Positions 1 through 39,904 of a stretch of 39,904 nucleotides of DNA are shown in pieces. Every line of letters begins with the position of its first letter. Positions within the stretch are counted from its first letter, which is position 1. The translations under genes were made by a program, and so were the position numbers. This DNA comes from Flavobacteriales bacterium (GTDB taxonomy: Bacteria; Bacteroidota; Bacteroidia; Flavobacteriales; UBA1820), in NCBI GenBank assembly GCA_017620815.1, contig JAGAUI010000020.1, positions 1-39,904 on the forward strand, written 5' to 3'. The notes under the pieces are model-generated. The model saw only the letters and a program-made list of their open reading frames with translations. It was not told the DNA's origin and did no database searches.

Positions 1-17
1 AAGGAATATATATAAAT

Positions 18-48
18 AAAGCCCGTCCCTACTGGGACGGGCTTTTTT
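18..48. terminator. Bidirectional intrinsic terminator after tsf
   Basis: A 9-bp perfect GC-rich stem (21-29 with 34-42) has a TACT loop, an A-run before it and a run of six T after it. On the minus strand it lies just past the tsf stop. The stronger U-tract is on the plus strand, so it may also end a plus-strand transcript entering from outside the window. Confidence 0.85.
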
Positions 49-64
49 ATGTGTAGCTTATGTA

Positions 65-1063
65 TTAAGCGATAGTTACACGTACAAAAGAAACCACTTT
101 AAGGTCTTTGTTTATAGATTCTACATATTTGGCAACAGACATTTTGTTGTCTTTAATGTAGTCCTGATTAACCAATGTGTTTTCTTTCAAGAATTTGCTC
201 AAACGACCTTTGGCGATGTTCTGTATCATTGCTTCTGGAAGGTTTGCAGCTTTTTCGGCAGAAACGGTAGCTATTATTTCTTTTGCTTTTTCTACATCTT
301 CTGCAGATATCCAACCTTTGGCTTTGTTACTTTCCATGTGGTCTTCGCTGTCAACGTGAGCAGGATTGATACCAGCTTTTTTAAGGGCAACCTCAACGGC
401 TTTCTGTATCTGTTCTGTTTTGGTTTTTTCTATAGCGATAGCTACTTCCTGTTCTTTAAGGCTTTCAGGAACAGCGTCTTCATTAACAGCGATAGGGTTC
501 ATAGCGGCAGCCTGCATAGCTACGTTGTGAGCAGCTTCGGCAGCACCTTCTACAGCGGCAGAAAGACCTACTAGAGTAGCAAGTTTATTACCGTTGTGGA
601 TATAAGCATTAACTAGAGGAGCAGCCAATTTCTTGAATGCACTTATCTCTATCTTTTCACCTATCACACCAGTCTGTTCTATGAGTTTTTCGCTTATGGT
701 GATGTTTCCATAAGGAAGTTTCAAGAAATCTTCTAGTGTTTCTGCATCGCTATCTACAGCCATCTGTGCAAATTCTTTGGCTAGGGCTACAAAAGACTCG
801 TTTTTACCTACGAAGTCTGTCTCAAAGTTAAGAGCTATGATAGCACCTTTGGTAGCGTCTGCGTTTACAGTAGCTATAACAGCACCTTCAGAAGAAGAGC
901 GGTCTGCACGATTGGCAGCTACTTTCTGTCCTTTCTTACGAAGGATTTCAATAGCTTTTTCAAAATCGCCTTCTGCTTCTACAAGTGCTTTTTTGCAGTC
1001 CATCATACCTGCACCAGTCTGCTGGCGGAGTTTGTTTACGTCTGCTGCGGTTATATTTGCCAT
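65..1063 (-). CDS. tsf: Translation elongation factor Ts
   Basis: This is the guanine-nucleotide exchange factor that regenerates EF-Tu-GTP in the cytoplasm. The N-terminal UBA-like segment (residues about 5-45) carries the family signature LRQQTGAGMMDCKKAL followed by GDFEKAIEILRKKG. The EF-Tu-contacting TDFV motif follows near residue 80, inside NFETDFVGKNESF. At 332 residues it matches the longer EF-Ts form of Bacteroidales. It starts at the only sensible ATG, 24 nt after the rpsB stop, so the pair is almost certainly one transcript ending at the terminator at 18-48. The identification is secure. Confidence 0.98.
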   Translation of the reverse strand: MANITAADVNKLRQQTGAGMMDCKKALVEAEGDFEKAIEILRKKGQKVAANRADRSSSEGAVIATVNADATKGAIIALNFETDFVGKNESFVALAKEFAQMAVDSDAETLEDFLKLPYGNITISEKLIEQTGVIGEKIEISAFKKLAAPLVNAYIHNGNKLATLVGLSAAVEGAAEAAHNVAMQAAAMNPIAVNEDAVPESLKEQEVAIAIEKTKTEQIQKAVEVALKKAGINPAHVDSEDHMESNKAKGWISAEDVEKAKEIIATVSAEKAANLPEAMIQNIAKGRLSKFLKENTLVNQDYIKDNKMSVAKYVESINKDLKVVSFVRVTIA

Positions 1064-1087
1064 TTTGTTATTCTTTTAATAGGTTAA

Positions 1088-1822
1088 TTATTCGGCATCA
1101 GCTGCTTTTTCAGCGGTGTCTTCTTTCTGGTTTTTGCGTTCAGAAAGACCTTCTATAACGCATTCTGCCATGTAAGAAACCACTTTTTGGATAGATTTTG
1201 AAGCGTCGTCGTTGGCAGGGATAGCAAAATCTACGCTATTTGGGTCTGTATTTGTATCACACATAGCAAATACAGGAATGCCAAGTTTCTGAGCTTCTTT
1301 AACAGCGATGTGTTCGTTCATAGCGTCAACTACAAATAGAGCAGCAGGAAGACGAGTCATATCTGCTATAGAACCTAGGTTCTTTTCTAGGTTTTCACGA
1401 GTACGTTCTATCTGAAGTTTTTCACGTTTTGAAAGAGTGTCAAATGTACCGTCTGTTTTCATACGGTCTATTGCAGACATCTTTTTGATGGCTTTGCGGA
1501 TAGTGACAAAGTTTGTCAACATACCACCAGGCCAACGTTCAGTGATGTAAGGCATGTTCATCTTAACTGCCAATTCAGCCACTATATCTTTGGCTTGTTT
1601 TTTGGTAGCTACAAACATAACTTTACGGCCAGAAGCAGCTATTTTTCTTAGAGCTTCACCTGCTTCTTCCATCTTGGCTGCAGTTTTGTGCAAGTCTATG
1701 ATGTGAATGCCGTTACGCTCCATAAAGATATAAGGAGCCATTTTTGGGTGCCATTTGCGAGTAAGGTGACCGAAGTGTACTCCCGCTTCCAGCAATTCTT
1801 GAATATCGATTTTTTGTGCCAT
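1088..1822 (-). CDS. rpsB: 30S ribosomal protein S2 (uS2)
   Basis: S2 is a small-subunit protein that helps recruit S1. The family N-terminus MAQKIDIQELLEAGVHFGH starts at 1822. The reading frame stays open 14 codons further upstream (to 1864), but that extension is lysine-rich and unlike the family, so 1822 is preferred, giving 244 residues. The conserved S2 blocks HLTRKWHPKMAPYIF, RWPGGMLTNF and DTNTDPNSVDFAIPAND are all present. It is the first gene of an rpsB-tsf pair, as in many bacteria. The upstream leader contains a hairpin that could be an autoregulatory site. Confidence 0.97.
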   Translation of the reverse strand: MAQKIDIQELLEAGVHFGHLTRKWHPKMAPYIFMERNGIHIIDLHKTAAKMEEAGEALRKIAASGRKVMFVATKKQAKDIVAELAVKMNMPYITERWPGGMLTNFVTIRKAIKKMSAIDRMKTDGTFDTLSKREKLQIERTRENLEKNLGSIADMTRLPAALFVVDAMNEHIAVKEAQKLGIPVFAMCDTNTDPNSVDFAIPANDDASKSIQKVVSYMAECVIEGLSERKNQKEDTAEKAADAE

Positions 1823-1929
1823 TTTTTTTACTAGTTTACCTTCTGTTAGCTTTAACTTGTGCAACCGACAAGTAGCGTGTCTCTTTTTATGTTTACCTCC
1901 ACGGTCTTGCCTGTTTGGATACTAAACTA
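1823..1929 (-). promoter_or_regulatory. rpsB leader with hairpin and possible -7 box
   Basis: TAGTTTAG at 1929-1922 differs by one base from the Bacteroidetes -7 consensus TAnnTTTG. It would give a leader of about 95-100 nt. Within that leader a perfect 6-bp hairpin (1873-1868 pairing with 1860-1855, 7-nt loop) lies about 33-51 nt before the start codon. S2 autoregulates through its leader in other phyla; a role here is inferred from position only. Confidence 0.35.
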
Positions 1930-1983
1930 ATCTGCACTTATATAAGTAGAGTAACAGAACTTTTTTTAATGATTTTGTGATTT

Positions 1984-2006
1984 TTGAAAAAAGAATCGTA
2001 AACGAT
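1984..2006 (-). terminator. Weak terminator after rpsI
   Basis: On the minus strand, four bases past the rpsI stop codon, a short ATCG-TTTA-CGAT hairpin (2006-1995) is followed by TCTTTTTTC. The stem is short, so termination is probably partial. Confidence 0.35.
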
Positions 2007-2009
2007 AGA

Positions 2010-2396
2010 TTAACGTTTAGAGAACTGGAAGCGTTTACGAGCTTTCTTCTGACCGAATTTCTTACGTTCTACCATACGAGGGTCACGTGTAAGCAGACCT
2101 TCTGGTTTAAGAGCCGCACGATATTCTGGATTGATTTCGCATAGAGCACGAGATATACCCAAACGGATAGCCTCTGCCTGACCGTTGATACCACCACCTA
2201 CTACGGTAGCTACAACGTCAAATGTGCCTTTGGTGCCTGTAAGGTCAAAAGGCTGAGCGAGTTTACCTAGCAGTATTTCAGTAGTGAAATATTCTGCTGC
2301 TGGACGTTTGTTGATAGTGATTTGGCCGTTACCTTCGCTCAAAAATACACGTGCTACGGCTGTTTTTCTACGTCCTATAGTGTGAATTGTTGCCAT
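2010..2396 (-). CDS. rpsI: 30S ribosomal protein S9 (uS9)
   Basis: S9 is a small-subunit head protein whose C-terminal tail reaches the P-site tRNA. The 128-residue product has the typical start [17 protein letters not shown], the glycine-rich [20 protein letters not shown] block, and the invariant basic tail ending [11 protein letters not shown]. The start codon overlaps the rplM stop by one base (TAATG), so translation is probably coupled. rplM-rpsI is a near-universal bacterial pair. Confidence 0.98.
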
Positions 2397-2851
2397 TACT
2401 TGAGGTCGTTAAGATTGATTAATACTGGGTTCTGTGCTTCTTGTTTATGTTCTGCACCGTTGTAGATGTAAACATTTTTAAGAAGTTTGGCTCCTAGACG
2501 GTTTTTAGGAAGCATACCTTTAAGGGCAAAACGTACTAGACGAGTAGAATCTTTTACCAAAAGTTCACTCGCTGTAAGCGTTCTCTGTCCTCCTGGATAA
2601 CCTGTGTAACGGGTGTAAACCTTACCGTCCAGTTTCTTTCCGGAAAGAGCTATTTTACCGGCATTAATGATAACGACGTTATCACCGCAGTCCATGTTTG
2701 GAGTATAGCTTGGCTTATACTTACCACGGACTATCATGGCAACTTTAGAAGCTAGACGACCCAATGTCTGGCCTTCGGCATCTACCAAGACCCATTTTTT
2801 GTCGGCTGCTGCTGTGTTTACCGCAATTGTTCTGTAACTCAATGTGTTCAT
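2396..2851 (-). CDS. rplM: 50S ribosomal protein L13 (uL13)
   Basis: L13 is an early-assembly large-subunit protein. Start 2851 ([20 protein letters not shown]) is chosen over the open upstream ATG at 2884 because the extra 11 residues do not look like L13 and because a -7 box would place the transcript start near 2902. The 151-residue length is normal. Recognisable blocks are [30 protein letters not shown]-like (here [13 protein letters not shown]) and [19 protein letters not shown]. It is the first gene of the rplM-rpsI operon. Confidence 0.97.
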
Positions 2852-2914
2852 TACTGTACTTAAAATTGTTAAAATTATATTCAATACCCCATTCTATTGG
2901 GGCGTGCAAATTTA
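2852..2914 (-). promoter_or_regulatory. rplM-rpsI promoter and 5'-hairpin leader
   Basis: TAAATTTG at 2914-2907 is an exact match to the Bacteroidetes -7 box. It predicts a start near 2902. The predicted RNA would begin with a small CCCCA...TGGGG hairpin (2902-2887) and then run through an AT-rich leader of about 35 nt to the ATG. No clear -33 TTG was seen. The 5' hairpin is a candidate stability or L13-control element. Confidence 0.6.
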
Positions 2915-2925
2915 GTGATTTTTTC

Positions 2926-2973
2926 CATAAAAAACACTATGCCACGTCTTTTTTTTATAAAGACGTGGCATAG
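2926..2973 (-). terminator. Terminator of rseP
   Basis: A 15-bp perfect stem (2973-2959 with 2951-2937, 7-nt loop) is followed on the minus strand by TGTTTTTTATGG. It begins 20 nt past the rseP stop and separates rseP from the rplM promoter. Confidence 0.9.
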
Positions 2974-2992
2974 ATATGTTTTGTAATGATTA

Positions 2993-4333
2993 TCAAGCAA
3001 ATAACCTTAATATATCATTGCCAAATGCCAGTATCATTATTATCATCAGTATCACAAATCCGGCCATCTGAGCGTATTCTAGAACTTTTTCTGATGGTGG
3101 ACGGCGGGTAATCATCTCGTAAATGATAAAGACTGCATGACCTCCGTCAAGGGCTGGGATAGGTAGTATGTTTACCACCGCTAGCATGATGGATAAAAAG
3201 GCTGTGAGCTGCCATATAGTAAGCCAATCCCACGATGATGGGAACATACTGCCCATAGTTATGACGCTGCCTACCTTTTTATATGCTTTGGTCTGTGGGT
3301 TGACTATTTTTTTGACTTGTTCCCAGTATCCAGCTATCTTGTTCCCTGTGATAGAGGCTCCGCGTACTAGGGAAGAGAAGAATCCGTACTCTTTGGCTGT
3401 AACGGGGAATATCTCTTTTTCCATGAGCATAGCAGGGGTAGGAAGGGGATAAATGCCTAGCTTACCATCTTGGCTTACTTGGGCTCCTATGAACACGGCT
3501 GCTCCATCACGTTCTACTTCAAGCATTACGTCTCGACCTGCATATGACATAAGGATAGGGGCGGCCATATCATAGTATGGTGTAGGTGTGCCACTTACAG
3601 AAAGTATGACATCTCCTTCTATGAGCCCGCTAGAGGCGTTGATAGAGCTATCGGGGATTGAAGCGACCATAAGAGGTACGCGAGGGTAGAGGAAGAATGG
3701 GTCTGTGTCTTGGGAGAAGTGGTCTATGTAGTCCACAGGGATAGACAGTGTAGTATCGCGACCATTGCGGCTAACGGTTACACTTTCTCCCATTAGAAGC
3801 TCGTTATACACATCAAAGAATTTCTCTATCTCACGTCCGTTTACTTCTTTTATAATGTCGCCATTTTTAAGACCTATGGGGGTGGTAAGTGTAGAGTCTA
3901 TAATCATTATACCGTCTTTAACATCGCGGGCAGCTATGTAGGTCTCACCTTTGGAGAAAATGACCATAGAATATATAAACCAAGCTAGTATGACGTTCAT
4001 AACCACACCTCCTACTATGATGATAAGACGTTGCCAAGCGGGTTTGCTGCGGTATTCCCAGCTTTGAGGGGCTTGTTTGAGGGCTTCGGTGTCCATGCTT
4101 TCGTCCACCATACCAGCTATTTTACAATATCCGCCCAGTGGTAGCCAACCTAGTCCATATTCTGTCTCGCCTATCTTTTTCTTGAATAGAGAAAAATATG
4201 GGTTGAAGAATATGTAAAATTTATCTACTCTTGCTCCGAATATCTTGGCTGTGATGTAGTGGCCAAATTCGTGTATCGTTACAAGTATCGTAAGCGAAAA
4301 TACAAATGCTAGTATTTTTATGATTATATCCAC
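2993..4333 (-). CDS. rseP: RIP site-2 metalloprotease RseP
   Basis: This is an inner-membrane zinc metalloprotease that cleaves anti-sigma factors or signal-peptide remnants within the membrane. The zinc motif HEFGH lies at residues 21-25 in the first transmembrane helix. The second active-site motif, NILPIPALDGGH, lies in the C-terminal membrane domain, followed by two more hydrophobic segments. Between them are two PDZ-like regions, including IGLKNGDIIKEVNG and SSGLIEGDVILSVSG. At 446 residues it has the usual length. It has its own promoter and terminator. Many genomes place it next to dxr; here its neighbour is recO. Confidence 0.96.
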   Translation of the reverse strand: MDIIIKILAFVFSLTILVTIHEFGHYITAKIFGARVDKFYIFFNPYFSLFKKKIGETEYGLGWLPLGGYCKIAGMVDESMDTEALKQAPQSWEYRSKPAWQRLIIIVGGVVMNVILAWFIYSMVIFSKGETYIAARDVKDGIMIIDSTLTTPIGLKNGDIIKEVNGREIEKFFDVYNELLMGESVTVSRNGRDTTLSIPVDYIDHFSQDTDPFFLYPRVPLMVASIPDSSINASSGLIEGDVILSVSGTPTPYYDMAAPILMSYAGRDVMLEVERDGAAVFIGAQVSQDGKLGIYPLPTPAMLMEKEIFPVTAKEYGFFSSLVRGASITGNKIAGYWEQVKKIVNPQTKAYKKVGSVITMGSMFPSSWDWLTIWQLTAFLSIMLAVVNILPIPALDGGHAVFIIYEMITRRPPSEKVLEYAQMAGFVILMIIMILAFGNDILRLFA

Positions 4334-4371
4334 TTTTAAAATGTGTTTGAGTTATAACTGAAAATGAACTG

Positions 4372-4379
4372 CAAAGATA
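4372..4379 (-). promoter_or_regulatory. rseP -7 promoter element
   Basis: TATCTTTG on the minus strand is an exact TAnnTTTG match. It predicts initiation near 4367 and a leader of about 33 nt. No clear -33 TTG was found; that position would fall at the end of recO. Confidence 0.5.
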
Positions 4380-4392
4380 AAGATTTTATCTG

Positions 4393-5115
4393 TTATTGAA
4401 AAAATTCCAGACGGCTTATCTCTTTGAGGTAGGATAGTGAACGAGGGATATGAAAATCTGTAACGTGCAGGCTGTAGTAAGTCATAAGGATGTGCCATAC
4501 TTTTTCCCATTGGGAAAGGGTGTATGTGGGATTTTCTTCAGGTGTTTTACCTAGTGAGAAAAACAATCGGCTGTTCTGTGGGGTGAGATAGTATTTGTGG
4601 GAGGGAAGGGTGGGAGTAAGGATACCTTCACACATATCAAAATACATATCGCTTTGTGCAGAATCATTGACCTTAAATCCCAATGCCTCGCACAGATGAT
4701 ATGCGTAAGACATACATAGAAAATCGCATTGGCTATCGTGTAGAGAGGAGAGATATTTCTCTAGAAGGCAGTATAGAGGGGCGTCGTCTATGTTACCCCT
4801 TATGCTTACGCGGGTGATATCACACATGAAAAGTTTCTGAGCTCCCCGAAGTGGAGACAGTGGCACATTGATGGGGTGGGTGGGTAAAAATGTCATCTCC
4901 TTGATATAGGGAATCGTGCCACTGTGGGAGTGAGGGGAGAGGACATATTCCACTATTGCTCCTACCTGTGTTTCGGCAGGGTGTACATTTTTTTTGTTTT
5001 GTGAAACACCCTTGCGAATGCCGCTATTTATACCACTGGCAGATAGGATATTAAGTATGACACTATCGGTGCCATAGGGTGTGCGAGAGAGTATTATACC
5101 TATCTCTTTTATCAT
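4393..5115 (-). CDS. recO: DNA repair protein RecO
   Basis: RecO works with RecF/RecR to load RecA on SSB-coated DNA and to anneal strands in recombinational repair. The N-terminal OB-fold region opens with GIILSRTPYGTDSVILNIL, the RecO hallmark in which the protein switches mode on sensing foreign or damaged DNA ends. The C-terminal helical part ends LMTYYSLHVTDFHIPRSLSY, typical of the Bacteroidetes RecO tail. The length of 240 residues is normal. The four-cysteine zinc site of some RecO proteins is not evident. The start codon overlaps the plsC stop by 4 nt, so the two genes are translationally linked. Confidence 0.9.
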   Translation of the reverse strand: MIKEIGIILSRTPYGTDSVILNILSASGINSGIRKGVSQNKKNVHPAETQVGAIVEYVLSPHSHSGTIPYIKEMTFLPTHPINVPLSPLRGAQKLFMCDITRVSIRGNIDDAPLYCLLEKYLSSLHDSQCDFLCMSYAYHLCEALGFKVNDSAQSDMYFDMCEGILTPTLPSHKYYLTPQNSRLFFSLGKTPEENPTYTLSQWEKVWHILMTYYSLHVTDFHIPRSLSYLKEISRLEFFQ

Positions 5116-5849
5116 CTTCCTGCTTCGGCAAGGCGAGAGTCTATGATGTTATATACTTGTTCTTTGAGGCGTTCTTTGTCCTCTATGCTCATGCCTTTGG
5201 TTTCTATGGGAGCATCAACGATAGCTCTTAAAAGACCGGGGTGTCCTTTCAGCTCATCTGATGGGAAAAGAGTTGCATTGTCTAGGAATGTGACAGGAAG
5301 TATAGGAATACCACAGTCTATTGCCAGTACAAATGCTCCATCCTTAAACGGCATTAGGCGACGAGTATGGTGTTTGGTTGTGCCTTCTGGGTAGATACAT
5401 ATGCTACGTCCGCGTTCTATCTCGTGTTTGGCTTTGGGGAGAATGCTACGGCGAGAGTCTAGTGAGCGTCTATCTACAAGAATGTTTGATGCTTTATATA
5501 TAGTACCAAAGACAGGTATTTTGGCGAGCTCTACCTTCCCTACAAATACAAATTGAATAGGTACAGATAGATAACTCAACATAATATCGGCTGCCGATGA
5601 GTGGTTGGATACTATCATATACTGACGGGAATAATCTATATTCTTGCGTCCTTTTACAGAAAATACAAATCCAGAAAGTAACAATATGGCAAAACTCCAT
5701 ATCCTAGCTAGTATCGAAAAAAATCCATAGAATTTAGGAGTAGATACAGAAATAAGCAGAGGTATAGAGAGTATGAGTGTTACAAGGAATGCCATCGCTG
5801 TTACCCATATTCTCCATATACGTTGTATAGTGTTATATATAATCTTCAT
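5112..5849 (-). CDS. plsC: 1-acyl-sn-glycerol-3-phosphate acyltransferase
   Basis: This membrane enzyme adds the second acyl chain to lysophosphatidate in phospholipid synthesis. Two hydrophobic segments fill residues about 16-62. The catalytic NH(x4)D motif is NHSSAAD, with His83 and Asp88. The substrate-binding motif is YPEGTT at residues 153-158, followed by FKDGAF and a proline-rich IPILPVTFLD block, in the family order. The length of 245 residues is standard. It lies 22 nt after the thioesterase gene and overlaps recO, so it is the middle gene of a three-gene operon. Confidence 0.93.
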   Translation of the reverse strand: MKIIYNTIQRIWRIWVTAMAFLVTLILSIPLLISVSTPKFYGFFSILARIWSFAILLLSGFVFSVKGRKNIDYSRQYMIVSNHSSAADIMLSYLSVPIQFVFVGKVELAKIPVFGTIYKASNILVDRRSLDSRRSILPKAKHEIERGRSICIYPEGTTKHHTRRLMPFKDGAFVLAIDCGIPILPVTFLDNATLFPSDELKGHPGLLRAIVDAPIETKGMSIEDKERLKEQVYNIIDSRLAEAGR

Positions 5850-5871
5850 ATGTTGTGTGTTATTTGTAGGT

Positions 5872-6240
5872 TTATTTTTCTAGTTTTTTCATAAAACGGT
5901 CGCTATCTACCACCACACGGGTATGTTTTGCAAGACCTATTACGTCTCCCATTTCGTTTTTTACTTCTATGTAGAAATATACGCTGTGTCCTTCGTGGGC
6001 TACAACTTCGGCACGGGCGGTAAGGGTTTCTCCTATAGCCGATGCTTTAGTGTGTTCTATGTTTATCTCTACTCCTACGCTGGTTTCATTTTCATTGAGT
6101 TTAAGAGCCTTAATGGCTGTGTTCTCCATAAACGCACATAGTGATGGCGTAGAAAAAACCTCCATCGTGCCACTTCCCATAGAAAGTGCAGTCATCGTTT
6201 GGCTAACAGTTATTTTCTGTGTATAAACAGTTTTATTCAT
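5872..6240 (-). CDS. Hotdog-fold thioesterase, FlK-like
   Basis: This small cytoplasmic acyl-CoA thioesterase-like protein has one hotdog domain of 122 residues. The start at 6240 (MNKTVYTQKITVSQTMTALS) is preferred. The frame stays open to 6393, but that extension crosses the promoter and the upstream terminator. The stretch VFSTPSLCAFMENTAIKAL corresponds to the family helix that carries the active-site Thr-or-Asn and Glu. It is followed by the sheet EINIEHTKASAIGETLTARAE. It resembles the fluoroacetyl-CoA thioesterase family, but the natural substrate cannot be read from sequence. It begins the thioesterase-plsC-recO operon, and linkage to plsC suggests lipid metabolism. Confidence 0.8.
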   Translation of the reverse strand: MNKTVYTQKITVSQTMTALSMGSGTMEVFSTPSLCAFMENTAIKALKLNENETSVGVEINIEHTKASAIGETLTARAEVVAHEGHSVYFYIEVKNEMGDVIGLAKHTRVVVDSDRFMKKLEK

Positions 6241-6268
6241 ATCGTGTGTATGAGTGTTATTTGACTTG

Positions 6269-6298
6269 CAAATATACTTATAAAGTGTGGGATACCAA
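6269..6298 (-). promoter_or_regulatory. Promoter of thioesterase-plsC-recO operon
   Basis: This is the best promoter in the window. The -7 box TATATTTG (6276-6269) matches exactly, and a -33 TTG (6298-6296) is separated from it by 19 nt, the Bacteroidetes spacing. Predicted initiation near 6264 gives a leader of about 24 nt to the ATG at 6240, which supports that start. Confidence 0.75.
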
Positions 6299-6330
6299 AA
6301 ATTTGAAAAAAGACATTGTGTAATTAGTGT

Positions 6331-6381
6331 GTTCTCATCAAAAATGCGGCGGGCTATGCCCGCCGCATTTTTGATGAGAAC
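6331..6381 (-). terminator. Long hairpin terminator of the TonB receptor gene
   Basis: A 24-bp perfect inverted repeat (6331-6354 with 6358-6381) has a 3-nt loop and begins 14 nt past the receptor stop. Its core is GC-rich and its arms are AT-rich. The A5/T5 runs inside the arms give a U-tract on either strand, so it is probably bidirectional. Confidence 0.85.
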
Positions 6382-6395
6382 GTATATAGACATTT

Positions 6396-8762
6396 CTAGA
6401 ATTTAATATCTATACCTGCCATAAAGTTTATCCCTGCCTGAGGGAAATAGTACGCATCACGTCCATAGATAGCACCATTTGATATGTACATCGTATCAAA
6501 TACATTGTTTATCTTTCCTCTCAATGTTATCTCTGGAAGTACTTTTCCTTTTTTGAAATTATACATGATGGATAGGTCTGATACCAGATAGTCATCCAGT
6601 AGTGATTCTGCTATGTTGTTATTACTCATGTATTGTTCACCTACATATCTGGCAATTATGTCTATATTCATATTCTGTATAGGAGCAAATGATATGGTAG
6701 CACTACTTATCATCGAAGGACTATAAGATATTTTGGTGTTTTTCTTGATTCCATTTTCTGTTTCAAGTCCCTTTATGACGTTGTCTGAAAGGGATAGGGA
6801 TATATGTCCTTGTAGCCAATTAAGAGGTTTATATGTAGCACTTAATTCTACTCCCAGACGATAGCTTTTGTTTACATTTGAACGAATGACATATCCAGAA
6901 TCATCTAGCTCTCCTGTGGGAACCAATTGGTCTGTGTAATACATATAATATACGTTTACATTGGCATTTATTTTTGGCTTGTTATATGTGTAACCTATTT
7001 CTATGTCATCTAGGTATTCGGGACGGGGTTCTATATCGCTATCTGTATAGTCGCTACGGTTTGGTTCTTTGGCGGCACGAGAGTAACTCATGTAAAACCT
7101 ATGTGCATCACTAGGAGTATAATTTATACCAGCCTTTGGATTAAAGAACGAATACTTGTTATCAAAATCTATTACAGCGTTTTTATCTTCTATGCCTTTC
7201 ATGGTATAATCCAGATGACGGTACTGAAGGTCTAGATAGAATGATAATGCCGATGATATGTTGTATTCACTCTTCCAGAAGATGTTCATATCATCTTTAA
7301 GAGTGTTATTAAAGTAAAATCTATGTCCTTTTGGGATGTTTGGTGAGTATTGAGCCCATATGACTTCTCCATAGTGGTCTCCGTCATAACGTGAGAATGC
7401 AGCCGAAAGAGTAGATTTTATCTTTTCTCCTTTATAGGATGTGTAGGCGGTAGCACCATAGTAGTGGTTATACAGCCATTTCTGTGGTATTACATCGGCA
7501 TATTCTATAGTGCCAGATGGTGTTTCTACAGCCTCTATACCATAACGTGATAGAGAAGCATCTTGTTTATAACTCTCGTAATATCCTCGACCAAATGTGT
7601 AGTGAATGGTAGAGCCTATCTCCCAATTCCCAGTTTTGTGTGAGAATATAAACTGGAGGTGATCTTGAGAATAGTTGTCGGTTTCGTTATCGTAATATCC
7701 TATGACATTGCTCCAAGAATCATCATATATTGCCCCACAAGAATTAAAACGGCGGTTTGTTTTAAGTGTCGCAGCATCAATACCGTTCCAAGCCTGATAT
7801 GTGGTCTGTTTTCCCCCGAAAGCTATTATTTTAGCACTGGTTTTACTGCCGTAGTATCCGCCTTGTAGAAAATAAGAGGACACGTCTGATGAGGCACGTT
7901 CTATGTAACCATCGCTATATCCACGTGTAAGACGTCCCGATACTTCAAAATGATTTTTGAGTAGTCCCGATGAAAATTCGCCAGAAAAATGTTGTGTGGC
8001 AAAACTACCTGCACTATAGTGTAGAGCAGCACTGGCACTTTCCAGTGGAGAAGATGTGCTTATGTTTACACTTCCGCCGAATGCACCGCTACCATTGGTA
8101 GATGTGCCAGCTCCTCGTTGTACACTTATGTCTTGGGCGTTGGCGGCAAGGTCTGGAAGGTTTACCCAGAACACTGCTCCCGATTCAGAATCGTTAAGTG
8201 CTATGCCATTGATAGTGACATTGGTGCGGGTAGCATCGGCACCTCTTATACGCATGGATGAATATCCAAATCCAGTTCCATCGTCAGATGTAGATACTAC
8301 CGAAGGCATATTCTGCAGTAACTGGGGGATATTCTGCCCGTAGTTTTCTTTCTCTATTTCGCTTTTGACTATCTTCTCCTGTGCAAATGGCGCACTCTCC
8401 ATTGCTCTAGTAGGGGAGATATAGATATTGTCTAGGACGGTGGTGAGTTCTTTAAGTGTTATGGAGATGTTGTCGTGGGATAAAAAATCCTCTTGAGTAG
8501 CTTCTGTCTTACGGTATAAGATATGGGATATGGATATTTTCCATTTATCTTCATTGATATTTTTAAATGTAAAATATCCGTTTTCATCTGTGGCAGTGCC
8601 ATAGCTATGCCCAGAATGTGTGGTGAGTATTACCGAAGCTCCTTCTACGGCCTCTTTGTGAGTATTGGTGATATGCCCAGAGATATTGTTTTGGGCATAG
8701 ATGGAGAGTGTTGCCACTAGCAGAGTGGCGAGTGTTGAGATGTGTTTAAAAAAATAAGCCAT
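6396..8762 (-). CDS. TonB-dependent outer-membrane receptor, probable thiamin transporter
   Basis: This 788-residue outer-membrane active transporter is powered by TonB/ExbBD. A signal peptide (about 1-23, ending SIYAQ) comes first. A carboxypeptidase-like regulatory domain (about 25-105, GHITNTHKEAVEGASVIL) follows. The plug domain is at about 125-235, with MRIRGADATRTNVTINGIAL and GAGTSTNGSGAFGGSVNIST. The rest is a 22-strand-type barrel ending in phenylalanine (AGIDIKF), the signal for BAM insertion. No SusD partner follows it, which argues against a glycan-uptake system. The TPP riboswitch in its leader implies thiamin or a thiamin precursor as substrate, as for riboswitch-controlled thiamin receptors known in Bacteroides. 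The substrate call is inference from that regulation. Confidence 0.9.
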   Translation of the reverse strand: MAYFFKHISTLATLLVATLSIYAQNNISGHITNTHKEAVEGASVILTTHSGHSYGTATDENGYFTFKNINEDKWKISISHILYRKTEATQEDFLSHDNISITLKELTTVLDNIYISPTRAMESAPFAQEKIVKSEIEKENYGQNIPQLLQNMPSVVSTSDDGTGFGYSSMRIRGADATRTNVTINGIALNDSESGAVFWVNLPDLAANAQDISVQRGAGTSTNGSGAFGGSVNISTSSPLESASAALHYSAGSFATQHFSGEFSSGLLKNHFEVSGRLTRGYSDGYIERASSDVSSYFLQGGYYGSKTSAKIIAFGGKQTTYQAWNGIDAATLKTNRRFNSCGAIYDDSWSNVIGYYDNETDNYSQDHLQFIFSHKTGNWEIGSTIHYTFGRGYYESYKQDASLSRYGIEAVETPSGTIEYADVIPQKWLYNHYYGATAYTSYKGEKIKSTLSAAFSRYDGDHYGEVIWAQYSPNIPKGHRFYFNNTLKDDMNIFWKSEYNISSALSFYLDLQYRHLDYTMKGIEDKNAVIDFDNKYSFFNPKAGINYTPSDAHRFYMSYSRAAKEPNRSDYTDSDIEPRPEYLDDIEIGYTYNKPKINANVNVYYMYYTDQLVPTGELDDSGYVIRSNVNKSYRLGVELSATYKPLNWLQGHISLSLSDNVIKGLETENGIKKNTKISYSPSMISSATISFAPIQNMNIDIIARYVGEQYMSNNNIAESLLDDYLVSDLSIMYNFKKGKVLPEITLRGKINNVFDTMYISNGAIYGRDAYYFPQAGINFMAGIDIKF

Positions 8763-8792
8763 TGCTTGAAAAAATTTATGGTTAATTCAGCA

Positions 8793-8834
8793 AGGGCGTA
8801 CCAGTTGAAAAGCGAGGGATTTGACGTTGCCCTC
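8793..8834 (-). promoter_or_regulatory. Possible expression platform of the riboswitch
   Basis: On the minus strand a GAGGGC element (8834-8829) can pair with CCCTC (8818-8814) or instead with GCCCT (8797-8793) closer to the start codon. The two pairings exclude each other, as expected for a switch. No U-tract follows, so control would be of translation or RNA stability rather than termination. Hand-paired only. Confidence 0.4.
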
Positions 8835-8878
8835 ATACTTTTCTCCAATAAATTCTATGAGATGTAAGAAATCCAATT

Positions 8879-8945
8879 TTCCTAAACGGTGTGACCCGCT
8901 CGAGGTTCAAAGGGTATAATCTCAGCCGTTATTGTGGCACCCCTA
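8879..8945 (-). promoter_or_regulatory. TPP riboswitch (THI element), diverged
   Basis: Read on the minus strand, the aptamer landmarks occur in order: GGGGTGCC (8943-8936), GGCTGAGA (the pyrimidine-binding CUGAGA at 8925-8920), ATACCC, GAACCT (8908-8903), the CGGGT...ACCG arm and TAGG (8884-8881). It lies about 115 nt before the TonB receptor start. The GAU after ACCU, the AAU in the arm loop and the GCGUAGGGA end are altered compared with typical TPP aptamers. A loose -7 match, TATATTCA (8959-8952), would start transcription just upstream. High intracellular TPP should lower receptor expression. Confidence 0.88.
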
Positions 8946-8978
8946 ATGTGTGAATATATTTCTACTTTTATACTCTAT

Positions 8979-9007
8979 AAAAGCCCCGCACATAGTGCGG
9001 GGCTTTT
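8979..9007 (-). terminator. Terminator of the TPR protein gene
   Basis: A 13-bp perfect stem (8979-8991 with 8995-9007) has an ATA loop and T-rich ends. It starts about 16 nt past the TPR gene stop on the minus strand and shields the riboswitch transcript from read-through. Confidence 0.9.
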
Positions 9008-9023
9008 TATTCCTGACGCAGGA

Positions 9024-9746
9024 TTACAGGTTTTTGGCTGCTCCGCGTGCGTATTCTATGTGTTGGTCTATCTGTGCTGCTTGAGCAGATTTAGGATAGT
9101 CGTTTTTGATTTTTTCGTAATGTTTTACTGCTTCGTTGTACTGTTTAAGGTACATAGCTACATTACCAGCTTTCATAAGGTAGAATGGAGCTGTAAAGTC
9201 GTTATCACGAGCAGCGGCAGCTTTTACATAGTATGAAAGAGCCTCTGATGGTTTTTCCATCTGTGCATAGCAGTCTCCTATCATACCCAATGCTTCGGCA
9301 GCTGTGATTTCATCATCAGATGAATATGATTTAAGGAATGAAATAGCTGTCTCGTATTGACCTTGTTTATAATATGCAGCACCTGCAAGGTATTTGGCGA
9401 TGTTACCAGCGGCAGTAGAAGAGAATTGGTCGGCAATTTTTACAAGACCTAGGTGAGCAGGGTCACCGTTGAGAGCCAATGTCAATGAATCTTGCTCATA
9501 TGCAGTCTGTGCAAATGCTAGTTCTTCTGTCGCTTCGTTTTCAGATGGAACAACTATCCATGTGTGATATCCCCACATAGCTACCATTATAACTACCACC
9601 GCAGCGATAGATATAGTGATGTGGCGTTTGTATTTTTCTAGGAATTGTTCTGCCTTTGAGGCGTTCTTGTCCAGTTTATTTACAATGTTTTCTGCCTGCT
9701 GTGAAGCCTGTGGACGTATCGTTTTCTGTTTACGGTATGTAGCCAT
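9024..9746 (-). CDS. Membrane-anchored TPR protein
   Basis: This 240-residue protein has a charged cytoplasmic N-terminus rich in Lys/Gln (1-42) and one transmembrane helix (about 43-65, ITISIAAVVVIMVAMWG). It then has a periplasmic or extracytoplasmic helical domain. At least three TPR-like pairs are visible, including AAYYKQGQYETAISFLKSY, IGDCYAQMEKPSEALSYY and GNVAMYLKQYNEAVKHYEKI. The layout resembles YfgM-type tetratricopeptide proteins that interact with the Sec translocon and periplasmic chaperones, but orthology cannot be shown here. The gene stands alone with its own promoter and terminator. Confidence 0.75.
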   Translation of the reverse strand: MATYRKQKTIRPQASQQAENIVNKLDKNASKAEQFLEKYKRHITISIAAVVVIMVAMWGYHTWIVVPSENEATEELAFAQTAYEQDSLTLALNGDPAHLGLVKIADQFSSTAAGNIAKYLAGAAYYKQGQYETAISFLKSYSSDDEITAAEALGMIGDCYAQMEKPSEALSYYVKAAAARDNDFTAPFYLMKAGNVAMYLKQYNEAVKHYEKIKNDYPKSAQAAQIDQHIEYARGAAKNL

Positions 9747-9794
9747 ATCTATTTTAATGTTTTATTCTAAATGATGTAGATTTTTTAACAGATG

Positions 9795-9823
9795 CAAAAG
9801 TAATACTTTTCTTTGGGGTACAG
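9795..9823 (-). promoter_or_regulatory. Promoter of the TPR protein gene
   Basis: TACTTTTG (9802-9795) matches the -7 box exactly. CTG at 9823-9821 could serve as a near-consensus -33 with about 18-nt spacing. Predicted start near 9790, leader about 44 nt. Confidence 0.55.
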
Positions 9824-9854
9824 AAATTTTTTATCGTTAAAAATCACATAAGTA

Positions 9855-11057
9855 TTATATATCATCTATAATTTCCAGTGTGGGCTCTATTTTGGTCTCT
9901 TCTTCTGTGATAGGAGTAGGAGAGGAAATGTCCATTGAGAGTATCTCTTGAAGGCTTTTGAGACTCACGTCTAGTGTCATCTTACGGCTAATGATGTGGG
10001 CATACCCATGAGCATATGAATCACTGCGGTACATGCTTCCATCTATATGCTTAAATGCCGATGTCATAGTAAAATCTGCTTCGGCTTTTTTAAGACGGAA
10101 TTTATCCAGCGTGATATCTGATGATACATTGAGCATATTTACCATGTCCATATATTCTTCAGGTACTTTTTTACCAAATGGGATATTTACATACAAGTAG
10201 AAACTATTGTCTGCACGCATGATGCTGTATGTGAGTTTATCTATATACAACACACATGTCTGACGGAATTTGACTATACCTAATAGTCCTACTTTGTCCT
10301 TAAATGTGAGTATGTAGTGGTTTTCATCTTGACCATTATATTTCCATTTGCGGGCAGGTTCATTAAGGACATCTTCTATCATGCTGGAAGATACGGTAAG
10401 TCCTTTGATATGTGATGTGGGATTTATGGTTTGTTTTTCGTCTTGTGAGACTGTGGTGTCTGCATCATTATTGAAAAGAGATGATAGACGAGGATTTATA
10501 TAGGCTCGTGTGCTTATACGGCGGGTCATATCTTTCTTTTTCCAGTCTTCTTCATAAATATCGGCTAGAGCTTCTTGGTATGCCAATATCTGTTCAGAGG
10601 AGGCAATAGAGGTCTTGGAACGGGTGTGGTAGCGAGCTTCCACATTTTCCATGTCGCTTAGGAACTGTTGCTTGACAATGGAGAGGAGTTCGTTCATCTC
10701 TACGCGGTTTTTTACTCGCTCCTCGCTTACTATATTTACCTCCTCTAGATTTATAAGGTCTTCTTCTAGCGTTATGGAGAGCTTCTCTCTATATCCTGTG
10801 TCTATGGGTGTGTAGTAAGTGTTATACCCTACAAACGATACTACTAGAGTATCTGGAAGTAGATTTTCCTGTACATGTAGTGTAAAAAGTCCTTCGCTGG
10901 AGGCCATTACTCCTACACTGGGGTGGTTTTTAAGGTACACACTGGCATAGGGAATGGCTTGTGTAGAGTCTTTTATGCTACCATTAATCTCCAGAGTCTG
11001 TGCCGTAGCCAATATACTGCAGTATGATATAAGAATGATTAAGATAATGTTTTTCAT
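9855..11057 (-). CDS. Secreted protein with carboxypeptidase-like regulatory domain
   Basis: A signal peptide (residues 1-19, ending ILATAQ) precedes a beta-sandwich carboxypeptidase-D regulatory-like domain (about 22-105). That domain has the hallmark IPYASVYLKN...EGLFTLHV and LVVSFVGYNTYYTPI. The remaining 290 residues form a mixed region with no TonB plug, no barrel pattern and no T9SS signal. It therefore belongs to the large, poorly characterised Bacteroidetes group of envelope proteins with this N-terminal domain. It lies 21 nt downstream of the S4-domain gene and is probably co-transcribed with it. The function is unknown. No terminator follows the stop. Confidence 0.7.
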   Translation of the reverse strand: MKNIILIILISYCSILATAQTLEINGSIKDSTQAIPYASVYLKNHPSVGVMASSEGLFTLHVQENLLPDTLVVSFVGYNTYYTPIDTGYREKLSITLEEDLINLEEVNIVSEERVKNRVEMNELLSIVKQQFLSDMENVEARYHTRSKTSIASSEQILAYQEALADIYEEDWKKKDMTRRISTRAYINPRLSSLFNNDADTTVSQDEKQTINPTSHIKGLTVSSSMIEDVLNEPARKWKYNGQDENHYILTFKDKVGLLGIVKFRQTCVLYIDKLTYSIMRADNSFYLYVNIPFGKKVPEEYMDMVNMLNVSSDITLDKFRLKKAEADFTMTSAFKHIDGSMYRSDSYAHGYAHIISRKMTLDVSLKSLQEILSMDISSPTPITEEETKIEPTLEIIDDI

Positions 11058-11078
11058 AATAGCTTGTGGTAGTAAAGG

Positions 11079-11570
11079 TTAAAAATATCTTTCATCGGTA
11101 GGGAAGTCATCATCACTATCATCGGAAAAAAAGTCATCATCATCTTCATCAATGTCCCAGTTGTCGTCATCTTCCCATTCCTGGTCAAAATATCCCAAGA
11201 TGGAATTAGCCTCATAGTCCTGCATATCTCGGCGGTCTTTTTTGGTAGGACGACCTTCGCGGTAGGCATTGACATACTGTGTGCGGGATAGACGCATCAT
11301 CTCGGCTCGGTCTAGTTCTTCGGGTGGAGTGATGTCTTTTATGTTTTCTGCCACTAGTTTGGCTCCTATACGGCTTTTGGGGATAGCTAGTATGAGATAT
11401 TTGTAATGTATCTGATTCTTGCGTACAGTGATGGTATCTCCTATTTTTATCTCACGAGAAGCTTTGGCCTGCACGCCATTTACTTCCACTTGGTTTTTGT
11501 GGCAAGCCTCGGCTGCTATGCTGCGTGTCTTGTACAGGCGTACGTGCCAAAGATATTTGTCTATTCGCAT
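11079..11570 (-). CDS. S4-domain RNA-binding protein (Hsp15/HslR type)
   Basis: The S4 RNA-binding fold occupies residues 1-about 50, starting MRIDKYLWHVRLYKTRSIA and continuing VEVNGVQAKASREIKIGDTI. In the Hsp15 family such proteins recycle free 50S subunits that carry stalled nascent chains. The region at 60-115 resembles other family members. The C-terminus is a striking acidic tail: 19 of the last 33 residues are Asp or Glu. Its length (163) exceeds the usual 130-140 because of this tail. It is followed after 21 nt by the regulatory-domain protein. The RNA-binding class is secure, the specific role inferred. Confidence 0.85.
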   Translation of the reverse strand: MRIDKYLWHVRLYKTRSIAAEACHKNQVEVNGVQAKASREIKIGDTITVRKNQIHYKYLILAIPKSRIGAKLVAENIKDITPPEELDRAEMMRLSRTQYVNAYREGRPTKKDRRDMQDYEANSILGYFDQEWEDDDNWDIDEDDDDFFSDDSDDDFPTDERYF

Positions 11571-11637
11571 ATATGGTGTTGTATAGATAGTGTAACCATT
11601 TTTCCCCTTTTTCTTTTGGGCGGAATCCTAGTAATGA

Positions 11638-11645
11638 CAAAGATA
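11638..11645 (-). promoter_or_regulatory. -7 element for the S4-domain gene
   Basis: TATCTTTG on the minus strand is an exact -7 match with predicted initiation near 11633 and a leader of about 63 nt. No matching -33 was found. Confidence 0.5.
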
Positions 11646-11701
11646 TGAATAAAATCTTATATAGGAGATACATAGATATATAATAGGGGATAATCATTTT
11701 C

Positions 11702-11769
11702 AGGTAATATGTGATATTTTTTTACCTAAATGTGGGGGTTGTGATAAAAATAATGAGATATTTATTTTG
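11702..11769 (+). promoter_or_regulatory. Promoter and inverted repeat before the hemerythrin gene
   Basis: A -33 TTG (11739-11741) is 20 nt from TTATTTTG (11762-11769), a one-mismatch -7 box, giving a start near 11774 and a 44-nt leader. Upstream, AGGTAA (11702-11707) and TTACCT (11722-11727) form a spaced inverted repeat. It could be an operator for the neighbouring LuxR-type regulator or an unrelated site. Confidence 0.45.
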
Positions 11770-11817
11770 CATGGGGATAAGTATAGTTAAAAAAACATTT
11801 TTAAAATGTGGAAATAA

Positions 11818-12561
11818 ATGAGTAATTTTACAAGTGAAATAGATTTTAACCCCCAATATATTAAAGAAACTATGTATAGTACAGGACGTTATAGTTATGA
11901 GGATACTATGAGTTCTCTTATATGTGAGAATCCGTCTATGCTTCTGGTGTTGAGCAGGTTTGCCATAACGTTGGGGCAGGGAGATAAGACCATAGATGAG
12001 GTATGTGTGGCACATGGAGTGGATACATATACATTTTTATCGGTAGTGAATCTTTTGGTGACCGATACTCTTCCCGATGACCAAAACAAAGTCTTGCCTC
12101 TCTCTCTATTGAAGTATCTGGAAAAATCCCACGAATACTTTATATCATACCGCCTGCCAGATATAAGACGTAAACTGTCTGATGCTCTGTGTGATACCAC
12201 AGCTGTGATATCCAAAGTAATAATGGACTATTTTGATGAATATGTCAAAGGAGTGAAAGAGCATATGGGTTATGAGGAAACGGTGGTATTCCCTTATGTG
12301 AGAAAGATATGTGGTGATGATACAGAGTTAAACAAATACCATATAGATATATTCAAAGACCATCACGATAACATAGACGAACTATTATCTGAACTTAAAG
12401 ACATTATCATAAAATACTATCCTGCTGGTATAAATTTTTCTATGAGTGATGCGTTATTTGATATATATTCTTGTTCTGAAGACCTAGCTTTACATGCCAA
12501 GGTGGAAGATATGTTGCTAGTGCCAGCAGTAAAAAATATAGAACTATCCCATAAAAGATAA
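11818..12561 (+). CDS. Hemerythrin-domain di-iron protein (RIC/ScdA-like)
   Basis: This 247-residue protein has an N-terminal region (about 30-80) resembling the short domain that precedes hemerythrin in ScdA/YtfE proteins. The usual cysteines of that domain are missing. A four-helix hemerythrin domain follows at about 95-240. Candidate di-iron ligands are His105, His149, Glu153, His182 or His183, His226 and Glu230, with characteristic HMGYEETVVFPYV and LHAKVEDMLLVPAV. RIC proteins repair iron-sulfur clusters after nitric-oxide or oxidative damage. It is followed 2 nt later by a LuxR-type regulator, so the pair forms a small stress operon. The role is inferred from the family. Confidence 0.85.
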   Translation: MSNFTSEIDFNPQYIKETMYSTGRYSYEDTMSSLICENPSMLLVLSRFAITLGQGDKTIDEVCVAHGVDTYTFLSVVNLLVTDTLPDDQNKVLPLSLLKYLEKSHEYFISYRLPDIRRKLSDALCDTTAVISKVIMDYFDEYVKGVKEHMGYEETVVFPYVRKICGDDTELNKYHIDIFKDHHDNIDELLSELKDIIIKYYPAGINFSMSDALFDIYSCSEDLALHAKVEDMLLVPAVKNIELSHKR

Positions 12562-12563
12562 AG

Positions 12564-13172
12564 ATGAAACGGCGTATTCATATAGTAGTTGCTTCTCCTT
12601 CCCATGTGATACGTGTAGGATTATCAACGATTTTTAAAAAGATGTCATCTCTAGGTGCCGATGTGGCAGAAATCCCCGATATGACCGATATGTCGCGACG
12701 TCTGCGGTCTATAAAACCAGATGTTCTGGTGGTGGACGTGTCACAGTTAGGAGCATTGGCGTGCCAATCATTAAGGGCTGATATAGCTATGCCTTCGCTT
12801 AAGATAGTTGCTATGCTCTCGCAGATGACCGATGCTGCGGTGATAAAAAATTTTGATGCTAGTATATCTCTCTATGATAGTAGTGATGTGATAAGAGATA
12901 AGATAGTGCGTCTTATGGAGGAAGAAGTAGATGAATCCCGCCTTGAACTATCCATGCGTGAAAAAGAAATAATATGCTGTGTGGTAAAAGGTATGACCAA
13001 TAAACAAATAGCCGATACTCTGTGTCTTTCGGCTCATACGGTTATGACTCATAGACGTAACATAGCCTCCAAACTCTCTATTCATAGCACGGCAGGTCTT
13101 ACTATATATGCCATAGTAAATAAACTCATAGAACTGGACGAGATAAAAGACTCTATATATGTAGGAGAGTAG
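12564..13172 (+). CDS. LuxR/NarL-type regulator with degenerate receiver
   Basis: This 202-residue protein has a receiver-like N-terminal domain (about 4-118) and a LuxR helix-turn-helix (about 130-195, LSMREKEIICCVVKGMTNKQIADTL by parts, then LSAHTVMTHRRNIASKLSI). Asp58 (VLVVDVS) sits where phosphorylation occurs. However, the acidic pair near the N-terminus that binds magnesium is replaced by ASPSH, and the conserved lysine late in the domain is not apparent. It may therefore be a pseudo-receiver that does not need a kinase; no histidine kinase gene is nearby. It likely controls its upstream hemerythrin partner. The operon ends at the terminator at 13176. Confidence 0.88.
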   Translation: MKRRIHIVVASPSHVIRVGLSTIFKKMSSLGADVAEIPDMTDMSRRLRSIKPDVLVVDVSQLGALACQSLRADIAMPSLKIVAMLSQMTDAAVIKNFDASISLYDSSDVIRDKIVRLMEEEVDESRLELSMREKEIICCVVKGMTNKQIADTLCLSAHTVMTHRRNIASKLSIHSTAGLTIYAIVNKLIELDEIKDSIYVGE

Positions 13173-13175
13173 TGG

Positions 13176-13213
13176 TGAAAAATGCGGTCTGCTAGAGCAG
13201 ACCGCATTTTTCA
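13176..13213. terminator. Bidirectional terminator between convergent genes
   Basis: A 17-bp stem (13176-13192 with 13197-13213, 4-nt loop) carries A5 and T5 runs in its arms. It lies 4 nt after the LuxR-type gene and 9 nt after the stop of the opposing lipocalin-like gene, serving both. Confidence 0.9.
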
Positions 13214-13221
13214 TTGACGAG

Positions 13222-13794
13222 TTATTTTCTGTCAAAGGCGAGTATCATATGTGTGGAGAGGTCTATTTTCATCTTTTGGACTTCGCGTTGTTCTCGTAAT
13301 CTGCCTACCAATTCCTGCTCCCAAGCTGTACCTATCACCAGATGTGTACTGTCGAGGTCTAGCACTACAAATCGTTCTTTTTCTGTGGTAGCTTTGCTGT
13401 TTTTGGTGGCGGGAATGATGTATTTGAGTTTCAGTTTATCCCCGTTAAGAGTCCAATGAAAGTTTGAAATAGTCTTTCCTTGATATGTACTTACCCCCTT
13501 TCCATCACGAGCAAATGTAAAGATAGTTCCTTTGGGAAATGATTCTCCTCCCATAAAATTACGGGGTGGTATGCCATCAGAAAGAAAGCCTTTTAGATTC
13601 CAATTCCCCATTATGGCGTCATGGTAGGAGAGCATAACGTCTTTCTCGTGGATTTTGATACCATGGTCGGTTTTTTTGACTGTTACTTTTTCGGCTGGGA
13701 TTTTTTCTGCCTTGTTCTGGGCTGTGATGCTGTAAGCTCCTGCGGCTATGATGGAACCGCATAGGAATAGATAGAGTAGTTTTTTCATTTTCAA
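13222..13794 (-). CDS. Secreted lipocalin-like protein
   Basis: This 190-residue protein begins with a basic and hydrophobic signal peptide (about 1-25, ending AYSITAQ). The mature part has the pattern of Bacteroidetes lipocalin-like domains: an early MGNWNLKGFL block, then alternating strands such as FTFARDGKGVSTYQGKTIS and FHWTLNGDKLKLKYI, then a late strand FVVLDLDSTHLVIG. It lacks the classical Blc motif seen in the second lipocalin of this window (37618-38115). The ligand and role are unknown. It is monocistronic between two terminators. An alternative start two codons in (MKKLL) is possible. Confidence 0.65.
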   Translation of the reverse strand: MKMKKLLYLFLCGSIIAAGAYSITAQNKAEKIPAEKVTVKKTDHGIKIHEKDVMLSYHDAIMGNWNLKGFLSDGIPPRNFMGGESFPKGTIFTFARDGKGVSTYQGKTISNFHWTLNGDKLKLKYIIPATKNSKATTEKERFVVLDLDSTHLVIGTAWEQELVGRLREQREVQKMKIDLSTHMILAFDRK

Positions 13795-13880
13795 AATGTG
13801 TTTTTAAGGTTATGGATAGATATAAATATAAGAAAAGAAAATTTATTTTCCAATATCACCAGATGTCCATATACATAAAA

Positions 13881-13908
13881 ACTCGCCCTCCACACGAGGA
13901 GGGCGAGT
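13881..13908 (-). terminator. Terminator of the decarboxylase operon
   Basis: An 11-bp GC-rich perfect stem (13881-13891 with 13898-13908, 6-nt loop) is followed on the minus strand by TTTTTATG. It lies 24 nt past the oadB stop. Confidence 0.92.
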
Positions 13909-13932
13909 CTATTATATATAAAGGAGTTCTTC

Positions 13933-15186
13933 TTAACGCAAGAAGCTCAAAAGCACACCTGCTGCCATAGCAGAACCTATCACACCAGATACGTTAGGTG
14001 CCATAGCGTGCATCAGAAGGTGGTTTTTAGGGTTGGTTTTAAGACCTTCCACCTCTGAAAGACGAGCTGCCATAGGAACGGCAGATACACCAGCAGAACC
14101 TATAAGAGGGTTGATTTTGTTCTCTTTGCTCAAGAACAGGTTCATAAGACGAGCAAATAGTAGACCAGCTGATGTAGCTACACAGAATGCACAAGCACCC
14201 AGAGCAAATATCTTGATAGATTCTGGAGTCAAGAATACAGATGCCTGTGTAGAAGCACCTACTGTAAGACCTAGAACTACAACCACAGCCGAGTTAAGAG
14301 CATTTGATACTACGTCTGAAAGACGTTTTGTAACGCCAGACTCTTTAAGCAGGTTACCTAGGAACAATGTACCTAGAAGTGGTATAGCGTCTGGAGCAAT
14401 CATAGAGCAGATGATGAATGCTATGATAGGGAATAGGATTTTTTCTTTCTGTGTAACTACACGAGAAGGTTTCATCACTATACCGCGTTCGCTCTTAGGT
14501 ATTATAAGACGCATAAGAGGTGGCTGAATGATAGGTACAAGTGCCATATATGAGTAAGCGGCGATGGCTATCGAACCTAGATATTTAGGAGCTAGGATAC
14601 CAGTTACATAAATGGCTGTAGGGCCATCGGCACCACCAATGATGGCGATAGAACCAGCTTCTTTTGTGTCAAAACCTAGACCTAGAGCAGCCGCAAATGT
14701 AGCAAATATACCTATCTGTGCAGCAGCACCTAGGAGCATAAGTTTAGGATTGGCTATAAGGTATGAGAAGTCTGTCATAGCACCTATACCTAGGAATACC
14801 AATGGAGGATAGATACCTAGTTCTACACCTTGGTATAGATAGTACATCACAGAACCTTCTTCTTCTGCATATACACCTAGTGCTTCGGCACCAGGGATAT
14901 TGCCCAAAATCACACCAAAACCTATAGGAAGGAGTAGTAGAGGCTCAAAACCTTTGAAAATAGCAAGCATTACATAGATTACACCTATTGCCATCATAAC
15001 GATGTTACCTACGTTAAGATGTGCAAATGCTGTGCTTTTAAGGAAGGTAGTAACACCGTCCAAAGTCTTGGCCAATATGCTAGCATCTGGTGCAGCAGCA
15101 GCGGCAGGGTCAACCACGCCGTCGGCAAGCAGAGATACGCAGCCTATGGTGAGAAGGGCTATTACTATTGTTAAAAATCGCTTCAT
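13933..15186 (-). CDS. oadB: Na+-translocating decarboxylase beta subunit
   Basis: This integral inner-membrane subunit decarboxylates carboxybiotin and exports sodium. It has 417 residues and about ten hydrophobic segments. The motif IGGADGPTAIYVTG contains Asp187, equivalent to the essential sodium-site aspartate of Klebsiella OadB. Other conserved blocks are IPLLGTLFLGNLLKESGV and LMHAMAPNVSGVIGSAMAAG at the C-terminus. An N-terminal hydrophobic, signal-like segment (1-21) precedes the core. Five bases separate it from the biotin-carrier gene. Placed beside mmdA, mce and the gamma/delta-like subunits, it is best read as the methylmalonyl-CoA decarboxylase pump rather than oxaloacetate decarboxylase. 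Confidence 0.94.
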   Translation of the reverse strand: MKRFLTIVIALLTIGCVSLLADGVVDPAAAAAPDASILAKTLDGVTTFLKSTAFAHLNVGNIVMMAIGVIYVMLAIFKGFEPLLLLPIGFGVILGNIPGAEALGVYAEEEGSVMYYLYQGVELGIYPPLVFLGIGAMTDFSYLIANPKLMLLGAAAQIGIFATFAAALGLGFDTKEAGSIAIIGGADGPTAIYVTGILAPKYLGSIAIAAYSYMALVPIIQPPLMRLIIPKSERGIVMKPSRVVTQKEKILFPIIAFIICSMIAPDAIPLLGTLFLGNLLKESGVTKRLSDVVSNALNSAVVVVLGLTVGASTQASVFLTPESIKIFALGACAFCVATSAGLLFARLMNLFLSKENKINPLIGSAGVSAVPMAARLSEVEGLKTNPKNHLLMHAMAPNVSGVIGSAMAAGVLLSFLR

Positions 15187-15191
15187 TATAA

Positions 15192-15572
15192 TTATGCTAT
15201 TTCTACCAGGATATCGCCTTGAAGTACAGAATCCTGAGGTTTAACTTTAACTGATTTTACTACACCTGTGCTTTCTGCCAAGATGTCGCTTTCCATTTTC
15301 ATCGCTTCCATAACCAGAAGTTTGTCACCAGCTTTAACGCTATCACCTTCTTTAACATTTATAGAAAGGATAACACCTGGTAGAGGAGCTTCTACTTTTG
15401 AAACAGCAGCAGATGCCACAGGAGCTGTTTTGGCGTTCTGTGATACTGTTGGGTTGGAAACTACGCGTGGAGTTTTGGTAACAGGTTTAACTGTTTTTTC
15501 CATTTCTACTTGGAAGGCAGTACCGTTTACTTCTAGGTTTATGATGTTGTCCTCTACAGAAGTAATGTCCAC
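15192..15572 (-). CDS. Biotin carrier subunit of the decarboxylase (N-terminus interrupted)
   Basis: The C-terminal half is a biotinyl domain with EAMKMESD. Lys92 is the biotinylation site, and flanking PLPGVILSINVKEGDSVKAG and VLQGDILVEIA are typical. A flexible Ala/Pro/Val linker (about 28-62) joins it to a short N-terminal domain. The frame given begins at a GTG (15572-15570). Twelve more family-like codons (YKFKINNNDFS and on) lie upstream in the same frame. They are preceded by ATG-AAG-TAA at 15614-15606, so homologues reading MKxYKxKIN are cut here by a stop at codon 3. The real start is therefore uncertain: GTG initiation, a real mutation or a sequence error. Confidence 0.85.
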   Translation of the reverse strand: MDITSVEDNIINLEVNGTAFQVEMEKTVKPVTKTPRVVSNPTVSQNAKTAPVASAAVSKVEAPLPGVILSINVKEGDSVKAGDKLLVMEAMKMESDILAESTGVVKSVKVKPQDSVLQGDILVEIA

Positions 15573-15652
15573 TGAAAAATCGTTGTTATTGATTTTGAAT
15601 TTGTATTACTTCATTTAATTGATTTTAATTAAGGGTTAATAACGATAGTGTA

Positions 15653-16045
15653 TTAACGGCGAGCGCCTTTGAAAACGCCACGATTGGTTACATATATCTT
15701 GGATGACCAAGGAGAGTATGATTTGGCAGCACGGTCTATGGTGATGATAGCATTTTCATCTTCGTGAGCCTCGTCCATATACTGATATATGGCAGCAGAT
15801 ATAGCAGCTACTGTATTGGCAGAAAGTTTACCTTTCAGTACCACAGGAGCTTCTGTGCTATCGGCTGCTTTCTGTGGGGCTGGTTTGGCTACCTTTTTAA
15901 GACGTAGGTCTTTGGCCATAATCTTACCAAAGATGATAAATACTAGTGATAGTATCATCATCATGCAGATGACTATCATAGCACCACCTACACCTACTAT
16001 AAAGGCTGTGTCGCCATTGGCCTCCATTGCTAAAAAGTTTATCAT
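15653..16045 (-). CDS. OadG-family small membrane subunit
   Basis: This 130-residue protein matches the gamma/delta-type subunit that assembles sodium-pumping decarboxylases. A single transmembrane helix (about 16-42, with IVGVGGAMIVICMMMILSLV) is followed by a basic, Ala/Pro-rich linker and a small C-terminal region. That region ends with SAAIYQYMDEAHEDENAIIT and a basic SKIYVTNRGVFKGARR. The gene lies 14 nt after mmdA. An 80-nt spacer separates it from the biotin-carrier frame; that spacer holds the interrupted N-terminus of the next gene and no clear promoter. Confidence 0.85.
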   Translation of the reverse strand: MINFLAMEANGDTAFIVGVGGAMIVICMMMILSLVFIIFGKIMAKDLRLKKVAKPAPQKAADSTEAPVVLKGKLSANTVAAISAAIYQYMDEAHEDENAIITIDRAAKSYSPWSSKIYVTNRGVFKGARR

Positions 16046-16059
16046 ATTCTTTTAATGTA

Positions 16060-17622
16060 TTATAGAGGTATGTTACCGTGTTTTTTGGCTGGGTTAAGGT
16101 CTTTCTTATTGGCAAGAGCTTCTAGAGCACGACATATGCGGAAACGAGTATTGCGTGGCTCGATTACGTCGTCGATATAACCTAGAGATGCAGCCTGATA
16201 TGGGTTTGCAAATTCTTTTGTGTATTCGGCTTCTTTTTCGGCACGGAATTTAGCACGTTCTTCAGCGTCTTCCATTTTCTTCATCTGGCTACCGTTAAGG
16301 ATACCTACTGCACCAGATGCACCCATAACTGCGATTTCGGCAGATGGCCAAGCGTAGTTCATATCACCACGCAACTGTTTTGGACTCATCACACAGTGAG
16401 CTCCACCGTATGACTTACGTAGTGTAACTGTAACTTTAGGTACAGTAGCCTCACCAAATGCATAAAGAAGTTTGGCACCGTGAACTATCACACCACCATA
16501 TTCCTGACCTGAACCTGGAAGGAATCCTGGTACGTCAACAAGTGTTACTAGAGGAATGTTGAACGCGTCACAGAAACGTACAAAACGTGCACCCTTGCGG
16601 CTAGCGTTGATGTCTAGAACACCTGCCAAGAATTTAGGCTGGTTGGCAACGATACCTACTGGACGACCGTTGAAACGAGCAAAACCTACTATCAAGTTCT
16701 TGGCGTATGAGCTGTGAACTTCTACCATTTCGCCGTTGTCCACTACAGTCTTGATGACTTCCATCATGTCGTAAGCCTTGTTTGGGTCGTCTGGGATTAT
16801 CTCGTTAAGAGATTCTTCTAGACGGTCTATAGGGTCATTGCAAGAGATGATAGGAGCTTCTTCTAGGTTGTTTGAAGGCATGAAACTCAAAAGTTTGCGG
16901 AGCATAAGGATACCTTCTTCGTCGCTCTTGGCTACAAAGTGTGTAACACCAGATTTTGAAGCGTGAACGCTAGCACCACCCAAGTTTTCTGTAGTGATGT
17001 CTTCACCTGTTACAGATTTAACCACAGTAGGACCAGTAAGGAACATATATGATGTGCCTTCTGTCATAAGGATGAAGTCTGTAAGAGCTGGAGAATATAC
17101 AGAACCACCAGCACATGGACCAAAGATACCAGATAGCTGTGGTATAACACCAGATGCAAGGATATTGCGTTGGAAGATTTCGGCATAACCTGCTAGTGAA
17201 CGTACACCTTCCTGGATACGGGCACCACCAGAGTCGTTAAGAGCTATAACAGGAGCTCCTACTTTCATAGCCTGGTCCATGATTTTGCATATTTTAAGTG
17301 CAAAAGTTTCTGAAAGTGAACCACCAAATACAGTGAAGTCTTGTGCTGCTACATAAACGATACGTCCATCTACAGTACCACGACCTGTTACCACGCCGTC
17401 ACCATAGTATTTTTCTTTCTCCATACCAAATGCAGTGGTACGGTGAGTTACAAACATATCAAATTCTTCAAAAGAGCCTTCGTCTAGGAGAAGCTCTATA
17501 CGTTCACGAGCTGTGAGCTTATTCTGGGCGTGTTGTTTTTCTATACGTTTTTCACCACCGCCCACGCGAGCTACGTTGCGTTTTTCTACCAGCTCGCGGA
17601 TTTTTGTTTTTATTTCAGACAT
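16060..17622 (-). CDS. mmdA: Methylmalonyl-CoA decarboxylase carboxyltransferase (alpha) subunit
   Basis: This 520-residue carboxyltransferase moves the carboxyl group from (S)-methylmalonyl-CoA to biotin, giving propionyl-CoA. The N-terminal block [20 protein letters not shown] is typical of PccB/MmdA proteins. The N-domain oxyanion region is [20 protein letters not shown]. The C-domain counterpart lies around [20 protein letters not shown] and [10 protein letters not shown]. PccB of propionyl-CoA carboxylase looks nearly the same, but the neighbouring oadB and OadG-type genes and the absence of a biotin carboxylase gene favour decarboxylation. It follows mce by 41 nt. Confidence 0.94.
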
Positions 17623-17663
17623 AAAAATGTTGAATTTTGAGGGTTATTTATATGGGTTTTATA

Positions 17664-18107
17664 TTATTCGCAATCACATTTGCAGCAGCAAGAACCTTCT
17701 GCAGCAGGGTTTTCACATAGTTCTGTAAGAACACCAAATGTAGATTTTGGGTGAAGGAATGCTATGTTAAGACCTTCGGCACCTTTACGTGGAGCTTTGT
17801 CTATAAGCATAACGCCGTCTTCTTCGGCAGCTTTAAGTTGTTCTGCTAGTCCTTTAACTGCAAACGCAACGTGCTGTATGCCTTGACCTTTTTTCTCTAT
17901 GAATTTGGCGATAGGGCCATCTGGAGCTGTAGATTCTAGAAGTTCGATTTTGGTCTGACCTACTTTGAAGAAAGCTGTGCGTACTTTCTGTTCTGCTACT
18001 TCTTCTATGGCGTAGCATTTAAGACCTAGTTTTTCTTCGTAAAATTTGATGGCTTCGTCTAGATTACTAACGGCGATGCCCAAGTGTTCTATGTGTTCTA
18101 ATTTCAT
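17664..18107 (-). CDS. mce: Methylmalonyl-CoA epimerase with Cys-rich tail
   Basis: This enzyme interconverts (R)- and (S)-methylmalonyl-CoA between the mutase and the decarboxylase. It has the vicinal-oxygen-chelate fold, with two beta-alpha-beta modules. Probable metal ligands are His8 (IEHLGIAV), His79 (GIQHVAFAV) and Glu129 (LTEL), with a catalytic glutamate around KIELLE. The core ends near residue 135. Beyond it is an unusual tail, AAEGSCCCKCDCE, with five cysteines in the last eight residues, not part of the usual fold. It is the first gene of the decarboxylase operon. Confidence 0.93.
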   Translation of the reverse strand: MKLEHIEHLGIAVSNLDEAIKFYEEKLGLKCYAIEEVAEQKVRTAFFKVGQTKIELLESTAPDGPIAKFIEKKGQGIQHVAFAVKGLAEQLKAAEEDGVMLIDKAPRKGAEGLNIAFLHPKSTFGVLTELCENPAAEGSCCCKCDCE

Positions 18108-18145
18108 GATTATGAGGTTTTAATGATTTAATTCCATAAAAAATG

Positions 18146-18208
18146 AAATCTCTATGAGATTTTACCCTGCAAATGTCGGGATTAATTGTTGATAAATTAC
18201 GATATTTG
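18146..18208. promoter_or_regulatory. Divergent promoter region, mce / meaB
   Basis: For mce, GACATTTG (18177-18170, minus) is a one-mismatch -7 box, giving a start near 18165. The RNA would open with a 7-bp hairpin (18162-18156 with 18152-18146) followed by CATTTTTTATG, which looks like a weak attenuator. For meaB, GATATTTG (18201-18208, plus) is also one mismatch from consensus and gives a start near 18213. No good -33 elements were found. The two propionate-pathway units may share regulation. Confidence 0.45.
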
Positions 18209-18236
18209 CCATAAATTTTTAATGAAAAGTAAAAAA

Positions 18237-19247
18237 ATGAATGTAACATACACACCTCGTAAAAGATTTACTCCAGAAGAGTATGCAGAAAGCATACTCA
18301 AAGGAGACCGCATAATGTTATCCCGTGCTATAACACTTATAGAAAGTAAATTGCCTAGTGATGTGGCATTGGCAGAAAAAGTGCTTGAACTCATACTGCC
18401 TTACACAGGACGTTCATTGCGTGTAGGAATTACAGGAGTTCCCGGAGTAGGTAAATCCACTTTTATAGAATCATTTGGTGGGCTTATAACAGGAATGGGT
18501 AAAAAATTGGCTGTTCTTACCATAGACCCTTCCTCTCAACGCAGCAAAGGCTCTATCCTAGGTGACAAGACTCGTATGGAGTCCCTAGCCAATGACCCGA
18601 TGGCATACATACGTCCTTCGGCTTCGGGAGCGACACTGGGAGGAGTAAACGACAAGACTCGTGAGACTATGCTACTGTGTGAGGCTGCTGGATATGAGGT
18701 AGTGCTTATAGAAACAGTGGGTGTAGGACAGAGTGAGACTACGGTGGCTGCTATCACAGACTTTTTCTTACTGCTGATGTTGGCAGGTGCGGGAGATGAG
18801 TTGCAGGGTATAAAGAAAGGTATAATGGAGATGTGTGATGCTCTGGTCATCACCAAGGCCGATGGAGATAATGTAAACATGAGCCGTATGGCTGCTCGTG
18901 AGTATCAGAATGCGTTGCGTCTATTCCCAGCACATGATTCGGGTTGGGAGCCAGAGGTGCTTACTTGTTCTTCGCTTAAAAAAGAGGGACTTGAGGCTAT
19001 ATGGGACGTGATAGTGCGTCATCATGAGCTGGTTAAAAAGACAGGACATTTTGATGCCAAACGTATGGAGCAGAACATAGCTTGGATGAACGAGATAATA
19101 GACTACTACCTCAAGTATGACTTCCTGCACGACACAGAAGTAGAGGGAGCTATGGACTTTACTTCTCACATGGTAGAAAGTGGTAAACTGCCAGCTATTA
19201 CAGCGGCCAAAAAACTGCTTTCTCTCTACCGCAAGAAAGAAATGTAA
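18237..19247 (+). CDS. meaB: Methylmalonyl-CoA mutase chaperone GTPase MeaB
   Basis: This G3E-family GTPase guards and reloads adenosylcobalamin in methylmalonyl-CoA mutase. The P-loop is GITGVPGVGKSTF. Family blocks follow: TIDPSSQRSKGSILGDKTRM, YIRPSASGATLGGV, the Walker-B-like IETVGVGQSE and the guanine-specificity stretch VITKADGDN. From the start at 18237 it has 336 residues. Alternative starts exist at 18222 and 18186, but the putative -7 box at 18201-18208 rules out the longest. It is divergent from mce. The mutase genes themselves are not in the window. B12 dependence of the propionate pathway is implied. Confidence 0.95.
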   Translation: MNVTYTPRKRFTPEEYAESILKGDRIMLSRAITLIESKLPSDVALAEKVLELILPYTGRSLRVGITGVPGVGKSTFIESFGGLITGMGKKLAVLTIDPSSQRSKGSILGDKTRMESLANDPMAYIRPSASGATLGGVNDKTRETMLLCEAAGYEVVLIETVGVGQSETTVAAITDFFLLLMLAGAGDELQGIKKGIMEMCDALVITKADGDNVNMSRMAAREYQNALRLFPAHDSGWEPEVLTCSSLKKEGLEAIWDVIVRHHELVKKTGHFDAKRMEQNIAWMNEIIDYYLKYDFLHDTEVEGAMDFTSHMVESGKLPAITAAKKLLSLYRKKEM

Positions 19248-19265
19248 TAGAGAATTTTTATACTG

Positions 19266-19311
19266 AAAACGGCACCCCGCGGGGTGCCGTTTTTTTGCGG
19301 GTAAGACCCGC
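19266..19311. terminator. Double hairpin terminator between convergent genes
   Basis: A 10-bp GC-rich stem (19269-19278 with 19281-19290) with flanking A4 and T7 runs ends meaB. A second hairpin, GCGGG/CCCGC (19297-19301 with 19307-19311), follows the T-run and lies just past the stop of the opposing gene at 19319. Confidence 0.9.
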
Positions 19312-19318
19312 TGCTGGT

Positions 19319-19831
19319 TTAGTTTTCCTGTTTCTGTAAATAAGTTTCTGCCATAGCTACTATTTTGGAGAAACCTTTAATTATAGGATAATATAAACAA
19401 CTGAATATACCAACTATGGTAAGAGGTATTCCTATGACATTTCCTTCATAATCAAAGCAAAAAAGAATGCCAGCAATTGTTGTTATTATTGATAGTGCAA
19501 GTAGTATCCCAGCTATAGTATTTATAGCATTTGCAGAAGTAGTGTTTATTTCTTTTTTTTCGTTTTGTGTTGATGTGTATTTTAATAATTCCTCGTATTC
19601 TTCGTCTGTTATGTCTATGACAGGATTAACTTCGGTTTCTTTATACCAAAGATTTTTGTCTGAATCTAATTTGTATCCTTCAACGAAAAAATCATAATAT
19701 TCTCTAACTTTTATGGTTTTACTTGTATCTACTAGTCCCAAAGAGATAAGAAGTTCCTCTCTCTCCTTTTTTTGTTTTTCTATTTTTTCAATTTTTTTCT
19801 GGTTGATGAATTCTTCTAATTGTGTGTTCAT
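19319..19831 (-). CDS. Unknown two-helix membrane protein
   Basis: I do not recognise this 170-residue protein. Residues 1-30 are a highly charged, Lys/Glu-rich probable coiled coil (INQKKIEKIEKQKKEREELL). A polar region follows, with VREYYDFFVEGYKLDSDKNL and many acidic residues. Two hydrophobic segments follow, at about 100-127 (NTIAGILLALSIITTIAGIL) and about 130-155 (VIGIPLTIVGIFSCLYYPI). The last helix is short and amphipathic. It is a probable inner-membrane protein with a cytoplasmic N-terminal part. Its start is 73 nt downstream of the 3' end of the structured RNA described below, and TAACTTTA (19854-19847) is a one-mismatch -7 box that could give it a separate promoter. Confidence 0.65.
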   Translation of the reverse strand: MNTQLEEFINQKKIEKIEKQKKEREELLISLGLVDTSKTIKVREYYDFFVEGYKLDSDKNLWYKETEVNPVIDITDEEYEELLKYTSTQNEKKEINTTSANAINTIAGILLALSIITTIAGILFCFDYEGNVIGIPLTIVGIFSCLYYPIIKGFSKIVAMAETYLQKQEN

Positions 19832-19903
19832 AGGATAATTGTTTTATAAAGTTATATGCAATATTGCCGTCTTTATGTGTGGCTCTATGCACACTTTTTA
19901 AAA

Positions 19904-20105
19904 CAAAAAAGAGGCACAGAACTACTCGTCATACGCCTCTTGGCTCACCACAAGCCATCACACACTATGAGAGCAGTCTGCACCCTATATGGAACAAACT
20001 CCTCAATGTGTGTGAATTACAGCTCGTCTATCTATGCTGAGGTGGTGATTCAGAGGCGATTGAGCTGATATGTCTATGTAAATACGTGTGGTATAATACC
20101 AACAC
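19904..20105 (-). ncRNA. Candidate structured RNA of about 200 nt, 6S-like shape
   Basis: The 321-bp interval between the two flanking genes holds no credible protein gene. On the minus strand I can pair nested helices: 20058-20052 with 19940-19934 (7 bp); a TCACCAC/GTGGTGA helix (20048-20042 with 19951-19945); and a TCACACAC/GTGTGTGA helix near 20015-20008 and 19965-19958. An apical stem, GAGTTTG-type pairing with CAGACTGCTC, closes the rod. A CAGC/GCTG hairpin sits in the large asymmetric bubble. A 5' hairpin occupies 20105-20086. The 3' end is an AGAGGC/GCCTCT hairpin followed by TTTTTTGTTTT. A bubble-containing rod near 200 nt resembles 6S RNA, but identity is unproven; it could be the leader of the 19319 gene. 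The remainder (19832-19903) holds only that gene's leader. Confidence 0.55.
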
Positions 20106-20109
20106 AATA

Positions 20110-20117
20110 CAAATGTA
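20110..20117 (-). promoter_or_regulatory. -7 element of the structured RNA
   Basis: TACATTTG on the minus strand matches the -7 box exactly. The expected initiation point, about 5 nt downstream (20105), coincides with the first base of the 5' hairpin. No consensus -33 was seen at the normal spacing. Confidence 0.5.
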
Positions 20118-20152
20118 TGCAAAATCTGAATATAAAATGATGATGCAAGAAA

Positions 20153-23100
20153 TTATTTGAAGGTGGATTTAAAAGCCTCCACACGGGATTTGCTAGCTCG
20201 GCGGATGATATATTGCCCAGCAGTGGCGTCGCGGTATCTTTCGGTCGCAGTCTCAAAGGCTTTCATGGTGTCATTATCACTGCACATAAAGTCCAGAACA
20301 CCGTTTTTATAACGTAAAAAAATGTATTGGCGGTCATTCTCGCTGTGAAGGTAGATAGTGATTTCGTCTGTCCCTGAAGCACTTTTGGTAATGGATATCT
20401 TGCTGTGAAGAATTAGCATGGTGGGAGATGCACATAGAAAACGTAGCGAAGCAGCGCCAGAATATGATAAAACCCCACTAGAAGAATCCCCCCTCAAACT
20501 AATCCCTTCTAGTGCTATGGTAGAACTGGTTATGTCGCTTTTTTGAGAGATATAGTCCCACGATGAACTGGAACTTTCTGTGATAGAGGGTAGTGCCATT
20601 TGAGAGGCGAGAGAGAGAAGATTTTCGTTTATAAGCGAAGGGAACTCCATGTGCAGGGAAAGGGATATATTTTCCCCTGTAATGTTACCATTGTTCATGT
20701 CATATTCTATCTCTCCTGCCATAGTAGATTTCATAAATCCCGATGGGTCGTTTATAAAGATGTCTCCGTGGGTAGAGAGTCGGCATTCGTCATGAAAGTA
20801 GTGATAGAGAGGGTATGAAGAACTATCGCCCACTATGTAGGTCCCTGTGTAGTCATCGTGGCTTATTATTCCTTGCACGTCACATAGTAGGCTGTGTGAG
20901 GAAATGTCATTGCCCATAAATACTCCTGTAAACCCAGTGTGGGAGTAGATAATGCCGTTGGTGGGTTTATCCCCTGTGGGAGTAAAACAAAGTGTATCAC
21001 CTACTGGAGCATCTATCTTTATACTGCCTGTAATCATACTGGGGCATATATTTTCTATGGGGTACAAACGCCCTCTTAATCCCAGCCCTTTAACGTTGCC
21101 TTTAAGTGTACTTTGTCCTCGGAAACGGAAGTATGCTCCTAATTCATAGTCCCGTTCCATATATGTATCGGCTGCTGCTACAAGATGTCCAGAAGCATCG
21201 GTAGAGATGTCGGTAAAATGCATAGGGTAGGTGATACCATCGGGGTCGGTATAGTCATATGTGGCACTGCCTTTTATCTCGCAAGAGGGGAGTATCTCTA
21301 TGTGTGCGTCATAAAGCCTGTGGTACATACTACTGGTGTCCAGTATAATGATTGCATCATCCAGTGGAGCTATATCTCCACCTGTAAGGATAGCTATGTG
21401 TGAGCTAGATGGAATGATATATGCATCGGCAAATGTGAGGCTGTCTATGCCTTCCACTCTTAAACTATCTCCACCCATGTCATAAACCGCACTCTGGCAA
21501 GGAATTGTAAGCATACATTCTCCATATAGTATGACATTGCCTCGTTTATTTTTACTATAAAAGTTTATGATGGGACTACCATCACTCCACTCTCCTTGGC
21601 AGATGTTTATGTGGGTGTTGAGGCTTTTGATATGTGCAGGATATGAGGCGTTTGTAGAGAAATATCCTGTGTTATATGGGAGAGAATATAAAAATTGGGC
21701 ATTGTTTATGGATACCATATGGGAACTGTCTGTGCCTATTGCCAAGTTTGCATCGCGGGAAAAGATACTATCTCTATGAAATTCTAAACGATGACTATCT
21801 ATCCTGCTGTTTTTCATCATAAAATGTCCATCTCCCGTAAGCGAATGAGGGGATAGATACATTGTCCCTGTGAAATTATAGTCGTAGATGTGGCATAAGG
21901 AACTATCGGTATAGATGGTGATGGTATCACTTTCTGTATCCCAATGTGTAGCTACATCATCAATTGAGGCTTGCGGAGTGTCATATTCTATGCTGTTCTC
22001 TATCTCTACACTAGATAGTGGACTGTCTATTCCATAGGGGTACATACGCAATGATGGAGAGGAAATAGTGGTACTCATGTATGTGTAACGCCCTTCGCCA
22101 GTGAGACCTTTACTGTCAAGGTCTAGAGTGCCATAATATGTGCCACGAGAATAAAGAGGTACTCCGATACTTAAATCGGCCTTCTCAAATCCCAATGTGA
22201 GGTCTTTCATAACGCTAACCCTTCGCTCAAAAGGAGGGACTATACCTCCTGTATGTAGTGTCCCGTCAAAGTATATACTGCTAGTAGAGCGAGAAGATAG
22301 GCTATCCAGTATGAATGGTTCTATCGTGAGAAAGAGATGTTCCCTGCCATATAGGCTATCTAGATGTGGATAAAATATATAAGACTGTGTGGTGGTGGAT
22401 AGCATGGGGTATCTTTTATGTGAGCGTTTCATGGATTTGTCATCGGCATATCCTAGTGTTATCTCTCCGCAGAGGGAGTCAATGGTGTTTTTTATCTGCT
22501 CATGTTTCCCACTGTGTATAGGAACGTGCATCTTCATCTGCGAAGTGCCGCTTAATGTTATACTATTTTTATCATACTCATATTCTGCATGACCATCTAT
22601 GGTAAATAGTCCCAATGTGATACTGCCTCCATAGGAAAAATTACCTCCCTTTTGGGCAATGACGCCTGTGCTATCGGGAGAGAGGTAGATGTTGCCGTCT
22701 ATGGAGAGTTTTACCATCTCCATTCCCGATAGGTCTATATTACCTGTTTCACCGTCCATACGAGCTATGATATCCCTGTCTTTTATCCCATAGTAGGCTA
22801 TGCCGTCATAGTCGCTCTTGCCATGAGCCGAACGTACCATATGTTCAAAACCCGGATACAAGGTAAGAGTATGGTGTAAATAGTCGTAGTATCCGTATCC
22901 TAGACGAGAAATCTCCATAGCTAGCAGAGTAGCGGTAGTAAACGATGAGGCAGTGGCACGAGCGACCTCCTTAATGGTGGTCGCTCGTGCCACCCCACAT
23001 GCCGATAGTATATCATCTAGCGGATTATACTTTCCCACGCCGCGGAAATGACGATATATCTCTCCTTCAAAATACCTAGATGAAATCACCAGTGGCCTTA

Positions 23101-24232
23101 CCCTACTATCAAATGCAAATGCTATATCTTTATCATTACAGTCTATCCTCACAGCACGAGAATACATTTTAAGTCCCGAAAACGAATTGTAAAATGGAGC
23201 AGATGATAGTTTGTCTTCGCTTTGGTATAGAGAGAGAGTGTTTTCTTTTCTATCATAGATGGATAGCAGGAGAGGGTGGGTAATGCTGTCATTGGCTATG
23301 TTTATAGTTACAGAAGAGCGAGGCATGCGTATGCTGCTGTCGCTTATATGTATGCTGTGGCTAAGTATGCTAGCAATAGGTTCATCTGCTTTGCTAGCAG
23401 TAAAGCGTGCGTGATTACTAGATGTTGAGTCCATGTAAATATCACTTCCCTGTATGTGCAGGCGACCACTGGCAGTAAAAGATAGGGTGCTGTCGTGTAT
23501 GTTTATGAGAGATTCGTGGGAGTGAAATATGGGGGATTTGCCATTAGGGAGGAGGTATTCTATCCTTCCGCTTATATTTTTTATGTAATATCGAGGTACA
23601 TCCACACTGGTGTAATTGCTTGAAAGAAGAGGTGTAGAGGGACTTAATCTAGCAGCAGATATGTGGTAGACAATGCTGTCGGTAAGAGAAAGAGGGTATG
23701 ATAACCGTGCCGATTTTATATACATAGAGTCTTGTATAGGGTAGTATAGACCGTTTACAGAATCTATGTGTAAAGAACCTTTGGGGGTGGAGTGTGTTAT
23801 GCGAGCATTGTTTATGGTGTATGATAAGTCTTGTGCATTGATGTGTATGGAATCTCCCTCTATAATCAGTGTATGGATATGGGATGTGTGAAGGCTGTGC
23901 TCTTTAAGAAATGACAGATTGCGGTATAGGGCAGATTCTACTTGCGAAAGAGTAGAACGATTGATAAGTCCCTCTATGGCTAGGCAGTAATCTACCAGTG
24001 TGCTGTCATTTCCACGACATAGCTCTCCTACATATCCTATACTCTCCATAAAGAGTCCCATATTGCTGCGGTCTTTGAGCCCCGTATTCCATACTTTTTC
24101 GCTGGTGGATTCTATCTGTGATATAGTGGTAGGGTGTAGTTTTTTGGGGTCAAAAACATACTCCCCTCTCTGTGCCGTGAGGCTCAAAGAGGGGAGTATT
24201 ATGATGAAAAATAATAAAGTCTTTTTAACCAA
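20153..24232 (-). CDS. Giant secreted beta-rich protein of unknown function
   Basis: This 1359-residue protein has a signal peptide (about 1-20, LLFFIIILPSLSLTAQ). The mature chain is Ser/Thr/Asp-rich with short alternating beta patterns throughout and few cysteines. At least two spaced blocks resemble each other: about 690-727 (YYGTLDLDSKGLTGEGRY) and about 780-832 (FTGTMYLSPHSLTGDGHF, then SRIDSHRLEF). Each is a G-x-L-x-L-S-x-x-(G/S)-L-T-G-x-G pattern followed by an i-x-S strand, pointing to a repetitive beta-helix or beta-sheet architecture. No T9SS signal, lipobox, TonB barrel or enzyme motif was seen. It lies 12 nt after prmA, the last gene of the gpmI operon. I infer an envelope or surface role only from secretion and shape. 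Confidence 0.75.
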   Translation of the reverse strand: MVKKTLLFFIIILPSLSLTAQRGEYVFDPKKLHPTTISQIESTSEKVWNTGLKDRSNMGLFMESIGYVGELCRGNDSTLVDYCLAIEGLINRSTLSQVESALYRNLSFLKEHSLHTSHIHTLIIEGDSIHINAQDLSYTINNARITHSTPKGSLHIDSVNGLYYPIQDSMYIKSARLSYPLSLTDSIVYHISAARLSPSTPLLSSNYTSVDVPRYYIKNISGRIEYLLPNGKSPIFHSHESLINIHDSTLSFTASGRLHIQGSDIYMDSTSSNHARFTASKADEPIASILSHSIHISDSSIRMPRSSVTINIANDSITHPLLLSIYDRKENTLSLYQSEDKLSSAPFYNSFSGLKMYSRAVRIDCNDKDIAFAFDSRVRPLVISSRYFEGEIYRHFRGVGKYNPLDDILSACGVARATTIKEVARATASSFTTATLLAMEISRLGYGYYDYLHHTLTLYPGFEHMVRSAHGKSDYDGIAYYGIKDRDIIARMDGETGNIDLSGMEMVKLSIDGNIYLSPDSTGVIAQKGGNFSYGGSITLGLFTIDGHAEYEYDKNSITLSGTSQMKMHVPIHSGKHEQIKNTIDSLCGEITLGYADDKSMKRSHKRYPMLSTTTQSYIFYPHLDSLYGREHLFLTIEPFILDSLSSRSTSSIYFDGTLHTGGIVPPFERRVSVMKDLTLGFEKADLSIGVPLYSRGTYYGTLDLDSKGLTGEGRYTYMSTTISSPSLRMYPYGIDSPLSSVEIENSIEYDTPQASIDDVATHWDTESDTITIYTDSSLCHIYDYNFTGTMYLSPHSLTGDGHFMMKNSRIDSHRLEFHRDSIFSRDANLAIGTDSSHMVSINNAQFLYSLPYNTGYFSTNASYPAHIKSLNTHINICQGEWSDGSPIINFYSKNKRGNVILYGECMLTIPCQSAVYDMGGDSLRVEGIDSLTFADAYIIPSSSHIAILTGGDIAPLDDAIIILDTSSMYHRLYDAHIEILPSCEIKGSATYDYTDPDGITYPMHFTDISTDASGHLVAAADTYMERDYELGAYFRFRGQSTLKGNVKGLGLRGRLYPIENICPSMITGSIKIDAPVGDTLCFTPTGDKPTNGIIYSHTGFTGVFMGNDISSHSLLCDVQGIISHDDYTGTYIVGDSSSYPLYHYFHDECRLSTHGDIFINDPSGFMKSTMAGEIEYDMNNGNITGENISLSLHMEFPSLINENLLSLASQMALPSITESSSSSWDYISQKSDITSSTIALEGISLRGDSSSGVLSYSGAASLRFLCASPTMLILHSKISITKSASGTDEITIYLHSENDRQYIFLRYKNGVLDFMCSDNDTMKAFETATERYRDATAGQYIIRRASKSRVEAFKSTFK

Positions 24233-24244
24233 TGGAGTGTTGTA

Positions 24245-25078
24245 TTACTCCTTTTTGCGTAGGTGCAGTGCCGTCCAATGGTCTTTTTCTATACTGTTTT
24301 CTAGAATAAATCCATAACGAGCAGCTTCCTCTATAAGAACTGGAGCATCGGGTACATAGAATCCGCTCAATAGCAGGTGTCCGCCCTCTCTTATGGCTGC
24401 ACAGTAGGCTTGCATATAACGCAAAAGGATATTGCGGTTGATATTTGCTAGCAATATATCAAATTTTTCATCACCTAGAGCTTCGGCACCACCTAGTTTA
24501 ACTGTTATATCTGGAGTGTCATTGGCAGTGATGTTATCCATAGCATTATCATAAGCCCATTGGTCTATGTCTATCCCCACAACGTGTGAAGCACCTAGTT
24601 TTTTGGCTAGTATGGCTAGTACAGCTGTGCCACAACCCATATCACATACGTCTAGGTCTCTTATGTCCATAGCGAGTAGGTGTTGCATCATCATGTAGGT
24701 CGTCTGATGGTGTCCTGTGCCAAATGACATACGAGGCTCTATGATTATGTCTATGCCACTAGTGGGAGCAGCGTGGAAAGGAGCTCGTACCATAGCTTTT
24801 CCATCCACGTCTATGGGTGTAAAATTGCTTTCCCATACAGCATTCCAATCCTGTTGGGGGATGATTTTCTTTTCATATGATATTTCCATATCTGGTAAGT
24901 CCCATAGGAACATATCATTAAAATCTTCCTCACAGAATAACTCTTCCTGTATGTATGCTTTAAGTACACCGTCCTCTATCGTGAAACTTTCAAAAGGCAG
25001 CTCTGAAAGAGCTGCCTCTGCTATTTCCAGTCCCGGTACAGAAGGCGTGACCGTAAAAGTGTATTCTATGTAATTCAT
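24245..25078 (-). CDS. prmA: Ribosomal protein L11 methyltransferase
   Basis: PrmA trimethylates ribosomal protein L11 using S-adenosylmethionine. The N-terminal substrate-recognition domain (about 1-95) is acidic. The Rossmann core follows, with the family block EPRMSFGTGHHQTTYMMM, SAM motif I as DMGCGTAVLAILAKKLGA, then VVGIDID and the catalytic-loop type ILLANINRNILL. The length of 277 residues is normal for Bacteroidetes. One base separates it from the gpmI stop, and the giant secreted protein follows closely, so it sits mid-operon. Confidence 0.95.
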   Translation of the reverse strand: MNYIEYTFTVTPSVPGLEIAEAALSELPFESFTIEDGVLKAYIQEELFCEEDFNDMFLWDLPDMEISYEKKIIPQQDWNAVWESNFTPIDVDGKAMVRAPFHAAPTSGIDIIIEPRMSFGTGHHQTTYMMMQHLLAMDIRDLDVCDMGCGTAVLAILAKKLGASHVVGIDIDQWAYDNAMDNITANDTPDITVKLGGAEALGDEKFDILLANINRNILLRYMQAYCAAIREGGHLLLSGFYVPDAPVLIEEAARYGFILENSIEKDHWTALHLRKKE

Positions 25079-25079
25079 A

Positions 25080-26606
25080 CTAGTGTTCTATGAGAGATTC
25101 TCCACTCATAAGAGGTGATTTTTCTATTCCCATAAGTTCTAGTACGGTAGGAGCTACATCTCCTAGTTTGCCGTGGCGTAGAGCAGGGTGATAGTTGTTG
25201 TCTATGAGGAAGAATGGAACAGGGTTGGTAGTGTGGGCTGTGTTTGGAGAGCCGTCTGGGTTTGCCATCATTTCAGAGTTTCCGTGGTCGGCAGTGATAA
25301 GAACTGTATAGCCGTTGCGTAGAGCAGCTTCGGTAACAGCTCCTGCACACTGGTCAACTGTCTGGTCTGCTATGATAGCTGCTTCCATTATACCTGTATG
25401 ACCTACCATGTCGCTATTGGCGAAGTTAAGACATATGAAGTCTGCACTCTGGGCATCTAGTTCTGGTATGATTTTGTCGCGTACATCCTGTGCACTCATC
25501 TCTGGTTTAAGGTCATATGTAGCTACCTTTGGTGAAGGGCATAGTATGCGTTTCTCTCCATCAAATTCCTTTTCACGACCTCCCGAAAAGAAGAAAGTAA
25601 CGTGAGGATATTTTTCAGTCTCGGCTATACGTATCTGTTTTTTGCCTGCTGCAGCTACTAGTTCTCCTAGTGTGTCATTGAGGTCTTCGCTGTCATATAC
25701 TACACTTACTCCGCGGAAGTTGTCATCATATTTGGTCATAGTGACGTATTTGAGAGGCATTTTATACATGCCGTAGTCTGGGTGGTCTTCCTGTGTGAGG
25801 ACATTGGTTATCTCACGACCGCGGTCACTACGGAAGTTAAAGCATATAACTACATCACCTGCCTCTATGGTAGCAACAGGAGCTCCCGAAGGCTGACTCA
25901 TGATGATAGGTTTGATGAATTCGTCTGTAACATCGGCGTCATAAGATGCTTGAACTGCAGCTACTGCATCGGTAGATTTTTCACCTACACCGTTTACCAT
26001 AGCATCATAGGCTACTTTTACCCTCTCCCAACGATTGTCGCGGTCCATAGCGTAGTAACGGCCTATGATAGTGGCTAGATTTCCTCCAGATGTCTTCATA
26101 GCTTCTAGGAGTTGGCTTATGAAACCTTTACCGCTTTTGGGGTCGCAGTCTCGTCCGTCCATGAAAGCATGTACATATACTTCAGAAAGAGATGATGATT
26201 TGGCAGCACTCAACAGCCCTACCAAATGGTCTATGTGAGAGTGTACGCCACCGTCTGAAAGAAGCCCCATAAAGTGAACTTTTTTGCCTTCGCGACGTGC
26301 ATATTCAAACGCATCTACCAGTACAGGGTTCTGTGCCAATGTGCCGTCCTGTGCAGCTAGAGAAATTTTTACTAGGTTCTGGTAAACGACACGTCCAGCA
26401 CCTAGGTTCATATGCCCTACTTCTGAATTACCCATCTGCCCATCGGGAAGACCTACCGCTAGACCAGATGCGTCAAGCGTAGTGTATGAGTATTTTTCTT
26501 TAAGGGAATCCATAAAAGGAGTCTCGGCTATGTCTATGGCCGAAACACTACGGTCTGGAGCTATGCCCCAGCCATCTAGAATCATGAGAAGTACTTTCTT
26601 TTCCAT
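25080..26606 (-). CDS. gpmI: 2,3-bisphosphoglycerate-independent phosphoglycerate mutase
   Basis: This glycolytic enzyme, dependent on manganese, interconverts 3- and 2-phosphoglycerate in the cytoplasm. It has 508 residues. The metal-binding start is LLMILDGWGIAP (Asp11). The phospho-acceptor serine is Ser61 in DGQMGNSEVGHMNLGAGR. Further metal and substrate motifs include HAFMDGRDCDPKSG, CFNFRSDRGREI, LNFANSDMVGHTG and ITADHGNSE. All catalytic features look intact. No -7 element was seen in its 44-nt upstream spacer, so it is probably transcribed from the promoter before the preceding membrane-protein gene. Confidence 0.96.
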   Translation of the reverse strand: MEKKVLLMILDGWGIAPDRSVSAIDIAETPFMDSLKEKYSYTTLDASGLAVGLPDGQMGNSEVGHMNLGAGRVVYQNLVKISLAAQDGTLAQNPVLVDAFEYARREGKKVHFMGLLSDGGVHSHIDHLVGLLSAAKSSSLSEVYVHAFMDGRDCDPKSGKGFISQLLEAMKTSGGNLATIIGRYYAMDRDNRWERVKVAYDAMVNGVGEKSTDAVAAVQASYDADVTDEFIKPIIMSQPSGAPVATIEAGDVVICFNFRSDRGREITNVLTQEDHPDYGMYKMPLKYVTMTKYDDNFRGVSVVYDSEDLNDTLGELVAAAGKKQIRIAETEKYPHVTFFFSGGREKEFDGEKRILCPSPKVATYDLKPEMSAQDVRDKIIPELDAQSADFICLNFANSDMVGHTGIMEAAIIADQTVDQCAGAVTEAALRNGYTVLITADHGNSEMMANPDGSPNTAHTTNPVPFFLIDNNYHPALRHGKLGDVAPTVLELMGIEKSPLMSGESLIEH

Positions 26607-26650
26607 TTTATATCTTGTTTTTAAAATTTTTCCTTGTGTTTTATGTTGGT

Positions 26651-27739
26651 TTATTCCTCGGAATCGGTTTTGTAGATAGGGTGATAGTAATAGTGTATAA
26701 CGTCTGCCACTATATCATACCAATCTTCTGCAGTGTGTACTATATCCCATATAGGGGTAGTAGGCTCTTTAGGAGGGTGTGTAAAAGAGGATGGGTTCTG
26801 AAGATATAGGGTATAGAGAATTTGTTCTATTGAGTTGGTGGTATATTTATCGGTTGTCGTGCTTATGATAGCACGGTCAAAGTCTGTTTTTTCACAGAAA
26901 GACCTGAAATCATACCTCTCTTTAAGTGTCTGGTAGATGAGGTTGTCTATGTTTTTCTGGTCGTTTTCGGTAGCGTTGAGGTCATTAAAGAGTTGTGCAT
27001 CGGGGGATATTTCATATGCATTTATCCCCAGAGAGTCTATGAGGATTTTATCTACTAATTTTACAGCTTCGTTATAAGATGTTTGTGATACCCAAGATTT
27101 TTTATGAAAAACAGCACCAGCATTCCTAATGGCAGACATGGTCTCTTCTGTCACACGAGGTGAAGGGCTTACATCTCCTACCTCTTTCCATGAATTAAAC
27201 CAACTACTCATGTCTATGACTCCTTCAGATGAAGAGCTAGTCCCTTTTTTATGTCCAGAATTGTTAATGTTTGAACGACCGCCTAACTCTATGCTGTGTG
27301 TCTTTCCTATCTCATAGAGATATGGTATTATAAACATTATAACATATCCTACTAGGAATATAAGGCATTGGTATATAAAGCTTATGTGATATATCTCGCG
27401 TTGGTTAAGGAGCATACTTACAAGTATGAGAGTAACGGGGACAAGAGATAGAAGTATTACAACGAGAGATAAGACGGCATATGACACATCAGATTTATAC
27501 TTGATGGTCTTTTTATGTGCAGTGTGTCTTTCAGAAGATTTGGCTAATGTATTGGCTTGGGATTTTGAAAAATAATCTTGTACAGCCATCCATATAGAAA
27601 AAGATACAGCATACAATGCTGCTGCACAGTAAAAGAAAATGTCATAATCTATAGGCTCAAAATAATAGTGAAAGCCAGCTATGTACACCACATAGATGAT
27701 AAGTGCAGTAAAGATAACTTGTGATTTGGTTTTCAGCAT
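26651..27739 (-). CDS. Four-helix membrane protein with ACP-like domain
   Basis: I do not recognise this 362-residue protein as a named family. Four hydrophobic segments lie at about 8-28, 33-53, 86-111 and 117-143. After a Ser/Gly-rich linker (150-175) comes a soluble C-terminal half. Residues 225-275 read like an acyl carrier protein: VDKILIDSLGINAYEISPDA, then LFNDLNATENDQKNID, then LKERYDF. At the position of the phosphopantetheine serine in the DSL motif there is Glu258 (in TEND), so it cannot carry the usual arm. A second helical segment, SIEQILYTLYLQ, follows. It is the first gene of the probable gpmI-prmA operon. Confidence 0.65.
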   Translation of the reverse strand: MLKTKSQVIFTALIIYVVYIAGFHYYFEPIDYDIFFYCAAALYAVSFSIWMAVQDYFSKSQANTLAKSSERHTAHKKTIKYKSDVSYAVLSLVVILLSLVPVTLILVSMLLNQREIYHISFIYQCLIFLVGYVIMFIIPYLYEIGKTHSIELGGRSNINNSGHKKGTSSSSEGVIDMSSWFNSWKEVGDVSPSPRVTEETMSAIRNAGAVFHKKSWVSQTSYNEAVKLVDKILIDSLGINAYEISPDAQLFNDLNATENDQKNIDNLIYQTLKERYDFRSFCEKTDFDRAIISTTTDKYTTNSIEQILYTLYLQNPSSFTHPPKEPTTPIWDIVHTAEDWYDIVADVIHYYYHPIYKTDSEE

Positions 27740-27796
27740 ATTATTTATGGCTTGTCTATGATATTTCCGTTTGTCATTCTCTACTTAAACAATAGG

Positions 27797-27804
27797 CAAA
27801 GTTA
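27797..27804 (-). promoter_or_regulatory. -7 element of the membrane-protein/gpmI operon
   Basis: TAACTTTG on the minus strand matches the -7 consensus. Predicted start near 27792, leader about 53 nt. The only nearby -33 candidate is CTG, with a long spacing. Confidence 0.45.
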
Positions 27805-27897
27805 CGCATTTTCTCTCTTACTTTTACAGCTGTAACCTTAAAATATAAATGTCATCATAGATTAAAACTATGAATAAAATTTCTTAAATTCAGATAG

Positions 27898-30048
27898 ATG
27901 AAAAAAAGTTTATCCCTACTGGTGCTATGTGTGGCTCTCCCTGCATTTTCCCAATCTCGTGATTGGATACAGGTGCAGGATATAGACGTGATAGAGGCTG
28001 GCAAAAAACTCTCTATGCCGTGGGCAGGAGGAATGAATCTTCCCCAATTCTCATCTATGGATTTAGATGGAGATGGTAGAGAAGATATGGTGGTTTTTGA
28101 AAGAGATGGAGATGTGGTGCGTACGTTTATCTATAAGGATGGGGAGTATCGTTATGAGCCGCACCACGAGAGGTTTTTTCCTGTGATGCGTAATTGGGCT
28201 CTACTTGTTGACCACAATGGAGATGGACTTAAAGATATATATGCTTTCAATGTGTTGGGGATAGAATTATGGACTAGGGTAGGGCGAGATACCCTGCATT
28301 GGGAGAAGGAGTATTTTGATTATAGGACACCTACGGGAATAGTAAGACGTGATGCTATCAAGACCATAGGACAGAGTGGTTATGATATAAACATAAACGT
28401 CAACTACCAAGATATCCCCGCTATAAGTGATATAGACGGGGACGGACTACCCGATATACTGTGTTTTGGTCTTACAACGGCTCTGCCTCAAGGAGTTACA
28501 TTGGAGTATTTCCGTCAAGTGGAACCACTGGTGTATGAGAGAGAGGATTATTGTTGGGGCGGTTTTGTCCAGTCATATACGTCCAATGATATATATCTTG
28601 ACGTTTGTCATACTAGGGATTCCATAGTAGTGGATAGACCCGCCTTAAAGATGATGCATCTAGGCTCGGCACTTCTAGCGATGGATGTAAGCGGTAATGG
28701 ACTCAAAGATATCATAATGGGTGAATTGTCCTTTCCAAATGCTACGGTGGTCTATAATACAGGTTCTAGAACGTATGCCCGTATGACATCCTGTGATGCA
28801 CATTTTCCTAGTGGAGATATACCTATACATCTGGAAAATCTGCCAGCATTCTATGCTGTGGATATAGACGATGATGGTGACGAAGAACTTATAGCAGCAC
28901 CAGCGGTTACGGGAAGTGAAAACTATAACAATGTGTTACTGTATGAGAATAAGAGCTCGACGTCTGATTGTCGTTTTGTAAGGGAAAAGAGTGATTTTAT
29001 GGTGGGTGAGATGATAGATGTAGGCGAATGTTCGCGTGCTACATTTGCCGATGTAAACCGCGATGGTCGCAAGGATATGATAGTATCCACATATGGATAC
29101 TATAACAAAGGAGGAGGATATACATCAAGACTATCTCTATATGAAAATACGAGCAATGCCGTAAAAAATACCTTTACATTGGTAGATGAGGATTATGCTG
29201 GGCTATCATCGTGGAAGAAAGTGGCTCTGCATCCAGCATTTGAAGATATAAACGGCGATGGACTGATGGATATGGTGGTAGGTGATGGCGAAGGATATGT
29301 ACATCTACTCATAGGTAAAAAAGATGGTACTTATGTGGCAGAAAGGTATTATGTGTGTGGGGTAGATGTGGGGATGAATGCTATACCAGCCATATGGGAC
29401 GTTAATGGAGATGGGCTTAAAGATATAGTGGTAGGAGGTAGCGATGGATATTTAAGACTGCTAGGCAATGTGGGTTCTCTTACCGATGCAAAATACAGCC
29501 TCCTCTCCCATAGGTGGGCAGATGTTGATTATTCACGGTATGCATCGCTGGGAAATACGCTCTCTGCGGCATTTTACAAGCAGGATAACAGGCAATATAT
29601 GTTACTAGGTCTTCAAGATGGAAGGATAGCCCTTTATGAGCTGGATGCTGGAAATCTAAAACTATGTGATGAAGATGTATTGGGATTAAGGGTGGGTAAA
29701 AATGCTACGGCAGCTTATTATGTAGCACCCAGTGGAGATAACTATATCATAGCAGGGTGTATGGCTGGAGGTTTTTTGCTTTTTAAGGAAAAAGATACGG
29801 GTGATGATATCCCACATGATGCTTCCTCAAGAATCTCTCTCTACCCCAATCCTGTGAGTGATGTTCTCCATGTAGATATAAAGGGAGATAAATGTGTAAA
29901 ATGGGAAGTGTATAACGTAACAGGTACTAAGTGTGAGGCAGGATATACTACTCCCATAGATGTAAAACACCTTCCAAACGGGGTTTATATCCTGCGTTTG
30001 GAAGGTGAGGGAGGGGATAGATATTTATCCCGTTTTATAGTCAAATGA
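27898..30048 (+). CDS. FG-GAP repeat secreted protein with T9SS sorting signal
   Basis: This 716-residue protein has a signal peptide (about 1-19, LVLCVALPAFSQ) and eight or so FG-GAP/VCBS-type calcium-binding loops. Visible examples include MDLDGDGREDMVVFE, DHNGDGLKDIYAF, DIDGDGLPDILCFG, DVNRDGRKDMIV, DINGDGLMDMVVGDG and DVNGDGLKDIVVGG. They suggest one or two beta-propellers, as in adhesins and integrin alpha heads. The last 75 residues are a type A T9SS C-terminal domain: ISLYPNPVSDVLHVDIKG, then YNVTGTKC, then LPNGVYILRLEG. It should be exported by Sec, then the T9SS, and attached to or released from the cell surface. No partner genes are adjacent. The ligand is unknown. Confidence 0.9.
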   Translation: MKKSLSLLVLCVALPAFSQSRDWIQVQDIDVIEAGKKLSMPWAGGMNLPQFSSMDLDGDGREDMVVFERDGDVVRTFIYKDGEYRYEPHHERFFPVMRNWALLVDHNGDGLKDIYAFNVLGIELWTRVGRDTLHWEKEYFDYRTPTGIVRRDAIKTIGQSGYDININVNYQDIPAISDIDGDGLPDILCFGLTTALPQGVTLEYFRQVEPLVYEREDYCWGGFVQSYTSNDIYLDVCHTRDSIVVDRPALKMMHLGSALLAMDVSGNGLKDIIMGELSFPNATVVYNTGSRTYARMTSCDAHFPSGDIPIHLENLPAFYAVDIDDDGDEELIAAPAVTGSENYNNVLLYENKSSTSDCRFVREKSDFMVGEMIDVGECSRATFADVNRDGRKDMIVSTYGYYNKGGGYTSRLSLYENTSNAVKNTFTLVDEDYAGLSSWKKVALHPAFEDINGDGLMDMVVGDGEGYVHLLIGKKDGTYVAERYYVCGVDVGMNAIPAIWDVNGDGLKDIVVGGSDGYLRLLGNVGSLTDAKYSLLSHRWADVDYSRYASLGNTLSAAFYKQDNRQYMLLGLQDGRIALYELDAGNLKLCDEDVLGLRVGKNATAAYYVAPSGDNYIIAGCMAGGFLLFKEKDTGDDIPHDASSRISLYPNPVSDVLHVDIKGDKCVKWEVYNVTGTKCEAGYTTPIDVKHLPNGVYILRLEGEGGDRYLSRFIVK
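29964..30007 (-). terminator. pdxH terminator inside the converging coding sequence
   Basis: A 13-bp perfect inverted repeat (29968-29980 with 29995-30007, 14-nt loop) lies in the T9SS-signal codons of the plus-strand gene. Read on the minus strand it follows the pdxH stop by about 44 nt and is followed by GTTTTAC, so it can act as an intrinsic terminator for the long efflux-tcdA-pdxH transcript. Confidence 0.6.
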
Positions 30049-30050
30049 TA

Positions 30051-30722
30051 CTATGGTGCCAGACGTTCTATCTTCCACTCATATGTGGTCTCATCCAGCG
30101 TATAACGCAAACGGTCGTGCATACGATTTGGGCGGCCTTGCCAGAATTCTATCACGCGAGGACGCACTATGTACATTCCACAGTGAGCAGGACGTGTAAC
30201 TTCTTTCCCTTCAAAAAGAGTTTCATATCTATCTAGTTCGCTGTCTAGATATTCGCGTGAAGGGACTACGCTACTCTGGCATGAAGCCCAAGCACCTAGT
30301 CTAGACCCACGAGGACGTGTCATGAAATATCCATCAGATGCTTCGGCGGGGGCGATTTCGGCACGACCTTCTATAATGACGGCTCTCTCTTGTGCATCCC
30401 AAAAGAACGATAGACATACATCTGGGTGGAGCTCTATGGAACGACCTTTGCAGCTATTATAATTGGTATAAAAATAAAAGCCTTCCCATGAGAAACGTTT
30501 AAGCAGTACCACACGGGCACGAGGTGTACCCGATACAGATATTGTAGATAGTGTCATGGCATTGGCTTCTTCTATATCTGGACAAGAGTCGGCCTCGTGA
30601 TACCAGTTCTGGAAAAGCTCCATAGGATTGTCTGTAACGTGGGATTCGTCCAGAGTGTATTTTTCATACACTCTACGCTCCATACTCAAATCCTCACTCA
30701 ATTTTTCTTTTTCTTTCATCAT
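30051..30722 (-). CDS. pdxH: Pyridoxamine/pyridoxine 5'-phosphate oxidase
   Basis: This FMN flavoenzyme oxidises PNP or PMP to pyridoxal phosphate with oxygen. The 223-residue chain includes AMTLSTISVSGTPRARVVLL, the FMN-binding FYTNYNSCKGRSIELHP and SLFFWD-type (here LSFFWDAQERAV) blocks. It ends with the C-terminal signature PRVIEFWQGRPNRMHDRL. The start at 30722 (MMKEKEKL) could be trimmed to an internal ATG at residue 14. It lies 7 nt after tcdA, the last gene of the metal-efflux transcript, and its stop is 2 nt from the stop of the converging T9SS gene. Confidence 0.95.
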   Translation of the reverse strand: MMKEKEKLSEDLSMERRVYEKYTLDESHVTDNPMELFQNWYHEADSCPDIEEANAMTLSTISVSGTPRARVVLLKRFSWEGFYFYTNYNSCKGRSIELHPDVCLSFFWDAQERAVIIEGRAEIAPAEASDGYFMTRPRGSRLGAWASCQSSVVPSREYLDSELDRYETLFEGKEVTRPAHCGMYIVRPRVIEFWQGRPNRMHDRLRYTLDETTYEWKIERLAP

Positions 30723-30729
30723 GAGATAT

Positions 30730-31461
30730 TTATTTTTTAAGCAATTCTCTTATAACGTGCGATGCGGCATACAGCCCAAATACTGCAGGCATGTATGATA
30801 CAGTTCCATAGCAAGAGCGTTTGAACTCCTCGCCACTTACCAGTTCCATGCTGCTCTCATCGGCTAGTTCTTCTGAATAGACGGCAGTGAATCCTTTGGC
30901 ATGGCGACCGGTTTCCTGACGTATGCGTTTGCGGATGTTACGAGCTAGTGGGCAGTTGCGGCTGCGGGATATATCGGCTACGCGTACCATAGATGGGTCT
31001 AGACGTCCGCCTGCTCCCATAGCACTTATAAGAGGCACGCCCTTTTCCTGTGCCGAATATATAAGAGCTAGTTTTGGAGATATGCTGTCTATACAGTCCA
31101 CCACATAGTCGTATGATGTGTTTACTATATCGCGGGCGTCATCGGGACGTAAAAACTTTTCTATCACTTGCAGTTCCACGTCTGGATTTATATCCTTTAT
31201 GCGTTCTGCCATAAGATGGGCTTTGCTCACACCAACGGTAGAATGTAGAGCCAGTAATTGGCGGTTGATATTGGTCGTGGAAACCACATCGGCATCAACT
31301 ATTGTCATATGTCCTACTCCTGCTCTGGCTAGGAATTCGGCAGCAAATGCTCCTACTCCTCCTATTCCTACCACCAGAACGTTGGCAGATGATAGTTTCT
31401 CCATGCCACTTTCTTTAAGTAGCAGCAGCGAACGTTTATCCCATCTCTCTTTTTCTTTCAT
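30730..31461 (-). CDS. tcdA: tRNA threonylcarbamoyladenosine dehydratase (TcdA)
   Basis: This E1-like ThiF-family enzyme uses ATP to cyclise t6A37 into ct6A on tRNAs reading ANN codons. The nucleotide-binding motif VLVVGIGGVGAFAAEFLARA lies at about 28-47. It is followed by the acidic IVDADVVSTTNINRQ that positions ATP, and by VVDCIDSISPKLALI. The 243-residue size fits TcdA, and the late CYGTVSYMPAVFGLYAA segment is typical of this group rather than of ThiF or MoeB, which carry extra zinc cysteines. It is 12 nt after the TolC-like gene. Modification of ANN-decoding tRNAs fits a genome using ATA codons heavily. Confidence 0.9.
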   Translation of the reverse strand: MKEKERWDKRSLLLLKESGMEKLSSANVLVVGIGGVGAFAAEFLARAGVGHMTIVDADVVSTTNINRQLLALHSTVGVSKAHLMAERIKDINPDVELQVIEKFLRPDDARDIVNTSYDYVVDCIDSISPKLALIYSAQEKGVPLISAMGAGGRLDPSMVRVADISRSRNCPLARNIRKRIRQETGRHAKGFTAVYSEELADESSMELVSGEEFKRSCYGTVSYMPAVFGLYAASHVIRELLKK

Positions 31462-31473
31462 CTGGTAGTGTGA

Positions 31474-32649
31474 TTATAAGGAGTATTTGTTAAGACAAGC
31501 ACATAGACTAGCGTAATCATATAATGCCTGTACATATTCTTCGCTGGTGGCATACACCGTTTCCAGTTCTGTGAAATAGTCCAAAAGACTTATTTCTCCC
31601 CACTGAAGAGCCTTGCGTAAAAGGGTACTGTTCTTCTTGCCAAAGCTGTCGGCATGGTATGCGGCGAGAAGTCTTTGTAGGGTGAGAGCTTCTTTATACA
31701 TGCTCTCTATCTCACTCTCTATCTCGTTTTCCATAAGAGCTATCTGGTGGCGGCTTTCCTCTATCTGTGCTTTGGCGGTAGAGATAGTATGGCGGCTCTC
31801 CCACACAGGTATAGAAACACCCAACATCACACCATTAAATTTAGCACCGTCACTGCTAGCGTGTTTATATCCAGCACTGAATTTGGGTAAGGCCATAGAG
31901 GTGGATAGGGATTTTTCTTTCTCGCTTACAGAAAGAGCTGTACGAGCTTCCATTAAACGAGGGTCTCGCTCTCTCATCATACTTTTAAGAGAGTCCAGCG
32001 AAGGTATCTCCATAGTAGATGGGGTGATGATACTGCTGATAGGAGTTATCTCTAGTCCGCTAATGTATGACAGACGAGTACAAGCCTTCTCTAGAGATGA
32101 GGTGTTGCGTGAGATGTGTTGCATAGCAGCAAGAGTCTGCATAGAGACTTTGTTTTCTTCCAGTGCCGATATGCTTCCTGCCTTACGACGTTTTTTATTA
32201 AAGCTTTCGGCTGCTAGTGCATCGGCATAACGCATACTATCTACCTCTAGCAATGCCTGCAGACGGTTTATCTCTATGATGAGCAGATGTGCCTCTAGCA
32301 GGATATTCATCCTTTCTGCCATATATTGCTGGTGAGCAGATGTTGACTTGAGAGTGGATATTTTATTGCGTTGAAAATATGCGGTAGGAAAATCAAATCC
32401 CTGTGCTATGGTAATCTCGTTTTGGTTGCCAGCAACACCAGCTCCCCATAGGTGTGTGTATCCTACTTCGGGGTTGGGTAGAGTATTGCCTATGCGGGAA
32501 CTTTTTACCTGAACGTTTTCTGTGCTGCGGGCAGCAACTAGTGCTACACCTTGGTTTTCAACGGCACGCAATATACTTTCTGTGCTGTGTTGTCCCCATA
32601 GTGATATACACGCGGTAAGTATTATGATAGTTATATAGATTCTACGCAT
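31474..32649 (-). CDS. TolC-family outer-membrane efflux channel
   Basis: This is the outer-membrane component of the RND metal pump. From the ATG at 32649 (MRRIYITIIILTACISLWGQ, a clean signal peptide) it has 391 residues; the frame also allows 32676. Long amphipathic helices dominate, as expected for the TolC barrel-tunnel fold: two repeats, with AERMNILLEAHLLIIEINRL in the first half and ENEIESEIESMYKEALTLQR in the second. It ends without a strong aromatic terminus. The start overlaps the pump gene's 3' end, indicating translational coupling. Confidence 0.88.
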   Translation of the reverse strand: MRRIYITIIILTACISLWGQHSTESILRAVENQGVALVAARSTENVQVKSSRIGNTLPNPEVGYTHLWGAGVAGNQNEITIAQGFDFPTAYFQRNKISTLKSTSAHQQYMAERMNILLEAHLLIIEINRLQALLEVDSMRYADALAAESFNKKRRKAGSISALEENKVSMQTLAAMQHISRNTSSLEKACTRLSYISGLEITPISSIITPSTMEIPSLDSLKSMMRERDPRLMEARTALSVSEKEKSLSTSMALPKFSAGYKHASSDGAKFNGVMLGVSIPVWESRHTISTAKAQIEESRHQIALMENEIESEIESMYKEALTLQRLLAAYHADSFGKKNSTLLRKALQWGEISLLDYFTELETVYATSEEYVQALYDYASLCACLNKYSL

Positions 32650-35600
32650 TTTTCTTTTCTGTTTTTCTGTGTCCAAATATAAACGATAGGAATGATAAAG
32701 CAGTTGAGCAGGGTAGAGGATAGGAGGCCTCCTAGTATTACTTTGGCCATAGGGCTTTGGATTTCATTACCCGGAAGGTCTCCACCTACAGCTAGTGGTA
32801 TAAGTGCTAGAGCCGATGTAAGTGCCGTCATAAGTATAGGATTAAGACGGTCCAACGAACCATGTAGTACAGCATCATATAGACTCTCACCCTCTTTCTG
32901 GAGCTGTCCATAACGACTCACAAGCAGTATGCCGTTACGTGTGGCTATACCAAAAAGAGATATAAATCCTATGATGGCAGGTATGCTTATAATACCGCTG
33001 CTCATCCATATGGCCATCACTCCTCCTATGAGAGCAAATGGCATGTTGAGCATTATGATAGATGATATACGCATGTTCTTGAATTGCTGGTAGAGCATCA
33101 TGAAGATTACCAGTAGAGAGAATATAGAGGTGAGCATAAGTGTACGAGAGGCTTGTTGTTCACTCTCAAATTGTCCTCCGTATTCTACATGATAGCCTTC
33201 GGGCATGGAAACCTGTGTCTTTACTATCTCTTGGATTTCTTTTACTGCTCCACCTAAATCCCCATCGGCTACATTGGCAGAAAGGACTATCTTACGGCGA
33301 ACGTTTTCACGAGAGATAGTATTTGGCCCAGCAGTGCTACGCAATTCACATATCTGGTCTAGTGGTACTTTGCCACAAGGCGAGTCTATGTACATGGAAG
33401 CTATGCTTTCCATAGAGGCCCGCGAAGCGTCATCGGCTTTTACGGTAATGTCATATACTCGGCTGCCTTGATAAACATTTGAAACTACACGACCAGCTAA
33501 TGCTATGTCTATGTACTCCTTGAACTGAGCCATAGTTATGCCATATTTTGCTAGCATATCACGACGTGGAACGAGTGTGAGTTGTGCACGTTCTATCTGT
33601 GGTTCTAGGTTTACGTCTGCTATACCTTCTACACCGCTTATCTTTTTCTGTATGTCTTGACCTATGCGATACATGGTATTGAGGTCATCCCCAAATATCT
33701 TGATGGCGATATTGGCACTGGTACCAGAAAGCATAGCGTCTATACGGTGGGAGATGGGTTGCCCTACTTCTATGGCTACCCCCGGAATGTCTGACAGCAC
33801 ATGGCGTACATGTGCAAAGAATTCTGCACGAGAGCGGTCTTTGAGTTCAAATGGGACTTCTAGTTCAGATGCGTTGGCACCCAGTGCGTGTTCGTCCAGC
33901 TCTCCACGACCTGTCTTACGGCTTACGGTCTTGACTTCGGGGATAGTGAGGAGTTTCTTTTCCACTATACGACCTATGCTGTCATTCTGGTGAATGTCTA
34001 TACCCGGAAGTGTGCTGGTTCCTATACTCAAAGACCCTTCGTTAAAGGCAGGAAGGAAGCTACGCCCTAGTTGTGTCATGATACATACAGCTAGGATAAG
34101 TAATACAGACATAGAACCTATGCATATCCTCTTGTGGTGAAGAACCCATACCAATGCTTTCTCATACCACTTCCTTACAAATGCCGAAACAGGAGGTTCT
34201 TTTTCTGCTCGTTTCATGCTCTTTTCTCCCGAAAGCAGGAAGTAACACAGCACTGGAGTAATAGTCATGGCAACCACCATAGATGCAGCCAGTGATACTA
34301 TAAATGCTATTCCTAGCGGTATGAGCATACGACCTTCCATTCCACTTAGGAAAAAGAGAGGGATAAAAGCGGTGATAGTGATAATAGTAGCACTCACTAT
34401 GGAAGAACGTATCTCTACCGATGCATCAAACACCACATCAAGTATCGGTTTCCTTTCGGCCGATGGCAAGCTATGGTTTTCTTTGAGACGTTTATATACG
34501 TTTTCAACGTCTATAATAGCGTCGTCCACCAGCGAACCTATAGCTATGGCCATACCACCTAGACTCATGGTGTTTATCGTTAGCCCCATCATGTGCATCA
34601 CAAGTATTGCAACGAGTAGAGATAGAGGCAGTGCTATAAGCGAAATGATAGTCGTGCGTCCGTTCATAAGGAAGAGGAAGAGTATCACCACCACAAATAT
34701 AGCTCCCTCTATAAGGGCTCGCTGGATGTTGTTTATAGAGTGGTTGATAAAGTCTGCCTGACGGAAAATATCGGTAGAGACGTGAACACCCGAAGGCAGT
34801 TTGGTTGATATTTCCTCTACTGCTGCGTCTAGTCGTGAAGTGAGTTCTATGGTATTGGTTGCGGGTTGTTTGGTGATGGTAACAAGTACGGCAGGGATAG
34901 TCTTTTCCGATGCCAATCCCAATATAGGTGTCTTGCCTCCTGTTTTAACGGTAGCAACATCGGCTATGGTGATAGGGCGACCATCTACTGTTTTAACCAC
35001 ACAACGCTCCATTTCTTCTGTATGTGTGGTAGATACCATACCTCTTACTATGTATTCGTTGCCCCATTGGTATAATATTCCACCTGTAGAGTTTTCGTTG
35101 AATTCATTACAAGCCGAAAGTATATCGTCTAGTGTCACTCCATAGTAGTTCATTTTTTCGGGAGAGAAGAGTATCTGATACTCTTTTATGTCTCCACCTA
35201 TGACTGTTGCTTGGGCAACACCCTGTACCGACATAAGTCTAGGACGGAATGTCCAGTCTCCCAATGTGCGTAATTCTTCCATAGAAACATCTCCTTTGGG
35301 AGAGGTGAGGGCTACGATATACATCTCTCCTAGTATGGATGATTGGGGGCCCATAGTGGGCGTTCCTACGCTGGCAGGAAAGGCATCTCCCAGTGTGGAT
35401 AGTTTTTCTGATACTATCTGGCGGGCACGATATATGTCCATTCCCCAGTCAAACTCTACCCATACTACAGAAAATCCTGTAGTAGCACTGGAACGTACAC
35501 GACGTACGCCTGTAGCTCCGTTAAGGGCAGTTTCTAGAGGAAAGTTTACTACGCGTTCTACTTCTTCGGGAGCAAGACCTTTGGCTTCGGTCATGACGGT

Positions 35601-35741
35601 GACGGTAGGAGCATTGAGGTCTGGGAACACATCTACGTCCATTCTCTGGGCGGTATATATACCTGCTAGTGTGAGCAGTGCCGATGTTATGAGAATGAAT
35701 ATACGGTTCTTAATGCTGAATTTTATGATATTGTTGAGCAT
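32631..35741 (-). CDS. Heavy-metal efflux RND transporter (CusA/CzcA family)
   Basis: This 1036-residue inner-membrane proton antiporter has the RND layout of twelve transmembrane helices and two large periplasmic loops. Diagnostic blocks are the N-terminal FSIKNRIFILITSALLTLAG and FPDLNAPTVTVMTEAKGLAP. The transmembrane-4 motif MAIAIGSLVDDAIIDVENVY holds the proton-relay aspartates. The C-terminal half includes IAIKIFGDDLNTMYRIG and GFISLFGIATRNGILLVSRY. The sequence class is heavy-metal efflux; whether copper/silver (CusA) or zinc/cobalt/cadmium (CzcA) is exported is not decided by what I can read. The His-rich adaptor and its His/Cys-rich neighbour favour copper or zinc. Confidence 0.93.
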   Translation of the reverse strand: MLNNIIKFSIKNRIFILITSALLTLAGIYTAQRMDVDVFPDLNAPTVTVMTEAKGLAPEEVERVVNFPLETALNGATGVRRVRSSATTGFSVVWVEFDWGMDIYRARQIVSEKLSTLGDAFPASVGTPTMGPQSSILGEMYIVALTSPKGDVSMEELRTLGDWTFRPRLMSVQGVAQATVIGGDIKEYQILFSPEKMNYYGVTLDDILSACNEFNENSTGGILYQWGNEYIVRGMVSTTHTEEMERCVVKTVDGRPITIADVATVKTGGKTPILGLASEKTIPAVLVTITKQPATNTIELTSRLDAAVEEISTKLPSGVHVSTDIFRQADFINHSINNIQRALIEGAIFVVVILFLFLMNGRTTIISLIALPLSLLVAILVMHMMGLTINTMSLGGMAIAIGSLVDDAIIDVENVYKRLKENHSLPSAERKPILDVVFDASVEIRSSIVSATIITITAFIPLFFLSGMEGRMLIPLGIAFIVSLAASMVVAMTITPVLCYFLLSGEKSMKRAEKEPPVSAFVRKWYEKALVWVLHHKRICIGSMSVLLILAVCIMTQLGRSFLPAFNEGSLSIGTSTLPGIDIHQNDSIGRIVEKKLLTIPEVKTVSRKTGRGELDEHALGANASELEVPFELKDRSRAEFFAHVRHVLSDIPGVAIEVGQPISHRIDAMLSGTSANIAIKIFGDDLNTMYRIGQDIQKKISGVEGIADVNLEPQIERAQLTLVPRRDMLAKYGITMAQFKEYIDIALAGRVVSNVYQGSRVYDITVKADDASRASMESIASMYIDSPCGKVPLDQICELRSTAGPNTISRENVRRKIVLSANVADGDLGGAVKEIQEIVKTQVSMPEGYHVEYGGQFESEQQASRTLMLTSIFSLLVIFMMLYQQFKNMRISSIIMLNMPFALIGGVMAIWMSSGIISIPAIIGFISLFGIATRNGILLVSRYGQLQKEGESLYDAVLHGSLDRLNPILMTALTSALALIPLAVGGDLPGNEIQSPMAKVILGGLLSSTLLNCFIIPIVYIWTQKNRKEKCVESI

Positions 35742-35776
35742 TTCTTCTTTCTGTTAAAAGGTTGAAAGGAAAAATA

Positions 35777-37000
35777 TCAGTGTTCGTGGCTGTGAGGGAT
35801 AGCACCTGTGTTACCTGCCAATTTAACGCGGTATGTGCCTACCGTAACTACTGTCTCGCCTGCTTTAAGACCACTTTTTACCTCTACCTGTATGCCGTCT
35901 GTCATGCCTATCTGTACGGGTTGTTTTCGGTAGCTCTCGCTGCATGTCTGCACATAGACAAAATATTCGCCTTGTTCTTCTGTGATGGCACCGGTAGGTA
36001 CACATATAGCGTCATGAGAAGAGTCTAGGCGTAGATATACATCGGTAAATGCACCTTCTGGAATATCTCCCGTAGAGTCATATTCTATGGTGAGTGATAG
36101 TAATCCAGATGCAGAAACGCTCTTGGAGTATGTGATGACTTTACCGCCTAGAGATGCAGTGTCATATTTTTTACCATCGGTAGTTATAAATACAGCCGAT
36201 GTTACATGTGATAAATCATTAAAGTATTTCTGTGGAACATCTATTTCCAGACGTGCACGTGTGTTTTTCACTACTTCAAATAGTGTAGCTCCTCTTTCCA
36301 CATAGTCCCCATTTCCTACCGATAATTCTTTTATAAAACCAGTGATAGGACTTTTTACAGTCATTTCGGTAGAGGATTTTTTATTTAATGCAATATATGC
36401 TTTGCGGGCTTTTTCCCACTGGGCACGAGTATCATCATAGCTGTCTTGGGAGATGATACGGTCTATGATAAGGCTATCGGCACGTTGCATGCGGGCGTTC
36501 CACAAGTGGTATTGGGCTTCTATTTCGGCAGCTGATGCTCCAGCGGTGTCATCGGTAGCTATACGCATGATAGAGTTTCCTGCCTTTACCATAGTACCGC
36601 GAGTGGTATTGCTGTTAAATTTAACTATGCCTGTGGTAGGTGCTGTAACGAGTGTAGCTCCTTGTGGAGTTGTGATGATTTTACCTGCTGTTTTTATTAC
36701 TGGGTGGAAGTGTCCTTTGTTTACTTTTTGTGTGGCAAAACTACCTAGTGATGCTTCGTGGGCGGTAAAAGTTATCTCCCCTTCGTTATGTTCATGACCT
36801 TCGTGCGAATGGGCAGAGTGGTCGTGAGCCTCGTTGGAGTGAGCAGAGTGGTCGTGAGCCTCATGTGAATGAGTAGAATGGTCGTGAGCCTCGTTGGAGT
36901 GGGCAGAGTGGTCGTGAGCCTCATGCGAATGAGAGCTTGTATTGGTGCCTCCACAAGCTGCTACACATAGAGCTGTGATGGCTATTATAAGTTTTTTCAT
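35777..37000 (-). CDS. RND periplasmic adaptor lipoprotein with His-rich repeats
   Basis: This membrane-fusion protein links the pump to the outer-membrane channel. A lipoprotein signal ends in VAAC, with Cys16 as the lipidation site. Residues 24-71 form a His-rich extension holding 18 histidines in 48 residues, built from 10-residue units such as EAHDHSAHSN. The adaptor core follows: a barrel-sandwich (lipoyl-like) domain split around KIITTPQGATLVTAPTTGIV and VKSPITGFIKELSVGNGDYV, a helical hairpin, a beta-barrel and a C-terminal domain ending IPHSHEH. Histidines at both ends suggest metal capture in the periplasm. It lies 35 nt before the pump gene. Confidence 0.93.
   Translation of the reverse strand: MKKLIIAITALCVAACGGTNTSSHSHEAHDHSAHSNEAHDHSTHSHEAHDHSAHSNEAHDHSAHSHEGHEHNEGEITFTAHEASLGSFATQKVNKGHFHPVIKTAGKIITTPQGATLVTAPTTGIVKFNSNTTRGTMVKAGNSIMRIATDDTAGASAAEIEAQYHLWNARMQRADSLIIDRIISQDSYDDTRAQWEKARKAYIALNKKSSTEMTVKSPITGFIKELSVGNGDYVERGATLFEVVKNTRARLEIDVPQKYFNDLSHVTSAVFITTDGKKYDTASLGGKVITYSKSVSASGLLSLTIEYDSTGDIPEGAFTDVYLRLDSSHDAICVPTGAITEEQGEYFVYVQTCSESYRKQPVQIGMTDGIQVEVKSGLKAGETVVTVGTYRVKLAGNTGAIPHSHEH
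36811..36930 (-). repeat. In-frame 30-bp tandem repeats encoding the His-rich stretch
   Basis: Four 30-bp units (36811-36840, 36841-36870, 36871-36900, 36901-36930) share a core gtggtcgtgagcctc, with degenerate copies on each side. Units alternate between two 3' variants (cgttggagt and catgygaat), giving a 60-bp higher-order period. Each unit encodes 10 residues, so changes in copy number would stay in frame. Confidence 0.9.
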
Positions 37001-37070
37001 TGCTTTGTATAAAAATTGAATTATAAATATGATAAGTGCCCTCTATGTGATAGAGAGAATAAAATATGTG

Positions 37071-37514
37071 CTATGAAAAAACGGGAGGAGCTCTCAGGCT
37101 ATGTACCTCGCCCGCAGGGGAGTGGTATGTATGAGGAGTGTCATCTGCAGGTATGGGAGAGTAGAAAGTAATAAAGCCCTCACGGTTACAGTGTTCCAAA
37201 TAGCAGAACACCGTATGCAGATGGTGGCAGTCATCATCACTATCCTCTATGGTAATACTTTCTATGATTTTGTCCTTACGTTCTATGTCTGACGAATAAT
37301 AGTTTATAGTCAGCGTGCAAGGAGCATCTGTATCGGTATGAGTGGAGTGGTTGTGGCTGTGAGAGTCACAGTCGTGAGAGTGAGGATTGGCACAGAAACA
37401 TACTGCTGCACCATCGTGGTGATGAGGCAGAATAGTAGGTGCAAGCATTAGCAGAGTAGCAAATGCTAGTATGGATACAACACCTATGTGTAAAATCTTT
37501 CTGTGTATATTCAT
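37071..37514 (-). CDS. Small His/Cys-rich secreted protein of the metal-efflux operon
   Basis: This 147-residue protein (start at 37514, MNIHRKILHIG; the frame allows 37523) has one N-terminal hydrophobic segment, VVSILAFATLLMLAPTILP, acting as anchor or signal. It then has a metal-rich part: PHHHDG, CFCANPHSHDCDSHSHNHST, and later DDDCHHLHTVFCYLEHC. The alternating His and Cys pattern points to periplasmic copper or zinc binding. It is the first gene of the efflux operon and lies 70 nt before the adaptor gene, with no terminator between. It resembles small uncharacterised proteins that accompany CusABC-type operons in Bacteroidetes. It does not match a named metallochaperone. Confidence 0.75.
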   Translation of the reverse strand: MNIHRKILHIGVVSILAFATLLMLAPTILPHHHDGAAVCFCANPHSHDCDSHSHNHSTHTDTDAPCTLTINYYSSDIERKDKIIESITIEDSDDDCHHLHTVFCYLEHCNREGFITFYSPIPADDTPHTYHSPAGEVHSLRAPPVFS

Positions 37515-37522
37515 ATGTCGCA

Positions 37523-37530
37523 CAAAGATA
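37523..37530 (-). promoter_or_regulatory. Possible -7 element of the efflux operon
   Basis: TATCTTTG is an exact -7 match, but it would start transcription near 37518, only about 4 nt before the ATG at 37514. The mRNA would be almost leaderless. A rival, looser element is CAAAATATA on the plus strand at 37534-37542. Confidence 0.3.
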
Positions 37531-37568
37531 CAACAAAATATACTGATGTGAGAATGATAATTATGTTA

Positions 37569-37586
37569 ATACCTATTTTTAGGTAT
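37569..37586. promoter_or_regulatory. Palindrome upstream of the efflux operon
   Basis: ATACCTA (37569-37575) and TAGGTAT (37580-37586) are perfect 7-bp arms around TTTT, centred about 63 nt before the first efflux gene. It could be an operator for a metal-responsive regulator encoded elsewhere. It also lies after the lipocalin terminator, so a role in ending that transcript is possible. Confidence 0.35.
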
Positions 37587-37599
37587 CAAAAAAAGTGAT

Positions 37600-37630
37600 A
37601 GGACAGGGATTTATGGATTATCCCTGTTCT
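37600..37630 (-). terminator. Terminator of the lipocalin gene, overlapping its stop
   Basis: An 11-bp stem with one G-T pair (37600-37610 with 37620-37630, 9-nt loop) contains the lipocalin stop codon and is followed on the minus strand by ATCACTTTTTTT. Confidence 0.8.
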
Positions 37631-38115
37631 ACCCATATAAGTCGCGAAGTGTCATATCCTTTGCTGTGGGCGGTATCTAGGATTTTTTTCTTGACATCGT
37701 CAGAAATGGAGGGTGTGCGAGAGAGTATCCATAGGTATTTGTCGCTGGATGAACCAATGAGGGCATATCGATATTCGGGGTCTATGTACAGGATGTCATA
37801 GTCTGAATAGAACCACAGGAAGAACGATACTCTCAAGTGATGTGGGCGTGATGGGTCTGGCATTTTGGCACGGCCTGTTGCTGTTTTGGGCTTGCCATCT
37901 GGACGAATGCCTCTGTTTTCTACTTTTACCGTCCCGTCGTCATTGAGTGTGTATGTGGTCTTAACGTGGGATAGTCCTTTCTCAAAAGAGTGGTCATAAC
38001 GGGCTATTTCATACCAATCTCCCATGTATTTTTCTATGTCAAATATCTCTTTACCAGCCTCTTTATCATCTCCCGAGGCAAAAAAACAAAGTAGTATCAT
38101 AGCGAGTGTTTTCAT
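37618..38115 (-). CDS. blc: Blc-type bacterial lipocalin
   Basis: This 165-residue protein has the lipocalin G-x-W motif in IEKYMGDWYEIARYDHSFEK. The strand series follows: VKTTYTLNDDGTVKVENRG, FFLWFYSDYDILYIDPEY and ALIGSSSDKYLWILSRTP. It has the C-terminal helix of the Blc/apolipoprotein-D branch. In Enterobacteria Blc is an outer-membrane lipoprotein that binds lysophospholipids under stress. Here the N-terminus (MKTLAMILLCFFASG) has a short hydrophobic stretch, but its cysteine at residue 10 is too early for a normal lipobox, so export and lipidation are uncertain. A longer upstream start was not found. Confidence 0.9.
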   Translation of the reverse strand: MKTLAMILLCFFASGDDKEAGKEIFDIEKYMGDWYEIARYDHSFEKGLSHVKTTYTLNDDGTVKVENRGIRPDGKPKTATGRAKMPDPSRPHHLRVSFFLWFYSDYDILYIDPEYRYALIGSSSDKYLWILSRTPSISDDVKKKILDTAHSKGYDTSRLIWVEQG

Positions 38116-38243
38116 AGGTTAAACGTGTTTTATGTAGTTTACTTAAAGGTAAGCAAATGGGAAAAGATGTGAAATAAAAAAAATATTATATTTTTTTAAG
38201 AGAAGGGATACATTGTATAGATTTTTTTTCTAATTTAGTACCA

Positions 38244-38256
38244 GTGTTAGTAACAC
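38244..38256. promoter_or_regulatory. Short palindrome in the leader of the plug-domain gene
   Basis: GTGTTA-G-TAACAC is a 6-bp-arm palindrome 58 nt before the start at 38314. TAATTTAG (38231-38238), one mismatch from a -7 box, lies just upstream, so the palindrome would overlap the transcript start. The rest of the 198-bp gap is AT-rich with no other clear signal. Confidence 0.3.
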
Positions 38257-38313
38257 ATTTATATAGTCAAGCAAAATCAATGTAATTATCTGTAAAAAAA
38301 AACTTACAAGGCA

Positions 38314-39904
38314 ATGAAAGCACTTAAATTATTTTTCCTACTAGTGATAGCGGGGCTATCTCTAGGAGCAGCAGCACAGAACTATGAGGTGAAAGGAGTG
38401 GTCATAGACGCAAAGGGTGAGCCTGTGGTAGGTGCTACCGTACGCACCAACAAGAGCAAAAATTCTGCCATAACAAAAGATGGAGGAATATATACCCTTA
38501 CCGCTACGCCAAAGGATACCGAGCTACGCCTCATCATGAATAAATGCACTGTGATAGAAAAAGAATTAAGTGCCACGATAGCCGCTATGCCCATAGCTTT
38601 TGAACTGGATGAAACAAATGACCCAGCCGTGGTAGGTTATATGGTAGGAGATACATACTATCCCGGGGAAGCAGATGATGATATTAGTAAAGTTTTGGTC
38701 ATGCGTTTTCCTGGAGTAAAAATAATGCATGGAAACAATAGTGTGCGGATATCAGGATTTAAATCTGATGTGGAGTGTTATGTGATAGATGATGTCGTTC
38801 AACACGTTTATAGATCAGCGTTTGAAATACTACCACCTATTAAAAGTATTTATAGTATAGAGGTATTGAGAGATGGTTCTGCCTATGGTTATCCAGGAGC
38901 AAATGGAGCGGTTGTAATAGTAACTAAAGTCTACCACGAGGAAAATAAAAGCAGCTCAAAAGCAAATATTTCTGTGGGGAAAGATAGCATACGTGGTGTG
39001 GTAAAAGATGGCTGGGGACGTGTAGTCCCTGGGATGAAGATACGCACATCATCTGGAGAGGAAACGGTAAGTGATGAGAATGGTAACTATGCCATACATA
39101 TCACCAAAAAAGATAAATACTTGCGTTGTGTGATGGACTACACTGAAGGTACTACCGTCCGCATAACTAAAGCCAACACTGCCAAGCCAGTAAACCTCAT
39201 TGTAATGCTCCGCCAGAACGACCTACGCGGTTGGTTCAGTGATGATTTAAAGACATACTACCCTGGTGCTGCCGATGGAGATTGGTCGTCTATCATTTCC
39301 CGTTTTCCTGCTACAGTTCTTGTGGATGGAAGTGTGTATTTTGTTCGCCATCAGCTTGTTAGTTTTAATCAAGGTAATAATTCTATTTCAAGTGAAGAAG
39401 ATGCAGAAGAAGACGCAACTAATGGACGTGAATTTAAAACACCTGCTCTTATCATTCTAGACGGTGTAGCGATGGAGGAGGCTACGATAGAATCTATAGA
39501 ACCACATAGTGTTTACAGCATACAGATGGTAAAAGAGAATGCCGTCCCTATCTATGGAGGTAAAGCACAAGGTGGAGCTGTTGTTATCACCACACGAGGC
39601 ATGCAGAAAGGTGTGGTTGCAAGGACAGACTTTGAGTCTGTGGCAGCTCGCCGTCGTGGAGATATGAAAGGCTTTATAGCAGCACAGGGTAAAAATCTAG
39701 AGTATGAAGATGGATACATAAAGGTAAATGGAGAACGTTGCCAGCTATACATCATCAACGACAGCGAATTCTCCCACATGCGTGGTATAGAGGTAGATAT
39801 GATAGATGATATCATCATCTTAAATGATGACTACACCGCCTCATATGGCGAGAAAGCCAAACATGGAGTAGTTCTTATAAGTGCCTCCCAGAAAGAAAAG
39901 AAAG
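38314..39904 (+). CDS. Secreted tandem TonB-plug-like protein (partial, runs off the window)
   Basis: The frame is open from the ATG at 38314 to the window end (530 codons), so the C-terminus is missing. A signal peptide (about 1-22, LGAAAQ) is followed by a regulatory-like domain (VKGVVIDAKGEPVVGATVRT). Next is a TonB plug-like module with IYSIEVLRDGSAYGYPGANG and then AVVIVTK, matching the plug end of SusC proteins. A second regulatory domain (SIRGVVKDGWGRVVPGMKI) and a second plug-like end (SVYSIQMVKENAVPIYGGKA) follow. A third begins at about residue 460, with YTASYGEKAKHGVVLISAS. No barrel is seen so far. It may be a plug-only signalling or docking protein, or a receptor with repeated N-terminal modules. 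Confidence 0.75.
   Translation, partial: MKALKLFFLLVIAGLSLGAAAQNYEVKGVVIDAKGEPVVGATVRTNKSKNSAITKDGGIYTLTATPKDTELRLIMNKCTVIEKELSATIAAMPIAFELDETNDPAVVGYMVGDTYYPGEADDDISKVLVMRFPGVKIMHGNNSVRISGFKSDVECYVIDDVVQHVYRSAFEILPPIKSIYSIEVLRDGSAYGYPGANGAVVIVTKVYHEENKSSSKANISVGKDSIRGVVKDGWGRVVPGMKIRTSSGEETVSDENGNYAIHITKKDKYLRCVMDYTEGTTVRITKANTAKPVNLIVMLRQNDLRGWFSDDLKTYYPGAADGDWSSIISRFPATVLVDGSVYFVRHQLVSFNQGNNSISSEEDAEEDATNGREFKTPALIILDGVAMEEATIESIEPHSVYSIQMVKENAVPIYGGKAQGGAVVITTRGMQKGVVARTDFESVAARRRGDMKGFIAAQGKNLEYEDGYIKVNGERCQLYIINDSEFSHMRGIEVDMIDDIIILNDDYTASYGEKAKHGVVLISASQKEKK

Follow-up and report, generated by a model that had tools for sequence, protein, structure and literature searches.

Few small RNAs have been characterised in gut Bacteroidota. 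Bacteroidetes 6S RNA (RF01685, 6S-Flavo; RF01693, Bacteroidales-1) has been detected, together with pRNAs, in B. thetaiotaomicron (PMC7366714). Three described systems serve as points of comparison here—Bacteroidetes 6S, attenuating leaders and riboswitches, and type III toxin-antitoxin loci of the ToxIN kind—and the locus we describe resembles each of them in part. It lies in a window of 39,904 nt, the whole stretch of DNA analysed, from a gut Flavobacteriales bacterium (GCA_017620815.1, contig JAGAUI010000020.1, positions 1 to 39,904 of the forward strand); the genome carrying it is called G000, and its congeners G001, G002, and G003. An initial annotation had proposed a structured RNA of about 200 nt on the minus strand, possibly 6S, with an undescribed small RNA or leader family as the fallback. 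The structured RNA is real and the fallback reading stands; the 6S identification does not survive. No Rfam family matches anywhere in the window at gathering scores.

The likeness to Bacteroidetes 6S is one of form: the element is about 200 nt long, rod-like with a bubble, intergenic, and closed by a 3' terminator. It differs from Bacteroidetes 6S in having no sequence or model match, in missing the conserved UAAACUCAACA and GGAGUUUA segments at the expected positions, and in forming a rod that breaks up the element's own terminator. Loose Rfam thresholds returned five weak matches near the element, none of them 6S. The models RF00013, RF01693, and RF01685 had no match in G000; since RF00013 found no 6S at all in this genome, its missing match at the element was at first uninformative. 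A covariance model of the lineage's own 6S (R1), made from 18 aligned Flavobacteriales loci that match 6S-Flavo or Bacteroidales-1, shows changes on both sides that keep pairing in 20 of its 27 pairs. R1 gives one strong match in G000 (G000:C19:16873-17085, equivalent to L057:1501-1713; E ~1e-12, 66.6 bits) and matches in all three congeners as well. The 6S gene of this genome is thus located on contig C19, between genes that we take, from their sequences and general knowledge, to encode a ZapA-like protein and RNase Y (rny), and the element is not that gene. In the window R1 has no match, and with all filters off its best match overlapping the RNA on its strand reaches 0.8 bits. Rfam, the lineage model, and the separate 6S locus together rule out a 6S identity.

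Two observations concern Bacteroidetes 6S itself. The G000 6S was missed by RF00013 and RF01685 and found by R1. In five genomes RF01693 and RF01685 match the same loci (L008/L012, L009/L017, L004/L019, L007/L020, and L006/L021), with every RF01693 match there below its gathering score; hence, in this order, Bacteroidales-1 and 6S-Flavo mark one RNA, Bacteroidetes 6S.

The element occupies positions 19905..20105 on the minus strand, beginning with a 5' hairpin (20105-20086) that is followed by a rod (20078-19915) or, alternatively, by local hairpins. It was found in only one other searched genome, G002, the Flavobacteriales MAG RGIG7177 from water buffalo cecum (the sole genome found in a GTDB scan), where it sits at the same junction beside the counterpart of the downstream gene, ORF170. 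The two copies are identical at 231/232 positions over 20124-19893. Their sole difference, A to G at 20089, replaces U-A with U-G in the 5' hairpin and so keeps the pairing. Between the same two species the 6S RNAs are 95.4% identical and the RNase P RNAs, located elsewhere in G000, are 93.7% identical, while four-fold degenerate sites in six neighbouring genes differ at 231/708 positions (33%). The element is significantly more conserved than RNase P RNA (p = 0.0009); relative to 6S, the difference is significant only when gaps are counted (p = 0.0045; otherwise 0.11). The conserved block starts at the promoter box and stops shortly beyond the terminator, and the noncoding DNA adjoining it is identical at only 13/26 and 14/22 positions (50-64%). 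Such identity against diverged flanks marks the interval as a real functional unit. Purifying selection probably explains it better than recent gene exchange, since both flanks have diverged and the block ends at the promoter box and the terminator. No reading frame is open throughout the block in either genome, so the block is not coding and a small peptide encoded within it is ruled out; neither tRNA nor tmRNA was found in the window.

Outside these two genomes the trail is short. In G001, the third species of the genus, the upstream large gene and the meaB-like gene are immediate neighbours: RNA and ORF170 are both missing from the junction, and neither was found elsewhere in that genome. 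G003 is 81% complete, and because its assembly yielded no upstream large gene it is uninformative on the presence of the RNA. Searches for homologues by DNA in 398 genomes of the order found none beyond chance apart from G002, and two covariance models, one for each fold described below, found none beyond chance in 298 genomes. The plasmids searched held no homologue; phages gave a single weak match at chance level (23% coverage, E 0.8), and exact 18-mers compared with viral contigs gave isolated matches of 18-19 nt only. On these sequence comparisons the RNA is restricted to one genus and unusually constrained among the genomes searched.

At 20110..20117 on the minus strand stands TACATTTG, an exact match to the Bacteroidetes -7 box (consensus TANNTTTG) placed to fit a start at ~20105. 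The initial annotation had drawn its predicted start from this box, which is present as claimed and lies within the block conserved in G002; upstream of 20125 the DNA is only 13/26 identical. Exact -7 motifs are no rarer than expected in the window (35 found, 34.9 expected by chance), so the box alone is not significant, and no clear -33 box was seen upstream of the RNA. The candidate promoter consequently rests on position and conservation. Overlapping the -7 box is an upstream element, ATTTTGCATACA (TTGCATAYA; 20114..20125, minus strand), which recurs upstream of ORF170: a second TTGCATATA element at 19845..19864 (minus strand), identical in G002, marks the probable ORF170 promoter region. 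The spacing between the two is 261 bp in both genomes, and they are two of only three exact TTGCATAYA copies in the window. Over 19 nt the ORF170 upstream region is 74% like the promoter region of the RNA gene; a conserved consensus -7 box is absent from the stretch between the terminator and ORF170. At the other end of the RNA stands an intrinsic terminator, AGAGGCGUAUGACGAGUAGUUCUGUGCCUCU-UUUUU (19905..19940, minus strand), whose hairpin is computed at -12.2 kcal/mol when folded alone and is followed by a U tract. The element thus has the features of an intergenic structured small RNA, with a promoter-like box, an intrinsic terminator, a stable conserved structure, and no coding frame, where the promoter means the -7 box and its conservation only.

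The minimum-energy fold is a rod interrupted by an asymmetric bubble that contains a small hairpin; over 216 nt it is computed at -74.9 kcal/mol, far more stable than the folds of shuffled sequences (z = -4.9; none of 200 shuffles folds as well). The rod of nested helices proposed by the initial annotation is therefore borne out as the minimum-energy fold, and the terminator it described is also found; the small hairpin in the bubble is weakly predicted (pair probability ~0.2), and the rod and the terminal hairpin with U tract, which it had drawn as one structure, are instead two alternative states. The rod pairs the 5' arm of the terminator (AGAGGCG) with CGCCUCU at 20058-20052 and the 3' arm (UCUGUG) with CAUAGA at 20078-20073; inverted repeat I5 belongs to this arrangement. 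It uses both terminator arms, hence rod and terminator exclude each other. In the alternative, local fold there are five successive hairpins, the last of which is the terminator. A long central hairpin, UCACACAC...GUGUGUGA (19958..20015, minus strand; inverted repeat I3), is common to both folds, with outer-stem pair probabilities mostly at 0.99.

On energy grounds the two mutually exclusive folds compete, at a predicted -72.6 kcal/mol for the rod and -66.7 kcal/mol for the local hairpins. The ratio of local to full energy is 0.92, whereas rod-preserving controls stand at 0.71 and reach the observed value in 2 of 500 cases; the gain of the rod over the local fold is -5.9 kcal/mol, compared with -0.7 kcal/mol in hairpin-preserving controls, of which 9/500 show so large a gain. 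Both tests are post hoc and both use predicted energies. The element is accordingly modelled as having mutually exclusive terminator and antiterminator-like folds, as judged from predicted energies only, and with two such folds it would be understandable that its helices are frozen on both sides.

Downstream on the same strand, with its start codon 73 nt past the terminator, is ORF170 (19319..19831), which encodes a predicted membrane protein of ~170 aa; its hydrophobic C-terminal segments are predictions read from the sequence. The protein is fast-evolving, with 53% amino acid identity to its G002 counterpart compared with 97-99% for neighbouring metabolic genes; apart from G002, neither G001 nor any other searched genome of the order has it. 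No Pfam or NCBIfam family matches it above cut-off, and weak PADLOC matches to CorA-like models are confined to the hydrophobic segments. The RNA and ORF170 are present or absent together at this junction (present in G000 and G002, absent in G001). Base pairing of the RNA with the start region of ORF170 was considered and rejected, being no better than in shuffles (80/300). The surroundings hold two further features. The minus-strand gene at 20153-24232 encodes a very fast-evolving protein of 1359 aa that begins like a signal peptide and matches no Pfam family above cut-off; over its C-terminal part it is 67% identical to G002, compared with 97-99% for metabolic genes nearby. A 30-nt tandem repeat of ~3.7 copies lies at 36804-36933, within a minus-strand ORF (35777-37000).

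We favour, with a probability of roughly 0.55, the reading that the element is a gene of its own for a structured small RNA, undescribed and lineage-specific, that would act in trans and probably be co-regulated with ORF170. The RNA would be transcribed from its own sigma-A-type promoter at ~20105 on the minus strand, ended by the terminator at 19905, and probably co-regulated with the membrane-protein gene through the common TTGCATA promoter element. The terminator fold would form first and end transcription, and the released RNA may then refold into the rod and act in trans, by protein binding or target pairing; nearly every base would be fixed through its use in two folds, by a partner, or both. 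In its favour count the strong folding, the near-identity in G002 beside faster-changing 6S, RNase P RNA, four-fold sites, and flanks, the limits of the conserved block, the separate 6S gene, and the lack of an open frame. The shared TTGCATAYA at a fixed 261 bp favours two separate, co-regulated promoters, and hence speaks for a stand-alone RNA rather than a simple leader; likewise, ORF170 has a conserved TTGCATATA element to itself, placed in both genomes at precisely 261 bp on the downstream side of the RNA's, which argues for separate transcription starts. Against a stand-alone small RNA stand the restriction of homologues to two genomes, the lack of a -33 box, and the chance frequency of the -7 box. 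The findings themselves are the sequence element, its conservation, the competition of two folds in predicted energy, and a 6S gene at a separate site; transcription of the element, its refolding, and any action in trans are proposals.

The main rival, possible but distinctly less probable, is that the RNA is the 5' leader of ORF170 and works as a transcription attenuator, in which the rod would serve as antiterminator and the local hairpins as the terminated state. The choice of fold might then be made by a ligand, a protein, or the speed of transcription. As in attenuating leaders and riboswitches, competing antiterminator-like and terminator folds lie upstream of a same-strand gene; the short distance to the ORF170 start codon, the closeness of the two folds in energy relative to the controls (in those post hoc tests), and the lack of a conserved consensus -7 box before ORF170 point the same way. 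The joint absence of RNA and ORF170 from G001 and their common strand also fit a leader, and co-occurrence combined with a terminator switch keeps the idea alive. However, the element matches no riboswitch or leader family described in Rfam, its range is one genus, and a promoter-like TTGCATATA element, also conserved, precedes the presumed target gene itself. Constraint far tighter than that on the controlled protein, with its 53% identity, would also be odd for a leader, and the fold tests were done only after the alternative fold had been seen.

It is improbable that the element forms an RNA-protein module with ORF170, such as a toxin-antitoxin or defence pair, in which ORF170 would be a membrane effector restrained by the RNA. 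A conserved RNA beside a fast-evolving membrane protein, co-present or co-absent in congeners, would suit such a pair, and the order of promoter, RNA, terminator, and ~170 aa protein recalls ToxIN loci. Unlike those loci, this one has no tandem repeats in its RNA and a protein with predicted hydrophobic segments, in which neither ToxN nor any other toxin domain scores above cut-off; nor was spread to plasmids or phages seen. A type III toxin-antitoxin system, lacking here both a tandem-repeat RNA antitoxin and a ToxN-like toxin, was rejected. Slightly more improbable still is that the constraint acts on the DNA, as an operator, recombination, or replication site with an incidental RNA fold: every base is constrained, both helix strands included, and the promoter holds a palindrome (ATACATTTGTAT), but the block is bounded by the promoter box and the terminator and folds far more strongly than shuffles. 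Least credible, at next to no chance, is 6S RNA, which length and rod-like shape recommend and which the lack of an Rfam match and an R1 score of at most 0.8 bits at the element, against 66.6 bits at the true 6S, contradict.

Constraint as strong as that seen here normally accompanies wide distribution. It is unusual for an RNA to evolve more slowly than RNase P RNA and yet occur in only two known genomes, here as two near-identical copies with one difference, and the case is a reminder that a 6S-like shape must not pass for 6S. There is a small chance that a bistable, genus-restricted RNA under tighter constraint than 6S and RNase P RNA works as a unit with a fast-evolving membrane protein, as a novel regulatory or defence module of RNA and protein or as a novel class of ligand-sensing leader. 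For gut Bacteroidota, the locus would offer a clean system in which to test bistable RNA folding or the pairing of an RNA with a protein.
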